Source: Staphylococcus sp. IVB6240 | GTDB taxonomy: Bacteria > Bacillota > Bacilli > Staphylococcales > Staphylococcaceae | Assembly: GCF_025558425.1 (NCBI RefSeq) | Contig: NZ_CP094718.1 | Coordinates: forward strand, 2,046,001 to 2,110,000 | Direction of reading: 5' to 3' | Length of the DNA stretch: 64,000 nt | Part shown: positions 1-64,000 of the stretch, piece after piece | Layout: each line of letters begins with the position of its first letter | How positions within the stretch are numbered: the first letter of the stretch is position 1 | Notes under the pieces: generated by a model | Seen by the model: only the letters and a program-made list of their open reading frames with translations | What the model was told of the DNA's origin: nothing | The model's database searches: none | Translations under genes and position numbers: made by a program

Positions 1-781
1 GTAATAGATACAATTCATAAAATCGGATCCGAAATGCGGCCCCTTCTTGGAGAGGGTAAGTTTTATCATAAGCCGTATAAAAATCTCGATCAAAGCCACC
101 AAACACTTTAGTGGCACCTAAGTCAAACTCACGATCTCCATATAACGGAGAGGGATCAAAAAGTGCAGGTGTGCCATCTGTCAAAAACATATAATTCCCT
201 GCCCAAAGGTCACCATGTAACAGCGATGGCTCGCTCTTGTGCGCCTTCAACGTTTGACTCATGATGTCGTACACTTGTTCAAAGTTTGATGCATCTCTTG
301 TAGACCACAACGCTTCTGCTTCCACACGTTGTATTAACGGTTGTATGCGTTGATGGAGAAACAAGTCATGCCATGATGTTTGCCAATGATTGTCAAAACT
401 TATCGCACTGCCTCGATAAGGCTGTTCAAAGCCAAACTGACCATTGGGACTCATGACCTGGTGAAGTTGTGCAACACATCTTCCTAATACCTTTTGACTT
501 CCTGTGATACCTTCTTCTAAATAACTTAGTAATAAGTATGCATCTCCATCAATACAGCCATTTGCGATAACTCTAGGTGCTGTAATTCCTGCTTGTTCAA
601 ATGCTTTCAAGCCCGCTATTTCTGCCGCATAAAAGTCAGCTGATTGCTGTGCTTGTACAAGCAAAAAATACGTTTCTTTCACTGTTTCAACACGATAAGC
701 TTGATTCACATCCCCACCGCTCACTGGTGTGATGGTTGTCATATTTTCAAGTGGTAATGCTTCATACCATTGCTGTTCCAT
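1..781 (-). CDS. Fructosamine kinase family protein (3' end outside window)
   Basis: Reading leftwards from the ATG at 781 the frame stays open to the window edge (about 260 codons seen), so the C-terminus lies outside. A strong AGGAGG-type site precedes the start. The translation carries HGDLWAGN, the catalytic loop of the fructosamine-3-kinase/aminoglycoside phosphotransferase fold, followed by DPSPLYGDREFDLG, the metal-binding segment typical of fructosamine kinases. Family members phosphorylate the sugar of glycated amines and so help deglycate proteins; the substrate here is inferred from family only. It is transcribed divergently from the nitroreductase gene. Confidence 0.85.
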   Translation of the reverse strand, partial: MEQQWYEALPLENMTTITPVSGGDVNQAYRVETVKETYFLLVQAQQSADFYAAEIAGLKAFEQAGITAPRVIANGCIDGDAYLLLSYLEEGITGSQKVLGRCVAQLHQVMSPNGQFGFEQPYRGSAISFDNHWQTSWHDLFLHQRIQPLIQRVEAEALWSTRDASNFEQVYDIMSQTLKAHKSEPSLLHGDLWAGNYMFLTDGTPALFDPSPLYGDREFDLGATKVFGGFDRDFYTAYDKTYPLQEGAAFRIRFYELYLL

Positions 782-913
782 ATACGATTCCTCCTTAAGA
801 CTTCTTAAAAAACCATACCCTACTCTATCACTGAGCAATCAGATTGGTTTGAAAGTCATATGTGATTCGCTATACTTATTTTGTAAAAGATAACTAGTAA
901 AGGAGTGCTCTTT

Positions 914-1576
914 ATGACAAATAAACGTCAACAATTATTAGACACATTCCACTATCGCTTCGCATCAAAACGCTTTGACCCTAACAAAAAAATTGACGAT
1001 AAAGACTTTGAAACGATCTTAGAAACAGGTCGTCTATCACCAAGTTCTCTTGGTTTAGAGCCTTGGAAGTTCCTCGTAGTACAAGACCCTGAATTACGCC
1101 AAGCATTGAAACCAATCAGCTGGGGCGCACAAGGACAATTGGATACAGCGAGCCATTTCGTTATCCTGTTAGCACGTAAAAATGTTCGTCCTGAATCACC
1201 TTATTTCCAATACCATGTACGTGAAATTAGACATATGTCTGAAGAAATGGTTTCAGCTATGGTAGAGAAAACAGCGAACTTCCAACGAGACAATCTTCGC
1301 GTCTATGAAAACGACCGTGCGTTATGGGACTGGGCAAGTAAACAAACTTATATCCCACTTGGTAATATGATGACAGCTGCTGCATACTTAGGCATTGATT
1401 CATGTCCAATTGAAGGCTTCCAATACGAAAATGTCGCAAAAGTATTAGCTGACAAAGGTTATCTTGATACAGATGAATTCTGGCCATCAGTGATGGTTGC
1501 ATTCGGTTATCGTGATGCAGAACCAAAACGTGAGAAAACACGTCGTCCTGCCGAAGAAGTCATCCAATGGATTTAA
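914..1576 (+). CDS. Nitroreductase family protein (NfsB-like, FMN-dependent)
   Basis: 220-residue NAD(P)H-dependent flavoprotein of the oxygen-insensitive nitroreductase family. The N-terminus has the family pattern RFASKRFDPNKKI followed by LSPSSLGLEPWKF, which lines the FMN pocket; the C-terminus contains the MVAFGYRD strand. The ATG at 914 is chosen because AGGAG at 901-905 sits 8 bases upstream; the in-frame GTG at 905 overlaps that site. Probable role is reduction of quinones or nitroaromatics. Monocistronic, ending before a shared bidirectional terminator. Confidence 0.9.
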   Translation: MTNKRQQLLDTFHYRFASKRFDPNKKIDDKDFETILETGRLSPSSLGLEPWKFLVVQDPELRQALKPISWGAQGQLDTASHFVILLARKNVRPESPYFQYHVREIRHMSEEMVSAMVEKTANFQRDNLRVYENDRALWDWASKQTYIPLGNMMTAAAYLGIDSCPIEGFQYENVAKVLADKGYLDTDEFWPSVMVAFGYRDAEPKREKTRRPAEEVIQWI

Positions 1577-1762
1577 TCACACCCACGAGGTTATGAGAGA
1601 AGCGCTTAGAATTTGAGCAGAACGAGCGCAATGAGAAAAATCGCTTTTTGATTTTGTCGAATTGCGAAGTTCTGTCGAAAATTCTACTTCTCGAATACTG
1701 ACATCTCGAGGTTGTGATAAGAGTGCTTAGGATTTGAGTAGAACCTAGCCCCCTCTAATCAT
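1577..1762. repeat. Dispersed staphylococcal intergenic repeat (two imperfect units)
   Basis: Two related units, near 1585-1620 and 1710-1750, share the pattern GAGGTTRTGA..AGMGCTTAG.ATTTGAG.AGAAC. Between them is an inverted repeat, CGCAAT near 1628 and ATTGCG near 1661. A third relative lies at 41755-41805. This is a non-coding dispersed repeat; its function is unknown. Confidence 0.6.
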
Positions 1763-1774
1763 CAAAACAATATG

Positions 1775-1822
1775 CCCCATTCATACTTAGAAGCGATTCT
1801 ATATATGAATGGGGTTATTTTT
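1775..1822. terminator. Bidirectional terminator between nitroreductase and lipase
   Basis: An 11-bp stem pairs CCCCATTCATA (1775-1785) with TATGAATGGGG (1804-1814). A T-rich tail follows on + and an A-rich side serves the convergent lipase gene. Confidence 0.85.
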
Positions 1823-1839
1823 ATAGCTATTTAAGCTAT

Positions 1840-3681
1840 TTAAGCTGTTTGAGCTTTGGATTCCTCCGCTTCAATACGCATCAGATACGTTGTAATCTCA
1901 TCATAAAAATCAGTTAATTGTTTTGTAGTATGTTTTGTATCAATGGCATCATTGCCTGTAAAATCACTATGATCCCATCCCAGCATTGTCGGCATGACCT
2001 GCCAAATTCCTTTTCTTATTGGAGAAGTGGCAGTCACATCAACATGCGCCTCTCCTGTTGGATGTTGTGCTGAAACAACTGATACTAAACCATCATTCGG
2101 TCGCCATATATCATCCTTCACTGACCCAATTAAATTCCCTGTCAACACATGGGCAAAAGCCATACCAAAATCAATCATATGCTTGCCAGATAGCGTTTTA
2201 TGTGTTGCTTGACCGTTAAATGTCTTGTAGTAAATATCTGGGTTTACCGTTGTTTGTTGATTCAACTTTTCAGCACCTGTCGTTGTCAGATCATAAAGTG
2301 CTGTATCCTCGGAATCCCAAAGGTTACTTTTAGCGACACGTTTGCCGTAATCAACCAGCGACTCGCCTTCACGCTGTTTGAATCCCCAATGATACATTCC
2401 TAAATCAAGATCGCCTAAATGATTCCCAAATGTACGAGTAAAGCCATATAACAAGTGACGAATGAATGGTGTATTTCCAAGTTGATCTGCAGCATGTGTG
2501 CCATTATGTGGTGTGGCAATTGTTGTAATGGATGTAATCATATTTTCATGACCACCTTGATATAGCGGACTTAATGTACCGCCATGTTGCTGCTGATACG
2601 CAATTTCATCTTGATTACCATTACGCAAATAATGTTCTAATAAGCGAATGGTTTGTCCACCCATACTATGACCCACTAAATGAATCGGTTGACCAGGTTG
2701 CCAGTTAGGTAGAATGCCTTTGTACGTCTTACCATAACGTTCATGTCCATATTTCTCCGCATGTGCTGCACCATAGTCTGCACGGCCGCCTACAATATAA
2801 TGATACAGATCAACAATACGCTCATGATTACTTGCCAAGGCACTCACACTCGCCTCATATGTTTCATAGCCTTTGTTACGTAAGTACTCTTGTAAGTTAG
2901 CTTTTGTCCCACCCCAATAGTTCATTCCTTTAGGTGCAACATCTCCGACCAATCCCATAAATCCATGTACAAAGACAAATGGATGTTGGTTTTGTGGTTG
3001 TTCTGGATTTGCTGTTTGAACAGCTGTTTCTGCTTTTCTTAATACACGTGCTTGATCAATTTGCTTAGTATTTTCTTTAGCTTCTGATGTCTTTACCGCA
3101 TCCAAAGAAGCAACTTTCTCTTGATCCTTTTCTTCCAATCGTGGTACATCTGTCACAGTATTTTTGACTTGTATCTCTTTATGTATATCTGCTGAATCAT
3201 CCACTGGCGTTGGAATAGGTTCTGATTGATGATCAACTGCTGATTGTTTTTCTTTGCTCTCAGGACTAGGTACAACTTCACTATCCGATTGCTGAACATT
3301 CTTATCTGATGTTTGCTTGTTTTCTTCTATCAATGCAACATGGTTGTGCTGAGTGGTTTTTTCTATATTCTTTTGAATTTGTTGCTCTTCAAATGGACTT
3401 TCTTCCATCGTTCCCTTTTCATCTATATGATCAAGTTGTTTGTGATCTATCGGTGCCTTATTTTCTATGACAGGTGACGCCACTTGCTCTTGAATCTGTT
3501 GCGTTTGATCTTGTTGTGAAATATTTTCCACTTGTACGTGTTGTGACAATGCATCTGCTTGTACTGTTTCTTCCGCTTGGACTTGAGGTGCGCCAATGAC
3601 AAAAAAGCATGTTGCGACCACAACAGATACTGCGCCATACACAGACTTTCTAATGGAAAAGCGATTATCTTGTTTTTTCAT
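1840..3681 (-). CDS. Secreted lipase precursor (YSIRK signal, propeptide, lipase domain)
   Basis: 613 residues. The N-terminus holds a YSIRK-type signal (FSIRKSVYGAVS) that routes export to the septum in Gram-positive cocci. A hydrophilic Q/E/K/T-rich propeptide of about 210 residues follows. The mature alpha/beta-hydrolase domain begins at HPFVFVHGFMG. GHSMGG holds the nucleophile serine; the Asp of RPNDGLVS and the His of WDHSDF complete the likely triad. From memory the catalytic domain resembles the S. hyicus lipase/phospholipase. The start at 3681 (MKKQDN) is chosen because GGGAG lies 8 bases upstream; an upstream ATG at 3708 lacks a site. Acts extracellularly on triacylglycerols, possibly phospholipids. 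Confidence 0.93.
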   Translation of the reverse strand: MKKQDNRFSIRKSVYGAVSVVVATCFFVIGAPQVQAEETVQADALSQHVQVENISQQDQTQQIQEQVASPVIENKAPIDHKQLDHIDEKGTMEESPFEEQQIQKNIEKTTQHNHVALIEENKQTSDKNVQQSDSEVVPSPESKEKQSAVDHQSEPIPTPVDDSADIHKEIQVKNTVTDVPRLEEKDQEKVASLDAVKTSEAKENTKQIDQARVLRKAETAVQTANPEQPQNQHPFVFVHGFMGLVGDVAPKGMNYWGGTKANLQEYLRNKGYETYEASVSALASNHERIVDLYHYIVGGRADYGAAHAEKYGHERYGKTYKGILPNWQPGQPIHLVGHSMGGQTIRLLEHYLRNGNQDEIAYQQQHGGTLSPLYQGGHENMITSITTIATPHNGTHAADQLGNTPFIRHLLYGFTRTFGNHLGDLDLGMYHWGFKQREGESLVDYGKRVAKSNLWDSEDTALYDLTTTGAEKLNQQTTVNPDIYYKTFNGQATHKTLSGKHMIDFGMAFAHVLTGNLIGSVKDDIWRPNDGLVSVVSAQHPTGEAHVDVTATSPIRKGIWQVMPTMLGWDHSDFTGNDAIDTKHTTKQLTDFYDEITTYLMRIEAEESKAQTA

Positions 3682-3871
3682 AAATTCATCTCCCAACTTT
3701 TGGATCAATCGTTTACTCCTACTATAGCAAATACGTTCTTAAATGCGTGCACCATGTCGTAACTGTTCGTTTTCAGTGCCTAACTGTTTTAAATCAATCT
3801 GAGGACTGACGATATTACCAATATATGTCTCTATAATAGAAGTTAAGATAACTATCAAAGGAGTGATCTCT

Positions 3872-4057
3872 ATGCGTTTAAAAGATATACTTTCTAGTGC
3901 TTATCATGACCTATTAAACATGAAAATCAATGCAAAAAACGTCATCATTACTACTTTGATTACATTTTTTGCAAGCTCAATCATGACACCTCTATTAGGT
4001 ATTCCAGTAGGCTTGCTATTCTCTGGCTGGCTCATTGAAAACAAACTAAATAACTAA
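3872..4057 (+). CDS. Small membrane protein of unknown function
   Basis: 61 residues, MRLKDILSSAYHDLL..., with one clear hydrophobic stretch (roughly residues 24-52: ITTLITFFASSIMTPLLGIPVG) that could form one or two membrane passes. AAAGGAG lies 8 bases before the ATG at 3872. I do not recognise the family. It has its own terminator and stands alone between the lipase and the PTS gene. Confidence 0.65.
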   Translation: MRLKDILSSAYHDLLNMKINAKNVIITTLITFFASSIMTPLLGIPVGLLFSGWLIENKLNN

Positions 4058-4063
4058 AAAAAT

Positions 4064-4112
4064 GAAACCTACATAGACTTAAATTTAAATTAAGTTTTTG
4101 TAGGTTTCTTTA
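4064..4112 (+). terminator. Rho-independent terminator
   Basis: GAAACCTACA (4064-4073) pairs with TGTAGGTTTC (4099-4108), followed by TTT-rich sequence. Confidence 0.8.
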
Positions 4113-4131
4113 TTTATTAAAATAAACACTT

Positions 4132-4182
4132 TGTAAACACTTTCAAATACTTATCAAATGGTTCATAATATTATTATATAAT
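4132..4182 (+). promoter_or_regulatory. Promoter with a catabolite-responsive (cre) element for the PTS gene
   Basis: TGTAAACACTTTCA at 4132-4145 matches the cre consensus TGWNANCGNTNWCA at all fixed positions but one. A TATAAT -10 lies at 4177-4182 with a weak -35 near 4154. The site sits just upstream of the -35 region, so CcpA control is likely; the sign is not clear. Confidence 0.6.
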
Positions 4183-4228
4183 AGCACAGCTACGTCACAC
4201 GGAAATTTCTATGAAATGAGGTCATTTT

Positions 4229-5686
4229 ATGCTTAATTATTTACAACGCATCGGTCGGTCTCTGATGTTACCCGTCGCTGTCCTACCTGCTGCTGCGATT
4301 CTCGTTGCTATTGCAAACATTATCGCTGCGACAATTGGACAAAACGCCGCTTATGCTTTTTTCTTTAATGCCGGAATGGGTGTTCTTGAAAATCTTGGTC
4401 TGCTCTTTGCGATTGGTGTCGCAATCGGTATGGCTAAGAAAAATGATGGTGCCACAGCACTTGCAGCAATTGTCGGCTTTTTAGTGGTTGATAAAATGCT
4501 CGAACCAGAAAACGTTGCAGTTTACCTAGGTATTGCTGAAAAAGCTGTTAACCCAGGTTTTATGAATATCGGCTTTGGTAACGTCTTTGTTGGTATCGCT
4601 GTCGGTCTTATCGCCGCACATTCGTACAACAAGTTCTCATCTGTTGAGTTACCAGATGCGTTTGCCTTCTTCAGTGGTAAACGTCTTGTTCCGATTATGA
4701 CAGCATTATTCTCAGTTATTTTTGCATTTGTTTTACTTTTCATCTGGCCATTCGTATACAGCGCACTTGTTGCATTCGGTAAGAGTATTATCGACTTAGG
4801 TGCAATCGGTGCCGGCATTTATGGTGTTGCCAACCGTTTACTGATTCCACTTGGTCTTCACCATGCACTGAATGCTGTATTCTGGTTTGATATTGCTGGT
4901 ATCAATGACGTTGCAAACTTCCAATCACAAACGGGTACAAAAGGTATCACAGGTCGCTATATGGCAGGATTCTTCCCAATCATGATGTTTGGTATCCCTG
5001 CAGCTGCACTCGCAATGTACCATACTGCGCAAACAAAATACCAAAAACAAATTGGTAGTATTATGTTTGCAGGTGCCATTTCAGCATTTATCGTTGGGAT
5101 TACGGAACCAATCGAATTCGTCTTTATGTTTGTTGCACCATTATTGTATGTCGTGCATGCATTATTAACAGGGTTATCCCTTTTCATTGCAGCATTGTTC
5201 CACTGGACTGCAGGATTTGCATTCAGTGCAGGATTAATTGACTTTGTCCTATCACTCATCAATCCATTTGCGAACCATCCACTGATGTTGATTGTTCAAG
5301 GTCTTGTCTTCTTTGTACTGTATTATGTGATTTTCCGCTTCCTTATTGTTAAGTTAAACTTAAATACACCTGGACGTGGAACAAATATTCCAACATCACA
5401 AGTTACAGATACAGATGCGACGACAGACGCAACAACAAGTAAGTATTCACAAACTGCCACAACAATCATTGACGGTCTTGGTGGTAAAGAAAACATTACT
5501 TCTTTAACAAACTGTGCAACACGTTTACGTTTAGAACTCGCAGACAATACAAAGTTAAATGAAGCACAAATTAAATCAGCAGGTGCTGCAGGTGTTCTAA
5601 AAAATGGACAACACGCTGCACAAATTATTATCGGTACACATGTACAACAAGTTGCTGATGAAATGGAACGCCAATTAGAAAATTAA
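4229..5686 (+). CDS. PTS EIICB transporter (N-acetylglucosamine/glucose type)
   Basis: 485 residues. The N-terminal ~370 residues are the multi-pass EIIC domain with LPDAFAFFSGKR and the sugar-gate motif GITEPIEF. A linker rich in T/D leads to a C-terminal EIIB domain whose NCATRLR contains the phosphocysteine. There is no EIIA domain, so phosphate must come from a separate EIIA. FSGKR suggests the glucose/GlcNAc family; N-acetylglucosamine is my preferred substrate but glucose cannot be excluded. A GAGG site precedes the ATG. Single gene with its own promoter, cre site and terminator. Confidence 0.85.
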   Translation: MLNYLQRIGRSLMLPVAVLPAAAILVAIANIIAATIGQNAAYAFFFNAGMGVLENLGLLFAIGVAIGMAKKNDGATALAAIVGFLVVDKMLEPENVAVYLGIAEKAVNPGFMNIGFGNVFVGIAVGLIAAHSYNKFSSVELPDAFAFFSGKRLVPIMTALFSVIFAFVLLFIWPFVYSALVAFGKSIIDLGAIGAGIYGVANRLLIPLGLHHALNAVFWFDIAGINDVANFQSQTGTKGITGRYMAGFFPIMMFGIPAAALAMYHTAQTKYQKQIGSIMFAGAISAFIVGITEPIEFVFMFVAPLLYVVHALLTGLSLFIAALFHWTAGFAFSAGLIDFVLSLINPFANHPLMLIVQGLVFFVLYYVIFRFLIVKLNLNTPGRGTNIPTSQVTDTDATTDATTSKYSQTATTIIDGLGGKENITSLTNCATRLRLELADNTKLNEAQIKSAGAAGVLKNGQHAAQIIIGTHVQQVADEMERQLEN

Positions 5687-5704
5687 ATTTCAAATTTTAT
5701 TATG

Positions 5705-5764
5705 AATCAAGGTCATCACATACACATCTATGATAGTATATGAGTGATGACCTTTGATTTTTTA
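5705..5764 (+). terminator. Rho-independent terminator after PTS gene
   Basis: AATCAAGGTCATCACATA pairs with TGAGTGATGACCTTTGATT, followed by TTTTTTAT. Confidence 0.85.
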
Positions 5765-5911
5765 TAGTAAGTCATACATAGAATAACTTAACTGATAGTA
5801 GTGGCTAAAAATAAACATCATCCATTGATGCGCTCAAACACTAGCTACTTATCAGTCACTTCCATACATAAAACCTATAACTGATTTCATTGATATAGAA
5901 AGGTGAATAAA

Positions 5912-6775
5912 ATGACGATACGAAAAGCAATTATACCTGCCGCTGGTTTGGGTACACGATTTTTACCTGCTACTAAAGCAATGCCTAAAGAAATGTTACC
6001 GATACTAGACAAACCAACGATTCAATATATTGTTGAAGAGGCAGCGAAAGCAGGCATTGAAGATATTATTATCGTTACTGGAAAGCACAAACGTGCCATT
6101 GAAGATCACTTTGACACGCAAAAAGAACTGGAAATGACACTTCAAGAAAAAGGAAAATCAGACTTACTTGAAAGAGTACAGTACCCAACAGACCTTTCTA
6201 ATATTTTTTATGTCAGACAAAAAGAACAAAAAGGATTAGGACATGCGATTTATACCGCTAAGCAATTCATAGGTGATGAACCATTTGCGGTATTATTAGG
6301 TGATGATATTGTAGATTCAGAAACACCTGCTATACAACAATTAATGGAACAATACGAAACAACTGGTAAATCTGTTATCGGCGTTCAAACTGTCCCAGAT
6401 TCAGAAACACACCGTTACGGCATCATAGCACCACAAGCACAAGAAGGACGATTATATGATGTGGCTAAGTTTGTTGAAAAACCAGCACAAGGCACTGCCC
6501 CATCTAGTCTCGCAATTATGGGAAGATATGTACTCTCTCCTAAGATTTTTGACTATCTTGCAACGCAGACAGAAGGAAGCGGTGGCGAAATTCAACTAAC
6601 AGATGCCATTGAACGATTAAACAAAGATGATAAAGTGTATGCTTATGACTTTGAAGGAACACGATATGACGTAGGTGAAAAAGTAGGATTCGTCAAAACT
6701 ACGATAGAATATGCTTTAAAAAATGAAGAGACACGTGAACAAATAAAAAAATATATTCAATCACTAAATCTATAA
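5912..6775 (+). CDS. gtaB: UTP-glucose-1-phosphate uridylyltransferase
   Basis: 287 residues. Converts UTP and glucose-1-phosphate to UDP-glucose for glycolipid anchors and surface glycans. The nucleotide-binding loop [19 protein letters not shown] is at residues 9-27, and GYGII- and VEKP-type segments occur later (RYGIIAP, FVEKPA). The ATG at 5912 has AAAGG about 8 bases upstream; a GTG at 5903 overlaps the site. It is followed after 17 bases by the phosphoglucomutase gene, so one operon makes both enzymes that convert glucose-6-phosphate to UDP-glucose. Confidence 0.95.
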
Positions 6776-6792
6776 ATGAGGAGGTCCGTATT

Positions 6793-8436
6793 TTGAGAGC
6801 ACAATGGGAAGAAAAACTATCTGAGAGTCTTGTAGAATCCTTCTACAAGACGCAATCAGAACAAGAAATTAACGATGGCTTTTCAGATTCTTTATCTTTT
6901 GGTACTGCCGGGATAAGAAGTACTTTCGGCTTAGGGCCTGGCCGTTTAAACAAGTTCACCATTCAAATGTTTGCCCAGGGCTTTTCAAAATATTTACTAA
7001 AAATCACCGACTCACCTACTGTCGTAATTCATTATGATACAAGGCATTTATCTAAAGGTTTCGCGATTGAAATTGCAAAGGTATTGGGGACAAATGGCAT
7101 TAAAGTCATCCTCCCTCACACAATCAAATCAACACCCGAGCTGTCTTTTGCTGTTCGATACTTAAAAACAACAGCTGGTGTCATGATTACCGCAAGTCAT
7201 AACCCTAAAAATTATAATGGTATTAAAGTATATGGTCCTGATGGTGGTCAATTGTTAACCGAACCTTCCATGGCACTTAGTCATGACATTCATGCTGTCA
7301 CAGATATACTCAACATTCCAGCCATTGACTTCGATACATTACAAGCTCAAAACATGATCATACCATTAGATGAGACTGTCACAGAAGCATATAAACAGTC
7401 CGTTAAAGTTTTATCTGGCCCGATTCAAACATCGACAACAAAAACGATTCTGACAAGCCTTCATGGCACAAGTCTTCCTTTATTGGCAGATATTTTAACA
7501 GAATTATCTTATACAAACTTTGTTATCGCACAGGAACAATCTCAACCTGATGGAAATTTTCCAACAGTGAATATTGCTAATCCAGAATCCGAAGACACAT
7601 TTGATGTTGGGAAAGATTTAGCAGAACAAGAAAATGCGCAATTGATTATTGCTACCGATCCAGATGCAGATAGAATTGGTATTGTCGAAAGATATGACGA
7701 TGGCTCAACACGTTACTTTAATGGCAATGAAATCGGCTTATTATTAATGACCTTGAGACACAAACAGCTACAACATCATCATCATTTATATATGATTAAG
7801 TCTGTAGTCACCAGCGCACTGAGTGAAAAACTTGCATCACCACTCAATATCAGTATTCTAAATGTACTCACTGGATTTAAATACATTTCAGCACAGCTTA
7901 AAAATATGTCTGAACAACCTTCACAGCTTGTCTTAGCCTATGAAGAAAGTCATGGCTACTTAGTCAAAGACTTTTCTAGAGATAAAGATGCCATACAGAT
8001 TGCACCACTGTTGATTCAGTATAAAGAACGCCTGGCTCAAGAGCATAAAACGTTCCAAGATGTTTTGACAGACATTTATCAGCAACATGGTTACTATCAA
8101 GATCGGACGCTTTCTCCTACATTTGCAGGTGTGGAAGGCCGTCAAAAAATTGAAGACACGATGACACATCTTAAAGCACTCGATACCATTGAGATAGCGC
8201 ACTTAACACCTCTATTTATTGAGAACTACAGTTCAAGAGAGTCATTAAATATTCATACTGGTGAAAAAACACCGATCGATTTACCTCAAACAGATTTGAT
8301 TAAATTCATTTTTGAAGAAGGTTTTATCGCTGTACGACCATCCGGTACCGAACCAAAGATGAAGCTATATTTCTCATTAAATGTAGATAACTTAGACCAG
8401 ATCATTGATAGCTTTTGTGGAAAATTTAATTTATAA
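6793..8436 (+). CDS. pgcA: Alpha-phosphoglucomutase
   Basis: 547 residues, the usual length for the Gram-positive alpha-D-phosphohexomutase. It interconverts glucose-6-phosphate and glucose-1-phosphate, feeding gtaB. TASHNPKNYNG carries the phosphoserine, DPDADRIG binds Mg2+, EESHGY is the sugar loop and RPSGTEPK the phosphate loop. Translation starts at TTG 6793, chosen because TGAGGAGGT (6777-6785) lies 7 bases upstream and no better ATG exists. Confidence 0.95.
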   Translation: MRAQWEEKLSESLVESFYKTQSEQEINDGFSDSLSFGTAGIRSTFGLGPGRLNKFTIQMFAQGFSKYLLKITDSPTVVIHYDTRHLSKGFAIEIAKVLGTNGIKVILPHTIKSTPELSFAVRYLKTTAGVMITASHNPKNYNGIKVYGPDGGQLLTEPSMALSHDIHAVTDILNIPAIDFDTLQAQNMIIPLDETVTEAYKQSVKVLSGPIQTSTTKTILTSLHGTSLPLLADILTELSYTNFVIAQEQSQPDGNFPTVNIANPESEDTFDVGKDLAEQENAQLIIATDPDADRIGIVERYDDGSTRYFNGNEIGLLLMTLRHKQLQHHHHLYMIKSVVTSALSEKLASPLNISILNVLTGFKYISAQLKNMSEQPSQLVLAYEESHGYLVKDFSRDKDAIQIAPLLIQYKERLAQEHKTFQDVLTDIYQQHGYYQDRTLSPTFAGVEGRQKIEDTMTHLKALDTIEIAHLTPLFIENYSSRESLNIHTGEKTPIDLPQTDLIKFIFEEGFIAVRPSGTEPKMKLYFSLNVDNLDQIIDSFCGKFNL

Positions 8437-8440
8437 CGTA

Positions 8441-8475
8441 AAACGCCCATAGCATAAGCGCTACGGGCGTTTTTT
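8441..8475 (+). terminator. Rho-independent terminator after pgcA
   Basis: AACGCCCATAGC pairs with GCTACGGGCGTT, then TTTTTT. Confidence 0.88.
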
Positions 8476-8635
8476 GATATATATTCTAAAATATGATAGG
8501 GATTTGTTTAAGTAATACAATTGATAGTAAAAGTCATAAAAAATGCACTACACTTTTTTAAACTATTTTTAATCCAGACTTCTGTTCATAAAATACAATG
8601 TAATGTCTTGTTATCTTTCCCTCTCATCTTACCTT

Positions 8636-9559
8636 TTAACTATTTAAATATTCTTCTAAACCACTATTAATCGTATATTGTGGCGTATATCCAATCTCTT
8701 TCAACGGTGTAATATCAGCAACAGAATGTCTTACATCACCTTTTCGTGCTGGTTCAAACTGATGTGCCAATGATTTATGATAGCTTTTTTCAAACGCATT
8801 AAAAATATCTTTAACTGATGTTTTGTTACCTGTACCAACATTAAGCACTTGACCATGAGTAGCTTCATTTTCTACGACACGAGTGATTGCATTAACTAAG
8901 TCTTTAATGTAAACGAAGTCTCTTGTCTGTTCACCATCACCGTAGAATGTAAATGATGCATCATTGTCAAACTGACGTTTCATAATAGAAATGACACCAG
9001 AATATGGTGAGTTTGGATCTTGTTTTGGACCATAAACATTAAAAAAGCGTAATGCCGTTGTCGGTAAATCATAGAGATGATGATACATTTTTGTATATTG
9101 TTCACCAGCATACTTCTGTATTGCATAAGGAGATTCTGGCTGTACTAAACTTTGTGTGTTTTTCGGTAATTGTGGATCATTGCCATATACTGCAGCAGAA
9201 GAAGCAAAGATAAATTTTTTCAATTGCGTATTATATTGACGATTCACCTCTAACATATTCAGCGTTGCATCAATGTTTACTTTATTTGAGTATATTGGAT
9301 CATTAACCGTGTCAACAACACTCACTACCGCAGCAAGGTGAATCACCACATTGAATTGATGTGTTTTCACCAATGTTTCAACTTTTTCTTTATCACATAC
9401 ATCCACATTAAAAAAGTGTGATTCATCTATAAAAGAGATGTTTTCTCTATAGCCAGATGCTAAATTGTCTAATACAAATACTTCATGTCCTTCTTCATTA
9501 TAATAATTCGCAATATGTGAGCCAATAAATCCAGCTCCACCTGTAATTAATATCTTCAT
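8636..9559 (-). CDS. NAD-dependent epimerase/dehydratase (UDP-glucose 4-epimerase type)
   Basis: 307 residues of the extended short-chain dehydrogenase family. GGAGFIGSHIA is the Rossmann loop, SSAAVYG and YAIQKYAGEQY give the Ser/Tyr/Lys catalytic set, and RFFNVYGPKQDP and DFVYIKDL are typical of nucleotide-sugar 4-epimerases. The start at 9559 has AAAGGAT upstream; the longer frame to 9622 has no site. Lying beside gtaB and pgcA, it probably converts UDP-glucose or UDP-GlcNAc into the galacto form for a surface polymer; the exact sugar is not determined. Confidence 0.85.
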   Translation of the reverse strand: MKILITGGAGFIGSHIANYYNEEGHEVFVLDNLASGYRENISFIDESHFFNVDVCDKEKVETLVKTHQFNVVIHLAAVVSVVDTVNDPIYSNKVNIDATLNMLEVNRQYNTQLKKFIFASSAAVYGNDPQLPKNTQSLVQPESPYAIQKYAGEQYTKMYHHLYDLPTTALRFFNVYGPKQDPNSPYSGVISIMKRQFDNDASFTFYGDGEQTRDFVYIKDLVNAITRVVENEATHGQVLNVGTGNKTSVKDIFNAFEKSYHKSLAHQFEPARKGDVRHSVADITPLKEIGYTPQYTINSGLEEYLNS

Positions 9560-9767
9560 ATTCTTCAATCCTTTAAATATATTTTGAAATGATGTTTTTA
9601 CTATATATGGTCTATGTATCATATCATCTTTTATTAAATAGTAATCTGTATCACATATTTATAGTACTTACATACTCCTCTATCATCACTTCATCTTTCC
9701 AAATTATATACCCATTTATTTTATCATTATTATAACGAATAAAGAAATCTTTAAGGAGACAAATATA

Positions 9768-9811
9768 AAAAGACTACTTACCTTTCCTTTATAGAAAATA
9801 AGTAGCCTTTA
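9768..9811 (-). terminator. Rho-independent terminator after ywnB-like gene
   Basis: AAAGRCTACTTA arms at 9769-9780 and 9799-9810 pair; on the minus strand a T-run follows. Confidence 0.75.
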
Positions 9812-9837
9812 CTATGATTATCATGTTTTCTACTATC

Positions 9838-10476
9838 TTATTCCACTTCTCCAACGACTGTGAAACGTGTGTTGATAAATTGACCTTGCTCAACTTCATC
9901 TACAATGGCAATAGCGTAGTCAGCATAGCTAATATAGCTGTCTCCTTTTGTATTCACAATCACATGATCTTTTCCTAATTGGTATGCACCTGTACGTTTT
10001 CCTTCATAGTCAAAGTCAGCTGCAGGACTTAAGAATGTCCATGTAACATCTGTTGTTTTTTCAAGAATTTCTAGGTTGCGTAGTGATCCTACTGCTGTTG
10101 GCTTGAAAATTTCTGGAAACTCAGGTGTCTCAAGTAAGCGTGTTGTTTTTTCTTCATCAACGAATAGGCTGCCCGCACCGCCTACTACGATTAAAAGTAC
10201 ATCTGTCCCTTTCACTGCTTCAATCAAAACATTTCCTGCATCCACGTGGATTTGTTCTTCACCTAAAGGCGCACCAAATGCATTCACGACTACATCAAAA
10301 TCTTTAAGATCATTTTGTGTTAAGTCAAAAAGATCTTTTTCTAGTACAGCCACATCAGAATTTGTTACTTTTGCTTTGTTACGTACAATTGCTGTAACGT
10401 CAAAACCTCTGTCTACCGCTTCTTTCGTAATTAATTGACCTAATTTCCCAGTCGCTCCAATAATACCTAATTTCAT
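9838..10476 (-). CDS. NAD(P)-binding oxidoreductase of the YwnB/NmrA-like SDR type
   Basis: 212 residues starting MKLGIIGATGKLG, the atypical SDR dinucleotide loop GATGxxG. Later segments, VVGGAGSL and WTFLSPAADF, match the NAD(P)H-binding YwnB/YhfK group. These bind NAD(P) but often lack a classical catalytic Tyr-Lys pair, so the reaction is unknown. It is divergent from an Rrf2 regulator, the same arrangement as B. subtilis ywnB-ywnA. A consensus promoter covered by a palindromic operator precedes it, so redox- or nitrosative-stress control is a fair inference. Confidence 0.85.
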   Translation of the reverse strand: MKLGIIGATGKLGQLITKEAVDRGFDVTAIVRNKAKVTNSDVAVLEKDLFDLTQNDLKDFDVVVNAFGAPLGEEQIHVDAGNVLIEAVKGTDVLLIVVGGAGSLFVDEEKTTRLLETPEFPEIFKPTAVGSLRNLEILEKTTDVTWTFLSPAADFDYEGKRTGAYQLGKDHVIVNTKGDSYISYADYAIAIVDEVEQGQFINTRFTVVGEVE

Positions 10477-10520
10477 TTTAAATTTCCTCCTTATTTTAAC
10501 CTGTAATCAATTCATTTACT

Positions 10521-10556
10521 TGTAATCATTATAGTTACAGGAAACTTTACTGTCAA
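10521..10556 (-). promoter_or_regulatory. ywnB-like promoter with overlapping Rrf2 operator
   Basis: On the minus strand TTGACA (10556-10551) and TATAAT (10533-10528) are spaced by 17 bases. The operator TGTAA-N9-TTACA (10521-10539) covers the -10 box, as expected for repression by the adjacent Rrf2 protein. Confidence 0.75.
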
Positions 10557-10603
10557 TTATTTTAATTGAGTGTATTCTTTTATTCTTTACGCTATACTGT
10601 TCT

Positions 10604-10622
10604 TGTAACTAAAAACATTACA
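10604..10622. promoter_or_regulatory. Second TGTAA-N9-TTACA operator in front of the Rrf2 gene
   Basis: This has the same half-sites and spacing as the operator at 10521-10539. It lies just downstream of a TATACT -10 (10593-10598), placing it over the predicted start of the regulator transcript and suggesting autorepression. Confidence 0.7.
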
Positions 10623-10648
10623 TGTTGGCATATGAAAGGAGGTTCTTT

Positions 10649-11089
10649 ATGTCGATTAGTAGTCGATTTTCTATTGGTATTCATATCTTAACGTTAATAG
10701 AGACGACCAAAGATGAGGTTGCTTCATCAGAATATATTGCTGGTAGTGTCAATGCGAACCCAGCGATGATACGAAAAATTATGGGAATGTTGAAAAAAGC
10801 GGGTTTAATCGATGTGCGTCCTGGCGTGGCTGGTGCACAACTTTCTAAGAATTTAACGGATATTACTTTATTAGATATTTATAAAGCAGTGGATGCTGTG
10901 AAAGACGATGAATTGTTTAACATACATGAAAACCCTAACCCTAATTGCGAAGTTGGAAGAAATATTCAAGTGACCATTGAACCCATTTTTCATATCGCTC
11001 AAAACGCTTTAGAACAAGTACTTGAGAACGTGACAATTGATGCGATTATCAAAGATGTTGAATCTCGTGAAAAACAACAATTAAGCTAA
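10649..11089 (+). CDS. Rrf2-family transcriptional regulator (YwnA-like)
   Basis: 146 residues. The N-terminal winged helix-turn-helix reads SSRFSIGIHILTLI...ASSEYIAGSVNANPAMIRKIMGMLKKAGL, followed by the Rrf2 wing and dimer helix. Only one cysteine is visible (PNPNCEVGRN), so it lacks the three-Cys cluster of IscR/NsrR-type sensors and resembles YwnA/CymR-like members. AGGAGG lies 7 bases before ATG 10649; the ATG at 10622 has none. It likely represses itself and the divergent dehydrogenase through the twin operators. Confidence 0.9.
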   Translation: MSISSRFSIGIHILTLIETTKDEVASSEYIAGSVNANPAMIRKIMGMLKKAGLIDVRPGVAGAQLSKNLTDITLLDIYKAVDAVKDDELFNIHENPNPNCEVGRNIQVTIEPIFHIAQNALEQVLENVTIDAIIKDVESREKQQLS

Positions 11090-11095
11090 AACCTA

Positions 11096-11135
11096 AAAAA
11101 CACCTCTTTTCACATGATCGTGAGAGAGGTGTTTT
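11096..11135 (+). terminator. Terminator between Rrf2 gene and queH
   Basis: AAAACACCTCT pairs with AGAGGTGTTTT, with an internal TTCAC/GTGAG extension. It can act on both convergent genes. Confidence 0.85.
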
Positions 11136-11142
11136 ACTTATT

Positions 11143-11871
11143 TCATCGTTTTTCTGCAAGTGCATCTAAAAATGCTTTTGCTTGTTGGTTTACTTCTTTA
11201 AAGTCGATACCTTGTTGCTGTGCTGCAAATACACAACCACAATAGCATTGACGAAAAATATGATAGTCATTGCACATCGTAATAGAACGCTCATAACCTT
11301 TATTCTTTTTAAAATCACTCGGTAAGTAATTCACATCGTAAAGTTGTTGCACATCTAAGCCAATCTCATTGATCAACTGTGCATTTTTCTTGGGAGATAA
11401 TGTAATCGCACTGCCGAAGTAATCGTAACCTAACTCAACAGCGGCTTCTGCTACCATTTCAAGACGCATCCCAAAGCAAGCTGAGCATCGTTCGCCACCC
11501 TCTGGCGCATCAGTTAGGCCACGTGTTTTAGCCATCTTCATAAATTCATGGGGCTTATATGGTGCCTCAATATATTTTACATTTGCCCCAGTACGTTCAT
11601 TGAAATCTTTTACAAACTGCTCTTGTACACGTGCACGACGCAAATATTCATTTTTTGGATGGATATTTGGATTCTCAAAGTAAATAGCTACATCTGCATG
11701 TTCTGTTAAAAATTCTAACGTATATGTACTACAGGGCGCACAACAACTATGTAACAAAATACTTGGACGTTCTTCATTTTGTGTCCAGTTAACGATCATT
11801 TTACGCAAAACTTTATCATAATTGATTTTTTGATTCTTCATTTTTTCTAATATTGTATCTGCTTGAATCAT
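11143..11871 (-). CDS. queH: Epoxyqueuosine reductase QueH
   Basis: 242 residues of the former DUF208 family. It reduces epoxyqueuosine to queuosine at the tRNA wobble position, without the cobalamin used by QueG. HSCCAPCSTYT near residue 42 and the RCSACFGMRL and RQCYCGCVF cysteine motifs are the family's Fe-S/metal ligands. Start ATG 11871. Transcribed leftwards behind the YozE-like gene with a hairpin in between, so probably a separate unit. Confidence 0.92.
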   Translation of the reverse strand: MIQADTILEKMKNQKINYDKVLRKMIVNWTQNEERPSILLHSCCAPCSTYTLEFLTEHADVAIYFENPNIHPKNEYLRRARVQEQFVKDFNERTGANVKYIEAPYKPHEFMKMAKTRGLTDAPEGGERCSACFGMRLEMVAEAAVELGYDYFGSAITLSPKKNAQLINEIGLDVQQLYDVNYLPSDFKKNKGYERSITMCNDYHIFRQCYCGCVFAAQQQGIDFKEVNQQAKAFLDALAEKR

Positions 11872-11906
11872 TTTATTTCCACCTATTATGTGTGATCATT
11901 AAAATA

Positions 11907-11945
11907 CGACGCCTCCCAACTTGAGTAGTAGGAGACGCCTTATAA
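11907..11945 (-). terminator. Probable terminator after YozE-like gene
   Basis: On the minus strand GGCGTCTCC pairs, with G-U wobbles, with GGAGGCGTC, followed by GTATTTTAAT. Confidence 0.6.
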
Positions 11946-11984
11946 AGGTGACACATGTTCACTATATGTGATTATGCTGGGTCG

Positions 11985-12203
11985 TCACTTAGCACCACCA
12001 AATTGCATATAAATTGCAATCGCTCGTTTAATGTCTGCTAAATTCAATTGACCAAGACGAGAGCCTTCACGAAACCAAGCTAATATCTCATCGGAATTAT
12101 GAAGCTCCTTAGGAAATTTAGAATCTAAATGAATGCTTCTCGCCAAATCACCTAATGGGGTATCATCACCAATGTAAATTTGCATATATTCATAAAAGCT
12201 CAA
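11985..12203 (-). CDS. YozE-like SAM-fold small protein
   Basis: 72 residues, MSFYEYMQIYIGDDTPLGDLARSI.... The pattern SFYEYM...LGDLA..I..D..FP resembles the YozE/UPF0346 sterile-alpha-motif-like fold found in staphylococci and bacilli. The function is unknown. Soluble and acidic, with no membrane segment; predicted to stand alone. Confidence 0.7.
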   Translation of the reverse strand: MSFYEYMQIYIGDDTPLGDLARSIHLDSKFPKELHNSDEILAWFREGSRLGQLNLADIKRAIAIYMQFGGAK

Positions 12204-12408
12204 GTTAACTTCACCTCATTTACGAGCTATTTCATATTATATCATAATCATATTAAAAGACTCGCCTATTTTTTTACTATTTTAACAATGAAATTTTGAA
12301 GAAATCTCCCTAGATACTAATTCAATAAACATCACAACAACAGTCGTCAGAAATTGAAGGCGATCAACAAACTGAACAGACTCACAATTTCTATTAATTG
12401 ATATATCG

Positions 12409-12445
12409 AAAGCCCTATCGGACACATAATCCGACAGGGCTTTTA
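12409..12445 (-). terminator. Terminator after YhgE-like gene
   Basis: AAAGCCCTATCGG (12409-12421) pairs with CCGACAGGGCTTTT (12431-12444). About 200 bp between it and 12203 hold no supported gene. Confidence 0.85.
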
Positions 12446-12465
12446 TTGTTATAGCAGAAAATTTT

Positions 12466-15400
12466 CTATTCAAAAAGATTACTCTTCTCTGCACGTTCAG
12501 CCAGTTTGTGTACAACTGGGTTCAAGTATGGCTTACCAATGATACCGATTAAGAAGAACACAATACCAAATACCGTCAGCATCATGAGCTTGTGTACCAA
12601 TATTTCAGTAACAGGTCCACCGACTGCCTCTCTTAATGCATCAATACTATAAGAGAATGGTAAGAACGGGTGTAATTTTTGGAAAAACTCAGGTGTGACT
12701 TCAATCGGGAATGTCCCACCACCACCTGCAATTTGTAAGACTAAGATAATAATCGCAAGTGCTTTACCTGGGTTTCCTAATACAGATACGAGTGTATAAA
12801 CAATTGTCGTAAAAATAACAGCTGAATAGACACTAATAGCAATGAACAGTGGTGCAGATTCAACAGATGCCTTCAGAATCACAATATCACCAACTGAAAC
12901 GATAAAGGCTTGAATCATGTTCATCATCATGAAGAGGCCCATTTTACCTAAGTATGTTTCACGAATGGTTAAATATGGTTTAAGTTTTTCATGTTTATTG
13001 TGTACCGTTAACATGCTCACTAACAACAATGTTCCTACCCATATCGCAAGTGCTGTGTAGAACGGTGTACTTGCAGAACCATAATCTTTCACTGGGAAAA
13101 CATTATGTTGATCAATTTCAATTGGATGCGCAATCACACCTGCTTGTTTTTTCAAGTCATTACGCAATAAGTTAATGAGATCTTCTAGCGTATTTTCCTC
13201 TTCTAATTCATTAAAAACTTTCTCAGCTTTAACTAAGTCTTGTTCTACTTGTGGCAAATCATTGCGTGCGAAGTCTGCAAGATTAGATAACACACGTTTC
13301 GCTTTTGGTTGATTTTGATCTAATAACGCATTCAATGTATCATACTTCTCAAATGCTTCCGGTAACTTCGCATTCACTGTATCTGTCGCCTTCGCAATAT
13401 TGGCCTCTACTTCCGGTAAATCATTGCGTACAAAGTCAGCTGCACGTGCCACACCTTGCTTAAACTCTGGATAATACTGTTGGGCAATAGACATGGCTTT
13501 ATTATATTTCGCTTCTACAGTTGGCAACACATCTCGCAACTGTACTAATCGTGTATTCGCATCGGAAAGAATCACTTGTCCTTTACGTACGATTTCTTTT
13601 GTTGTCTGTAATTTTTCTTGAACGGTATCTATTGTGGCTGATCCTTTATCAAGTGCTGATCCAACACGTGTTGAAACATCTAATAACGCTTTAGCAATAT
13701 CATTTTTCACTGTTCCATTCACGTCAGCCAAACGTTTGTGTAATGAATCCAGTGCATCAATCACATCTTGAGCCTCTGCTTTACCTGTATTTCCAGCAGT
13801 AATCGCATCTTGCAAAGCATTCAAGCGTTTCGTCATCGCTTTGATGTCTTGTTGCGTATTTTTCAACTGCTCTTGCTCTTTCGTTAAATCAATGCCTTCT
13901 GCTTGTTCCACTTCTGTCAACCAATCGCGATAGTCACGCAACGTCTTACTTGCATGATTCATACGTGCAATCAAATGTGCTAGAGGCTGCTCAAATGTAT
14001 CCGGTTGATTACTACTCAAAATACCAAAACTCATATTTTTCGCTGCATCAAGGTCTTGTTGTGTCGCTTCCAGTTGTGATGCCATCATATCATTCACGCT
14101 ACTTAAAGCATGTTCATAATCCGTCCCCATTTGTTCCGCTTCATTCTCTGTAATGACTTGTCCATCTGGTAACGGCATCATCTGATTATCTGTTTGCGTA
14201 CTAAGTTGCATCGTTTGATAATGTGTTGTTTGTGTACTTTGTGGTGCTGTTTGAACATTGTTCTGATTGTTCATGCCATTTTGCAAGTTAATTTGGTTAT
14301 TCATGCCATTTTGGATATTATTTGGGTTATTTACACCATTTTGAATAGCATTATTGACTGCTTGTCCTGCTTGATTGACAAGCCCATTCTGATCTGTCGA
14401 TTGATTTAATGATGGCACATTTGCCCCATTATTAATAAGATTTCCACCATTTTGTTGTGATATGGACTGGTTCCCTTGTGCTTGGCTTTGTGTCAAACGA
14501 TCGGAGAAACCTTGATTCACATCACGTACTTGATTGATACCTTGTTCATAAAGATTCACACGCTGTTCAATCGTTGGCAATAATTGACTTGCTGTATCAA
14601 GTGTTTGCAATCCTTTTTCCGTACCCGCAATTGCTGTATCCACGCCTTGATTAATACGTGGGAAATATTCCGGAACACCACTCGCCACTTGCAAAGCACG
14701 TTCAATCTCTGGCATATAGTCGTTCAATTTCAACACTAACTTCGCACGTTCATTAATTGCCGGAATACTCGCATTCAATTGGTTCAGTTTTTCCGCAGCA
14801 GTGACTGCTTCATCTTTATAATTGCCTAAGTTTCGGAACTCATCGGCATATTGATCAATCTTACCTTGATTATCATCGACATAAATAATTGCTTTACGAA
14901 ACTTTTCGATTTTAGGTAGTGCTTGATATGCTGCATCCACACCATCACGAATTTTTTCATACGTTGGTACTTGTTCTTCAAGCTTAATACCCAATCGGTT
15001 CGCTTCTTCTAACAATACTTTCGTCACAACTTTATCGAAGCTTTCATTTGCTTTTTTAACAATTTCACTCGTACCTGCATCGGTCATCTTAGGTGCGATC
15101 GCATTCAACTTTTGATTCACTTTATAAGTGACTTTCGCTTGCTGCGGGTCTTTTCTTAACGTTCCTGTAATTTGATGTGAAAATTGTTTTGGGATATACA
15201 TAGCTGCATAATACTTCCCTTTATATAAGCCTTTATCTGCCTCATCACGACTCACAAACTGCCAGTCAAAATGATCATCTTTATGTAGCGTTTCCTCAAT
15301 CTTATTCCCAACATTAATCTTATCATCACGCACCATATCCCCTTCGTCTTCATTGACCACAGCAATTTTAATATTGCCTGTATTAGAATATGGATCCCAT

Positions 15401-15528
15401 GTCGCTTCAAGATTGAACCATGCGTAAAATGAAGGTAAAATAGCAAGCCCTGCTAATAATATCAATGCACCAGGTGCTTTACCGATCCCTTTCAAATCCG
15501 TTAAAAACAGCTTGAATGCTTGTTTCAT
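12466..15528 (-). CDS. YhgE/Pip-family large membrane protein (ABC-2-like permease ends, coiled-coil ectodomain)
   Basis: 1020 residues. One N-terminal membrane helix (GALILLAGLAILPSFYAWFN) is followed by the conserved segment KIAVVNEDEG of the YhgE/Pip (phage infection protein) and EsaA-like families. A long extracellular coiled-coil region spans about residues 170-760 and includes an Asn/Gln-rich stretch (about 360-425) with NGMNNQ repeats. Five or six C-terminal membrane helices (about 800-1005) form an ABC-2-type domain. Relatives serve as phage receptors or secretion-apparatus subunits; no type VII genes flank it, so the role stays open. It is divergent from the CHAP hydrolase gene. Confidence 0.88.
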   Translation of the reverse strand: MKQAFKLFLTDLKGIGKAPGALILLAGLAILPSFYAWFNLEATWDPYSNTGNIKIAVVNEDEGDMVRDDKINVGNKIEETLHKDDHFDWQFVSRDEADKGLYKGKYYAAMYIPKQFSHQITGTLRKDPQQAKVTYKVNQKLNAIAPKMTDAGTSEIVKKANESFDKVVTKVLLEEANRLGIKLEEQVPTYEKIRDGVDAAYQALPKIEKFRKAIIYVDDNQGKIDQYADEFRNLGNYKDEAVTAAEKLNQLNASIPAINERAKLVLKLNDYMPEIERALQVASGVPEYFPRINQGVDTAIAGTEKGLQTLDTASQLLPTIEQRVNLYEQGINQVRDVNQGFSDRLTQSQAQGNQSISQQNGGNLINNGANVPSLNQSTDQNGLVNQAGQAVNNAIQNGVNNPNNIQNGMNNQINLQNGMNNQNNVQTAPQSTQTTHYQTMQLSTQTDNQMMPLPDGQVITENEAEQMGTDYEHALSSVNDMMASQLEATQQDLDAAKNMSFGILSSNQPDTFEQPLAHLIARMNHASKTLRDYRDWLTEVEQAEGIDLTKEQEQLKNTQQDIKAMTKRLNALQDAITAGNTGKAEAQDVIDALDSLHKRLADVNGTVKNDIAKALLDVSTRVGSALDKGSATIDTVQEKLQTTKEIVRKGQVILSDANTRLVQLRDVLPTVEAKYNKAMSIAQQYYPEFKQGVARAADFVRNDLPEVEANIAKATDTVNAKLPEAFEKYDTLNALLDQNQPKAKRVLSNLADFARNDLPQVEQDLVKAEKVFNELEEENTLEDLINLLRNDLKKQAGVIAHPIEIDQHNVFPVKDYGSASTPFYTALAIWVGTLLLVSMLTVHNKHEKLKPYLTIRETYLGKMGLFMMMNMIQAFIVSVGDIVILKASVESAPLFIAISVYSAVIFTTIVYTLVSVLGNPGKALAIIILVLQIAGGGGTFPIEVTPEFFQKLHPFLPFSYSIDALREAVGGPVTEILVHKLMMLTVFGIVFFLIGIIGKPYLNPVVHKLAERAEKSNLFE

Positions 15529-15718
15529 TTTTTACACCTCTATTCATCTTCAATCTTATCATTTATTCTAAAAATACATCTCTATTTTATAGTGAATTTT
15601 AGTTGACACTTATCAACTAACTAGGTAACCTAACATAGTATACAATTTCACATCTTATTTGTACACTCAGACCATTTATAAAAAATTATGGGAATATAGT
15701 TAACTTCAGGAGGCTAGC

Positions 15719-17752
15719 ATGATGAAAAGGAAAGTATTTTATACCGCTCTATTATCCACAGCGCTTGTTGCATCTCCTACAACAAGTAGCTTTGCTGAAG
15801 CTGCAAGCCAAAAGACACAAGCAGCACTTGAACAAGATCTTACAAAACAATCAGAAGATGTATTAACAGAAGATCCTTTCGATATCGTACCAGAAGAAGA
15901 AACAGATGATGTCACACCAAAAGAGAAAGCAAATCCATCTAAGAAAGAACGTAGTGAAAAAAATAAAGATGCTATTAAAACTTCTACTAAAGAGGATCAA
16001 AATGACCTTCACTCATCACTTATGGATCCCTTTGACCAATGGCTCTACAATACAGCTATAGGTAGCTCAAGTACAGCTGGTCATGACATTGCTGTACCAG
16101 AATCACCAGAAGAAACAACGCAAAATACAGGTGTAGAAGTGCAGGATAATACAGGACAAAGTGAAGTAACGCAGACGCCATCACCTAACCTATCTACGGA
16201 TGAACGTGACTTCTTTGATAACCTAAATGCCATTCTAAATGAAGAAACACCATTTGACGATCTTGTTTCATCAGAGGATTTCAATTCAGAAGACGAGTCC
16301 GCTGATGGTCTTTCACAAGACACAATGGATCAAGGAACACAAACACATGATGATGAAACCTCTGATGAGGAAGAAACATTAGATGAGAGACAATTAGATA
16401 CAACAGATGAAACGGACGATCTTGATACAACACAAGATGAACAAACAGAAGAACAGAAAGTCACACCCGACAATGATAGTGAGACATCCAATACAGATGA
16501 TGAAGATAATGGGACAAATACGCCAACAGACGATACAAATGCTGCAACACAAGAAGGCAAAACATCTATGAAAGATGACATTATGATTGAAGCATTATTA
16601 GATGAATATAGTGATAAATCTAAAAAAACACAAACAGAACAACAAAAATCACAAAGTTCAAAACAAACATCTAACAATCCACAAATTCCACCAAAAGAAA
16701 CTTACACTGGAGGGCGTGAACAAGCACCTGCACAATCATTTGATGACTTACCGAACCATTCTAAAACGCGTCAAACAACTTGGTTCCAAGAGTATGCGCT
16801 AAGTGGAAATCAGGCAAGTTCACCTTCTGATATACGTGTTGCCCCAAATCAGTCAACACGTAAATTTATTAATGATATTGCCGAAGATGCACACCGTATT
16901 GGACAAGAAAATGACCTTTACGCCTCTATCATGATTGCACAGGCTATTTTAGAATCAGATTCTGGTCGCAGTGACTTGGCTCAGTCACCGAACTATAATT
17001 TATTTGGTATGAAAGGTGCCTATCACGGAGAAAAAGTTGGTTTTAACACATTGGAATCCAATGGAAGTCATATGTATCAAATTCATGCCGACTTCCGAAA
17101 ATATCCAAATAAAAAAGCCTCTCTCGAAGATTATGCCAAACTCATAAAAGGTGGCATTGATGGCAACCCTAACATTTATAAAGGTGTGTGGAAAAGTGAA
17201 AGTAGCAGCTATCGTACCGCTACGTCAAAACTTGTAGGTACATATGCGACGGATCCTAACTATGATACGAAACTGAAACAACTTATTCAGACATATGACT
17301 TAACACGTTTCGATCAGAAAAAAATGCCTAAATTATTAGAATCTCAAATTGTATCTGACGCGAAAGATGCAAGTAGCAAAGACTTTAAAACATTCCATAC
17401 TACTGGTAGCTCTCCATATCCACACGGTCAGTGTACTTGGTACGTCTACCACCGCATGGCACAATTTGGTAAATCCATTTCAGGTACGATGGGAAATGGT
17501 GGCGAATGGACAAACTCTGCACATGCTAATGGCTATAAAGTGACAAATCAGCCGACCAAGCATAGCGCTGTCGTATTTGGCCCTGGCCAACTTGGTGCAG
17601 ATAGTTATTACGGACATGTTGCCTTTGTAGAAGACGTACGAAGTGATGGCTCTATCGTGATTTCTGAATCAAATGTCAAAGGACTCGGTGTGATTTCATA
17701 TCGTACAATTGATGCGACAAGTGCACAATCTTTAGACTATATCGTACGCTAA
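15719..17752 (+). CDS. Secreted peptidoglycan hydrolase: glucosaminidase + CHAP domains
   Basis: 677 residues. The signal peptide is about residues 1-28 (MMKRKVFYTALLSTALVASP). A very acidic D/E/T/S-rich low-complexity region of about 300 residues follows. A glucosaminidase domain (about 380-535) has IMIAQAILESDSGRSDL and YNLFGMKG; the Glu of AILES is the likely acid. The C-terminal CHAP domain (about 560-677) has HGQCTWYVYHRM with the nucleophile Cys and YGHVAFVE with the His. It should cleave both glycan and peptide bonds in the wall. AGGAGG at 15708-15713 serves ATG 15719 or 15722. Confidence 0.92.
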   Translation: MMKRKVFYTALLSTALVASPTTSSFAEAASQKTQAALEQDLTKQSEDVLTEDPFDIVPEEETDDVTPKEKANPSKKERSEKNKDAIKTSTKEDQNDLHSSLMDPFDQWLYNTAIGSSSTAGHDIAVPESPEETTQNTGVEVQDNTGQSEVTQTPSPNLSTDERDFFDNLNAILNEETPFDDLVSSEDFNSEDESADGLSQDTMDQGTQTHDDETSDEEETLDERQLDTTDETDDLDTTQDEQTEEQKVTPDNDSETSNTDDEDNGTNTPTDDTNAATQEGKTSMKDDIMIEALLDEYSDKSKKTQTEQQKSQSSKQTSNNPQIPPKETYTGGREQAPAQSFDDLPNHSKTRQTTWFQEYALSGNQASSPSDIRVAPNQSTRKFINDIAEDAHRIGQENDLYASIMIAQAILESDSGRSDLAQSPNYNLFGMKGAYHGEKVGFNTLESNGSHMYQIHADFRKYPNKKASLEDYAKLIKGGIDGNPNIYKGVWKSESSSYRTATSKLVGTYATDPNYDTKLKQLIQTYDLTRFDQKKMPKLLESQIVSDAKDASSKDFKTFHTTGSSPYPHGQCTWYVYHRMAQFGKSISGTMGNGGEWTNSAHANGYKVTNQPTKHSAVVFGPGQLGADSYYGHVAFVEDVRSDGSIVISESNVKGLGVISYRTIDATSAQSLDYIVR

Positions 17753-17778
17753 ATAAATTATAAACACATCTATGTTTT

Positions 17779-17813
17779 AAGGGTTGGAAGCAGTGACTTC
17801 CAACCCTTTGTTG
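17779..17813 (+). terminator. Terminator after CHAP hydrolase gene
   Basis: AAGGGTTGGAAG pairs perfectly with CTTCCAACCCTT, then TGTTGTT. Confidence 0.88.
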
Positions 17814-17960
17814 TTATGAAAAAGCTTTATATTTCTTAATTTTAAGTCTATATTATAATTTAAGTTTTAAACCTCTTACACTTGTGACATCAAATATACG
17901 ATTTCAACTTTATAACCTCTGCCCCTACTCGCACACAATCCATTGATTGGAGGGGTTTTT

Positions 17961-18356
17961 ATGACTTATCATTTTTATGCTGTCCTACAAAAAGAAGGTA
18001 CAGCTTACAATATTTACTTCCCAGACTTACCTGGTATTTTTACTTATGCAAATAATATTGAAGATGCGCTTGATATGGCACAAGATGCATTAGAGGGACA
18101 CTTGTTGGTAATGGAAGACGATCATGATACCATTCCTAAACCTTCTGACTTCCAGACGCTCTCTGTACAATGCCAAAGCCATGAGCAACTGCAATTAATT
18201 CCTGCTCATACACATATTGTAAGACTTAGAGAAGCCAATAAAACTGTTAATAAGATGGTCAGTCTCCCACAATACTTGGTGAAACTTGGTAAGGAAAAGA
18301 ATATTAACTTTAGCCAAACATTGCAACGTGCTTTAAAAGATGAACTACATTTGTAA
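17961..18356 (+). CDS. HicB-like antitoxin-family protein (solitary)
   Basis: 131 residues. The N-terminal half, YHFYAVLQKEG..YNIYFPDLPGIFTYANNIEDALDMAQDALEGHL, is the RNase H-like HicB fold. The C-terminal MVSLPQYLVKLGKEKNINFSQTLQRALKDEL looks like a ribbon-helix-helix DNA-binding segment. GGAGGGG lies before ATG 17961. In a full HicAB module a ~60-residue HicA mRNA interferase sits next to it; neither flank here holds one, so this is an orphan antitoxin or a general regulator. Confidence 0.8.
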   Translation: MTYHFYAVLQKEGTAYNIYFPDLPGIFTYANNIEDALDMAQDALEGHLLVMEDDHDTIPKPSDFQTLSVQCQSHEQLQLIPAHTHIVRLREANKTVNKMVSLPQYLVKLGKEKNINFSQTLQRALKDELHL

Positions 18357-18483
18357 ACAGATAGATACTGAATGAAAGTAGCATCGTCATATCACAGTGA
18401 AGATGTATTTAAAAGCTTAGAGCGTACTACGGAAATCATATCAACTGACATTGATTTCACAATAGTACGCTCTTCTTCTATAT

Positions 18484-19202
18484 CTAATGTGGTGCATACA
18501 CTTCAACGCAATGCCCTGTAGATCGACATGCTGGACATGTTAAATAACGTGTTGACGGTGTATGTGACGCAAATATCATTTCTTTCATACTCGGAATAAA
18601 TACATGTTGGCAAGTGGGACACATATACTGCACTTGATGGTAGTACGTGTGTGTTAAGTAACTTGCAACACCGATGCTTGCGCTAACGCCCAAAGCAGGA
18701 TATAACCATTGATTGGTCTTGGTTCCCATCCCTATACCTGACCATAAACTTAATGTGCCCACACTTCCAAGTACCATCATTTTCATTCTTAAAGGTTTAA
18801 GGTTTTCATGTTTCATAAGCATACGATCCATCACTTGTAATTTAGTCACCGGTGACTGAGAGGTTTCATGAATCATCCTTTGCATCGCGCGAATCTGTTT
18901 TTGTTGCGCTTGTTGTTTCTGGATACTTTCTTCTAATGTCTTATTTTTTGGTCTAAAATTAATCGTACCGTATCAAGTGTTCCTTCTGTGGCAAATAATG
19001 TTTTGATTTCCTTCAACTGCATACCCAAAGCTTTCATAATCTGTATGAGCTTCAATTTTTCCACTTCTATTTCCGTATAGACTCTATAGTGGTTCTCATT
19101 TACATATGCAGGAGACAAGACACCCTTCTCATCATAGTATTGTAAAGTCCGTGTAGAAACATCAAACATGCGTGCCAAATCACCGATTGAATAGGTTGTC
19201 AT
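18484..19202 (-). pseudogene. MerR-family regulator with C-terminal membrane/zinc-finger part, split by a frameshift
   Basis: The first part, 19202-18933, encodes a MerR helix-turn-helix (TTYSIGDLARMFDVSTRTLQYYDEKGVL) and ends early after LDQKIRH. One extra base in the A-tract at 18944-18949 (six A on the minus strand) lets the frame run on through NKTLEESIQKQQAQQKQ, a coiled coil, into the second frame ending at 18484. That second part has two hydrophobic stretches and two CPxC zinc-finger pairs (CPTC, CPAC). The repaired product would be about 240 residues. This is either a real -1 mutation, slippage control, or an assembly indel. It lies 32 bases downstream of the hydrolase gene. Confidence 0.75.
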
Positions 19203-19234
19203 GGATCTTCACCTCCTACCTTCGTTATAAACTA

Positions 19235-20197
19235 TCACGCCGCGTGATGGTCAAGAATTTCACGCATAATTTTTAAAAATTTCTCACGTTCATCAATAAA
19301 AGGCGCATGTGCACTCTGCTTAAAAGAATAATAACGTTTATCCTGTGATGCAACACTTTCAAAGAGCGCTTTACTATCCACATCTGTTGTTTGTAGATCA
19401 TACTCACCTTGTATTAAATAAAATGGAATGGTTATTTCCCGGGCAATTGTCATCAAGTTTGTCTCAACCATTTCTGTCGTTAATTGTTCGAATGATGATA
19501 GACTCCCTCTCACAATATTCAAGCGTTCTTTCCAAGTGTAATAAGGTGTGGACATCATCGCTCTAAACATTTTCAGTGCGGAGTATCCTTTTCGAGAAAA
19601 TCCACTTTTATATCGCTCTGTATAACGCATCCTCACCTTGTCATAATACTTATCTTTATTAAAGTAACGACCCAAATTGACTTTTTGTAGCGCTTGTATG
19701 GCACGTTTATTGTCTTCTCGCTGTGCATACTCTCGCAGTCTCTCCAGAATCACACGTTCATTACGATAAACATCTCCGAGCTGACCCACACCAATATAGG
19801 CCGTAATCCAAGACGGACGTCTATGTGCCAACATCGCCCCGATAATTGTTCCAAAAGAGTGACACATGACATAAACTTGTGCTTTATGATAGTGATAACA
19901 TAGATACTGAATGAGCCATTCTGCGTCTTGAATGACTTCCTCCATCTTAACTGGCTGCTTGGTATAAGACATTCCTGTCCCACGCTGATCCCAGAAAACA
20001 ACTGTAAACCATTGTGTTAAATCAATATCGTGTGCCCGAAAAAATGGATAAAGGGGGAAACCTGGTCCACCATGTATCACGAATAGAATAGGATTCGAAA
20101 AGTCACGCGTTTCAATAATAATCCCTTGCTTTACACCATTAATCGTCAAATATTGTTTTAATATACGTTTACCATCTTGTTCAGAATATCGCTTCAT
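19235..20197 (-). CDS. Alpha/beta hydrolase (proline iminopeptidase-like, S33)
   Basis: 320 residues. VIHGGPGFPLYP is the oxyanion motif of the S33/epoxide hydrolase-like group, FWDQRGTGMS follows, CHSFG carries the nucleophile Ser, YLIQGEYD the Asp region and SAHAPF the catalytic His. GGGGTG lies 7 bases before ATG 20197. It probably forms an operon with the MerR gene immediately downstream, whose product may control it. The substrate is unknown. Confidence 0.85.
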   Translation of the reverse strand: MKRYSEQDGKRILKQYLTINGVKQGIIIETRDFSNPILFVIHGGPGFPLYPFFRAHDIDLTQWFTVVFWDQRGTGMSYTKQPVKMEEVIQDAEWLIQYLCYHYHKAQVYVMCHSFGTIIGAMLAHRRPSWITAYIGVGQLGDVYRNERVILERLREYAQREDNKRAIQALQKVNLGRYFNKDKYYDKVRMRYTERYKSGFSRKGYSALKMFRAMMSTPYYTWKERLNIVRGSLSSFEQLTTEMVETNLMTIAREITIPFYLIQGEYDLQTTDVDSKALFESVASQDKRYYSFKQSAHAPFIDEREKFLKIMREILDHHAA

Positions 20198-20363
20198 GTC
20201 ATCACCCCATTCACTTCTATTATAAGGTATAGCGGTCGACATGATGCGTATCTATGCTCCAAAATTATCTCGCATTTATATTTCGTCATATAGACACTAG
20301 TACTTTCACTATGATTATGCTAGATTAGTAGTATCAAATGATGAAAGTAGGTCTCAGTAAATT

Positions 20364-20714
20364 ATGACGACAGCTTTACCAAACTGCCCAAGTTGTGACT
20401 CTGAATATACATACGAAGATGGTGCTTTATATGTATGTCCAATGTGTGCACACGAATGGACAGCTGAATCTGTTGCTGAAGCAGAAGAAGCTGCGATTGT
20501 ACGCGATGCGAATGGTAACGTTCTGCAAGATGGCGATACCGTTACAGTTATTCGTGACTTGAAAGTTAAAGGAAGTTCAAACACAATTAAACAAGGAACA
20601 AAAGTGAAAAACATCAAACTTGTAGATCCAGAAGATGGTCATGACATCGATTGTAAAATTCCTGGTTTTGGCCAAATTGGTTTAAAATCAGAAGTTGTAA
20701 AGAAGATAAACTAA
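20364..20714 (+). CDS. PhnA/YjdM-type zinc-ribbon protein
   Basis: 116 residues. An N-terminal zinc ribbon with CPSC and CPMC is followed by the PhnA core domain [25 protein letters not shown]. Although named after phosphonate operons, the family has no established phosphonate role in Gram-positives and no phn genes are near. Single gene with its own terminator. Confidence 0.9.
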
Positions 20715-20720
20715 TATGCA

Positions 20721-20767
20721 AAAAGACATTGGTATTCAGTCCTTTCGATTTTACCAATGTCTTTTTT
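20721..20767. terminator. Bidirectional terminator between phnA-like gene and dhaM
   Basis: AAAAGACATTGGTA pairs with TTACCAATGTCTTTT, T-run on +. Confidence 0.88.
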
Positions 20768-20773
20768 ATACTT

Positions 20774-21133
20774 TTAAAATTCTGTTTTAACTGCTTGAAT
20801 GACTGTATCCATATCATTTCCTGTTGAAATAGATACTGCTGCGATAAAACTTCCCTCTACAATCGGTGCTGTTACTTTTTCCACTCGCTGACTGCCTGCA
20901 TACATTTCAAGCGCCATATCTAAGTTCATTTCAGATGAGCCAATATCAAAGAAACAAACCGCGTCATCTTCTAAACTTTCAATAGTAGCAAAGATTGTAT
21001 CAAAAGATGTCCCAATACCACCGTCATATCCACCTATCGCAATAACTGATACGCCCGGTGCCATTTGTTCAAGCAATTCTTTTGTACCTTGTGCAATTTT
21101 TTCGCTATGACTCACTAGTACAATCTGTGTCAT
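20774..21133 (-). CDS. dhaM: Dihydroxyacetone kinase phosphotransferase subunit DhaM
   Basis: 119 residues of EIIA-mannose type. VLVSHSEKIAQG carries the phosphohistidine accepting phosphate from HPr, and GGYDGGIGTSFD is typical. No HPr or EI domain is fused, as usual in Gram-positives. The ATG at 21133 starts one base after the dhaL stop, so it is translated by coupling. DhaM rephosphorylates ADP bound to DhaL. Confidence 0.92.
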   Translation of the reverse strand: MTQIVLVSHSEKIAQGTKELLEQMAPGVSVIAIGGYDGGIGTSFDTIFATIESLEDDAVCFFDIGSSEMNLDMALEMYAGSQRVEKVTAPIVEGSFIAAVSISTGNDMDTVIQAVKTEF

Positions 21134-21134
21134 A

Positions 21135-21713
21135 CTATTCATCTCCAATCAAGGCATTCAAGATATAGACACTACTTTGTGCACCTGGATCCATATGGCC
21201 AATAGAGTCTGCTTTAAAGTAAGCTGCACGTCCCTTTGTTGCTTCTAATGCTTTCGTATCTTCTGCATAACCTTGTAATGTTTCTAACGTTACTTTGTCA
21301 CCATTTTGAACGGCTTCACGCGCACGGTCTATCACATCAAACATCGTCTTTTCGCCACGTGTTACTTTCCCACGTTGCGCCACAGCCTCCGCAAACGCAT
21401 TCAGTAACTCACCTAACTGTTCACGATCCATCTCATCTTGTGCTACTTGAGACATCTTCACAAAGCTGAAACCATATAACGGGCCAGAAGCACCACCTAC
21501 ATTTGACATAAGTGTCATTCCTGTTGATTTTAATAAGTTCGCCATTGAACTATCATCCAACTTATCTGGTAAAGCTTCGAAACCACGTAACATATTCACA
21601 CCATGGTCACCATCACCAATAGCACGGTCTAAGTCCGTCAATGTTTCTTCTTCTGCTTTAAATGTTTCTCTTAATGCCAATAAACGTTCTTTTAATGTCT
21701 CTGTATTCATCAT
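21135..21713 (-). CDS. dhaL: Dihydroxyacetone kinase subunit DhaL
   Basis: 192 residues (191 if the second ATG is used). DRAIGDGDHGVNM binds the two Mg2+ ions holding ADP, and SNVGGASGPLYG is the phosphate-binding turn. It transfers phosphate from DhaM to dihydroxyacetone bound by DhaK. AAGGAG precedes the tandem ATGs. Second gene of dhaKLM, 9 bases after dhaK. Confidence 0.93.
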   Translation of the reverse strand: MMNTETLKERLLALRETFKAEEETLTDLDRAIGDGDHGVNMLRGFEALPDKLDDSSMANLLKSTGMTLMSNVGGASGPLYGFSFVKMSQVAQDEMDREQLGELLNAFAEAVAQRGKVTRGEKTMFDVIDRAREAVQNGDKVTLETLQGYAEDTKALEATKGRAAYFKADSIGHMDPGAQSSVYILNALIGDE

Positions 21714-21722
21714 GATCTCTCC

Positions 21723-22688
21723 TTAGTTGAAGTAACGGCTTTCCGTATCTGCTTTAATTGCTGTTAACAAACTATCATCATGTGGTGCAAGTGTGATTGA
21801 AAATCCTTGCATATCTAATGCTGTCATATAGTCGCCAACAAGCCAATGTGTTACTTTCTTGCCTTGTGCAGTCAATTGTTCAGATACATACTTCGTCATG
21901 ATTTGTAATTCAGAGAGTGGCGTACCACCCATGCCATTCAACATCACAACGACTTCTGTTGCTTCCACTTCTGCTACTAAACGTGTAACCAAACGCTGTG
22001 CAATATTTTCTGCACTTTCAACAGTCGTTCGTGTAATACCACGCTCACCGTGAATACCAATACCAATTTCCATCTCATCTGCTTCGATATCAAAACCATA
22101 TTTACCTGTTGTTGGTACAAGTGGCGGTGTTAATGCCATACCAATTGAGCGAATACCCGTTAATAATGACGCTACTTTCTCTTTCAAATCAGACAATGGT
22201 ACACCTTGTTCAGATAAGTATCCTGCATATTTATGTACGAGTACTGTACCCGCAACACCACGGCGTTTATCAACATCTTCAATCGCAATATCATCTGCGA
22301 CAACAACCATTTCTACAGAGATGTCTTCCATCTGCACCATCTCTTGTGCCATTTCAAAGTTCATGACATCTCCAGCATAATTTTTAACAATTAATAAGAC
22401 ACCGTCACCATTATCAACTGCCTTAATCGCTGCTAATACTTTGTCAGGTGTTGGTGATGTGAATACTTCACCACATACTGCAGCATCTAACATACCTTGT
22501 GCTACATATCCAGCATGGGCAGGTTCATGGCCACTGCCACCACCAGATACCAGTGCCACACCTTTTTGTTTTTTCTCGGCACGAACAACAACTGTATCCT
22601 CAATCACATCTACATCTGGGTTCGTTAATTTCATACCTTCAAGCATGTCCTTCAAAAAATATGTTTTATCTTGGATTAACTTTTTCAT
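21723..22688 (-). CDS. dhaK: Dihydroxyacetone kinase subunit DhaK
   Basis: 321 residues. Binds dihydroxyacetone covalently through a His hemiaminal, seen in the GIGIHGERG segment; GGGSGHEPAHAGYV is the N-terminal signature. First gene of dhaKLM, which makes dihydroxyacetone phosphate using PTS phosphate. ATG 22688 has AAGGGTG upstream; the longer frame to 22790 has no ribosome site. Two cre-like boxes upstream suggest glucose repression. Confidence 0.93.
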   Translation of the reverse strand: MKKLIQDKTYFLKDMLEGMKLTNPDVDVIEDTVVVRAEKKQKGVALVSGGGSGHEPAHAGYVAQGMLDAAVCGEVFTSPTPDKVLAAIKAVDNGDGVLLIVKNYAGDVMNFEMAQEMVQMEDISVEMVVVADDIAIEDVDKRRGVAGTVLVHKYAGYLSEQGVPLSDLKEKVASLLTGIRSIGMALTPPLVPTTGKYGFDIEADEMEIGIGIHGERGITRTTVESAENIAQRLVTRLVAEVEATEVVVMLNGMGGTPLSELQIMTKYVSEQLTAQGKKVTHWLVGDYMTALDMQGFSITLAPHDDSLLTAIKADTESRYFN

Positions 22689-22715
22689 GTACGTCACCCT
22701 TTCTTTTTTCCTCTT

Positions 22716-22815
22716 TAGTATAACGCTTTCTTTTGAATTTGAATAATATTTCACAAATACGTTTGTAGTTAAAAGTGAAATTAAAACCATTTATATATAG
22801 AAAACGCTTTGGTGA
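22716..22815. promoter_or_regulatory. Two cre-like boxes upstream of dhaK
   Basis: AACGCTTT cores at 22722-22729 and 22803-22810 each match the cre consensus at about 11 of 14 positions. One lies near the start of dhaK, the other about 115 bp upstream. CcpA control of dhaKLM is inferred. Confidence 0.4.
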
Positions 22816-22943
22816 ATTTCGTTTTTTTTTGAGTATTATTTCAATAATTCTCAAACTTTTGTATAATTTAACTAAATGATTTTATTGGGCAACTTCACTC
22901 GTTGCACTTTCATTTTGAATGCTATGGGGAAAGGAATTAATTT

Positions 22944-23792
22944 ATGAAGATAAAACACTTAGGCTTTATTGTATTATTATCAGTCATTCTATCGGGATGC
23001 AATTATGCCGATCCAGATAATAGAAGTGGCTTTTTCTATAATACATTTGCAAAACCAATGGATTTATTACTCGATTGGCTTGGTACACATTTAAACCACA
23101 ATTATGGTTTAGCAATTATACTCGTGGTTTTAACAATTAGAATTCTTATGCTTCCTTTTATGCTCTCACAAACAAAACAAAGTCAATTTATGAAAAGAGC
23201 GCTTGTTTTACTTAAACCAGAACTTGCACCTATTCAAGAAAAAGTAAAACATGCCAAAACGCAAGAAGATCGCATAAAAGCAAATCAAGAAATGATGGAA
23301 GTATATAAAAAATATCACATTAATCCTATGAAGAACATGTTAGGTTGTTTACCTATGATTGTTCAAATGCCAATTTTATTTGGATTGTATGCAGCACTTA
23401 AATGGCCTATTTACAACCATATTAATACGTATCCTGATTTTTTATGGTTTCAATTATCACATCCTGATATTGTCATAACAATCATTGCTGCTGTGTTGTA
23501 TTTCTTACAATCTCTTGTGAGTTTAGGGAATATGCCTCCAGAACAAAGACAAATGGGTTATATGTTAATGATTATGTCTCCTGCATTTATTATATTTATC
23601 ACATTGACTTCTGCCTCTGCACTCGGCTTATATTGGTCAGTCAGTGCACTTTTCTTAGTGATTCAGATGTATCTTTCAAATCAATATTATTCTAATTTAG
23701 CTGATGAAAAGGTAGATCAACTTAAAGTTAAAATCTCTAAAAATGATGCAACCCATAAACCTGTAAAAACTGTTAAGAAAAAAAGAAAATAG
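22944..23792 (+). CDS. yidC: YidC/Oxa1 membrane protein insertase
   Basis: 282 residues with a lipoprotein signal (FIVLLSVILSGCNY; lipobox LSGC), as in staphylococcal YidC. Five membrane segments follow, with the conserved arginine in the first (AIILVVLTIRILMLPF) and the hydrophilic cytosolic hairpin KTQEDRIKANQEMMEVYKKY. The C-terminus is basic (KKKRK), a ribosome-contact tail. It inserts membrane proteins alone or with SecYEG. Single gene. Confidence 0.93.
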   Translation: MKIKHLGFIVLLSVILSGCNYADPDNRSGFFYNTFAKPMDLLLDWLGTHLNHNYGLAIILVVLTIRILMLPFMLSQTKQSQFMKRALVLLKPELAPIQEKVKHAKTQEDRIKANQEMMEVYKKYHINPMKNMLGCLPMIVQMPILFGLYAALKWPIYNHINTYPDFLWFQLSHPDIVITIIAAVLYFLQSLVSLGNMPPEQRQMGYMLMIMSPAFIIFITLTSASALGLYWSVSALFLVIQMYLSNQYYSNLADEKVDQLKVKISKNDATHKPVKTVKKKRK

Positions 23793-23817
23793 TTATTCTT
23801 TAGACAGCTAAAATTCA

Positions 23818-23857
23818 AAAAACCTCTATCCTGTACGTACAGTGATAGAGGTTTTCT
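23818..23857. terminator. Bidirectional terminator between yidC and deoB
   Basis: AAAACCTCTATC pairs with GATAGAGGTTTT. Confidence 0.88.
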
Positions 23858-23862
23858 TGATA

Positions 23863-25041
23863 TTATTTCAATTCATTCAAATAGCTACGTCCAAATTCTG
23901 GTAATTCAACACCGAAGTTATCAGCGATTGTTGCCCCGATTGAGCTAAATGTTGTGTCGCCTTCAAGGGCTGCAGCACCTTTGAATTTCGGGCTGTAGAA
24001 CAATACCGGAATATATTCACGTGTATGGTCTGTCCCATCTGCTGTTGGGTCATTACCGTGGTCAGCAGTGATAATTAATAAGTCATCTTCACGCATATTG
24101 TCTAATAGTTCAGGCAAACGTTCGTCAAAGTCTTTCAACGCTTGTGCGTAACCTGGTTTATCACGACGATGACCATATAATGCATCGAAGTCTACAAGGT
24201 TTAAGAAGCTTAAGCCTTTGAAGTCTTTCTTCACGACGTTCATTAATTGATCCATACCGTCCATGTTGCTCTTCGTACGGATGGCTTCTGTCACACCTTC
24301 TCCATCATAAATATCATTGATTTTACCAATCGCAATGACATCATGATCGGTATCTTTCAATGTGTTCATCACGGTACGACCGAATGGTTTCAATGCATAG
24401 TCATGACGATTACTTGTACGTGTGAAATTACCTGGTTCACCCACATATGGACGGGCAATGATACGTCCGATTAAGTACTTCGGATCTTTCGTTAATTCAC
24501 GAACTTTCTCACAAATATCATACAGTTCTTCAAGTGGAATAATGTCTTCATGGGCTGCGATTTGTAACACAGGGTCTGCAGATGTATAGACAATCAAGTC
24601 GCCCGTTTCCATCTGATGCGCACCCCACTCGTCAATGATTTGTGTTCCTGATGCCGGGCGGTTCGCAACAACTTTACGTCCTGTCAGGCGTTCAATTTCC
24701 TCAACAAGTTCATCTGGGAAGCCGTTTGGATACACTTTGAATGGTTCATTAATGTTTAAGCCCATGATTTCCCAATGACCTGTCATCGTATCTTTCCCAA
24801 CGGATGCTTCACTCATTTTTGTGTAGTATGCAGATGGGGCATCGACACGCCCAACGACTGGTAAGTCATCAATGTTTCCAAGACCGAGACGTTCTAAGTT
24901 TGGTAACTTTTGATCAAAGCCTTCTAATGTATGTTTTAACGTATGTGATCCTTCATCGTTGAACGCTTTCGCATCAGGCGCTTCCCCGATACCGACAGAG
25001 TCCATAACGATTAAATGGACACGTTGAAATGGTGCTGTCAT
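23863..25041 (-). CDS. deoB: Phosphopentomutase
   Basis: 392 residues of the alkaline phosphatase superfamily. It interconverts (deoxy)ribose-1- and -5-phosphate in nucleoside catabolism. [12 protein letters not shown] binds Mn2+, [11 protein letters not shown] carries the phosphothreonine, and TADHGNDPT is the second metal site. AAGGAG lies 8 bases before ATG 25041. It follows deoC in a two-gene operon. Confidence 0.95.
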
Positions 25042-25069
25042 CACAATCACTCCTTATTCGTGTTCAATC

Positions 25070-25732
25070 TTAATAATCTGTGTCTGCTTCTAATCCTTGC
25101 ATAATTTGTACGCCTGCACTTGCGCCGACACGTGTTGCGCCTGCTTCTAACATCGCTTGGAAGTCCGCTAAGTTACGTACACCACCTGATGCTTTCACTT
25201 CAAGTGCGTCACCTACTGTATCTTTCATTAACTTCACATCTTCCGATGTTGCGCCACCGCCTGCGAAACCTGTTGATGTCTTCACGAAGTCTGCGCCCGC
25301 TGCTTTTGATAATTCACAAGCTTTCACTTTTTCTTCGTCTGTCAATAACACTGTTTCAATAATCACTTTGACTGTTTTGTCGCCAGACGCTTCCATAACT
25401 GCCGCGATGTCTGCTTGAACATCATCATAACGACCATCTTTCAATGCGCCGATATTAATAACCATGTCGATTTCGTCTGCGCCTTTAGAAATGGCGTCTT
25501 TCGTTTCACATGCTTTTACTTCAGACGTTGAGGCACCGAGTGGGAAACCAATCACTGTACAAACAAGTACATCTGAATCTGCTAGTTTTTCTGCTGAATA
25601 TGTCACGTGTGTTGGGTTGACACAAACTGATTTGAAGTTGTATTCTTTCGCTTCTTCAATAATCTTGTCAATTTGTTGACGTGTTGATTCTGGTTTTAAT
25701 AATGTGTGATCAATATATTTTTCGTAGTTCAT
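25070..25732 (-). CDS. deoC: Deoxyribose-phosphate aldolase
   Basis: 220 residues. Splits deoxyribose-5-phosphate to glyceraldehyde-3-phosphate and acetaldehyde. [10 protein letters not shown] carries the Schiff-base lysine, and [10 protein letters not shown] the second active-site lysine. An AGGAG-type site lies upstream of ATG 25732. First gene of deoC-deoB. Confidence 0.95.
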
Positions 25733-26110
25733 GTTATCCTACTCCTATTTCTCTATTTGATATTTCAATTATAACATTGTGTATGGTAAAAGCCGATTGA
25801 TTGAGTATATCGGACAATTCTACAAGCTGAATTTTGCTTATTTTATTTACACTATCTTTTTCTTAATCCTTAGACTTCTTTTCCACCACCTAATAAACGA
25901 TATTCAGTCACCTATACTTATTTCCCTTTTTGATTATATTAATACTTTTACTATAACATTCCATAACTCGAATCAAAATTTAACCTCTTACAAGACAGAA
26001 TTGAAATATTTTTCTGATTATTCTGTTGAAAACTCAATTGCTGTGTGCTACGATATTCATATTATAAAAAACACTTTAGTTTGGTAGAGAGTGAAAGTGA
26101 GGTTGGCAAA
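25733..26110 (+). promoter_or_regulatory. his operon upstream region: promoter and CodY-like box
   Basis: TTGAAA (26026-26031), 17-bp spacer and TACGAT (26049-26054) form a promoter for hisZ. ATTTTTCTGATTATT at 26008-26022 matches the CodY consensus at 12 of 15 positions and abuts the -35. I see no T-box motif (AGGGTGG) and no His codon leader. An open frame at 25779-26087 overlaps these signals and has no ribosome site. Confidence 0.6.
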
Positions 26111-26917
26111 ATGGAAAATGCTTTGATTACGTCGAAGTTAAATGAAGTTGACTTTTTACGTTTAGCGGAGCAACGTGGTTTTCAGCTCATTGATACATCG
26201 TTTATCGAAACGTTGAATTGGGAGACGTTAACTTCCGATGATTCAAAACAAATGCAAGAACGGAGTGTGTGGCAAGATCATGAGAAGCTGTTTGCACTAC
26301 GCAATGACTTTACAGATCAACTTGTACGCTACTATCAGCAGTATGATCGTCGACATCAGTCGGTCGCTTACTCTGGACCCATTGTTCGACATCAAAAAGT
26401 TTCCACACAACTCGGGGTCGAATGTTATCAACCGACAATTCAAGCGATGCATCAAGCTTTCACGACATTCTACGACTATATTCGTGACACATTAATTGAT
26501 GACATCGATTATGTGGTGATCGGTCATTATGAACTGGTTCATTTATTATTAGGCGATCAACAAACACAAGACGTCATGACTTGGATTACACAACGAAATA
26601 TTTCTGCTTTGAAATCAGAACTCGGTGTTGATCATCCACTCGTACAGTTGTTGTTAACGCCTACACACGAACAACTACAGCAACTCAATACACGTTTTGA
26701 TTCGAGTCATCAAATTGTGGCAACACTCAATCATTGGGATCGTTTCTTCCGTTCTCTCGGAATTAATAAAATCCATTTAGACATAACGCCTCAACCACCA
26801 CGCTCATACTACAAAGGGATTTTTATCAATGCGGTGCTAAAAGAACGTCAAACAACATTAAATGGTGGTTACTACAAAGGCGTGCTTGAAGGGTTTGGAC
26901 TTGGTCTGACTTTATAA
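26111..26917 (+). CDS. hisZ: ATP phosphoribosyltransferase regulatory subunit HisZ
   Basis: 268 residues, a catalytically inactive histidyl-tRNA synthetase paralogue that is shorter than the usual ~390-residue HisZ. Recognisable pieces are YSGPIVRHQ near residue 98, the inhibitor region, and YYKGIFINAVLKERQTTLNGGYYKGVLEGFGLGL at the C-terminus. It binds short HisG and gives histidine feedback. ATG 26111 has GAGGT upstream; a longer frame from 26045 overlaps the promoter. Confidence 0.88.
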   Translation: MENALITSKLNEVDFLRLAEQRGFQLIDTSFIETLNWETLTSDDSKQMQERSVWQDHEKLFALRNDFTDQLVRYYQQYDRRHQSVAYSGPIVRHQKVSTQLGVECYQPTIQAMHQAFTTFYDYIRDTLIDDIDYVVIGHYELVHLLLGDQQTQDVMTWITQRNISALKSELGVDHPLVQLLLTPTHEQLQQLNTRFDSSHQIVATLNHWDRFFRSLGINKIHLDITPQPPRSYYKGIFINAVLKERQTTLNGGYYKGVLEGFGLGLTL

Positions 26918-26938
26918 CGATACAAAGGGGGTTCTGGC

Positions 26939-27553
26939 ATGCTTACGATTGCATTAGCCAAGGGACGATTATTAAAAAGTTTTATCGCTTATTTGAAGCA
27001 ACAAGGTGAAGATGAATTAGTTCAATTGATCGAGTCACGCGATCGGCAACTTCAAATTCAAACAGAACAGTATCACTTCCTATTTGTGAAAGGCAACGAT
27101 GTACCGATTTATGTAGAGCAAGGGATTGCAGACATTGGCATTACGGGTAGCGATATTTTAGCCGAACAATCTTATGACGTGAACCAGTTGATTCGCCTGC
27201 CATTTGGTGCTTGCCATTTCTCAGTAGCTGCCTTTGAAGACACGACAGAATACCGTAAAATTGCGACGTCTTTTCCTAAAACAGCACAGCGGTACTTTCA
27301 AGAAACGGGTCGAGATGTATCATTAATAGAACTATCTGGATCGATTGAACTTGCTTGTGTTATCGGCATGGTGGATGGAATTGTTGATATCGTTCAAACA
27401 GGAAATACATTACGCTCAAATGGCCTTGTAGAGAAGGAATTTATTACAGATGTTCAAGCACAACTCATTACAAACCGACAAAGCTTTTTTACAGCGTCAG
27501 CAGAGATTGATGCCTTTATTAAGATGTTAGGAGTGTCGCTCATTGATTTATAA
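26939..27553 (+). CDS. hisG: ATP phosphoribosyltransferase, short form
   Basis: 204 residues. First committed step of histidine synthesis, joining ATP and PRPP. LTIALAKGRLLK is the N-terminal signature, VEQGIADIGITGSDIL and VDGIVDIVQTGNTLRSNGL hold the PRPP loop. It lacks the C-terminal regulatory domain of long HisG, consistent with the HisZ partner upstream. AAGGGGG site before ATG 26939. Confidence 0.95.
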   Translation: MLTIALAKGRLLKSFIAYLKQQGEDELVQLIESRDRQLQIQTEQYHFLFVKGNDVPIYVEQGIADIGITGSDILAEQSYDVNQLIRLPFGACHFSVAAFEDTTEYRKIATSFPKTAQRYFQETGRDVSLIELSGSIELACVIGMVDGIVDIVQTGNTLRSNGLVEKEFITDVQAQLITNRQSFFTASAEIDAFIKMLGVSLIDL

Positions 27554-28805
27554 TACACAACAATTTTTTGACCAATATCAAGCAACAACCAAATTAGATA
27601 CTCGATTGCATGAGCAAATTGCGACCATTTGTGAAACTGTTAAGCAACAAGGTGACCGTGCGTTATATCAATATAATGAACAGTTTGATCGTGTCACAGT
27701 AGAAACACTTGAAGTCCCACAAGCTCAATTACAACAAGCGTATGACACATTAGATGATGATTTACGCCAAGCTTTAGAACTCAGTTACACACGAATTCGT
27801 GACTACCAAGCAAGTATTCGCTATCAAAATCAGCAGAGCAATAAAGAAATGTATGAAGTGTATCATCCGATCGAACGTGTGGGTGTCTATGTTCCTGGTG
27901 GCAAAGCAAGCTACCCTTCTACTGTATTAATGACTGCAACACTCGCAAAAGTGGCAGGCGTGAAAGACATTGTTGTCGTGACACCTCCACAAGAAAATGG
28001 CGTTGCACAAAGTGTATTAGCTGCCTGTCATATTGTGGGTGTCGATCACGTCTATCAAGTGGGCGGTGCACAAAGTATTGCTGCATTAGCTTATGGTACA
28101 GAAAGCATTTCAAAAGTAGATAAAATTGTCGGTCCTGGTAACCAGTACGTTGCCTATGCGAAAAAGTATGTATATGGCGAAGTCGGTATCGATCAGATTG
28201 CCGGACCAAGTGAAATTGCGCTTATTATCGACAAGACATGTGATGTAGAAGCCGTTGCCTACGATGTACTGGCACAAGCCGAGCATGATGAAATGGCGCG
28301 TACTTATGTGATTTCAACGGATCAATCATTACTGGAACAATTGGAAAACCGCTTGGAAGCACTCACTACAACATCCGAACGCCAAGAAATTGTTGCAGCG
28401 AGTTTACGCGATTATCACTATGCAATTCATGCAGAAGACTTTCATGAATGCTGCCAATTAATGAATGAAATTGCACCAGAACATGCATCCATACAAACGG
28501 AGCAACCAGAACAATTTGTGCCACATATTCACTATGTAGGCAGTCTGTTTTTAGGGGGATATGCACCAGAAGCGATTGGTGACTATATTGCAGGTCCGAG
28601 TCACGTCCTGCCAACCAATCGTACTGCCCGTTTCCAACATGGTTTATCGGTCAATGATTTTCTAACAAAACATACTGTTATTCAATTATCACAGGAGACG
28701 TACCAACAAACATATCGTGCAGCCGCTACGATTGCACAGGATGAACAATTATACAATCACCAACAATCTTTAACTGTCAGAATGCGAGGGGAACAAAATG
28801 ATTAG
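27543..28805 (+). CDS. hisD: Histidinol dehydrogenase
   Basis: 420 residues. Oxidises histidinol to histidine in two NAD-dependent steps. VYVPGGKASYPSTVLM, VGPGNQYVAYAKK and QIAGPSEIA are family motifs; AEHDEMART and IAPEHASIQ hold the zinc ligands. It starts at TTG 27543 with AGGAG upstream and overlaps the hisG end by 11 bases, so translation is coupled. Confidence 0.95.
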   Translation: MIYNTQQFFDQYQATTKLDTRLHEQIATICETVKQQGDRALYQYNEQFDRVTVETLEVPQAQLQQAYDTLDDDLRQALELSYTRIRDYQASIRYQNQQSNKEMYEVYHPIERVGVYVPGGKASYPSTVLMTATLAKVAGVKDIVVVTPPQENGVAQSVLAACHIVGVDHVYQVGGAQSIAALAYGTESISKVDKIVGPGNQYVAYAKKYVYGEVGIDQIAGPSEIALIIDKTCDVEAVAYDVLAQAEHDEMARTYVISTDQSLLEQLENRLEALTTTSERQEIVAASLRDYHYAIHAEDFHECCQLMNEIAPEHASIQTEQPEQFVPHIHYVGSLFLGGYAPEAIGDYIAGPSHVLPTNRTARFQHGLSVNDFLTKHTVIQLSQETYQQTYRAAATIAQDEQLYNHQQSLTVRMRGEQND

Positions 28806-29808
28806 AATGGATAAAAATGAAAGTGCTGGAACACCTTTATCACCGGAAACCTATTTTGAAATACTGAATGCGCAAGATTATAACTTCTACCACGATGATG
28901 ATTATGACCGCTTCCGTACAGCATATGCGAACTATTTTGGTGGTTTTACAAAGGATCAATTTTGTGCCGCAAACGGTTCAGATGAACTCATTCAAAAGCT
29001 GATGTTTATTATGCCGGAAGGACCTTGTCTGACATTAAATCCTGACTTCTTTATGTATCAAGCATTTGCTGAACAGGTGGGTCGTCCTATTGAATTTGTA
29101 GATGCAACAACAGACTTACAATTTCCAATTGAAGCTGTATTAACACGTATCGATGAAGTCAAACCTAGTTTCTTTATTTTAAGTAATCCACACAATCCAA
29201 CTGGTCAACGCTTTGATGAAACTTATCTCTTACAAATTGCAGATAAAATGAAAGCACTGGGTGGCTATCTTGTGATTGATGAAGCATATATCGACTTTTC
29301 AACACCACTTGATATTACATTGGAAGATCATATTGTCGTAATGCACACTTTATCAAAAGCATTTGGACTTGCCGGTTTACGTGTCGGTGTCTTAATCGGA
29401 ACAGAGCCAACCATCGACCGTGTACGTCGTATTGAACACCCATATCCACTTAATATTTTATCTCTGCGCATTGCGACATATTTATTTGAACATCCAGACT
29501 CAACAAAAGTATTCGTTGCACAACAGCGTGCCTTAAGTGACCGTCTGAAAAACATATTTTCACGCTACGTAAGTGACAAAATCAAATTATATCCGAGTGA
29601 AACCAACTTTATTTTAACAGCAGGCTCTTATGCCGTGTCACTGGGTGAATATGTCTATGATCGCGGATTTAAACCAAGATTCTATGACCCTATCACTGAA
29701 CAGCCTATGAGTGATTGTGTCCGCTACTCTATTGCGACAGAAGAAGATCTAGACCGTTTCGAAAGTATTGTGAAAGAATGGAGTGAACAACATGACCTTT
29801 CAAATTAA
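28798..29808 (+). CDS. hisC: Histidinol-phosphate aminotransferase
   Basis: 336 residues, a fold-type I PLP enzyme. SNPHNPTGQRF and VIDEAYIDF bind the cofactor, and HTLSKAFGLAGLRVG carries the Schiff-base lysine. Converts imidazole acetol phosphate to histidinol phosphate. It starts inside the hisD end (8-base overlap) with GAGGGG upstream. Slightly shorter than most HisC (~350). Confidence 0.94.
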   Translation: MIRMDKNESAGTPLSPETYFEILNAQDYNFYHDDDYDRFRTAYANYFGGFTKDQFCAANGSDELIQKLMFIMPEGPCLTLNPDFFMYQAFAEQVGRPIEFVDATTDLQFPIEAVLTRIDEVKPSFFILSNPHNPTGQRFDETYLLQIADKMKALGGYLVIDEAYIDFSTPLDITLEDHIVVMHTLSKAFGLAGLRVGVLIGTEPTIDRVRRIEHPYPLNILSLRIATYLFEHPDSTKVFVAQQRALSDRLKNIFSRYVSDKIKLYPSETNFILTAGSYAVSLGEYVYDRGFKPRFYDPITEQPMSDCVRYSIATEEDLDRFESIVKEWSEQHDLSN

Positions 29809-30373
29809 ACGTGAAACAAAAGAGACGAAAATTGATATTCGTCTCTCACAATCCAATCAAGAAAGTAACATTCAAACAGGCGTCGGATTTTTAGATCATA
29901 TGCTCACACTGTTTAGCTTTCACAGCGGGCTTACTTTAAATATTGATGTTCAAGGCGACACATGGGTAGACGACCACCATACAACAGAAGATATCGGTAT
30001 CGTTTTAGGGCAATTGCTCTTACAACTCACACAAGAAAATCCTTACTATGAACGTTATGGTCAACAATATTTACCGATGGATGAAACATTAGCACGTGCC
30101 GTTGTAGACATTAGTGGTCGTCCATACCTTCACTTTAATGCGACATTCAGTAAGGAGAAAGTCGGTCAGTTTGATACAGAACTAGTAGAAGAATTTTTCC
30201 GAGCATTTGTCATCAATGCACGTTTAACGGTGCACATTGATTTATTACACCAAGGCAATACACACCACGAGATTGAAGCGATTTTCAAAGCCTTTGCACG
30301 TGCGTTAAAACAAGCACTTGCACCTGCTGACTCGCAACGTATCCCCTCATCCAAAGGTGTGATTGAATCATGA
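29792..30373 (+). CDS. hisB: Imidazoleglycerol-phosphate dehydratase
   Basis: 193 residues, the monofunctional form. GFLDHMLTLFSFHSG and DDHHTTEDIGI bring the Mn-binding histidines, repeated in NTHHEIEAIFKAFA, the pseudo-symmetric second site. No fused phosphatase domain is present. It overlaps the end of hisC by 17 bases; GGAG lies before ATG 29792. Confidence 0.95.
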   Translation: MTFQIKRETKETKIDIRLSQSNQESNIQTGVGFLDHMLTLFSFHSGLTLNIDVQGDTWVDDHHTTEDIGIVLGQLLLQLTQENPYYERYGQQYLPMDETLARAVVDISGRPYLHFNATFSKEKVGQFDTELVEEFFRAFVINARLTVHIDLLHQGNTHHEIEAIFKAFARALKQALAPADSQRIPSSKGVIES

Positions 30374-30945
30374 TTGTCATTGTAGACTATGGACTAGGAA
30401 ATATTCATAATGTTAAACGTGCTGTGGAACACTTAGGTTACGAAGTTGTTTTATCACGCAATCCAGCAACCATCCATGCCGCAGATCAACTCATTTTACC
30501 CGGTGTCGGACACTTTAAAGATGCGATGACAGCAATACGTCAGTATAACCTTGATCAGATACTGCAACAATACGACAAACCCATCATCGGCATTTGTCTT
30601 GGCATGCAGTTAATGTATGAAGCGAGTGAAGAAGGTCATGTTTCTGGACTAGGGCTTCTCAAAGGACGTATTACAGAAATAGAAACACCCTACACCGTCC
30701 CACATCTCGGTTGGAATAATTTAATCTCATCGAAAGCTGACTTAACACAAGATGTTTACTTCGTTCATAGCTATCAAGCACCCATGAATGAAGATGTAAT
30801 CGCTTATGCAGAATATGGCACAGATATTCCAGGTATTGTGCAACACGAATCGTATATCGGCATTCAATTTCATCCAGAAAAAAGTGGTGAAAGTGGTTTG
30901 AATATACTTGCACAAGCACTCAAAGGAGGATGGCAACATGCTTAA
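30370..30945 (+). CDS. hisH: Imidazole glycerol phosphate synthase, glutaminase subunit
   Basis: 191 residues, class I glutamine amidotransferase. GICLGMQLM has the nucleophile Cys; HPEKSG has the His and Glu. It feeds ammonia to HisF. The ATG overlaps the hisB stop (ATGA). Confidence 0.95.
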
Positions 30946-31639
30946 ATTATGGCCAGCAATTGACCTTATTGAAGGACAAAGCGTGCGCTTAACAGAGGGA
31001 GATTATGATACATCAGAGGCAATGACACGTTCAGCAGAGGACAGCATTCAATTTTATCAGCAGTTTGAATGTGTTGATCGTATTCACATTATTGATTTAA
31101 TCGGTGCTAAGTCACAACGCGCAGTCGAAATGGACTACATTCGCCAACTCATCAATAGTAGTACGAAACCGATTGAAGTGGGTGGTGGCATCCGTGATGT
31201 GGATACCATTCGTAACTATCTCTCACATGGCGTAGATTACTGTATTGTCGGAACGAAAGCCATTCAAGATATCGACTGGTTAACAGAAACGGCCACATTA
31301 TTTCCCGGGAAACTGTATGTATCCGTGGATGCATATGATACAGATATCAAAATAAATGGTTGGTTAGAAGATGCGCAACTGAACTTATTTGACTATGTAT
31401 CTGCTATTGAACACTTACCACTTGGCGGTGTGATTTATACCGACATCTCGAAAGACGGAAAGTTACAAGGTCCAAACTTTGAACGGACAGCACAACTGGC
31501 AGCCCATACCCAACTTCCTGTTATCGCATCAGGCGGGATTCGTCATCAAGCAGATTTGCACCAACTTGAAGAGACAGGTGTCGCAGCAGCTATTGTAGGA
31601 AAAGCCGCAAACCAACCTGAATTCTGGGAGGGATTATGA
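30938..31639 (+). CDS. hisA: ProFAR isomerase (TIM barrel)
   Basis: 233 residues. Performs the Amadori rearrangement of Pro[17 protein letters not shown] has the first catalytic Asp, VGGGIRD and [13 protein letters not shown] the phosphate and second Asp regions. AAAGGAGG precedes ATG 30938, which lies inside the hisH end (8-base overlap). Confidence 0.95.
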
Positions 31640-32403
31640 TGATTAAAAAACGTATCATCCCCTGCCTCGACGTTAAAGATGGACGTGTGGTTAAAGGGAT
31701 TCAGTTCAAAGGGTTGCGCGATATTGGTGATCCCGTCGCACTCGCGATGTATTATAACGACAGCGGTGCCGATGAACTGGTTTTTCTAGACATTTCTAAG
31801 ACAGAACAAGGTCATGATCTAACATTAGATATCATTGAAAAGACAGCATCTCAACTGTTTATTCCATTAACAGTCGGTGGCGGCATTTCAACACTTGATG
31901 ATATTTCTCAGCTGCTCAGACATGGTGCAGACAAAGTATCGCTTAACTCAGCTGCACTCAAAAATCCCGAACTTATTCGCCAAGCAAGTGAAAAGTTCGG
32001 GCGCCAATGTATCTGTATTGCGATTGATAGCCAATATGATCCTGAAACAGATGATTACTACTGCTGTACACACGGTGGTAAGCAACGTACAGACAAGCGT
32101 GTGTATGAGTGGGTTCAAGAAGTAGAGGCACTCGGTGCAGGTGAATTACTCGTGACAAGTATGGCCTATGACGGCATGAAAAACGGCTTTGATCTTGATC
32201 ACTTAAACGGGATTGCACAACGGGTGAATATCCCAATCATCGCTTCAGTTGGTGGCGGCAATGCTGACCACTTTGTAGAACTATTCAATGAAACACCCGT
32301 CTCTGCTGGACTTGCCGCAAGTATTTTACATGATAAAGAAACTACAGTTAAAGAAATAAAAACAACACTTGATCAAGGAGGGATTCCAGTCAGATGGCAC
32401 TAA
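31639..32403 (+). CDS. hisF: Imidazole glycerol phosphate synthase, cyclase subunit
   Basis: 254 residues, TIM barrel. [14 protein letters not shown] carries the catalytic Asp, LTVGGGIST and [10 protein letters not shown] bind phosphates. Usually a second Asp lies in [15 protein letters not shown], seen here. The ATG at 31639 is preferred over 31636 because of spacing to GGGAGG; it shares one base with the hisA stop. Confidence 0.95.
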
Positions 32404-33023
32404 AACCAGACTTTTCCAAAGGACTCTTACCTGCAATTTTACAAGATGCCACAACACAACAAGTATTGATGTTAGGCTACATGAATGAAGAAGCATTTGA
32501 ACGTACGGTCAATGACGGTGTCGCATGGTTCTATTCACGCTCAAAGCAGCGCTTATGGAAGAAGGGGGAAACATCTGAACATACACAACAAGTTGTCGAC
32601 ATACGTCTGGACTGTGATGATGATACAATTTTATTATTTGTAAATCCACAGGGACCAACATGTCACACCGGCTCCCAAAGTTGTTTCAACACACCAGTGC
32701 CCTATCAACTACAACAACTCGAAACAACCATTCAACAACGTGCAAGCGAGCAGTCAGATAAGTCTTACACGCAATATTTACTGACAGAAGGTAAAGAAAA
32801 AATCACTAAGAAATTTGGTGAAGAAGCATTCGAAGTCGTGATTGCAGCTATGAAAAATGACCGTTCCGAACTCATCGCAGAAAGTGCCGATCTACTCTAT
32901 CACCTGTTTGTCCTCTTGCACGAACAAGGCGTAACGATTAATGAGGTTGAATCATTGCTCAGTGAACGTCATAATACACAAAATAACTTTAAAGGCGAAC
33001 GCCAAGATATCGAGAACTGGTGA
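32394..33023 (+). CDS. hisI: Bifunctional PRA-CH cyclohydrolase / PRA-PH pyrophosphatase
   Basis: 209 residues, the fused HisIE. The N-terminal half has WFYSRSKQRLWKKGETS and LDCDDDTILLFV (zinc and magnesium sites of PRA-CH); the C-terminal half from about 110 has KKFGEEAFEVVIAA...ESADLLYHL, a MazG-like PRA-PH helix bundle. Last gene of the operon, overlapping hisF by 10 bases. No histidinol phosphatase gene is in the operon. Confidence 0.95.
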   Translation: MALKPDFSKGLLPAILQDATTQQVLMLGYMNEEAFERTVNDGVAWFYSRSKQRLWKKGETSEHTQQVVDIRLDCDDDTILLFVNPQGPTCHTGSQSCFNTPVPYQLQQLETTIQQRASEQSDKSYTQYLLTEGKEKITKKFGEEAFEVVIAAMKNDRSELIAESADLLYHLFVLLHEQGVTINEVESLLSERHNTQNNFKGERQDIENW

Positions 33024-33038
33024 TAATCGTCATGGAAC

Positions 33039-33073
33039 GACCCCCTCACATTTACTAACATGAGGGGGTCTTT
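33039..33073. terminator. his operon terminator
   Basis: GACCCCCTCA pairs with TGAGGGGGTC, T-tail follows. Confidence 0.88.
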
Positions 33074-33082
33074 AAGTATTCA

Positions 33083-34015
33083 TTATAAATTTCTCAATTT
33101 ATTAATCGATTCTTCCGAAATAAATCCCAGTTGATTTATTCTCCTTTTATTTTTACCAACAATTTTTTCGATAGCGAGAGACACTTTATAAATCTGGTAT
33201 TTGGAATTAGTGCGTCTAACAAAATGATGAATAATATAAAGTACAATTGCCAACCTATTAGAATAATTACCATCTTTAAATCGATATATATCACTTTTCC
33301 AATTATCATTGACTACAGGGGCCGTAGTCAATTTAATATCGACTATATTGGAATTATGAGCACATATATTTCTCATAAAGTTAAGGCATTTAAGCCAAGA
33401 TAATAATTCTTTGTTACTACAATTATAATAATCAGAGATTCTCTGCAAGTTTTTACGTGACATCAATGTAAGTAAATGAACAATATCTCCAAACATCAAA
33501 ACATCAACCATTAACCAAACACTTGGATAACCTTGATAATTAAGGTTCTTCTCTTCTTTCAAATCTAAGCTTCTTGAAAGTTTTATTTTAGTAAATAACT
33601 CTTTTTTAAATCTATTTTGCTGATAATTCAGATAATGTTTGCAGTATTCCTCTTTGTTACACCATTTAGAAAAATCTAAATATCCAAAGGCACCATAAGA
33701 TTCTCCAAGAACGTAAGATATTTTTGTTTTTAGAGAAACTTCTATTTTCTCTATTGCATGTAATAAACCTAGCCTTAAATTCTTATCTTGATAATAACGA
33801 GTAATAACATCGTTGAAATTCACATTTTCGTAAACTCTCATCTGTTCTTTATTCTCGTTTTCAACAACTTTAGATAAAGGATATGCAAATTCTTTCAATT
33901 TATAATAGCCTATATTTTCTAACTTTTCTATAGCTCGTGTTTCATTGTCAATAATCATGCCACGCTTCTTAAATAACTGCAACTGTTCTTTAAATGTTAA
34001 TGGTTTAGGATTCAT
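33083..34015 (-). CDS. Abi_2 (AbiD/AbiF-like) abortive-infection protein
   Basis: 310 residues. LTFKEQLQLFKKRGMIID...LENIGYYKLKEFAYPL is the N-terminal signature of the Abi_2 family (PF07751). FMRNICAHNSN contains an RX4H motif typical of HEPN ribonucleases, and a long helical core surrounds it. Members cause phage resistance by killing or arresting the infected cell. It is more A+T-rich than the neighbouring his and bet genes, suggesting transfer into the his-bet junction. GAGGTG precedes ATG 34015, directly after a terminator-like leader hairpin. Confidence 0.88.
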   Translation of the reverse strand: MNPKPLTFKEQLQLFKKRGMIIDNETRAIEKLENIGYYKLKEFAYPLSKVVENENKEQMRVYENVNFNDVITRYYQDKNLRLGLLHAIEKIEVSLKTKISYVLGESYGAFGYLDFSKWCNKEEYCKHYLNYQQNRFKKELFTKIKLSRSLDLKEEKNLNYQGYPSVWLMVDVLMFGDIVHLLTLMSRKNLQRISDYYNCSNKELLSWLKCLNFMRNICAHNSNIVDIKLTTAPVVNDNWKSDIYRFKDGNYSNRLAIVLYIIHHFVRRTNSKYQIYKVSLAIEKIVGKNKRRINQLGFISEESINKLRNL

Positions 34016-34023
34016 GTCTCACC

Positions 34024-34085
34024 TCAAAAAAATACCCCCACCTCAGAACATGTCTGCCTAAAAGGTGTGGGGGCGTTGTCGTTAT
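34024..34085 (-). ncRNA. Leader / small RNA upstream of the Abi gene
   Basis: From the predicted start near 34085 a ~62-nt transcript folds into one strong stem: CCCCCA and CCU on the 5' arm pair with AGG and UGGGGG on the 3' arm, enclosing a smaller CAGA/UCUG hairpin, followed by a seven-U run. It therefore ends like a terminated small RNA ~10 bases before the Abi start codon. I recall a conserved RNA motif reported upstream of Abi_2 genes; a covariance search would settle identity. Confidence 0.6.
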
Positions 34086-34091
34086 ATTTGT

Positions 34092-34120
34092 ATAATAATC
34101 TATGTATGATACAAAGTCAA
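34092..34120 (-). promoter_or_regulatory. Promoter of the Abi leader RNA
   Basis: On the minus strand TTGACT (34120-34115), 17-bp spacer, TATTAT (34097-34092). Confidence 0.75.
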
Positions 34121-34169
34121 TAATAATACGAATAGCAATCATGTCCTATTCTCTTTTATTTAACAACTC

Positions 34170-34215
34170 AAAAAAGCCTTTAACGACACATATCCTGCGT
34201 GCCGTTAAAGGCTTT
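34170..34215 (-). terminator. Terminator after betA
   Basis: AAAGCCTTTAACGGCAC pairs with GTGTCGTTAAAGGCTTT on the minus strand, then TTTT. Confidence 0.85.
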
Positions 34216-34221
34216 ATAATT

Positions 34222-35928
34222 TTAAATACGATATGATGTTACAGCGCCATCTTCTGGGTCGTTTTTACCGTGAACATAGTAATCCACATGTTCAGGCTCT
34301 AATGGTTTGACACCTTTGATAATATCTGCTGCTTTTTCAGCTAACATGAGTACTGGTGAATGGATGTTTCCGTTTGTTGTTGTTGGCATAACTGATGCGT
34401 CAACAACACGTAGGTTTTCCATGCCGTGTACTTTCATTGTTAATGGGTCCACAACTGCCATTGGGTCTGAGGCAGGTCCCATTTTTGCACTACATGATGG
34501 GTGCAAGGCTGTTTCTGCATCGCGACGTACCCAGTCTAAAATCTCTTCATCAGTTTGAACGCTTGGTCCTGGAGAAATTTCTCCACCGTTATAACGATCC
34601 ATGGCTGGTTGATTTAAGATGTTACGTGCAACACGAATCGCTTCTACCCATTCACGCTTGTCTTCTTCTGTAGATAAGTAGTTGAAGACAAATTTCGGTT
34701 TCACATATGGGTTTGTTGATGTGATTTTTAAGCTACCACGTGAGTTTGAATACATTGGGCCAACATGAACTTGATAGCCATGTGCTGTTTCTGCTTTTTG
34801 TCCATCATAGCGTACTGCAAGTGGCAAGAAATGGAACATTAAGTTTGGATATGCAACATCCTCATTTGAACGGACAAATCCGCCCCCTTCAAAGTGGTTA
34901 CTTGATGCAGCACCTGTACGGCGTGTTATCCATTCTAAACCGATGAATGGCATTTTCAACTTGTTCAAGCTTGGTTGCATTGAAACTGGTTCTTTACAAG
35001 TATGTTGAATGTATACTTCAAGATGATCTTCAAAGTTTTCACCCACACCTGGTAAATGTAAGCGTGGTTCGATACCTAAAGTTTTTAAGTATTCTGTATC
35101 ACCAATACCTGAAAGTTGTAGTAATTGCGGTGTATTAAATGCCCCACCTGATAAGATTACTTCGCGTGCCAATACTTTATGCAAACGACCATTGCGTTTA
35201 TATGTCACGCCTGTCACTGTATTTCCATCAAAATGTAGTTTTTCTACAAATGCACGTGTTTTCACTGTTAAATTTTTACGCTTCATAGCTGGACGTAAAT
35301 AGGCACGTGATGCTGATACACGTTGGCCGTTATGAATTTGACTGTCGAATGGGCCAAAGCCTTCTTGACGGTAACCATTTACATCTTGTGTCTTTTTGTA
35401 ACCCGCTTCTACTGCTGCATCAAAGAATGAATGGAACAGTGGATTGTCGGCTGGTCCACGACGTAGTTTGATTGGACCATTTAAACCACGAATCGAATCA
35501 TTTGGTGTTGCACCGAATGCTGTTTCTAAGCGTTTAAAGTATGGCAGACAGTGTGCATAATCCCATGTTTCCATACCTTTAGGGCTTCCCCATTTTTCAT
35601 AGTCTAATGGATTCCCACGCTGATAGATCATACCGTTAATTGAACTTGATCCACCAAGTACTTTCCCACGTGTATGGAAGACTTTACGTCCACCCATATG
35701 TGGCTCGCCATCTGTCTCATATTTCCAATCATAAAAACGATTACCTGATGGATACATGAGTGCTGCAGGCATTTGAATGAATAAGTCCCAAGGGTAGTCA
35801 CTGCGACCCGCTTCCAGCACTAACACCTTTTTATCTTTATCTTCACTCAAGCGTGCACCTAAAACTGATCCGGCACTACCGCCACCAATAATAATATAGT
35901 CGTACATTTTATCGTATGCTTTACCCAT
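34222..35928 (-). CDS. betA: Choline dehydrogenase
   Basis: 568 residues, GMC flavoprotein. [20 protein letters not shown] is the FAD-binding loop; [14 protein letters not shown] and [17 protein letters not shown] are the two GMC signatures; [10 protein letters not shown] and [20 protein letters not shown] surround the active-site His/Asn region. Oxidises choline to betaine aldehyde at the membrane. AGGAGG lies 7 bases before ATG 35928. Second gene of betB-betA. Confidence 0.95.
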
Positions 35929-35977
35929 CGAACATCCTCCTAAAATTTAACTTTAAGTGATTGTTTTCCAGTGAAAC

Positions 35978-37474
35978 CTACTTATCTTTTTTAAACCAAT
36001 TGACTGGTTCTGGATTTGTATTTGTTAAAATATGTTTCATTTCAAGATATTCTTCTAAACCGGCAGAACCGAGTTCACGACCGATACCTGATTGTTTGTA
36101 GCCACCCCACGGCGCTTGTGCAAAGTATGGATGGAAGTCATTAATCCATACCGTTCCCATACGTAGCTTGTTTGCGACACGCTGTGCTTTGCCAACATCT
36201 TTTGAGAATACACCGCCTGCAAGACCATAGTTTGAATTGTTAGCGAGACGAATGGCTTCTTCTTCTGTATCGAATCCTTCAATTGTTACAACAGGTCCGA
36301 ATACTTCTTCTTGAACGATACGCATGGATGTATCACAGTTTGTAATCACTGTTGGTTCAAAGAAAAAGCCATCTTGTAAGTCTTCACGGTCAGGGCGTTT
36401 ACCACCAATCGCAATTGTTGCGCCTTCTTCTTTAGCAACGTCCATATAGCTTTCAACTTTTTCACGATGTTCCGCTGAAATCAGTGGTCCCATTTCTGTT
36501 GTATCGTCAAAGCCATTGCCCATTTTAATATGTTTCACACGGTCAATTAATGCCGCTTCAAACTCATCTTTGATCGCATTATGAACGATTAAACGAGAAC
36601 CTGCTGAACATACTTGACCTGCATGGAAATACGCACCATTTAATGCTTGGTCAACCGCTAAGTCAAAGTCTGCATCATCAAACACAACATTTGGATTCTT
36701 ACCACCTAGCTCTAATGCCACTTTTGTGACATTGTTAGCTGCTTGTTTCATAATGCGTTTTCCTGTTTTGATACCACCTGTAAATGACACGAGGTCCACT
36801 TCTGGATGTGTTGACATGATGTCCCCAATTTCAGAACCGGCACCTAATACAAGGTTGATAACGCCTTTCGGGAAACCAACTTCTTCCATCAATTCAAATA
36901 CGCGAATTGTTGTTAATGGTGTGATTTCACTTGGCTTCATCACAAGTGAACAACCTGTTGCTAGCGCTGGTGCAATCTTCCATGATGCTTGAAGCAATGG
37001 ATAATTCCAAGGTGTGATTTGTGTCACAACACCAATCGGCTCTTTCACAACCTTACTCTCTGTATTTGGGATAGGTGATGCGATTAATTCGCCACCTTCT
37101 TTATCTGCTAAACCAGCAAAGTACATGAACACATTATGGATATCGTCCATATCGGCGCGAGACTCTTCTAACGTCTTACCTGTGTCCAATGTCTCTAACT
37201 GTGCTAAGTTTTCACGATTTTCTTTAATTTTGTCAGCAAGTTCACGGACTTTTTGACCTTTATATTCAGCTGTTGCTTGTGCATATTCTCCTTCATCAAA
37301 TGAACGACGTGCGGCTAGAATGGCACGTTCTACATCTTCTGTTGTACCTTCAGCAACAGTTAAAATAACTTCTTGATTATATGGATTAATAATATCGCGT
37401 GTATTTTGATTGCTACTTTCAACCCACTCACCATCGATAAATTGACGGTGTGATAAATTTTTAATTGATTCCAT
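35978..37474 (-). CDS. betB: Betaine-aldehyde dehydrogenase
   Basis: 498 residues. Converts betaine aldehyde to the osmoprotectant glycine betaine. FTGGIKTGKRI binds NAD, ELGGKNPNVVF has the general-base Glu, GQVCSAGSRL the nucleophile Cys. Start 37474 (MESIKN) has GAGGTG 6 bases upstream. First gene of the operon, divergent from the cudC-type regulator. Confidence 0.95.
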   Translation of the reverse strand: MESIKNLSHRQFIDGEWVESSNQNTRDIINPYNQEVILTVAEGTTEDVERAILAARRSFDEGEYAQATAEYKGQKVRELADKIKENRENLAQLETLDTGKTLEESRADMDDIHNVFMYFAGLADKEGGELIASPIPNTESKVVKEPIGVVTQITPWNYPLLQASWKIAPALATGCSLVMKPSEITPLTTIRVFELMEEVGFPKGVINLVLGAGSEIGDIMSTHPEVDLVSFTGGIKTGKRIMKQAANNVTKVALELGGKNPNVVFDDADFDLAVDQALNGAYFHAGQVCSAGSRLIVHNAIKDEFEAALIDRVKHIKMGNGFDDTTEMGPLISAEHREKVESYMDVAKEEGATIAIGGKRPDREDLQDGFFFEPTVITNCDTSMRIVQEEVFGPVVTIEGFDTEEEAIRLANNSNYGLAGGVFSKDVGKAQRVANKLRMGTVWINDFHPYFAQAPWGGYKQSGIGRELGSAGLEEYLEMKHILTNTNPEPVNWFKKDK

Positions 37475-37693
37475 CCTGTACACCTCTGTTAAGTTTGTTA
37501 AGTTTATATTTAACGAATCTCACAAAGTTAACTCTAACACAGATTTTAAAATAGTGTCAACTTTCCCTAATAAGTACTGTTTATTGCTTACGCGTTATTT
37601 CAAAATTTTAATTTTTTTCGGAAAAACTTGTGTTTCTGCTAAAAAGAGTCGTACAATTTAGCCGATAGGTTTCTTAAGGGAGGTGACCATAAA

Positions 37694-38251
37694 ATGAAAT
37701 ATGGGACAGGTTACGCAGCACAACTAGAAGCAGCAAAAGATATTGTTATTAACTCTATTGCAGAAACAATGGATTTATACGGTATTAACCGTAGTACAGG
37801 TAATTTATATGGCACCATGTTATTTGAAGACAGCATGACACTAGACGAGATGCGCAGTGAACTACAGATGAGTAAACCAAGTATGAGCGCAGGGGTTAAA
37901 AAATTACAGGAATTTGCTGTGGTCAAACAACGCTTTACACGTGGGAGTCGTAAGCAACACTTTGAAGCTGAAAAAGATTTCTTTGCTTTTTTCAGCAATT
38001 TCTTCACACAAAAGTGGTATCGTGAAATCAAAATCAATATGGCTGCCTTACAAGAAGCAGAGGCAATGATTGATACAATTATAGCAGCTGATGATGTAGA
38101 AGATGATGTGCGACAAGAAGCCCAAGAAGTCAAAGCACACATGACACACTCACGATTGTATTATCAATGGCTCAACTCAATCAGTGACGCCATTAAATCA
38201 GGAGAAATATTTAAGTATTTTCCAATACCAGATGAAAACAAAGATGCTTAA
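37694..38251 (+). CDS. cudC: GbsR/CudC-type choline-responsive regulator
   Basis: 185 residues of the GbsR family (MarR-like winged helix). LYGTMLFEDSMTLDEMRSELQMSKPSMSAGVKKLQEFAVVKQRF is the DNA-binding domain, and YREIKINMAALQEAEAMIDTI a dimer helix. In bacilli and staphylococci it represses choline uptake and oxidation genes until choline is bound. AAGGGAGGTG precedes ATG 37694. It lies divergent to betB and convergent to the BCCT transporter. Confidence 0.9.
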   Translation: MKYGTGYAAQLEAAKDIVINSIAETMDLYGINRSTGNLYGTMLFEDSMTLDEMRSELQMSKPSMSAGVKKLQEFAVVKQRFTRGSRKQHFEAEKDFFAFFSNFFTQKWYREIKINMAALQEAEAMIDTIIAADDVEDDVRQEAQEVKAHMTHSRLYYQWLNSISDAIKSGEIFKYFPIPDENKDA

Positions 38252-38287
38252 AAAAAGTCTGACATGGTGAATGTCAGACTTTTTTTG
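38251..38287. terminator. Bidirectional terminator between cudC and the BCCT gene
   Basis: AAAAAAGTCTGACAT pairs with ATGTCAGACTTTTTT. Confidence 0.9.
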
Positions 38288-39916
38288 TTATAAATTATTA
38301 TCTTCCTCATCTTTTTCACTCACTTGTAAAATACGCAGTGAACGACGCTCAATCTTCTTAAAGCGTTCTGCACGTGTTTGTAGCGCAATGCGATCACCAG
38401 ATAAAATCATCATGAACGAAATCATAATAATAACGAAAATGACGATGAGTGGCACACCCGCGACAATCGAAGCTGTTTGTAAGATTTCAAGCGCACGCTC
38501 TCCACCAACAAGCATTAATGAGAATGGTAATAAACACAATGCAAACGCCCAGAACAAGCGGTTCATTTTAAGTGGCTCTCCTTTGACACGCAATTGCGTT
38601 GCTGCCGCTACGATATAAGAAGCCGAGTCAAACGTTGTCACTAAGAATAAAAATGCAGATAAAATGAATAACGCAATCAATACTGGCGCAAATGGTAGAT
38701 GATTGACCACTTCAATAATTGTGGCTTCTGTACCATGTGCATTTAAATATGAAACAACATCAAATTGACCTGTGATTTGTAAATATGTCGCGTAGTTCCC
38801 AAAAATACCGAAGAATAGTACACAGCCAAATGTTCCATAGACAATTGTTCCAAGGATCACTTCTTTCAACGTACGCCCTCTGGAAATACGTGCAATGAAT
38901 AGACCAATAAATGGCGCATATACAATCCACCAAGCCCAATAGAAAATCGTCCATTGTTGTGGGAAGTTCGTCTCTTCACGACCACCCACACCGCCAAATG
39001 GTTCCAACCATGTTGCCATTTGGAAGAAGTTTTTAATCATATTACCAAAACTTGTGACCGTTGTTTCCATAATAAAAATTGTCGGTCCAATAATAAAAAT
39101 AAAACCAAGTAATAGGAATGATAGCCATACATTTAAGTCACTGAGTACTTGAATACCTTTTTTCAGTCCACGATACGAACTATATGCAAAAACAATCGTA
39201 ATTCCAATTAATACACAGCTCTTCACAACCATGCTGGAACCATCGACACCAGTCAATTTCTCTAGTCCTGCAGAAATCATAGGGACACCGAGTGCCAGTG
39301 ATGTGGCAGTCCCACCGATTAAACCAAAAATAAATAAAATATCAACGAGCTTGCCAATAAAACCATCTGTTTGTCCTTTTAAAATCGGACGGCATGCTTG
39401 GCTAATTTTGAAAATCGGTTGTTTTTTAACAAAGACTAAATAACCAATGGGTAGCGCAGGCAAAACATAAATCGCCCATGCAATCGGCCCCCAATGGAAC
39501 ATGCCATACATTGTGGCATAGCTTAACGCTGTATCACTCATGGGTTCCGCACCTTGTGGCGGCCCTTGATAATAATACGCCCACTCGATGACACCCCAAT
39601 ATAAAATATCTGAACCAATACCGGCACAAAAAAGCATAGATGCCCATGCGAAATCGCTAAATTCTGGTCGATCGCTTGCACGTCCCAATGTAACCGAACC
39701 ATATTTACCGAACGCAATATATAATACAAAACAAAAAATGGTGAGACCTAACACGAGATACGTCGCACCTAAATTTGTTGTAACAAAATCATTCATCGCT
39801 ACAACGACGGAACGGCTTTGTTTTGGAAATACCATCATCGGTATAACAGCGAGTAACAATACAAACGCTGCACCGCAAAAGACGATCCAATCCATTAATT
39901 TATTATCCTTATGCAC
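38288..39916 (-). CDS. cudT: BCCT-family choline/betaine transporter
   Basis: 542 residues with about 12 membrane helices. FYWAWWIVYAPFIGLFIARISRGRT is the BCCT signature (quoted here in part: WAWWIVYAPFIGLFIARISR). Probably imports choline for BetA/BetB. GTG 39916 is taken as start because AAGGGGG lies 7 bases upstream; the ATG at 39946 lies before that site. The substrate is assigned by context; betaine import is the alternative. Confidence 0.85.
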   Translation of the reverse strand: MHKDNKLMDWIVFCGAAFVLLLAVIPMMVFPKQSRSVVVAMNDFVTTNLGATYLVLGLTIFCFVLYIAFGKYGSVTLGRASDRPEFSDFAWASMLFCAGIGSDILYWGVIEWAYYYQGPPQGAEPMSDTALSYATMYGMFHWGPIAWAIYVLPALPIGYLVFVKKQPIFKISQACRPILKGQTDGFIGKLVDILFIFGLIGGTATSLALGVPMISAGLEKLTGVDGSSMVVKSCVLIGITIVFAYSSYRGLKKGIQVLSDLNVWLSFLLLGFIFIIGPTIFIMETTVTSFGNMIKNFFQMATWLEPFGGVGGREETNFPQQWTIFYWAWWIVYAPFIGLFIARISRGRTLKEVILGTIVYGTFGCVLFFGIFGNYATYLQITGQFDVVSYLNAHGTEATIIEVVNHLPFAPVLIALFILSAFLFLVTTFDSASYIVAAATQLRVKGEPLKMNRLFWAFALCLLPFSLMLVGGERALEILQTASIVAGVPLIVIFVIIMISFMMILSGDRIALQTRAERFKKIERRSLRILQVSEKDEEDNNL

Positions 39917-40160
39917 AGTGAATCCCCCTTCATTAATCTGTAGCATGATCTGAGATAACTTCTGCTTAAGACTAACGAACTTTACATTTTAATGCAAATT
40001 AGATTCAATAACATACATATTTCATTATGAATATATATAACTAAAACACTATTTAATCATTGGTAAAACAACGGTGCAAAGTAGGTTAATAACGTTAATA
40101 AAAAACTTAACAACGTATTTTTATTCATGAATCACTAATATTTATTTATTTTAAATTTGT
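39917..40160. other. Intergenic region upstream of the BCCT gene
   Basis: About 240 A+T-rich bases. Several GTTAA/TTAAC elements occur (AGGTTAATAACGTTAATA near 40082), and similar TTAAC repeats lie upstream of betB. A regulator site is possible but I cannot define one. No gene is seen. Confidence 0.4.
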
Positions 40161-40199
40161 AAAAAAAACTACTTTTCTCAGCGTTTAAGAAAAGTAGGT
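40161..40199 (-). terminator. Terminator after MOSC gene
   Basis: CTACTTTTCT (40169-40178) pairs with AGAAAAGTAG (40188-40197); T8 tail on the minus strand. Confidence 0.85.
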
Positions 40200-40213
40200 A
40201 TATGCGTATATAT

Positions 40214-40912
40214 TTAAATATTTGGGCCATATAATCTTGAAGTGTCATCAATCGGTGTACCAGCCAATTGTTTTTCTAAGCTACTCTGCCAACTTTCAGG
40301 TGTGAATTCCGCTTCTTGTAATGCTTTTATATCGGCTTTATCCGCCTTACCTTGTAACGTATCATTCATGCGTTGGATCGACCAATCAGGGTATGGACGT
40401 TCTTGCAGTACTAATGCATCACCAGCTTGGATATACCCTTCTTGCAACACACGATAGTACCAGCCTGTCTTCCCAGTTTCTTCTAACATTTTTGCAAACT
40501 CAAGAATACCTAAACGTCGACTCGTTTTCCAACATGGGCGTCGCGGTTGAGAAACTTGTATGACTGCTTCTCCAACTTGATAAATATCATCGATGCAAAC
40601 AGTATCTTCATTCATCCCAATCACTGAGATGTTTTCGCCATTACTACCAACCGAAATCTCTTGTTCATATTGTGTGCTAAACCTAGCATAATGTTCTTCT
40701 GCATACGCAAACAAGGCTTTTTCTACGCCGCCATGATAACGCGTATCTCCAACGGCGTCACCTTGAAGTCCTTCTTTACCAAGCCATACTGGTTCAGATG
40801 TTGCTTCTTTAAAAGCCGCTGTTACCCATTTTTGCGACATCAAATCTGTCGCATTTGCGTCCCCATGTTCCTTTACTCCTCCAACATAAAGCTTTTGAAT
40901 TTGACGTGTCAT
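40214..40912 (-). CDS. MOSC domain protein (YiiM-like)
   Basis: 232 residues. QGDAVGDTRYHGGVEKALFAY and GENISVIGMNEDTVCIDD are MOSC landmarks, and QPRRPCWK carries the conserved cysteine thought to bind sulfur or molybdenum cofactor. YiiM-like proteins reduce N-hydroxylated substrates with molybdopterin. Start ATG 40912 has AAGGTG 6 bases upstream. Single gene. Confidence 0.88.
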   Translation of the reverse strand: MTRQIQKLYVGGVKEHGDANATDLMSQKWVTAAFKEATSEPVWLGKEGLQGDAVGDTRYHGGVEKALFAYAEEHYARFSTQYEQEISVGSNGENISVIGMNEDTVCIDDIYQVGEAVIQVSQPRRPCWKTSRRLGILEFAKMLEETGKTGWYYRVLQEGYIQAGDALVLQERPYPDWSIQRMNDTLQGKADKADIKALQEAEFTPESWQSSLEKQLAGTPIDDTSRLYGPNI

Positions 40913-41048
40913 CAACATCACCTTCCCTTTGCTTTTCAATTTAATAGACCATGAATATCTCTATTATCTCACAAACTTAAAACTTGTATACAACTTAGAT
41001 GCCTTATACACTATTATTAACGAATACATTTAAAGGTGGCAACAACTT

Positions 41049-41753
41049 ATGAAACACACATTATATCAACATGGCACATTAGGCACCTTAATGGCAGGTG
41101 CACTTGAAGGAACGTGCTCTATCGACACACTACTTCAACATGGTGATCATGGCATTGCGACATTAACCGGTTCCGATGGAGAAGTGATTTTTGTGGATGG
41201 ACAAGCATTCCACGCGACAACAACGGATGACAACGTACATTTACTTTCAGGTGACACACTCACACCTTACGCATCTGTCTCAAAATTCTCGGCAGACACG
41301 ACATTTGAAGCAACTGCCTCAAATCACGAAACCTTATATCAACAAATTCGTGAACGCATGCTCAGTGAAAACTTATTTGCAATGATTAAAATTAAAGGGA
41401 CATTTAGCCATATGCATGTACGTATCATGCCAAAACAAGATCCACCATATACGCGTTTGATCACCTCTGCTCAAGCGCAACCTGAATATCATCGTCAACA
41501 TATTTCAGGTACGATTGTTGCAGTTTACACGCCAGAAGTCTTCCACGGTATTGGCGCTGCCGGCTTCCATGCACACTTTATCTCAGAAGACCAAACATTT
41601 GTAGGACATATTCTTGGTTTTGATCTCGCGGAAGGTACCGTCCAAATTCAAAACTGTGCAACCTTTGAACAACACCTCTCAACCGAACCAAGCTTCCTCA
41701 ATAAAACATTCGACTATCAAGATATCGCCGAAGACATCCGCCAAGCAGAATAA
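41049..41753 (+). CDS. budA: Alpha-acetolactate decarboxylase
   Basis: 234 residues. Converts acetolactate to acetoin. GFHAHFISEDQTFVGHILGFD supplies three zinc-binding histidines (shown in part: GFHAHFI, VGHILGFD), and HVRIMPKQ is a family segment. AAAGGTGG lies before ATG 41049. The acetolactate synthase gene is not in this window. Confidence 0.93.
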   Translation: MKHTLYQHGTLGTLMAGALEGTCSIDTLLQHGDHGIATLTGSDGEVIFVDGQAFHATTTDDNVHLLSGDTLTPYASVSKFSADTTFEATASNHETLYQQIRERMLSENLFAMIKIKGTFSHMHVRIMPKQDPPYTRLITSAQAQPEYHRQHISGTIVAVYTPEVFHGIGAAGFHAHFISEDQTFVGHILGFDLAEGTVQIQNCATFEQHLSTEPSFLNKTFDYQDIAEDIRQAE

Positions 41754-41754
41754 A

Positions 41755-41805
41755 CGTGGTTATGAAAGGAGGCGTTTGGGGTTAAGCAGAACCTAAGCAA
41801 TTCCC
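41755..41805. repeat. Copy of the GAGGTTATGA-type dispersed repeat
   Basis: GTGGTTATGAAAGGAGG followed by GTTAAGCAGAACCTAAG resembles the units at 1577-1762. Confidence 0.5.
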
Positions 41806-41824
41806 TTTCAATATCCTCATAAAC

Positions 41825-41857
41825 AAAAGCCCATTCATTACGTGTGAATGGGCTTTG
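41825..41857. terminator. Bidirectional terminator between budA and alkaline phosphatase
   Basis: AAAGCCCATTCA pairs with TGAATGGGCTTT. Confidence 0.88.
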
Positions 41858-41859
41858 TT

Positions 41860-43278
41860 TCACGATTCTTTTTCGTAAAAACTAAAGATATGTTGTGCAT
41901 TCTCTACATTATTCATATTCCCGCGAAAAGCTTCAGCACCCGGTCCATAAGCATACGTATTCGTATCTACACCTGTATGTCCAGATGATGTCCAGCCTGT
42001 TTTCGAAGCATCGTTAATTGGCTGTTGAATAGCATCTTGTAATGCTTGATACTGTTGTTCGTATTCCTCTTCATCTTTCTTTTTGTCCAATTTACTAAGT
42101 CTATCTGCTGCTTGTTTCATTTTTTCAATCGCTTTTGTATCTACATCAAATCCGTATCCAGCTTTCACTGTGTCTTCTATTGATTCCCCTGCCGCAATCT
42201 GTTCTGTCATCCATTGTGCTGAATGTTTCATGTTGCGTATCGGCTCTGCATCCCATGCATATTCGCCGTCTTTCCCTACTGACAATCCGCCTGTTGAATG
42301 ATCAGCTGTCGCTACAACGAGTGTATCAGGATTCGATTTTGCATAAGCCATTGCATCTTCAAATGCCTTTTCAAAACCTGACATTTCTGACATCACACCT
42401 GTCACATCATGTGTATGTCCTTGTTTATCAATAGACGCACCTTCTACCATTAAGAAAAAGCCATCGCCATCTTTAGATAAACGGTCCAACGCAGATTTTT
42501 GCATCTCTGCTAAGCTCGGATCATCATCTGGCGCATCAATTTGTAGTGGCATATTCTCATCTGCAAAAATACCTAGCACTTGTTCACTGTCTGATTCAGC
42601 GAGGCTTTCCTTATTTGTTACGACATCATAGCCATCTTTTTCAAACTGTTTATCCAAATTTCCATTTTCTTTTCCAAAATATTTCGCACCACCACCCAGT
42701 AGTACGTCTACTTTATGTTCACCTTGAATACGTTGATCATAAAACTGTTTGGCAATATCATTTTTTTGATCTCGATCTGCCACATGTGATGCATAGGCAG
42801 CAGGTGTTGCATCAGTCAACTCTGCTGTCTTTACTAATCCTGTTGATTTACCGATAGACTTTGCACGTTCTAATACGGTCTCTACTTTTTGCTTATTAGC
42901 ATCGACACCAATTGCTCCGTTATATGTTTTATGTCCAGAACTAATTGCTGTCCCTGCTGCAGCTGAATCTGTCACATTGTCTTTTTCATCTGCAGAATAT
43001 GTACGTTGACTTCCTACTAAATAATCATCAAAAGCGGTTTCTTCCATCTCTTCTGTATCAGGATTATCAGCAAAATATCGATAAGCTGTTTGGTATGACG
43101 GCCCCATGCCATCTCCAACTAAAAATATAATATTCTTAGGATTTTCTTTATCACCATAAACCTGTACTTGATCTTTCTGTTGCGTATTGGCTTGCGCTTC
43201 AGGTGCTGCTCCTACGATTGATGCGCTCACCAATGAACTTGCAATCATGATATGACTCAAAGTTGAACGTAACTTCAT
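41860..43278 (-). CDS. Secreted alkaline phosphatase
   Basis: 472 residues. Signal peptide about 1-30 (IMIASSLVSASIVGAAPEAQA). IIFLVGDGMG binds metal, NVTDSAAAGTAISSG carries the phosphoserine, VATADHSTGGLS and SSGHTGVDTNTYAYGPGAE hold further metal ligands. Releases phosphate outside the cell. Upstream, CTTCAAA occurs twice 11 bp apart, loosely like a PhoP box. Confidence 0.93.
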   Translation of the reverse strand: MKLRSTLSHIMIASSLVSASIVGAAPEAQANTQQKDQVQVYGDKENPKNIIFLVGDGMGPSYQTAYRYFADNPDTEEMEETAFDDYLVGSQRTYSADEKDNVTDSAAAGTAISSGHKTYNGAIGVDANKQKVETVLERAKSIGKSTGLVKTAELTDATPAAYASHVADRDQKNDIAKQFYDQRIQGEHKVDVLLGGGAKYFGKENGNLDKQFEKDGYDVVTNKESLAESDSEQVLGIFADENMPLQIDAPDDDPSLAEMQKSALDRLSKDGDGFFLMVEGASIDKQGHTHDVTGVMSEMSGFEKAFEDAMAYAKSNPDTLVVATADHSTGGLSVGKDGEYAWDAEPIRNMKHSAQWMTEQIAAGESIEDTVKAGYGFDVDTKAIEKMKQAADRLSKLDKKKDEEEYEQQYQALQDAIQQPINDASKTGWTSSGHTGVDTNTYAYGPGAEAFRGNMNNVENAQHIFSFYEKES

Positions 43279-43467
43279 GCTTCAAAACCCCTTTTCAAAT
43301 ATTAGATTCAACGTCATTGTAATCAAATAATTTGAAGAAACTTTGAAGTAAATATAAAGATTTTGTTAAGACGGCGCTGCTATAACGTTCCACATGAAAC
43401 ATTTATAGCTAGCCATACAAAAAGGAAGACTCCCCGCTCTATGACGGTAGCCTCCCCTCATGATGTG

Positions 43468-45036
43468 TTATTCACTAAATGAACGTCTAAAAATAATGGT
43501 TAATATTAATATCACAACCGAAGCTAATGCAGCAGTTAAAAATACCGGCATAAATGCAGTTGTAGCCACAGCATCTAAACCTTGCATCAACGCTTGACGA
43601 ACTGGAGTATTCGGCATTGTTTCAAGTTTCTGCCACAAAGCATACGTACTACCATTCACTTGTTCCACTTGAGACATCCATTGTTGCGGAACATCTTGTT
43701 GTGATAGATGTCGTTCTTTTAACGCTTCTGTCACTTTTAACACCGTTTGACTAAATCCTAATTGAATAAGTGTCGCAAAAAGTGTTGGTGCGATGGTAAT
43801 CCCCATTTGTCGTGAAACAGATAACGTCGCAATGACTGTACTATTACGATCATCACCATAACCTGCCGTCCGTGTCGCTAATACCGTCATCGGTGCACCG
43901 ATTGTAAAACCAAATCCTAACCCTGCTATGATGGAAAAGATAAGGAATGTCATAACACCTGTTGTGAGTAGCGCTAGACCACCGTAGCCTAAAATACTAA
44001 TCAGACTGGCAACCACCAATGCAAAGACGGGACCTTTTTTATCGACCATACGGCCACCCATCGATGCACCAACACCAGAAGCAAGTGCAAGTGGTGTGAG
44101 CCAAAAGCCACTGTCTGCCGCACTGACATGTAGAACATTTTCTACAAAGGATGGAATAAAGATAATGGCACCAATCAACATTCCTGAACAAATACCCATG
44201 ACGAGAATCGCTGAAAATGTTGGGTTACGTAATAATGTGTATGGTAGAAACGCATCGACATTTTTACCTTCATTACGTTTTTCAATCCAAATCATCACGG
44301 CATATCCAAGAATAGCTAATACGAAGAAAGCAACAACAGACCAACGCATTGTACTACTCATCGCACTTGCTGCTCGAATATTATAAATACCGAACATCAC
44401 GAATAATGTAGAAAGTGAGAACATGATAATCGCATAGGTATCCATTTTCTTTTGTACAGGGCGTTGTGTTTCCGTCATTTTCAACATCACAAATATTGTA
44501 ATAAACACTGCGATTGGCACATTAATCAAGAACAGCCAGTGCCATGTTCCTGTTAGCTTGATAAGTAAACTTCCTAAGTTCGGACCAAGAACAGAAGCAA
44601 TTCCATTCATCGCACCTAATGCCCCTAACATCGTTCCTTGCTTAGTACGATCATAGGTTGAAATGAAGTGGGCACTCGCAATCACGAAGAGGCCACCTCC
44701 ACCGAGTGATTGAATAAGACGAGCGATAATGAAAAATGTATAGTTAGGGCTTAACGCGACAAGTAGTGAACCTACTCCGAATAGGGCCACTTCAATAATA
44801 TAGACCTTCTTACGTCCATACATATCCGCCAACTTACCGGCAATCGGTGTTGCGACTGCCATCCCTAATGTGTAAATGGCAATCCCCCATGCCCCCATCT
44901 GAGGTTGTATTTCAAACGACTGATTAATCTTCGTTAACGCTGCACTAATAATCCCGTTATCCAGTGCAGCCATAAATACACCGATAAGTAATAGTAGTGC
45001 TACAAAATTAAACTTAGTTTCTTTAACTGATTCCAC
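43468..45036 (-). CDS. MFS exporter, DHA2 (14-helix) drug efflux type
   Basis: 522 residues. FMAALDNGIISAAL (motif D1) and GKLADMYGRKKVY (motif A) are typical of QacA/LmrS-like DHA2 proton-drug antiporters; about 14 hydrophobic helices are seen. A GTG at 45036 is preferred because GGGAGG lies 8 bases upstream, while the ATG at 45057 precedes that site. The substrate is unknown. An AATACTA/TAGTATT inverted repeat lies in the promoter region. Confidence 0.88.
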   Translation of the reverse strand: MESVKETKFNFVALLLLIGVFMAALDNGIISAALTKINQSFEIQPQMGAWGIAIYTLGMAVATPIAGKLADMYGRKKVYIIEVALFGVGSLLVALSPNYTFFIIARLIQSLGGGGLFVIASAHFISTYDRTKQGTMLGALGAMNGIASVLGPNLGSLLIKLTGTWHWLFLINVPIAVFITIFVMLKMTETQRPVQKKMDTYAIIMFSLSTLFVMFGIYNIRAASAMSSTMRWSVVAFFVLAILGYAVMIWIEKRNEGKNVDAFLPYTLLRNPTFSAILVMGICSGMLIGAIIFIPSFVENVLHVSAADSGFWLTPLALASGVGASMGGRMVDKKGPVFALVVASLISILGYGGLALLTTGVMTFLIFSIIAGLGFGFTIGAPMTVLATRTAGYGDDRNSTVIATLSVSRQMGITIAPTLFATLIQLGFSQTVLKVTEALKERHLSQQDVPQQWMSQVEQVNGSTYALWQKLETMPNTPVRQALMQGLDAVATTAFMPVFLTAALASVVILILTIIFRRSFSE

Positions 45037-45065
45037 TCGACTATCCTCCCGCATCATTTGTCTTA

Positions 45066-45090
45066 ATACTACTACTTTGCGATAGTATTG
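45066..45090. promoter_or_regulatory. Inverted repeat upstream of the MFS gene
   Basis: AATACTA-N11-TAGTATT lies just upstream of the exporter. It could be an operator for an unlinked regulator. Confidence 0.35.
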
Positions 45091-45107
45091 TGAACAGACA
45101 TATATAA

Positions 45108-45160
45108 AATGACTACATTCTTCACCGCTTCACCTGCGACGATAACGTAGTCATTCTAAA
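45108..45160 (-). terminator. Terminator after methyltransferase gene
   Basis: AATGACTAC pairs with GTAGTCATT around a large loop; T-rich tail on the minus strand. Confidence 0.7.
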
Positions 45161-45177
45161 ATAGAACTATGGATTTT

Positions 45178-45939
45178 CTATTGTACTTTATGTGCTGCGT
45201 GTACAATATAATTCAAGCCATCTTTGTGACGCTTAAATGTTTTGAACATGCGCATAAACATCGGTCTATTTTCTTTTTTAAGTGCATTTTTAACAATCTT
45301 CAATGTCCCTTTGACACCTTCATCATAAATCATCCCTTTTGGCGTCATTAATGTCATCGGTCCGTGTTGTGTTTCAATATTGTTAAAACCAGCTTGCGTA
45401 TAGAGTTCATGCCATTTTTCTTTTAATTGTGGTGATACATTCACATTGATTGCTTCTGACAAGTCATTGATGATTTCTGTTTCTTTAGAAGGGACTTGAA
45501 TAACAATATCATGTGTTAGCAATACACCGCCAGGCTTTAAGACACGATAGTATTCATTCAGCGCTTGCTGCTTCGCCTTAACAGGCAACATTGTCAACAT
45601 GGCTTCATTCAATACAATATCAAAACTATTGTCATCAAATGGCAAGTTCATCGCATTTGCCTGTTGTAGATGAATCTTATCTGACAACCCTGCTGCCGCT
45701 ACATTCTTTTCACCTTGTGCCAATGCTGTTTTATTCAAGTCGATTCCTTCAATTTGGCATCCATATGTCTTTGCTAAATGAATCGATGTTGTACACATGT
45801 TACATGCGACTTCCAACACCTTTTTCTCTGAAGTAAACTGTCCTTTATCAATTAACCAATCTGTCGCTAATTTTCCACCTGGACGTAATCTTGTTTTACC
45901 AAGTTTCGCTAAAAATGTGTGACCTGCTTCTTTTCTCAT
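45178..45939 (-). CDS. Class I SAM-dependent methyltransferase under a Fur box
   Basis: 253 residues. VLEVACNMCTTSIHLAKTYG is motif I of the SAM fold but reads VACNMCT in place of the usual GxGxG glycines; FDIVLNEAMLTMLP and YRVLKPGGVLLTHD are motifs II-III of UbiE/COQ5-like small-molecule methyltransferases. The cysteine-containing motif I is unusual. A Fur box covers its promoter, so it should be made under iron starvation. The substrate is unknown. Confidence 0.85.
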   Translation of the reverse strand: MRKEAGHTFLAKLGKTRLRPGGKLATDWLIDKGQFTSEKKVLEVACNMCTTSIHLAKTYGCQIEGIDLNKTALAQGEKNVAAAGLSDKIHLQQANAMNLPFDDNSFDIVLNEAMLTMLPVKAKQQALNEYYRVLKPGGVLLTHDIVIQVPSKETEIINDLSEAINVNVSPQLKEKWHELYTQAGFNNIETQHGPMTLMTPKGMIYDEGVKGTLKIVKNALKKENRPMFMRMFKTFKRHKDGLNYIVHAAHKVQ

Positions 45940-45957
45940 CGTACCACCCTCTTAATT

Positions 45958-45979
45958 GATAATGATTATCATTATTATA
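45958..45979 (-). promoter_or_regulatory. Fur box overlapping the -10 of the methyltransferase promoter
   Basis: GATAATGATTATCATTATT (45958-45976) matches the 19-bp Fur consensus at all but one position when the central base is W. A minus-strand TATAAT (45979-45974) overlaps it, with AGGACA as a possible -35. Confidence 0.85.
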
Positions 45980-46097
45980 CCATGCCTAAAAAATATCTGT
46001 CCTACTTATTTTATGGCGAATTTATGAACGTATGAATTCGTGATTTTTTGAAACAAGTCACTTATGATAGAAGTATTACGAATAAAGGAGCTAACTT

Positions 46098-47039
46098 ATG
46101 AAACCTGTTTACTTTAACCATGACGGTGGCGTAGATGACTTAATCTCACTCTTCTTACTATTACATATGGAGAATGTCGAAGTGATTGGCGTTAGTGCCA
46201 TTGGGGCCGACTGCTATGTCGAGCCCGCTGAAAGTGCCTCTCGCAAAATCATCAATCGCTTCAGCCATTATCCGATTGATGTCGCAACTTCTTATGAACG
46301 TGGTAAAAACCAATTCCCAAAAGATTGGCGCATGCACGCCTTCTTTATGGATGCCTTACCAATTATCAATGAAAGATACCCTATCCAATCACAAGCACTA
46401 AAAAATCATGCTTATGAAGATATCATTCAAAAAGTACAATCATCTCAACAACCCGTTACATTGTTATTCACTGGACCATTAACTGACCTTGTAAAAGCTT
46501 TAGATGTCGCATCAGACATTGCAAACAATATTGAACGTCTTGTATGGATGGGTGGTACATTTTTAGAAAGAGGCAATGTGGAAGAACCTGAACATGACGG
46601 TACCGCTGAATGGAATGCTTTCTGGGATCCAGAAGCTGTCGCACGTGTTTTTGAAACAGATATCCCAATTGATATGGTTGCTTTGGAAAGCACTAACCAA
46701 GTGCCACTCACAACAGCCATTCGTCAGTATTGGGCTGACCAACGTGAACATACAGGTGTCGACTTTTTAGGTGTAAGTTATGCAGCAGTTCCACCATTAA
46801 CACACTTCCAAACAAACTCAACATATTTCTTATGGGATGTACTGACAACAGCTTATACCGGCAAACCAGACCTTGTCCGTCAAAAAACGGTTCATGCTTC
46901 TGTGATCACACATGGTCCTAGTCAAGGACGTACGTATTTAGACGAAGAAAACGGACGCCCACTTAATCTCGTCTATCATGTTGACCACGATGTCTTTTTC
47001 TCATACATTACTGATCTTGCTAAAAAAGCACGTGATTAA
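46098..47039 (+). CDS. Nucleoside hydrolase (IunH family)
   Basis: 313 residues. NHDGGVDDLISLF replaces the common DTDPGxDDA calcium-binding motif but keeps the key aspartates. LLFTGPLTDLVKAL and WMGGTF are family segments, and NAFWDPEAVARVF is the active-site helix. Cleaves ribonucleosides to base and ribose; specificity unknown. AAGGAG lies before ATG 46098. Confidence 0.9.
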   Translation: MKPVYFNHDGGVDDLISLFLLLHMENVEVIGVSAIGADCYVEPAESASRKIINRFSHYPIDVATSYERGKNQFPKDWRMHAFFMDALPIINERYPIQSQALKNHAYEDIIQKVQSSQQPVTLLFTGPLTDLVKALDVASDIANNIERLVWMGGTFLERGNVEEPEHDGTAEWNAFWDPEAVARVFETDIPIDMVALESTNQVPLTTAIRQYWADQREHTGVDFLGVSYAAVPPLTHFQTNSTYFLWDVLTTAYTGKPDLVRQKTVHASVITHGPSQGRTYLDEENGRPLNLVYHVDHDVFFSYITDLAKKARD

Positions 47040-47044
47040 GACAA

Positions 47045-47086
47045 AAAAATGGATTGTTGATTCTGTAATGTCAACAATCCATTTTT
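47045..47086. terminator. Terminator between nucleoside hydrolase and the alb-like island
   Basis: AAAAATGGATTGTTGA pairs with TCAACAATCCATTTTT; bidirectional. Confidence 0.9.
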
Positions 47087-47098
47087 ATTTATATAATT

Positions 47099-48521
47099 TT
47101 ATGCAATTTCCTTTTTGCATTTCCTTTTTAGTAAAACACTAATAACCCAAAATATAAGATTCTGTATGAGGAAAAATATGACCACCTCTCTCTTAACATA
47201 TATCAAAATTATAATTGGAAAAATAGTAGGCACTAATAACCTTAGAATTTTTTGATTTATTTTCTGTTTAAAGAATTTGTATAGCATGAAGTAAGAAGTG
47301 ACTATAAATACAATTGATATAGGTAAGAACTCGTAAAGCGAAATTTTTAACCTAAATTCCGATACTACACTAATAAAAATTCCATATACTAACACATTTA
47401 TCAAAAGTGTTAGTAGTATTTGTTGCTTTGTAGGAACTTTTAATCGAGGGAATATCATATCAAATCTCAATCTAATAAAGTTCACAATTGATAATATAAC
47501 AATTAGCTTAATAAGTAATAGGTCTAATTCTTCTTGAAATAACAACGTACTTGTTACCACAATACTGATTAGTAGAACCTGTGATATTATCGTCATAAAT
47601 AAAAATTTAAAAATGAAGATTCTTCTCTTTACAAATGGCATATAGCCTGCCAATCTTTGTAATTCTTTATCCGAAGAAAACAAGAGATTCAATGGACTTA
47701 TTGAAGATATAATTAATAATAACAAAAAGTACTTTATTCCAAATTCTATATTAATTTCATTCATAATTTCTATATTGTAATTTATGATATTAAGAAAGAT
47801 TAACATACCTATTATTCCAATTATATTTGGTTTTTCCGAAAAAAACTTTTTAATCTCCCATTTAAAAATTGATATTTTTCTTTTTTTAACTATTCGAACT
47901 ATCCTCTGTCCGTTCTTATTGAAGGTGATACCATTAATTAATGCAGAAGTACTTATTAAAATAAAAAACAGTATTACATTACTTGCTATTTGATAAAAAA
48001 AGATACTTAAAATTAATGTTATCAATAATAAAAGTGCCATATACTTTCTTTGATATTCATACAGTAAGATACAAATGTGTTGAGAAATAATAATCAAAAC
48101 CATAAATACTAAGACCATTAACACACTTTCAAATAAACTAATACTATCTATTAGATAAGCATATATAGGTAACACAAATAAATAAATAAGTCTTTTACCT
48201 GTTATATTAACGAATATATATATTTAATGTTGTCAAAACTTTCTTGTTTTCAATAGGTATATAACTAAAAAGTCTATATATATCACTTTTACGAAATGAA
48301 TTCCAATAGATATTAGTTAATAAAATTGAAGGTATTATGATAGCAAATCTAAAATAATTAGAGGTTAGTATATTAACACTATCTGAATATCTTCCTATTA
48401 TATAGAACTCGAAAATTAATAAAATAATAATACCGATTAAATTTCTAAAAATAATACCTTTCCTGGATTTACTTCCATAATAAGAAAAAAGTAATTTGGG
48501 ATACCCATTATTTTTTATCAT
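47099..48521 (-). pseudogene. AlbD-like ABC transporter permease, split by a frameshift
   Basis: Two frames, 48521-48207 (104 codons) and the rest to 47099, join if one base is lost or two gained in the (AT)n tract at 48213-48224; the product would be about 474 residues with 10 or more hydrophobic helices and almost no charged loops. The first frame overlaps the ATPase end by 14 bases, so they were co-translated. Position after an AlbB/AlbC pair suggests AlbD, an export or immunity permease. Whether the break is real is unknown. Confidence 0.7.
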
Positions 48522-49206
48522 ATTCAGATAAAACCTTTCTTATATCACTTTCTTCATCAAGCGTAAAATGGTGACATTGATTATTATTTATATAAATAAT
48601 ATGTTTCGTTAAATTTTTTATAATATCTAATAAGTGAGATGAAATAATTACACATGTATCTCTCTTTATCATTTCAAAAAGATCCTGAATAAATATATCT
48701 ACTGCTTCTATATCCAACCCATTTAAGGGCTCGTCAAATATTTTGAGAGGCACATCTAATAGTATTGAACAAATTAAAGTAGCTTTTTTCTGGTTTCCCA
48801 ATGAAAGATTGTTCATTTTTATATCTAAATATTTCTCAAAATTATACTTTTGAGAAATGTTTATTAACTGGTCTTTATCAAAAGATTGTCCATAAGAACT
48901 TAAAATAAAAAATATATATTGTTGACTTGTCATTTGAGAGATAATTGGAGGATTATCTGGTACGTAAAATCTTTCTAGCCTTGCTTCATAATTGGATTTC
49001 ACTATATCCAATTTTTTTATTTTAATATCACCTGAAAAAGTTGAGATAATACCACATATTGTATTTATTAAAGTCGTTTTACCCGATCCATTTTTACCCA
49101 ACAACCCATAAATTTTTCCTTGCTGTAAATTTAAATTTGCATCTTTAATTATTAAATTCTGTGGCTCGTACCAAATATTCAAATTATTTAAATGAACTAT
49201 CGTCAT
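48508..49206 (-). CDS. AlbC-like ABC transporter ATPase
   Basis: 232 residues. Walker A GLLGKNGSGKTTLIN, signature NLSLGNQKKA (unusual LSLGN in place of LSGGQ), Walker B LKIFDEPLNGLD and switch His SSHLLD. It resembles B. subtilis AlbC, which with AlbD and AlbB exports or gives immunity to subtilosin. It starts inside the AlbB-like gene (23-base overlap). Intact, unlike its neighbours. Confidence 0.85.
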   Translation of the reverse strand: MTIVHLNNLNIWYEPQNLIIKDANLNLQQGKIYGLLGKNGSGKTTLINTICGIISTFSGDIKIKKLDIVKSNYEARLERFYVPDNPPIISQMTSQQYIFFILSSYGQSFDKDQLINISQKYNFEKYLDIKMNNLSLGNQKKATLICSILLDVPLKIFDEPLNGLDIEAVDIFIQDLFEMIKRDTCVIISSHLLDIIKNLTKHIIYINNNQCHHFTLDEESDIRKVLSEYDKK

Positions 49207-49357
49207 TAGATTTATCTCTTCTAAATTTTTTCAATAGATAAAGAATACCTATTAAAATGAATATAGATGCAAATACCCACTCTTGCTTAAATCCAAATAC
49301 TATTCCTGATATTAAAAAGATAAAACCTATTATTAATGTTATAGTATTTCTACTCAT
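49184..49357 (-). CDS. AlbB-like small membrane protein
   Basis: 57 residues starting MSRNTITLIIGFIFLIS, with two hydrophobic helices (about 5-22 and 28-42) and a basic, polar tail. In the subtilosin operon a 53-residue two-helix AlbB lies at exactly this place between albA and albC and helps give immunity. GAGGG lies upstream of ATG 49357. Homology is inferred from size, topology and order. Confidence 0.65.
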   Translation of the reverse strand: MSRNTITLIIGFIFLISGIVFGFKQEWVFASIFILIGILYLLKKFRRDKSNDDSSFK

Positions 49358-49371
49358 ATCTTTCCCTCTAC

Positions 49372-50705
49372 TTATATTTTTTCTACTAGTTCCCCTAAAG
49401 TTTCTCCTTTAATCCAACCACAGTGATTCTTTCGAGAACTCTTATTAGTGTTAAGACCCTTTAGATAACACCCAGCACAGTATTCCTTAAAACTACACTC
49501 ATCACTACAAAAACTGCTTTTTTGAGGAGATTGTAATGAATACAAATGATTTACTATTTCTGAGGAAAAAACTTCTTCGTAAGATTGTTTTTTTAAGTTA
49601 CCTATTACAAATTCTTTTGGGAACAGCGCACACGGTCTAATGTTCCCATTAGGGTCCATTACTATTGAACGCCAACCTGCTCCACAATTATCGGCTTTAT
49701 TTTTATTTATTGGAACTAAAGGTATAATATCAGAATTATTTTTCACAACTTCTACTTCAAATTCAGCAAAAGATACATTACCTATTTTATTCAACTTAAG
49801 CTGATCCATTTCTTTTCCTCTACCAAAATCATCTATCCAATTGTATGAAAAAGCTGAAGCGCCTAAGTTTCTTACTAATTCGGCCATTTCGGCAATTTCC
49901 CACATATTATCTTCATAAATAGACATTCCCACTCTTACAAAAATGCCATTATCCGAAAGTTTTTTTATAGTTTTACAAGTTTGGTTAAATGTATTTTTTT
50001 GCCACGAAAATTATCATGTTTCTCAGAATTAATACTGTCCAATGAAATTCCTATTACTATCTTTTCTTTATAATTAATCAACAATTCAAGAATATCTTTC
50101 TTGAGTAATGTCCCGTTAGTGAGTATCCCGACTTTTTTAAACTTTTTAAGAGCAAATTCTAATATTTCTTTTGCATTTGGATGTACAAATACCTCGCCAC
50201 CAGTAATTTCACATGTTAACACACCATTTTCATACATCATATCTGCAATATTTTAAACTCTCCTAATGAAAGTGTATCTTGAACAAAAGGTGAGCTTTCC
50301 AAATAGCAATGTTCACACTTTAAATTACATTTATGTGTAATTTCAAAAACAGCATGCAATGGAGTAATGTAGTCTGTTGAACCACTAATATTCATTCTTC
50401 TTTTAGTTGGATAGTCAGATACATCAATAAGGCCTTTTCTATATAATTCATTAACTAAATTTGAATACCATTCTATATGCTCACTTACATCACAATTATA
50501 TTTGATGCACATACTATTTAAAATATCTAGAGCCTTTTGGGATCCATCAAAATTTGTACACGCTTCAAAGGCAGAAGAATTAAGATCTAAATATTCGAAA
50601 TCAAATATTTCATCTTCTACATTACCATTTTTTTACCTCAATTACTCCTCCATTAGGTAACTGATGTAATCGAGAATTGTCATTAAAATATATGTATTTA
50701 TCCAT
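49372..50705 (-). pseudogene. AlbA-like radical SAM/SPASM sactipeptide enzyme with three frameshifts
   Basis: Restoring the frame at three A-tracts gives about 444 residues; AlbA has 448. The N-terminus DNSRLHQLPNGGVIEV and DFEYLDLN match AlbA's PqqD-like region. THKCNLKCEHCYLESSP is the radical SAM CX3CX2C cluster. CEITGGEVFVHPNA, ISLDSINSEKHDNFRG and FSYNWIDDFGRG follow. The C-terminal SPASM part has NCGAGW, RPCALFPKEF, CSFKEYCAGCYLKGLN. AlbA makes cysteine sulfur to alpha-carbon thioethers in subtilosin. The breaks are at 50628-50634, 50251-50254 and 49994-50000. The sequence is otherwise well preserved, so recent mutation or assembly error is likely. Confidence 0.85.
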
Positions 50706-50740
50706 TTATAAATCCCCTTTTTCCATTAAAAATTCCTCCT
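50706..50740 (-). other. Six-codon minicistron with a perfect ribosome site where a precursor gene is expected
   Basis: AAGGAGG (50740-50734) stands 7 bases before ATG 50726, which opens a frame of only MEKGDL; its TAA is immediately followed by the radical SAM ATG (50705). In sbo-alb clusters the precursor sboA occupies this spot. This may be the remnant start of a deleted precursor or a coupling leader. Confidence 0.5.
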
Positions 50741-50766
50741 TAATTATTAATTTGAACTACAAATTC

Positions 50767-50772
50767 ATTTTA
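50767..50772 (-). promoter_or_regulatory. -10 box of the alb-like operon
   Basis: Minus-strand TAAAAT at 50772-50767 predicts a start near 50760. No good -35 is present, as expected for an FNR-activated promoter. Confidence 0.6.
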
Positions 50773-50793
50773 ACAATCAAAAACAAAAAATCA

Positions 50794-50809
50794 TGTAACA
50801 TATATCACA
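50794..50809. promoter_or_regulatory. FNR box between the alb-like operon and the fnr-like gene
   Basis: TGTAACATATATCACA matches TGTGA-N6-TCACA at 9 of 10 positions. Its centre (50801.5) is 41.5 bases from the predicted alb-like start, the classical class II activating position. It also covers the -35 region of the divergent regulator promoter. Confidence 0.75.
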
Positions 50810-50826
50810 AAATAAGACATAAATGT

Positions 50827-50832
50827 TATAAT
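50827..50832 (+). promoter_or_regulatory. -10 box of the fnr-like gene
   Basis: TATAAT at 50827-50832; the FNR box lies where the -35 would be, suggesting autoregulation. Confidence 0.65.
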
Positions 50833-50854
50833 TTTTTCGAGGAGGATCGAGTTA

Positions 50855-51492
50855 ATGGATAATTTTTTAATAATTAAAGATTTTATTAAGAAAAATGGAA
50901 AAAAATCAATTTACGTAAGAGACAATACTTTAAGGAAACTTTTGAAAATTATTTATATTTTGTTGATGCAGGTGTTTTATATGTACAACAAGATAGCGCT
51001 GATGGTACAACCTTAATATATAAAATTGTAAGCCCCAAAAATTTATTTCTATGCAATAACTCAAAATATTTTCGTGGGAAGTCAGACGTTACATTCTACA
51101 AACTACCTGTCAATATCATCAAAAATAATAAAGAACTTTTTAACAGATACACAGAGTTACTCACTTTTTAAAGTATAAAAAAAGATATGTTTATTCGAGA
51201 TATGCTAACTAAAGATAAATTCTGTAGCTTACTATCTATTCTAGTTAGATTATCTAATACATTTGGAGAAATGAAAAATGGTGTAGTAATAATTAGATTA
51301 AAAATTACACAAGAAGAACTTGCTCAATGTTGCGGAACAACTAGAGAAAATGTTGCAAGAATTATGAAACATTTAAAAGATAAAAATATTTTAGATACCT
51401 CTTCTCAATTCATAAAAATATATGCCATTGAGGAAATTAAAAAATTAATCCCTTGCGAAAACTGTAATAATTATATATGTAAGACTTTTTGA
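50855..51492 (+). pseudogene. Bacillus-type Fnr regulator with one frameshift and one in-frame stop
   Basis: ATG 50855 follows GGAGG. One added base in the A7 tract at 50899-50905 joins the first codons to a cyclic-nucleotide-binding-like fold (YFVDAGVLYVQQDSADGTT). A TAA at 51169-51171 then interrupts the same frame before the Crp helix-turn-helix (ITQEELAQCCGTTRENVARIMKHLK). The C-terminus CENCNNYIC is CX2CX4C, as in B. subtilis Fnr, where these cysteines hold an oxygen-labile 4Fe-4S cluster. Repaired length is about 212 residues. An ATG at 51187 could still give a DNA-binding fragment of 101 residues. Confidence 0.8.
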
Positions 51493-51515
51493 TATATTTC
51501 TCATTATTACTATTT

Positions 51516-51552
51516 AAAAACCCTAACAGGCAGTATCCTATTAGAGTTTCTT
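51516..51552. terminator. Terminator between fnr-like gene and permease operon
   Basis: AAACCCTAACAGG pairs imperfectly with CCTATTAGAGTTT. Confidence 0.65.
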
Positions 51553-51557
51553 ATAAA

Positions 51558-52259
51558 TTATAATATCCCTTTTTCCATAGATTTTAAGAATTTAAAGTAA
51601 CCTATCATCAAGAAGACAATACTCAATAATAACGAAATCAGCATTAAAATAAATATGTTATAACCGTTATATAATGTAAAAACTAAAAATGAATAAAAGT
51701 AAAGATGACTTGCATATATACCCATAACACCCACAAAGAAGTTACCGATCGTTAACAATAAGCTCATCACAGCAGGTAGAACAAATCCTTGAAATAGATG
51801 ATTCAGCATATAAACAAAACTTACAACTGGTAATAACACGACAACCCACACAAACAGCAGATACAAGCTATCTAATTCCACATTTTGCGTGAATATAAAA
51901 TACCCCATAATATACGTTACATAAGCAAATAACAACATTAATATGCCCACAAAAACATAAAATACAAAATGAATCATGTAATAAGATCTAAGACTTTTAA
52001 AATAGATGAGTGTATTTTGAAATGCATGATGTCTTCTTTCAATACGAAACATCAATCCAATAATTAAGGTGATCGTCAACGGAAAAACGATTTCTAAAAA
52101 TATTTGTAGTGCTGTAATACGAAAGATTTGTGCATCGGTCTGTTTGGCAAACAATCCAAGACATGAAAACATCGCAACCGTCAGAATTGGGAAAACAATC
52201 ATAATTGGCATAATGGAAGTATGTTTCATTTTTAAAAATTGGCTTTTCAGAAATGACAT
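51558..52259 (-). CDS. Lantibiotic-protection ABC transporter permease (second)
   Basis: 233 residues with six hydrophobic helices, beginning MSFLKSQFLKMKHTSIM, typical of the EpiE/EpiG- and NisE/NisG-type permeases that expel lantibiotics from the membrane. ATG 52259 lies 4 bases after the stop of the preceding permease, with AAAGGA upstream. Last gene of the operon. Confidence 0.8.
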   Translation of the reverse strand: MSFLKSQFLKMKHTSIMPIMIVFPILTVAMFSCLGLFAKQTDAQIFRITALQIFLEIVFPLTITLIIGLMFRIERRHHAFQNTLIYFKSLRSYYMIHFVFYVFVGILMLLFAYVTYIMGYFIFTQNVELDSLYLLFVWVVVLLPVVSFVYMLNHLFQGFVLPAVMSLLLTIGNFFVGVMGIYASHLYFYSFLVFTLYNGYNIFILMLISLLLSIVFLMIGYFKFLKSMEKGIL

Positions 52260-52263
52260 AATT

Positions 52264-52992
52264 CTAAAATTCCTTTCGTTTAATATAAACACTCGAAATC
52301 ATGAGTACGAATACAAAAATAAAAATACTATAGCCACTATATACAAAAAATGATGTGTCAAAGTACATCAGTTGATCATGATCTAGTATATGTTTTGCGT
52401 TGATGATATGTTCGGGGATTTTAAATGGCATTGTATCTGATGACATCAGTAAACTCAATAGTGTAAATAAGATACCAAGTCCCATGACATAAACCCTATT
52501 TTCAATGATCAGTGCAATCAAAAACTGGATAGCTTGCATGGCCAATGTACCGATAAAGAATGCCATCATGATGTAAAGGAGTGGTATCAATTGTGGTAAT
52601 TCATTCGTTACAAAAATGCTTGTGATCGTATGTAGCAACATAAAGATGAGTGTTGTTAAGCACATTAAAATGAATAGTACCATCCATTTTGCAAAGATAA
52701 TCGAATTTTTACTCTTCTGACTGACAAGCAGCACAGACCACATATTATTTTCGTATTCTGTCGATATGATTTTTGCACTAAAAATACCATATAATAAATA
52801 AAATGCTGGCGTGAACCATGCAATGGCATAAACTAAATAGTGTAAAGATGAGCCCTCAATATTTGAAAAATGCATATTATACATATATAAGCCGAATGCT
52901 AAAATTTCTGAGATCATAACAGTCATCACCATCGCCATCAAAAAGTAAACTTTTGATAACTTAAATAGTTCTGCTTTCATTAAATTATTCAT
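52264..52992 (-). CDS. Lantibiotic-protection ABC transporter permease (first)
   Basis: 242 residues, MNNLMKAELFKLSKVYF..., six helices, conserved KIISTEYENNMWSVLLVS of the ABC-2/lantibiotic immunity permease family. The ATG overlaps the ATPase end by 8 bases, so translation is coupled. It forms a heteromeric exporter with the second permease and the ATPase. Confidence 0.82.
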   Translation of the reverse strand: MNNLMKAELFKLSKVYFLMAMVMTVMISEILAFGLYMYNMHFSNIEGSSLHYLVYAIAWFTPAFYLLYGIFSAKIISTEYENNMWSVLLVSQKSKNSIIFAKWMVLFILMCLTTLIFMLLHTITSIFVTNELPQLIPLLYIMMAFFIGTLAMQAIQFLIALIIENRVYVMGLGILFTLLSLLMSSDTMPFKIPEHIINAKHILDHDQLMYFDTSFFVYSGYSIFIFVFVLMISSVYIKRKEF

Positions 52993-53902
52993 CAGCAAAA
53001 TCTCTTTCATCGGCATGATTAGTTAATTTCAAAAAGATATCTTCTAAAGAGGACTTTTCATGATAAATTTCATATACATTAATATCATGATTCACGAGTG
53101 TTTTGTTGATTTTAGGAATATCATCACGATGTGCTTTCACAGTTAGACGTTGATCTTCTACCTCAGTATCGATGTCTTCTAATAATGATTGTGCTTTGGC
53201 ATTATCATCTGTCACGAAATAAATATAATCATGTTTATATTTTTCTAATAATGTACGCATATCACCTTGGTATAATAACTGCCCTTTATTAATCACGCAT
53301 ACATAGCGACACATCTGTTCAATTTCAAATAGATTATGACTCGAAACGATAATACTAATTCCACGTTCTTCTACAAGTTTTATTAATAATTCTCTCATCT
53401 TTTTAATGCCACTTGGATCCAAGCCATTCGTTGGTTCATCCAATATAATCAACTTCGGGTTATTCATTAGTGCAATGGCAATACCTAATCGTTGCTTCAT
53501 ACCAAGCGAATAATCTTTAACCTTTTTATGTGCAGCATGTGTCATTTCAACGGTTTCTAAAACTTCTTCAATCGCTTTTTCACTATTATGATGAATATAT
53601 TGCATAATTTTTAAGTTTTCATACCCTGTTAAATGATCATAAAAAGATGGGGAGTCTACAAGTGCACCCACTTGATTTAAAATTTCTTGTTTATAGTCTT
53701 CAAGTGGCATATCAAATATTTGAACGTGTCCTTCTGTTGGTTTGGCTAATCCCAACAACATTCTAATTGTCGTTGTCTTCCCTGAACCATTTGGTCCTAA
53801 AAAGCCACATATCTTCCCTTCCGGAATATGAATATTCAAACCTTGAACTGCTTGAAAATCTCCAAATCTCTTACTCACATTTTGTGTTTCAACTACATTC
53901 AA
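52985..53902 (-). CDS. Lantibiotic-protection / bacitracin-type ABC ATPase
   Basis: 305 residues. Walker A GFLGPNGSGKTTTIRM, Q-loop region ALVDSPSFYDHLTGYENL, signature DYSLGMKQRLGIA, Walker B LIILDEPTNGLDPSG, SSHNLFEIEQMC. The C-terminal ~80-residue extension is as in BcrA and EpiF/NisF proteins. Together with two permeases it likely protects from a membrane-active peptide. More GC-rich than the alb-like genes next to it, so probably of separate origin. Confidence 0.88.
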   Translation of the reverse strand: MNVVETQNVSKRFGDFQAVQGLNIHIPEGKICGFLGPNGSGKTTTIRMLLGLAKPTEGHVQIFDMPLEDYKQEILNQVGALVDSPSFYDHLTGYENLKIMQYIHHNSEKAIEEVLETVEMTHAAHKKVKDYSLGMKQRLGIAIALMNNPKLIILDEPTNGLDPSGIKKMRELLIKLVEERGISIIVSSHNLFEIEQMCRYVCVINKGQLLYQGDMRTLLEKYKHDYIYFVTDDNAKAQSLLEDIDTEVEDQRLTVKAHRDDIPKINKTLVNHDINVYEIYHEKSSLEDIFLKLTNHADERDFADE

Positions 53903-53945
53903 TATACTTCCTCCTCAGTCATTAACAATAATCATATGCCATTAA

Positions 53946-54188
53946 TTAATGTTTGGATTGGAATAATCTAAGTGTGATTAAAGCGAATCCAATCGTAATA
54001 ATCGTATAAATAACTGCTGAAACAATGATGACTGTACTATTTGGATTTGTGAGCTCTATTGGTAGTGGCGCATAGCTTAAAATTAAGTGATTGTCCACAT
54101 GCGCGAGTGCAACAAACATATTGATCATACTCCATGCGGTAATTAACGTTATAATCCCTAAAATAACTCCTAAAACTTTTCTACCCAT
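53946..54188 (-). CDS. Small membrane protein at the head of the immunity operon
   Basis: 80 residues with two hydrophobic segments (VLGVILGIITLITAWSMINM and STVIIVSAVIYTIITIGFAL). AAAGGAG lies 9 bases before ATG 54188. I do not recognise the family. It is 43 bases upstream of the ATPase gene, so likely a co-transcribed accessory subunit. Confidence 0.65.
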   Translation of the reverse strand: MGRKVLGVILGIITLITAWSMINMFVALAHVDNHLILSYAPLPIELTNPNSTVIIVSAVIYTIITIGFALITLRLFQSKH

Positions 54189-54330
54189 TTGCTTCATCTC
54201 CTTTAAATCGATATACATATGAATAATGTTTTCATCATCTGTATACCCTTTTTCATTTTTTTATTCACATTTTAGACATATTCGTTAATTGAAATACTAA
54301 AATACCTATTTAGCACATAAAATTACACAC

Positions 54331-54413
54331 AAAAAAGCCCACGTTACTATGGGGAGAACGTAGGCCAAAAGAATTAAAAATATGAAAATAATTAACACTG
54401 TAATTTTATTATA
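54331..54413 (-). ncRNA. Candidate small RNA with C-rich loop and terminator
   Basis: On the minus strand a TATAAT (54413-54408) predicts a start near 54401; about 65 bases later GCCTACGTT pairs with AACGTGGGC (one mismatch), followed by TTTTTT. The loop reads CTCCCCATAGT; a C-rich loop motif is typical of staphylococcal small RNAs that bind ribosome sites. The -35 is weak. The rest of the 54189-54584 gap is A+T-rich and holds nothing else clear except the next terminator. Confidence 0.4.
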
Positions 54414-54526
54414 ACACAATTTAATATTAAAATTATACAATTTTGTCCAAGAAATTGAATGTTTTTTTACTAATGTTCTAAGATTATATCATAAAGATAT
54501 TGTCTCAATTCCAGTATTTTGCCTAT

Positions 54527-54570
54527 AAAAAAACAAGCAAGTAGAACACATCATCTACCTACTTGTTTTG
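54527..54570 (-). terminator. Terminator after the dicarboxylate transporter gene
   Basis: AAAACAAGCAAGTAG pairs with CTACCTACTTGTTTT; T-run on the minus strand. Confidence 0.85.
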
Positions 54571-54584
54571 TGATTAGCTATCTA

Positions 54585-55886
54585 TCAAACACCTAAAATT
54601 GTTTTAATCAATAAACCAACGCAGACGGTTGTCGCAATTAAGAAGAAACCTGGTAATAGGAAGCTTGTTGTTTTTGTTGAACGCGTTTCATCGACATCAA
54701 CCGCAAAGAGAATAGTTGGTTGCGCTGGAATCACAAAGTTAACATTCAATGTTTGTACGATTGCTAGGAAGAATGTTGGCGGAATGCCTAGTGTCATCAC
54801 AATCGGCACCATGATAGAAGCTGTTGCTGATTGTGAAATCACGACCATCGATACAAGGCCAACAAATAAAATAAGAAGCCATGGTGCTTGTTCCACGAGT
54901 CCACCGATTTGCGTTTCCATAATATCGCGGTTAGATGGTGCACTAAAAATCGTTGCACCTAACCAACCAGGTCCTAATACCGCAAATAATGCACCAATTG
55001 CAGCCTGTGTGATGTGTGAATTTAATATTTCATTTGGCTGAATTTTAATCAATAATAAGTTAATCATTGCACTCATATACATAAAGAGTTGTACGAGATC
55101 CGTCATCTGTAACTTCACAATCTCACCATCAATTTTAAATGAAGGGCCTAACTCAGGGAAAATACCAAATGTTAAAATACATCCCACTGCAACGATGAAT
55201 GATAATACGCCTAACTTCACACGTGTTGAATAAGTTTTTGCTGTGTCATCTTCTACAATTTTTTGTAACATGGTCTGTGCTTGACGCTCATCCATTTTTG
55301 TTTCTCCAACAAATGTGATAAAGATACTTAAGATGACCATACTAATCAATGCAGTTGGTAAGACAATCGATAAATATCGGCCCATCGTAATACCTAATCC
55401 TGCAAATTCTGAAATCATATATGCTGTCGCTGAGGCTGCCGGACTACATAACAATGCAATGTTAGCTGTTAATACCGATGCAGTCAGTGGCTTTTTCGGT
55501 TTAATACGTGCTTTTAAAGCTGTTTTCGCAATAATCGGCTCTAATGAAAGTGCAATATTGGCTGTCCCAATACCAAACACAAATAAAAAGACGATCATCG
55601 GCGCAATGAAGATAATTGATTTTGGGAAACGTTCAATGACTTTAGAGGCTAAATGAACAAGGTAGTCAATCCCACCTGTTGCTTGAAGTGTACCACCTGC
55701 AATCCCAATTGAAAGGATAATCAACACGGCTGTTACTGGTGCTGAACCGGGTGATAAACCAAAACCAAATATCATCACAAGCTGTGCGACAATCGCAAAG
55801 ATCCCGCAACCAAGGGCGCCTGCTGTACGCAACCCAAGAACAATTGCAAGGACCATAATTATGATTTCTATACTAAAAAGAAGCAT
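54585..55886 (-). CDS. DcuA/DcuB-type anaerobic C4-dicarboxylate transporter
   Basis: 433 residues, about 10-12 helices. SIEIIIMVLAIVLGLRTAGA at the N-terminus and LLCSPAASATAYM and FSAPSNRDIMETQIGGLV are Dcu-family segments. Exchanges fumarate, malate, aspartate or succinate, mainly in anaerobic growth. A GAGG site lies before ATG 55886; the ATG at 55931 has none. Single gene. Confidence 0.82.
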   Translation of the reverse strand: MLLFSIEIIIMVLAIVLGLRTAGALGCGIFAIVAQLVMIFGFGLSPGSAPVTAVLIILSIGIAGGTLQATGGIDYLVHLASKVIERFPKSIIFIAPMIVFLFVFGIGTANIALSLEPIIAKTALKARIKPKKPLTASVLTANIALLCSPAASATAYMISEFAGLGITMGRYLSIVLPTALISMVILSIFITFVGETKMDERQAQTMLQKIVEDDTAKTYSTRVKLGVLSFIVAVGCILTFGIFPELGPSFKIDGEIVKLQMTDLVQLFMYMSAMINLLLIKIQPNEILNSHITQAAIGALFAVLGPGWLGATIFSAPSNRDIMETQIGGLVEQAPWLLILFVGLVSMVVISQSATASIMVPIVMTLGIPPTFFLAIVQTLNVNFVIPAQPTILFAVDVDETRSTKTTSFLLPGFFLIATTVCVGLLIKTILGV

Positions 55887-56170
55887 TCTTTTTCTTCCTC
55901 TTTCCACTTTATAATGTGAATATTTTAACATAATACTATCTACTTGATAATGTCATTTTTATACGCTTTTTGACATATTTGTTAACATCTCAGTACTTTA
56001 ACAAGAGCAGTTTATTTTCTTATCTTTTGGGGATATGTTAGGTTATGAACGTGATTAAAACATGATATTGAAGTAATAAGAGGGATACTGAACCATATTA
56101 AAGAAGTATGCCTCATAAATTTGTTAAACACACATCACACGATGCTTCATTCTCGAAAGGTGGAAACAAC

Positions 56171-56860
56171 ATGGAAATTTTAAAAGATAAAGTCGCAGTC
56201 ATTACGGGAGCAAGTAGCGGAATCGGTGCAGCCATCGCACAAAAACTGAATGACAATGGTGTCAAGATTGCTTTACTCTCACGTAATGAAGATAAAATGA
56301 ATGACATTGCAGAAGATTTTACAGATGCTTTAATGATTCCAACAGATGTCACAGATCGTAAAGCGGTTGAACAAGCTATTGAACATACGATGGCACACTT
56401 TGGACAAGTTGACTTTCTTATCAACAGTGCTGGCTTAATGACTTCTTCAGCGATTACAAAAGGCGATGTGACTGGCTGGGATGCAATGATCGATGTAAAT
56501 GTTAAAGGGACACTCTATGCAATCAACGCAGTCATGCCACATCTTCAAGCACAATCAAGTGGTCATATTGTCAATATTTCTTCTATCTCAGGATTTGAAG
56601 TAACAAAAGTAAGTACACTTTACAGCGCAACAAAAGCTGCTGTTCATGCCATTACGCAAGGCCTTGAAAAAGAGTTAGCACGTACAGGCATTCGCTCAAC
56701 AAGTATTTCACCAGGTATGGTAGACACACCACTCAATGAAGGCTACGACTTTGGTGATCGTAAAATGCTTGAGGCTCAAAATATTGCCGATGCGGTACTC
56801 TACGCACTCACACAACCTGCACATGTCAATGTAAATGAAATAACAGTGCGCCCTGTCTAA
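56171..56860 (+). CDS. Short-chain dehydrogenase/reductase
   Basis: 229 residues, classical SDR. VITGASSGIGAAIA binds NAD(P), NSAG follows, Ser of NISSISG and YSATK (catalytic Tyr-Lys) are present. Resembles the clavaldehyde/serine-dehydrogenase-like group; substrate unknown. AAAGGTGG precedes ATG 56171. Confidence 0.88.
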   Translation: MEILKDKVAVITGASSGIGAAIAQKLNDNGVKIALLSRNEDKMNDIAEDFTDALMIPTDVTDRKAVEQAIEHTMAHFGQVDFLINSAGLMTSSAITKGDVTGWDAMIDVNVKGTLYAINAVMPHLQAQSSGHIVNISSISGFEVTKVSTLYSATKAAVHAITQGLEKELARTGIRSTSISPGMVDTPLNEGYDFGDRKMLEAQNIADAVLYALTQPAHVNVNEITVRPV

Positions 56861-56894
56861 AATAGTTTGGTCGCAAAATACCGTCGTATATCAT

Positions 56895-56947
56895 ATGGTG
56901 TTTGAGAAGAAAGAGTAGATCACTCAACTTCTCTCACCATTTTTTTG
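56895..56947 (+). terminator. Terminator after SDR gene
   Basis: ATGGTG...GAGAAG...GAGT pairs with ACTC...CTTCTC...CACCAT, then T7. Confidence 0.8.
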
Positions 56948-56958
56948 TTCTCACACAA

Positions 56959-56987
56959 TTGACATATCTTTCAGAAAATTCTAGAAT
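56959..56987 (+). promoter_or_regulatory. panE-like promoter with CodY box in the spacer
   Basis: TTGACA (56959-56964), 17-bp spacer, TAGAAT (56982-56987). ATCTTTCAGAAAATT (56966-56980) in the spacer matches AATTTTCWGAAAATT at 13 of 15 positions. CodY bound there would block RNA polymerase. A TTTTAAAAC/GGTTTTAAAA inverted repeat follows near 56990-57010. Confidence 0.75.
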
Positions 56988-57023
56988 TATTTTAAAACGG
57001 TTTTAAAACAAGGAGGATGTCAA

Positions 57024-57959
57024 ATGACGAAAATTGCTATTGCTGGAGCAGGTGCGATGGGAAGTCGTATTGGTAGTTACATCAAACGTGCGGGATATGA
57101 TGTCACACTGATTGATACGTGGCCAGATCATGTTCAAGCTATTAATGAAAAAGGATTAGAAATCCAAACAGAAACGGATACATATACTGTAGACATTCCT
57201 GCTGTTTTACCAACAGATGTCACAGACACATTTGATTTAATCGTAATTCTTACAAAATCTATGCAATCTGAAGAAATGATTCACCAATTGAAAGACAAAG
57301 GCGCTATTCATCAAGACACTGCAATTCTCACAATGATGAATGGTCTCGGACATGATGAACGATTCGCTAAAATTGTCCCACATGAACAAGTCTTTTTAGC
57401 TGTAACGATGTGGACAGCTGGTATGCGTGGCCCTGGACAAATCTTACTTGAAGGACAAGGGAGTATCGAACTACAACGTGCAGATGGTCAGGCAGATGAG
57501 CGTACTGAAAGCATCAACAAAATTTTTAACGATGCAGGGCTGAATGCGAAGATCAGCGACAATGTATTCCAATCTATCTGGTCTAAAGCAACCTTAAACA
57601 GTGTGTTAAATCCACTGTGTAGTATTTTGAATAAAACGATTTATGAATTCGGTAGTTACGAAAACGCTCGTGATATGGTTATCCCTGTCATTGATGAAAT
57701 TGTTGCCGTTGCGAAAGCACGTGGTATTGAACTTGATGGCAACGCATTGCTTGAAAAAATTGAAGCTGCCTACCCTAAAGAAACACAAGGCTTACACTAT
57801 CCATCTATGCACCAAGATTTATACAATGGTCGCTACACAGAAGTAGACTATTTAAATGGACAAATCAGCAAATATGGTCGTGAAGCCAATATTCCAACAC
57901 CGAATAACGATATGTTAACGCACTTAATTCACCAATTAGAAATGACATATGTAAAATAG
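57024..57959 (+). CDS. 2-dehydropantoate 2-reductase family protein
   Basis: 311 residues. IAGAGAMGSRIGSY binds NADPH, IWSKATLNSVLNPLC carries the catalytic Lys and Asn, and TEVDYLNG the Glu-containing segment. Reduces ketopantoate to pantoate for pantothenate/CoA synthesis (panE-like), though staphylococci may carry more than one paralogue and panBCD genes are not adjacent. AAGGAGG lies before ATG 57024. CodY control fits a branched-chain keto-acid pathway. Confidence 0.85.
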   Translation: MTKIAIAGAGAMGSRIGSYIKRAGYDVTLIDTWPDHVQAINEKGLEIQTETDTYTVDIPAVLPTDVTDTFDLIVILTKSMQSEEMIHQLKDKGAIHQDTAILTMMNGLGHDERFAKIVPHEQVFLAVTMWTAGMRGPGQILLEGQGSIELQRADGQADERTESINKIFNDAGLNAKISDNVFQSIWSKATLNSVLNPLCSILNKTIYEFGSYENARDMVIPVIDEIVAVAKARGIELDGNALLEKIEAAYPKETQGLHYPSMHQDLYNGRYTEVDYLNGQISKYGREANIPTPNNDMLTHLIHQLEMTYVK

Positions 57960-57965
57960 CAAAAA

Positions 57966-58125
57966 TGAGAGTGGGACGACGAAATATTTATAAATGTTTA
58001 TGATTTTTGTAGTGCTCCCAAAGTTTTCAAAAACGCATTTTCACTTCAGACACTTACTGCCACTAAACTTATTTCTACATTCAAAAGGAAGGAGCTGAGC
58101 ACTATGTCCCAGCTCCATTCCTACG
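57966..58125. repeat. Structured intergenic repeat, copy 1
   Basis: Begins GAGAGTGGGACGACGAAAT, then shares about 130 bp with copy 2 at 60630-60775 (TGTTTATGATTT, TTTTCACTTCAGACA, ACTTATTTC). It ends in a hairpin GGAGCTG...CAGCTCC (about 58092-58117). Non-coding. Confidence 0.7.
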
Positions 58126-58231
58126 ATTAGTCAAGCACTTTATTTAAGTGAGTGCTAAAAAAGGCATCACTAAATAAACCTATGTTAGTAAAAAATTTTT
58201 GGAATGTGTTATTATGATGGTAGATAGGTTA
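58126..58231. other. Non-coding right flank of the IS110 element
   Basis: About 100 bases between the repeat hairpin and the transposase stop. The element boundary is probably here, but no terminal inverted repeat is seen, as usual in IS110. Confidence 0.4.
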
Positions 58232-59440
58232 TCAGTGCGGTGACATTCGATAATCGTATTCTTTATTGTTAATAACTAAGTGATGAATAGTTTTTAACAG
58301 CTTGTTCACACAAGCAATAACTGCAGTCTTATGGCCTTTTCCATAAGGCTGTTCTTTTAATTTATAATAGTAATCAACAATGTGGTTGGCATATAGTCTT
58401 TGTACTTTCAACATGTTTTGTACAATGATGTAAAATAATGACCTTGCACGTTTATTTCCTCGCTTATTTATTTTGTCTTTGTAATGTGTTTTTCCTGATT
58501 GATATCTTTTTATATCAATACCAATATAAGCATTCAGCTGTTTATGAGAAGTGAAAGCACGTATATCACCTAGTTCTCCAATTACCATAGCTGCAGTTAA
58601 CTCTCCAATACCTGGAATAGATGTTAATATTTTAAATTCATCAAGTGTTTGAGCTAAGTCAATAAGTTGAGTTTGAATGGCTAATTGTCTTTCCATTGAA
58701 TTAAGTAAATCATCAATTGTGTAGATGAGTTTATCTACGAAGAATGAATCAGCGGGTACTGATGGATAACTTTCATTCGTATAAGAAACTAACTTCTCCA
58801 CATATGAATTTACCTTTTTGTCTGACAATCGTTTATTAGTACTATTAGCGATTAGCTCTTTCAATTTTGATACATTATTAACATCTACATAATCTGGATG
58901 TGGAAATAGCTTCGCAACTCTCAACGCGATTTTAGAGTATCTGTCTTTAAATAAAATTTGTAGTTCTGGAAAGGTCATATCTAATAACTGAATCAATGTA
59001 CTTTTTAAGTATGTCATTTGATTAGAAAGTTCTTCATAATATCTTGTCACTTCTCTTATTTTGATGTGAATATCTTTTATCATATTTTGAGATGGTTGCT
59101 TATTATAATGCTTCGCAAGATTTGCCAACTTATGAGCATCTGATTTATCTGTTTTCCATGTTCTAAGTGTATTTGTCATTAACTTAGACTCTAACGGATT
59201 CACTATACTGTAAGGGATGTAATTTTCATTACAGAATCTTTCTAGCGGTTTGGAATATATACCTGTTGATTCAAGAAGGATATAAATCCCTGCATATTGT
59301 TTTACATAATTCAATAGATTTTCAAAGCCGCTTTTATTATGAATTAATTCAAACTCGTCTATAAAAGTTTCGTTTGAATAATGTGCAATAAAGCTTTTCC
59401 CTTTCCCTACATCGATACCAAAATATTCGATATAAATCAC
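58232..59440 (-). mobile_element. IS110-family transposase
   Basis: 402 residues. N-terminal DEDD domain: YFGIDVGKGKSF, LLESTGIYSKPLERF, KTDKSDAHKLANLAKHY. C-terminal serine-type domain: LTSIPGIGELTAAMVIGELGD, YIGIDIKRYQSGK, NKRGNKRARSLFYIIVQNM. These DNA-guided recombinases use a bridge RNA encoded in a non-coding end. Intact and probably active. The start is uncertain: the GTG at 59440 directly abuts AGGAG. Confidence 0.92.
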
Positions 59441-59640
59441 TCCTATTCTTTTTATCTAAGAAGCTTTAACTTCACTGACCCTTATTTTTTTCACTTTCCC
59501 ATACACGATCTCACTGGACCCAACATACTAAAATCGAATTAATAAGGAGAGTGAAGTTCTCCAGTTTTTTATACGGATTCGTTGACCCTCGGAGCTGTTC
59601 GGAGTACTTCTCTCTACTACTATTCCATAAACTCAAATAA
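59441..59640 (-). other. Non-coding upstream end of the IS110 element (possible bridge RNA)
   Basis: About 200 bases upstream of the transposase without a gene. On the minus strand they contain a direct repeat CTCCGA (ACTCCGAACAGCTCCGAGG), a GGAGA-N7-TCTCC hairpin (59546-59562) and two GGGTC(C)AGTGA elements. IS110-group elements encode the bridge RNA at this place. Structure is inferred. Confidence 0.45.
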
Positions 59641-59667
59641 TGCGCTATTGGCAAATTTTAGTAAATA

Positions 59668-59712
59668 AAAAAGTAGTGAAGTTACCTACCGTCGTAGATT
59701 TCTTCACCACTA
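59668..59712 (-). terminator. Terminator after SDR gene
   Basis: Minus-strand GTGGTGAAG pairs with CTTCACTAC, then TTTTTT. Confidence 0.8.
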
Positions 59713-59729
59713 ATCTTAGTATGTTTTTT

Positions 59730-60485
59730 TTAAATAATCGCATCTGGTTCTTCTGGTAAGATTTGTCCACCATCAATAACCAGACTTTGTCCTGTTATAA
59801 ACTTCGCAAGTGGACTAGCGAAAAATGCTACGGCATATCCAATATCCACAGGCTCTCCTAGTTCATGTGTTGGAATAATTTTACGTGTACCTTCCAAATA
59901 CGCTTCACCTTGCGCCTTCAATCCATCAGTTAACACATTGCCCGGCTGTACCGCATTAATTGTGACACCATACTTCGCATATTCCAAAGCAGCACTGCGC
60001 ATAAAGCCTAGTTGCCCTGCTTTTGTTGCTCCATAATGCGCCCAACCTGGATAGCCTGTGATTGGACCTGTCACAGAAGACGTTAATACCACACGACCAT
60101 AGCCTTGTTCTTTCATTATAGAAAGTACCGCTTGTGTCACAAGGAATGTCCCTTTTAAGTTCACATTTTGAATGTAGTCCCAATCATCCTCTGTCATCTT
60201 TTCAATCGCTATTTGTGGGTAGACACCTGTATTTGCAGCTAAGATATCAATACGTCCGTGCTTTTCAACAATTTCCTTTACAACTGTTTCTACACCAGAC
60301 TTATCTGTCACATCTAACTGGTAAAACTCACCGTTCACGGTCTCAGCCGTCTGTTCGCCTGCCTCACTATCAATATCACCAATCACGACCTTGGCACCTG
60401 CTTGTGCGAGTGCTTCTACAATCCCTTTACCAATTCCATTTGCGCCACCTGTAACAAATGCTACTTGATCTGATAATTGAATCAT
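59730..60485 (-). CDS. Short-chain dehydrogenase/reductase (FabG-like)
   Basis: 251 residues. FVTGGANGIGKGI binds NAD(P), ANTGVYP, Ser in LTSSVTG, YGATKAGQLGFMRS (Tyr-Lys) and the C-terminal FITGQSLVIDGGQ complete a classical SDR. Likely a sugar, polyol or diol dehydrogenase. ATG 60485 has AAGGTGG 8 bases upstream. Confidence 0.88.
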   Translation of the reverse strand: MIQLSDQVAFVTGGANGIGKGIVEALAQAGAKVVIGDIDSEAGEQTAETVNGEFYQLDVTDKSGVETVVKEIVEKHGRIDILAANTGVYPQIAIEKMTEDDWDYIQNVNLKGTFLVTQAVLSIMKEQGYGRVVLTSSVTGPITGYPGWAHYGATKAGQLGFMRSAALEYAKYGVTINAVQPGNVLTDGLKAQGEAYLEGTRKIIPTHELGEPVDIGYAVAFFASPLAKFITGQSLVIDGGQILPEEPDAII

Positions 60486-61160
60486 AAAAATGTCCACCTT
60501 TCTAAATGTTCTTATTTATCTTATCCCCTAAAATTTAAAAGTTAGACAAGAAAATAACGACAATTCGATGACGAAACATTTAAAAAGTATCCTGTGACAA
60601 ATTATCTTTAAAGAGGAACTACAATAAAATCATTGATTGTAAATGTTTATGATTTCTATAGTATTCTCAAAGTTTTTAAAAACATATTTTCACTTCAGAC
60701 ATCTACTGACGCTATACTTATTTCCACATCGAAAACAGGAGCTGAGCACCATGTCTCAACTCCTGTTTTTCTACATCATTCTCTCCATACTACTATCACG
60801 AAATAATTATTTTATCGCCAACATGTCAACTATTGTAATCTGACAGGATAGGAGATGTTTGACTACAATCGTAATATACGCTGCTCGCACCAATTATCGT
60901 TGGTATAGCTCTCGCGACTTACAAGTATTGATTAAGTAGTCGCAAGCGTTGATGACTATTAACTTGCCGCACTAGTAGATGGCATCACGTCTTTGATTGT
61001 AACTGTGATATATATCATATATTACACAATTACAGTATAACGGGAAAATAGATTTTAAGTCAATAACTATGTTGTAATAACGTTTTCTACCCTTCTTCAT
61101 TCTGAACATTAACCAGTATTCACTACCTATTTTCTCGTTTTAAAACATGTATCAATTTGA
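60486..61160. other. Long intergenic region with repeat copy and structured sequence
   Basis: Apart from the repeat at 60630-60775, bases 60840-61045 hold three hairpins or palindromes: ACCAA/TTGGT (60889-60904), GCGACTTAC/GTAGTCGC (60914-60943), and a 37-bp A+T-rich palindrome TGTAA...TTACA near 61000-61035. No convincing gene is seen on either strand. Confidence 0.5.
60630..60775. repeat. Structured intergenic repeat, copy 2
   Basis: Diverged copy of 57985-58125. The closing hairpin is kept by paired changes: CAGGAG-N-TGAG...CTCA-CTCCTG followed by TTTTTC, so it can also terminate transcription. Confidence 0.7.
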
Positions 61161-62993
61161 TTATTGTTCAACTTTTTGCTTGCCAGAACCACGTTCGTCA
61201 ACAAACTGTTTCGTATAGTAGTTGCTGTTTACGCTGATTTCATGGTCAAATTTTTTGAGTCCATCTCGCTCTATCAGTGTCGGCGTATCTGAGAATAAAT
61301 CTGTTCCTAATCCAAGACGATCTCCTTTAATCTCTACGCCCATACTCGATAGAATCGTTGGGAACATATCTAATGGTGCGAATTGGCGATTCTGCACTTT
61401 TTTAGGTTCATTTGCAGGGTTGATAATTAAATTGAAAATATCACGTTTGTAATCTGGATCAAAATGCTTAAAGAACTTCTTATCCATGCTCAGGTGATCC
61501 CCAGTAATCACAATTGTCGTATTTTCATAGTAAGGGTGTTGTTGCAACCAGCGTACAAACTCTACAGCTTCAGACGTCGAATACGCAATGACATTTGCAT
61601 ATTGATTGTCTCGTGGTGTTGGCGTATTTTTAGATACATAACCATCCGGGAAATGTGTGTCCGCTGTTTCCATTGTAAAGTTGAATGGCTTCCCTGTTTG
61701 TGACAACCGTGTAATTTCTTGTTTCGCAAAGTCATACAGCTTATCATCTTCAAAGCCCCACCAAACTTTGTAGTCTTTTGGAATATAGCCGTTCTCACGC
61801 GCGTATTTCCAATCCCAAATATTAAAATCTCCATGTGATTTGAAGTAAGTTGTCAGACCTCCGAAGTCAGCATTGGCACCAAACATAATCGTTTGTTCAT
61901 ATCCTTCCTCATGCAGAATATCGCCTATACCACGAGCACCTGGTAAGAAGTAACCCGACTTACCATAACTATTTCCATTCATTGGAATTTTGAGTGGGAG
62001 ACCCATCCCCATATTTACCATTCCAGCTACAGACCAGCTTGAACCGTATTGATGTGGACCACCAAATGGATCGTTTGAATCAGAAAAATGAACACCTTCT
62101 TTTGACAATGACGTTAACTCAGGCATAAGGTTTTCATCCATATGGCCACCTAAGTCTTTTGATAAATAAGAGTTCTCAACAGATTCTAAATAGATATGCA
62201 CTAAGTTTCGTTTCTTTTCAGGGAATTGATACTGTTCAGCTGTAGGTGCCACATAATTTTTCTTAATGTATTGTGAATCTTTCGCATATGCTTCATATAC
62301 TTCGACTAAGCGTAGTTTTTGTGTACCATACGTCACACCTGATATTAAAACAACAACAGCAACGACTAATAATAGAGCTCTCATTGTCGTACGTTTCAGC
62401 AGAGTGCGTTGGTTCTGACTGATCATATCATAACGGTTATACACAACTAAAATGAATAACGGTATTACCAAACATAATGCTGTTAAGATTGGGGTACGAA
62501 TGATTTCATCAACCATCCCGTCCGACGTCCCTTTGATTGGTGACTTGAGATTGAATAAGAACTGCTCAGGGGTAATATTACCAAAATATCCGATAAACCA
62601 ATTTGCAAAAAAGACAGTTAGTAAGCCTATTAATGCAAGTAGCATCGTGAAGACTTTAAATACGACATCAAGCTTTTGACGTTTGACACCTGTTTCACGA
62701 AATTGAATCAACGTTTGGCGCTGTATAAAATATTTTATACACAACCATACAATCCCAACGAGTAATGCCACGCCGATATAATAGACAGCAAATATGGTTG
62801 TATACGTTGCACTTCCTACGCTATCGGGACGTCGTAGTAAAAATACGAATATGCCAAGTGATATGATATTAATTGTGATCACATAAAAAATAAGTTTAAA
62901 AAAGAGGTGTCGTAGTGATTGTTGCTGCTTTAAAAGCAATACATCCATAACCGTTACGAGTCCCCCTACTAAAAGATAAATAACCCACTGCAT
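61161..62993 (-). CDS. Membrane phosphoglycerol transferase of the LtaS/GacH superfamily
   Basis: 610 residues. Five N-terminal membrane helices (to about residue 225), a linker, then an extracellular sulfatase-fold domain: NLVHIYLESVENSYL (metal-binding Glu), GSSWSVAGMVNMG (nucleophile position), TMETADTHFPDG, VITGDHLSMDKKFF (metal Asp/His), FAPLDMFPTILSSMG. The domain looks closer to MdoB/GacH glycerol-phosphate transferases than to housekeeping LtaS. It may decorate a surface glycan with glycerol phosphate. AGGAGG lies 12 bases before ATG 62993, a longer spacing than usual. Confidence 0.82.
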   Translation of the reverse strand: MQWVIYLLVGGLVTVMDVLLLKQQQSLRHLFFKLIFYVITINIISLGIFVFLLRRPDSVGSATYTTIFAVYYIGVALLVGIVWLCIKYFIQRQTLIQFRETGVKRQKLDVVFKVFTMLLALIGLLTVFFANWFIGYFGNITPEQFLFNLKSPIKGTSDGMVDEIIRTPILTALCLVIPLFILVVYNRYDMISQNQRTLLKRTTMRALLLVVAVVVLISGVTYGTQKLRLVEVYEAYAKDSQYIKKNYVAPTAEQYQFPEKKRNLVHIYLESVENSYLSKDLGGHMDENLMPELTSLSKEGVHFSDSNDPFGGPHQYGSSWSVAGMVNMGMGLPLKIPMNGNSYGKSGYFLPGARGIGDILHEEGYEQTIMFGANADFGGLTTYFKSHGDFNIWDWKYARENGYIPKDYKVWWGFEDDKLYDFAKQEITRLSQTGKPFNFTMETADTHFPDGYVSKNTPTPRDNQYANVIAYSTSEAVEFVRWLQQHPYYENTTIVITGDHLSMDKKFFKHFDPDYKRDIFNLIINPANEPKKVQNRQFAPLDMFPTILSSMGVEIKGDRLGLGTDLFSDTPTLIERDGLKKFDHEISVNSNYYTKQFVDERGSGKQKVEQ

Positions 62994-63320
62994 GTAATGT
63001 GAATACCTCCTGTTGTCTAAATAATCATTTTTATTTTACGTTGTCTTCTCCATCTTGTCACTTACTTTTATAACAAAATAATTAAGTAAAACATTCCGAT
63101 ATTTCTCAAAAAGAAAAACAGTCTATTCTGATCATTTTTGAAGGTTTGAGCTTCATTGACATTGCTCTCTCAAAAGCAATTAGCCTTTATTTTTAGTGGA
63201 TTTTATATATCATAGTACATAGGCGCATCATGTCTCCTCTCGATTTTTTGTTTGGTCACTTAAAATGATAGAGGCATGAGCATTTTTTATATCCAAATAA
63301 TTTACAGCGAGAACCCCATA
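62994..63320. other. Intergenic region between adcA and the phosphoglycerol transferase
   Basis: A+T-rich region that should hold the promoter of the transferase gene. CTCTCAAAAGCAATTAGCCTTTA near 63173 is not a recognised motif. No gene is seen. Confidence 0.4.
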
Positions 63321-63356
63321 AAAAACACCCCTAATAGTCGCCTATCAGGGGTGTTC
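63321..63356 (-). terminator. Terminator after adcA
   Basis: AACACCCCTAATAG pairs with CTATCAGGGGTGTT; minus-strand tail TTTTTATGG. Confidence 0.85.
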
Positions 63357-63367
63357 TCATTTCAATA

Positions 63368-64000
63368 TTAGTGTGCTAACATTTCATCTTTTACTTCTTC
63401 TTTAGAAAGGTCAGCAGGGTAGTATGTTGGCCAGTTGTCTAATTCTTTTAAGACTTTATCACGGTCGTTACCCATAAAGATATGGTAATGACCTGTTTTA
63501 ACCGGTGCAATGTTGTGGTCACTGAATTGTACATATTTCGGTAAGTCTTTAGAAGCTTCACCGTCTAACTTGAATGTGTAACGAACACCACGGTTACCAC
63601 CTTCATAGTCTAAGATATCTTTACCATCATATTTGTACGTACCTGTTACAGATTTACCATTTCTTGTGAATGTAATTGTGTCATCTGTAATTTTGATGTT
63701 TTCAATGTCTGTTTTGTAACCAACATCATAGTACTCTTTATATTCTTTTGCTGATTTGTCACCTTTTTCTTCAGCTTTATGTTCGAATACTTCATCTAAT
63801 GTACCATCTTTTAATAATGGGTATACTGATTGCCATTCACCTGCGTAGTCTGATAACTCACGGTCTTTCACTTGGCTATCTTTGAAGTAACCGTCTTGAA
63901 TTGCTTTTGAGTGTTTGTCAGCAGCTTTTTCATCTTCAACTTTGATCTTATCGTTTAATGCTTTTTCAATGTTTTTGATGTTTTCTTCCATTAATGTTTG
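63368..64000 (-). CDS. adcA: Zinc ABC transporter substrate-binding lipoprotein AdcA, C-terminal part (5' end outside window)
   Basis: About 210 codons are visible and the frame is open at the right edge (QTLMEEN...). The visible part is the ZinT/YodA-type domain: YAGEWQSVYPLLKDGTLDEVFEHKA, FKLDGEASKDLPKYVQFSDHNIAPVKTGHYHIFMG with the His ligands (given here in parts), and NWPTYYPADLSKEEVKDEMLAH. In AdcA this follows a ZnuA domain, and the fused protein scavenges zinc outside the membrane. The ZnuA half and any adjacent zinc-transport genes lie beyond the window. Confidence 0.85.
   Translation of the reverse strand, partial: QTLMEENIKNIEKALNDKIKVEDEKAADKHSKAIQDGYFKDSQVKDRELSDYAGEWQSVYPLLKDGTLDEVFEHKAEEKGDKSAKEYKEYYDVGYKTDIENIKITDDTITFTRNGKSVTGTYKYDGKDILDYEGGNRGVRYTFKLDGEASKDLPKYVQFSDHNIAPVKTGHYHIFMGNDRDKVLKELDNWPTYYPADLSKEEVKDEMLAH

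What the first reader, a model, noticed from the sequence alone, without database searches (positions are those of the whole stretch)
47099..51492. Subtilosin-type (sbo-alb-like) sactipeptide cluster in a staphylococcal island
An AlbA-type radical SAM/SPASM enzyme, a 57-residue two-helix protein, an ABC ATPase and a multi-helix permease lie in the albA-albB-albC-albD order, next to a divergent Bacillus-type fnr gene. In B. subtilis the sbo-alb operon also lies near fnr and is Fnr-dependent. Motifs of the enzyme match AlbA along its whole length. Only one sactibiotic (hyicin 4244 of S. hyicus) comes to mind for staphylococci. The island is A+T-richer than its flanks. albE, albF and albG counterparts are absent.
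Basis: partly seen in the sequence, partly recalled or inferred. Interest (0 to 1): 0.9.

Follow-up and report, generated by a model that had tools for sequence, protein, structure and literature searches.

The report
Decayed subtilosin-type bacteriocin gene cassette
This stretch of a camel-associated Staphylococcus genome looks like the broken remains of a gene cassette that in related species should make a subtilosin-like antibacterial peptide; it has lost the peptide gene, and its relatives suggest how such cassettes are switched, moved and worn down.

Summary
The genes are real: albA-albB-albC-albD order beside a divergent Crp/Fnr gene, and three AlbA pieces match the subtilosin maturase model best. 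It is not a working cluster. AlbA lies in four pieces, fnr has a frame change and a stop, albD a frame change. The precursor gene sbo is deleted and not found elsewhere in the genome. Another deletion removed albE and albF and fused albD to the end of albG. Only albB and albC read through.

The insert is 47,085-51,557; a close relative lacks it. The closest complete cluster is in S. felis: fnr|sbo-albABCDEFG. The species is most likely S. dromedarii. Staphylococcal sbo-alb clusters, a decayed one included, are in print.

Not met in the papers I searched: the linked Crp/Fnr gene with a palindrome at the promoter, also at loci that keep albB/albG without albA, and long direct repeats of the neighbouring gene's 3' end around the S. 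felis and S. microti copies.

The parts
47085..51557 (.). whole inserted unit, 26.1% G+C
   Evidence: G074 (L090) pairs 12,443 with window 47,084 and 12,450 with 51,558; composition
47099..48223 (-). albD-albG fusion frame (374 codons): AlbD residues 101-369, then AlbG residues 92-202
   Evidence: tblastn of S. felis proteins; alignment
48207..48521 (-). first piece of albD (AlbD residues 1-103), in another frame than the rest
48508..49206 (-). albC, ABC ATPase, 232 aa, open; 75% to S. felis
49184..49357 (-). albB, 57-aa membrane protein, open
   Evidence: alignment with six relatives; survey
49372..50705 (-). albA, radical SAM/SPASM subtilosin maturase, broken into four pieces in three frames
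50703..50726 (-). scar of the sbo deletion: start region of sbo runs into the 5' end of albA
   Evidence: alignment with S. felis
50794..50809 (.). palindrome-like site TGTGATATATGTTACA between fnr and albA; perfect palindrome in S. felis and S. microti
50855..51492 (+). Crp/Fnr-type regulator gene, broken by one frame change and one in-frame stop; C-terminal C-x2-C-x4-C
46098..47039 (+). left flank: nucleoside hydrolase (IunH), not part of the insert
51558..53902 (-). right flank: LanFEG-type lantibiotic-immunity ABC transporter, ancestral at this locus, not part of the insert

Best explanation
A horizontally acquired sbo-alb cassette of the S. felis/S. pseudintermedius type that has decayed. 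Shown by sequence: in the complete relative the order is fnr (divergent), sbo, albA, B, C, D, E, F, G, with a palindrome between fnr and sbo; in the window sbo is deleted, albA, fnr and albD are broken, albE and albF are deleted with an albD-albG fusion, and albB and albC remain open. Inferred from the named families: in the complete form AlbA would put thioether bonds into the Sbo precursor, AlbE/AlbF would process it, AlbB/C/D would serve export or self-immunity, and the linked Crp/Fnr protein would tie transcription to low oxygen through the palindrome. Most likely working of the window copy: no bacteriocin is made; at most AlbB and AlbC persist, and the breaks are recent compared with the split from S. 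felis.
For: AlbA model matches; S. felis cluster and gene-by-gene matches; sbo scar; no sbo in the genome at E <= 1, strong sbo in 4 of 84 genus genomes, the same four with an unbroken AlbA; clean insertion against G074; flanking genes unbroken in comparison with G071 and G074; AlbC truncated in another strain, IVB6246; dN/dS 0.089 for the albA pieces, so constraint held for most of the divergence.
Against: No reads were available, so single-base breaks could in part be assembly errors. Nothing tested shows that the S. felis cluster makes a peptide. The palindrome and the low-oxygen switch rest on sequence alone.
Confidence: 0.88

Rival explanations
1. The frame breaks are sequencing errors in A/T runs and the cluster is otherwise alive.
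For: Frame changes are common errors in some long-read assemblies (recalled); the albA pieces still show strong constraint.
Against: Two large deletions and one in-frame stop cannot be such errors; compared flanking genes are unbroken; among 60 AlbA relatives the best weighted identity to the window pieces is 83.3%, so no unbroken copy from this species was seen. Without sbo, albE and albF it would not make the peptide anyway.
Confidence: 0.06
2. A streamlined immunity-only locus: production genes were discarded and albB-albC are kept to survive other strains' subtilosin-like peptides.
For: albB and albC are the only open genes; AlbB, AlbC, AlbD are described as immunity genes in B. subtilis (PMC12094015 passage); other species keep albB and albG without albA, and lone albB copies look constrained.
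Against: In the window albD and fnr are broken; dN/dS does not set albB or albC (0.147, 0.118) apart from albA (0.089); AlbC is truncated in strain IVB6246; by my arithmetic six small breaks miss these two genes by chance about one time in four or five.
Confidence: 0.2
3. A different radical-SAM peptide system whose precursor is not Sbo-like.
For: No sbo is present; other staphylococcal radical SAM loci with a neighbouring Crp/Fnr gene exist (L077, L078).
Against: AlbA is the best NCBIfam model for all three pieces scanned, and the deletion scar lies where sbo lies in S. felis.
Confidence: 0.02

Closest known systems
S. felis sbo-alb cluster (L045, G030; AlbA 449 of 450 identical to the S. felis protein P0001)
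   Same: Divergent Crp/Fnr gene, palindrome, albA-albB-albC-albD order; AlbA pieces 83.3% identical, AlbC 75%
   Different: S. felis has sbo, albE, albF, albG and unbroken frames, lies behind betA and is flanked by 161-nt repeats
S. pseudintermedius sbo-alb cluster (PMC12300986, PMC12094015)
   Same: AlbA pieces 79.1%, AlbC 73%, a Crp/Fnr relative in the species
   Different: Carries sboA and albE/albF in the papers' accounts; I had no DNA of it, so linkage of its Crp/Fnr gene was not tested
Hyicin-type clusters (S. agnetis, S. caprae, G022, S. delphini)
   Same: sbo, albA, albB, albC families; palindrome TGTGAC-N4-GTCACA upstream of sbo
   Different: AlbA pieces 67% (S. delphini), AlbC 40%; Crp/Fnr gene, where seen (G022), lies at the far end
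S. chromogenes 4S77 degenerate sboA-albB locus (PMC12724294, passages)
   Same: A decayed subtilosin-type locus in a staphylococcus
   Different: Keeps sboA and albB and lacks albA; the window lacks sbo and keeps a broken albA
B. subtilis sbo-albABCDEFG
   Same: Same gene families and order
   Different: AlbA pieces about 56% to Bacillus AlbA; direct control there is by ResD (PMC3097244 passage); a divergent fnr that shares the promoter is not known to me there (recalled)

Membership tests
Subtilosin maturase AlbA | Best match to NF012164 along the protein | tested here: met
   Three pieces cover profile 29-148, 150-240, 232-441; piece scores stay under the curated cut-off of 850, which no staphylococcal AlbA reached either
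Subtilosin maturase AlbA | One continuous open frame | tested here: not met
   Four pieces in three frames
sbo-alb sactipeptide cluster | Precursor gene sbo | tested here: not met
   Deleted, and no match in the genome at E <= 1
sbo-alb sactipeptide cluster | albA-albB-albC-albD order | tested here: met
sbo-alb sactipeptide cluster | albE, albF, albG | tested here: not met
   S. felis albE and albF give no window match at E <= 0.01; only the end of albG remains, as a fusion
sbo-alb sactipeptide cluster | Makes a thioether-bridged peptide | not testable with these tools
   Needs chemistry
Fnr (Bacillus type) | C-terminal C-x2-C-x4-C as in Bacillus Fnr (motif recalled) | tested here: met
   In eight of nine aligned rows, the ninth being an N-terminal piece
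Fnr (Bacillus type) | Clear sequence relation to Bacillus Fnr and iron-sulphur oxygen sensing | tested here: inconclusive
   The protein search returned four proteins, the named ones staphylococcal; best PDB matches are NtcA and CRP; Fe-S cluster not testable
Lone AlbB as immunity protein | Protects against a subtilosin-like peptide | not tested
   Only presence and constraint were examined

The most novel reading that the evidence does not exclude
In staphylococci the sbo-alb locus is a mobile cassette with its own oxygen-sensing Crp/Fnr switch, which settles beside gene ends with duplication of the neighbouring gene's 3' end and terminator. After the producer genes decay, small membrane proteins (AlbB, often AlbG) stay behind under selection as orphan protection genes, some still under the same palindrome. 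The S. dromedarii copy is caught early in that decay.
Probability: 0.35. Interest if true: 0.6.

Novelty: new member of a known kind. Interest (0 to 1): 0.4.

Why it matters
On its own this is one more decayed bacteriocin locus. Set beside its relatives it gives a series (complete, broken, almost gone, lone albB) in one genus, which makes two questions testable: whether AlbB-like proteins are kept as stand-alone protection, and whether staphylococcal sactipeptides are switched on by low oxygen through a linked Crp/Fnr protein.

Tried and rejected
Flanking direct repeats at the window site: not found; the one 40-nt, 80% repeat that the tool gave (46,793 and 48,114) does not lie at the ends. Close AlbA in plasmids (E <= 1e-40: 0 records) and phages (E <= 1e-30: one record, 26.5% identity). 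The G026 radical SAM hit (L047) is 38% to AlbA over 89 residues and was dropped. The LanFEG-type transporter was first thought part of the insert and was dropped because G074, G055, G002 and G044 have it at the same locus. The 66-aa ORF beside albG in G023 (L079) is not counted as AlbB; G023 has no hit in the AlbB survey. Constraint tests do not single out albB or albC in the window.

Rows dropped before counting: of 19 AlbB places four were not classified: G052 (in-frame TGA), G003 (weak), and G001:C2 and G036, whose neighbourhoods contain withheld stretches. One search recovered five of six lone AlbB genes (L126 was missed). The sbo survey lists 30 of 84 genomes at E <= 1; only four are strong, the others start at E 0.047. 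The chance estimate for the breaks, the Bacillus Fnr motif and the roles of AlbE/AlbF are my arithmetic or recall.
Full report
What is there. The insert lies at 47,085-51,557 and is 26.1% G+C against 39.1% in the 10 kb to the left and 36.1% in 54.2-64 kb. On the minus strand it holds four pieces of an AlbA-type radical SAM/SPASM protein, a 57-aa membrane protein, an ABC ATPase and two pieces of a permease; a Crp/Fnr-type gene runs the other way. Three AlbA pieces match NF012164 (subtilosin maturase AlbA) over profile 29-148, 150-240 and 232-441 with E 1e-35, 1.4e-40 and 2.7e-80, well ahead of the next model for each.

What is broken. Against the complete S. felis proteins, AlbA falls into four pieces in three frames, the Crp/Fnr gene has one frame change and one in-frame stop, and albD one frame change. 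The frame 47,099-48,223 is a fusion: AlbD residues 101-369, then AlbG residues 92-202. So a deletion took the end of albD, albE, albF and the start of albG. Another took sbo: the ribosome-binding site and start of sbo now run into the 5' end of albA. A search with an S. caprae Sbo precursor found nothing in this genome at E <= 1 and strong matches in 4 of 84 genomes of the genus, the same four that have an unbroken AlbA. albB and albC are open.

Artefact or decay. The neighbouring genes compared with G071 and G074 match over nearly their whole length unless cut by the end of the fetched stretch; one break is a stop rather than a frame change, and two losses are deletions. Among 60 AlbA relatives the best weighted identity to the window pieces is 83.3%, so I saw no unbroken copy from this species. 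dN/dS against S. felis is 0.089 for the albA pieces, 0.147 albB, 0.118 albC, 0.257 and 0.337 for the two albD parts, 0.123 for the albG part (dS 2.98, saturated) and 0.242 for the fnr pieces; betA and betB give 0.041 and 0.058 (Nei-Gojobori, dS near or above 1, so rough). The breaks are therefore recent against the split from S. felis, and albB and albC are not set apart.

Species. The window AlbC is 100% identical to a protein on a 2,261,574-base contig and, over its first 47%, to a 129-aa protein named as from Staphylococcus sp. IVB6246 on a 2,181,984-base contig. These lengths are those of strains IVB6238 and IVB6246 of S. dromedarii, a coagulase-negative species from dromedaries in Kenya (PMC13322412, passages). 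This genome has 2,195,277 bases; the paper prints 2,192,277 for the type strain, so the strain is not settled. The short AlbC in IVB6246 suggests that decay differs between strains.

Insertion site. In G074, IunH and the LanG-like gene are adjacent: window 47,084 pairs with L090 12,443 and 51,558 with 12,450, at 84.9% identity. That fits S. muscae, for which the paper gives ANI 84.7-84.8; this naming is inference. The LanFEG-type transporter to the right is at the same locus in G074, G055, G002 and G044, so it is not part of the insert. In G071 IunH and the next gene (SLC) are adjacent without transporter or insert. In S. felis the cassette lies behind betA. In G044, which is S. microti (its Crp/Fnr protein is identical, 223 of 223, to one so named), the remnant lies between a GlpQ-type gene and a glutamate dehydrogenase gene.

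Repeats at two other sites. In S. felis (L045) 161-nt direct repeats with 2 mismatches, made of the end of betA and its terminator, flank the cassette at a spacing of 7,798 bases. In S. microti (L048) 127-nt repeats with 8 mismatches, made of the end of the glpQ-type gene and its terminator, flank the remnant at 2,211 bases. G022 (L046), G073 (L080) and G023 (L079) showed no direct repeat of 28 nt or more, and the window none at its ends; eight further albB loci showed none or only short imperfect ones of 23-30 nt. Recombination with a circle that carries the gene end is one explanation; I have no test of it.

Regulator and palindrome. In S. felis and S. microti the Crp/Fnr gene stands divergently to the cassette with TGTAACATATGTTACA between them; the window has TGTGATATATGTTACA. 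S. agnetis, S. caprae and G022 have TGTGAC-N4-GTCACA upstream of sbo, and G073 and G023 have the same form beside albB or albG. The pattern TGTRACNNNNGTYACA occurs at 0-4 places per genome in the ten genomes searched, 17 in all; seven of the 17 are one in each of the seven genomes that carry an alb locus other than the window, and lie at that locus. The other ten are no more than the reversed control gives (11 in all, 0-2 per genome), so the pattern is not enriched elsewhere. The window genome, G074 and G071 have none. With a looser pattern G078 has a site close upstream of albB and G040 one about 460 bases away; the lone-albB loci show none. Crp/Fnr relatives occur in 9 of 84 genomes at E <= 1e-8: six in the same neighbourhood as a radical SAM gene or its remains (G000, G030, G044, G022, G009, G041), two beside albG-like genes without albA (G073, G023), and G054 with a broken copy and no alb gene found by the three surveys. 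The C-x2-C-x4-C end is in eight of nine aligned rows, the ninth being an N-terminal piece.

Remnants elsewhere. AlbG relatives occur in 8 of 84 genomes; the G022 copy contains stops, so that cluster too has begun to break. AlbB relatives occur in 17 of 84 genomes, at 19 places: six beside AlbA or its remains, three beside AlbG without AlbA (G073, G040, G078), six alone in the argH-glpQ-gdh interval (G055, G002, G019, G069, G022, G037), four not classified. Lone copies in close pairs have pN/pS 0.14-0.24, in distant pairs 0.37-0.50. S. microti keeps fnr, albB and albG and a 71-aa rest of albA.

What is in print. Searches of an open-licence library found staphylococcal sbo-alb clusters in S. pseudintermedius, with S. 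felis, S. delphini, S. epidermidis, S. capitis, S. agnetis and S. caprae named (PMC12300986: abstract, parts 1-2 of 4 and passages; PMC12094015: passages), and a degenerate sboA-albB locus in S. chromogenes (PMC12724294: passages). 'fnr' has no occurrence in the main text of either S. pseudintermedius paper. The 2000 mutational study of immunity is not held; I rely on its citation in PMC12094015. PMC3097244 was seen in passages.

Verdict. A decayed member of a known kind. The more interesting part lies in the comparison: the linked Crp/Fnr gene with its palindrome, the gene-end repeats, and the recurring retention of albB and albG.

Noticed in passing
window genome G000: Length 2,195,277 while the S. 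dromedarii paper prints 2,192,277 for the type strain: a misprint there or another strain.
   Followed up: no
window 51558-54218: LanFEG-type lantibiotic-immunity ABC transporter plus a 90-aa membrane protein, no lantibiotic biosynthesis gene noticed next to it; ancestral at this locus in several relatives.
   Followed up: partly
window 33083-34015: Abi_2-family gene (PF07751) in a 29% G+C stretch directly downstream of betA, the place where S. felis carries its sbo-alb cassette.
   Followed up: partly
L077 and L078 (G009, G041): Two similar clusters of a radical SAM gene, an ABC ATPase and permease, two further membrane proteins and a Crp/Fnr gene; only distantly AlbA-like (58-61 bits); possibly another peptide system.
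   Followed up: partly
L045 9669-9829 and 17467-17627; L048 7272-7398 and 9483-9609: Long direct repeats of the neighbouring gene's 3' end and terminator around the S. felis and S. microti cassettes.
   Followed up: partly
window 58232-59440: IS110-like transposase gene (name from my reading of the sequence, no call), between the ApbA-like and budC-like genes.
   Followed up: no
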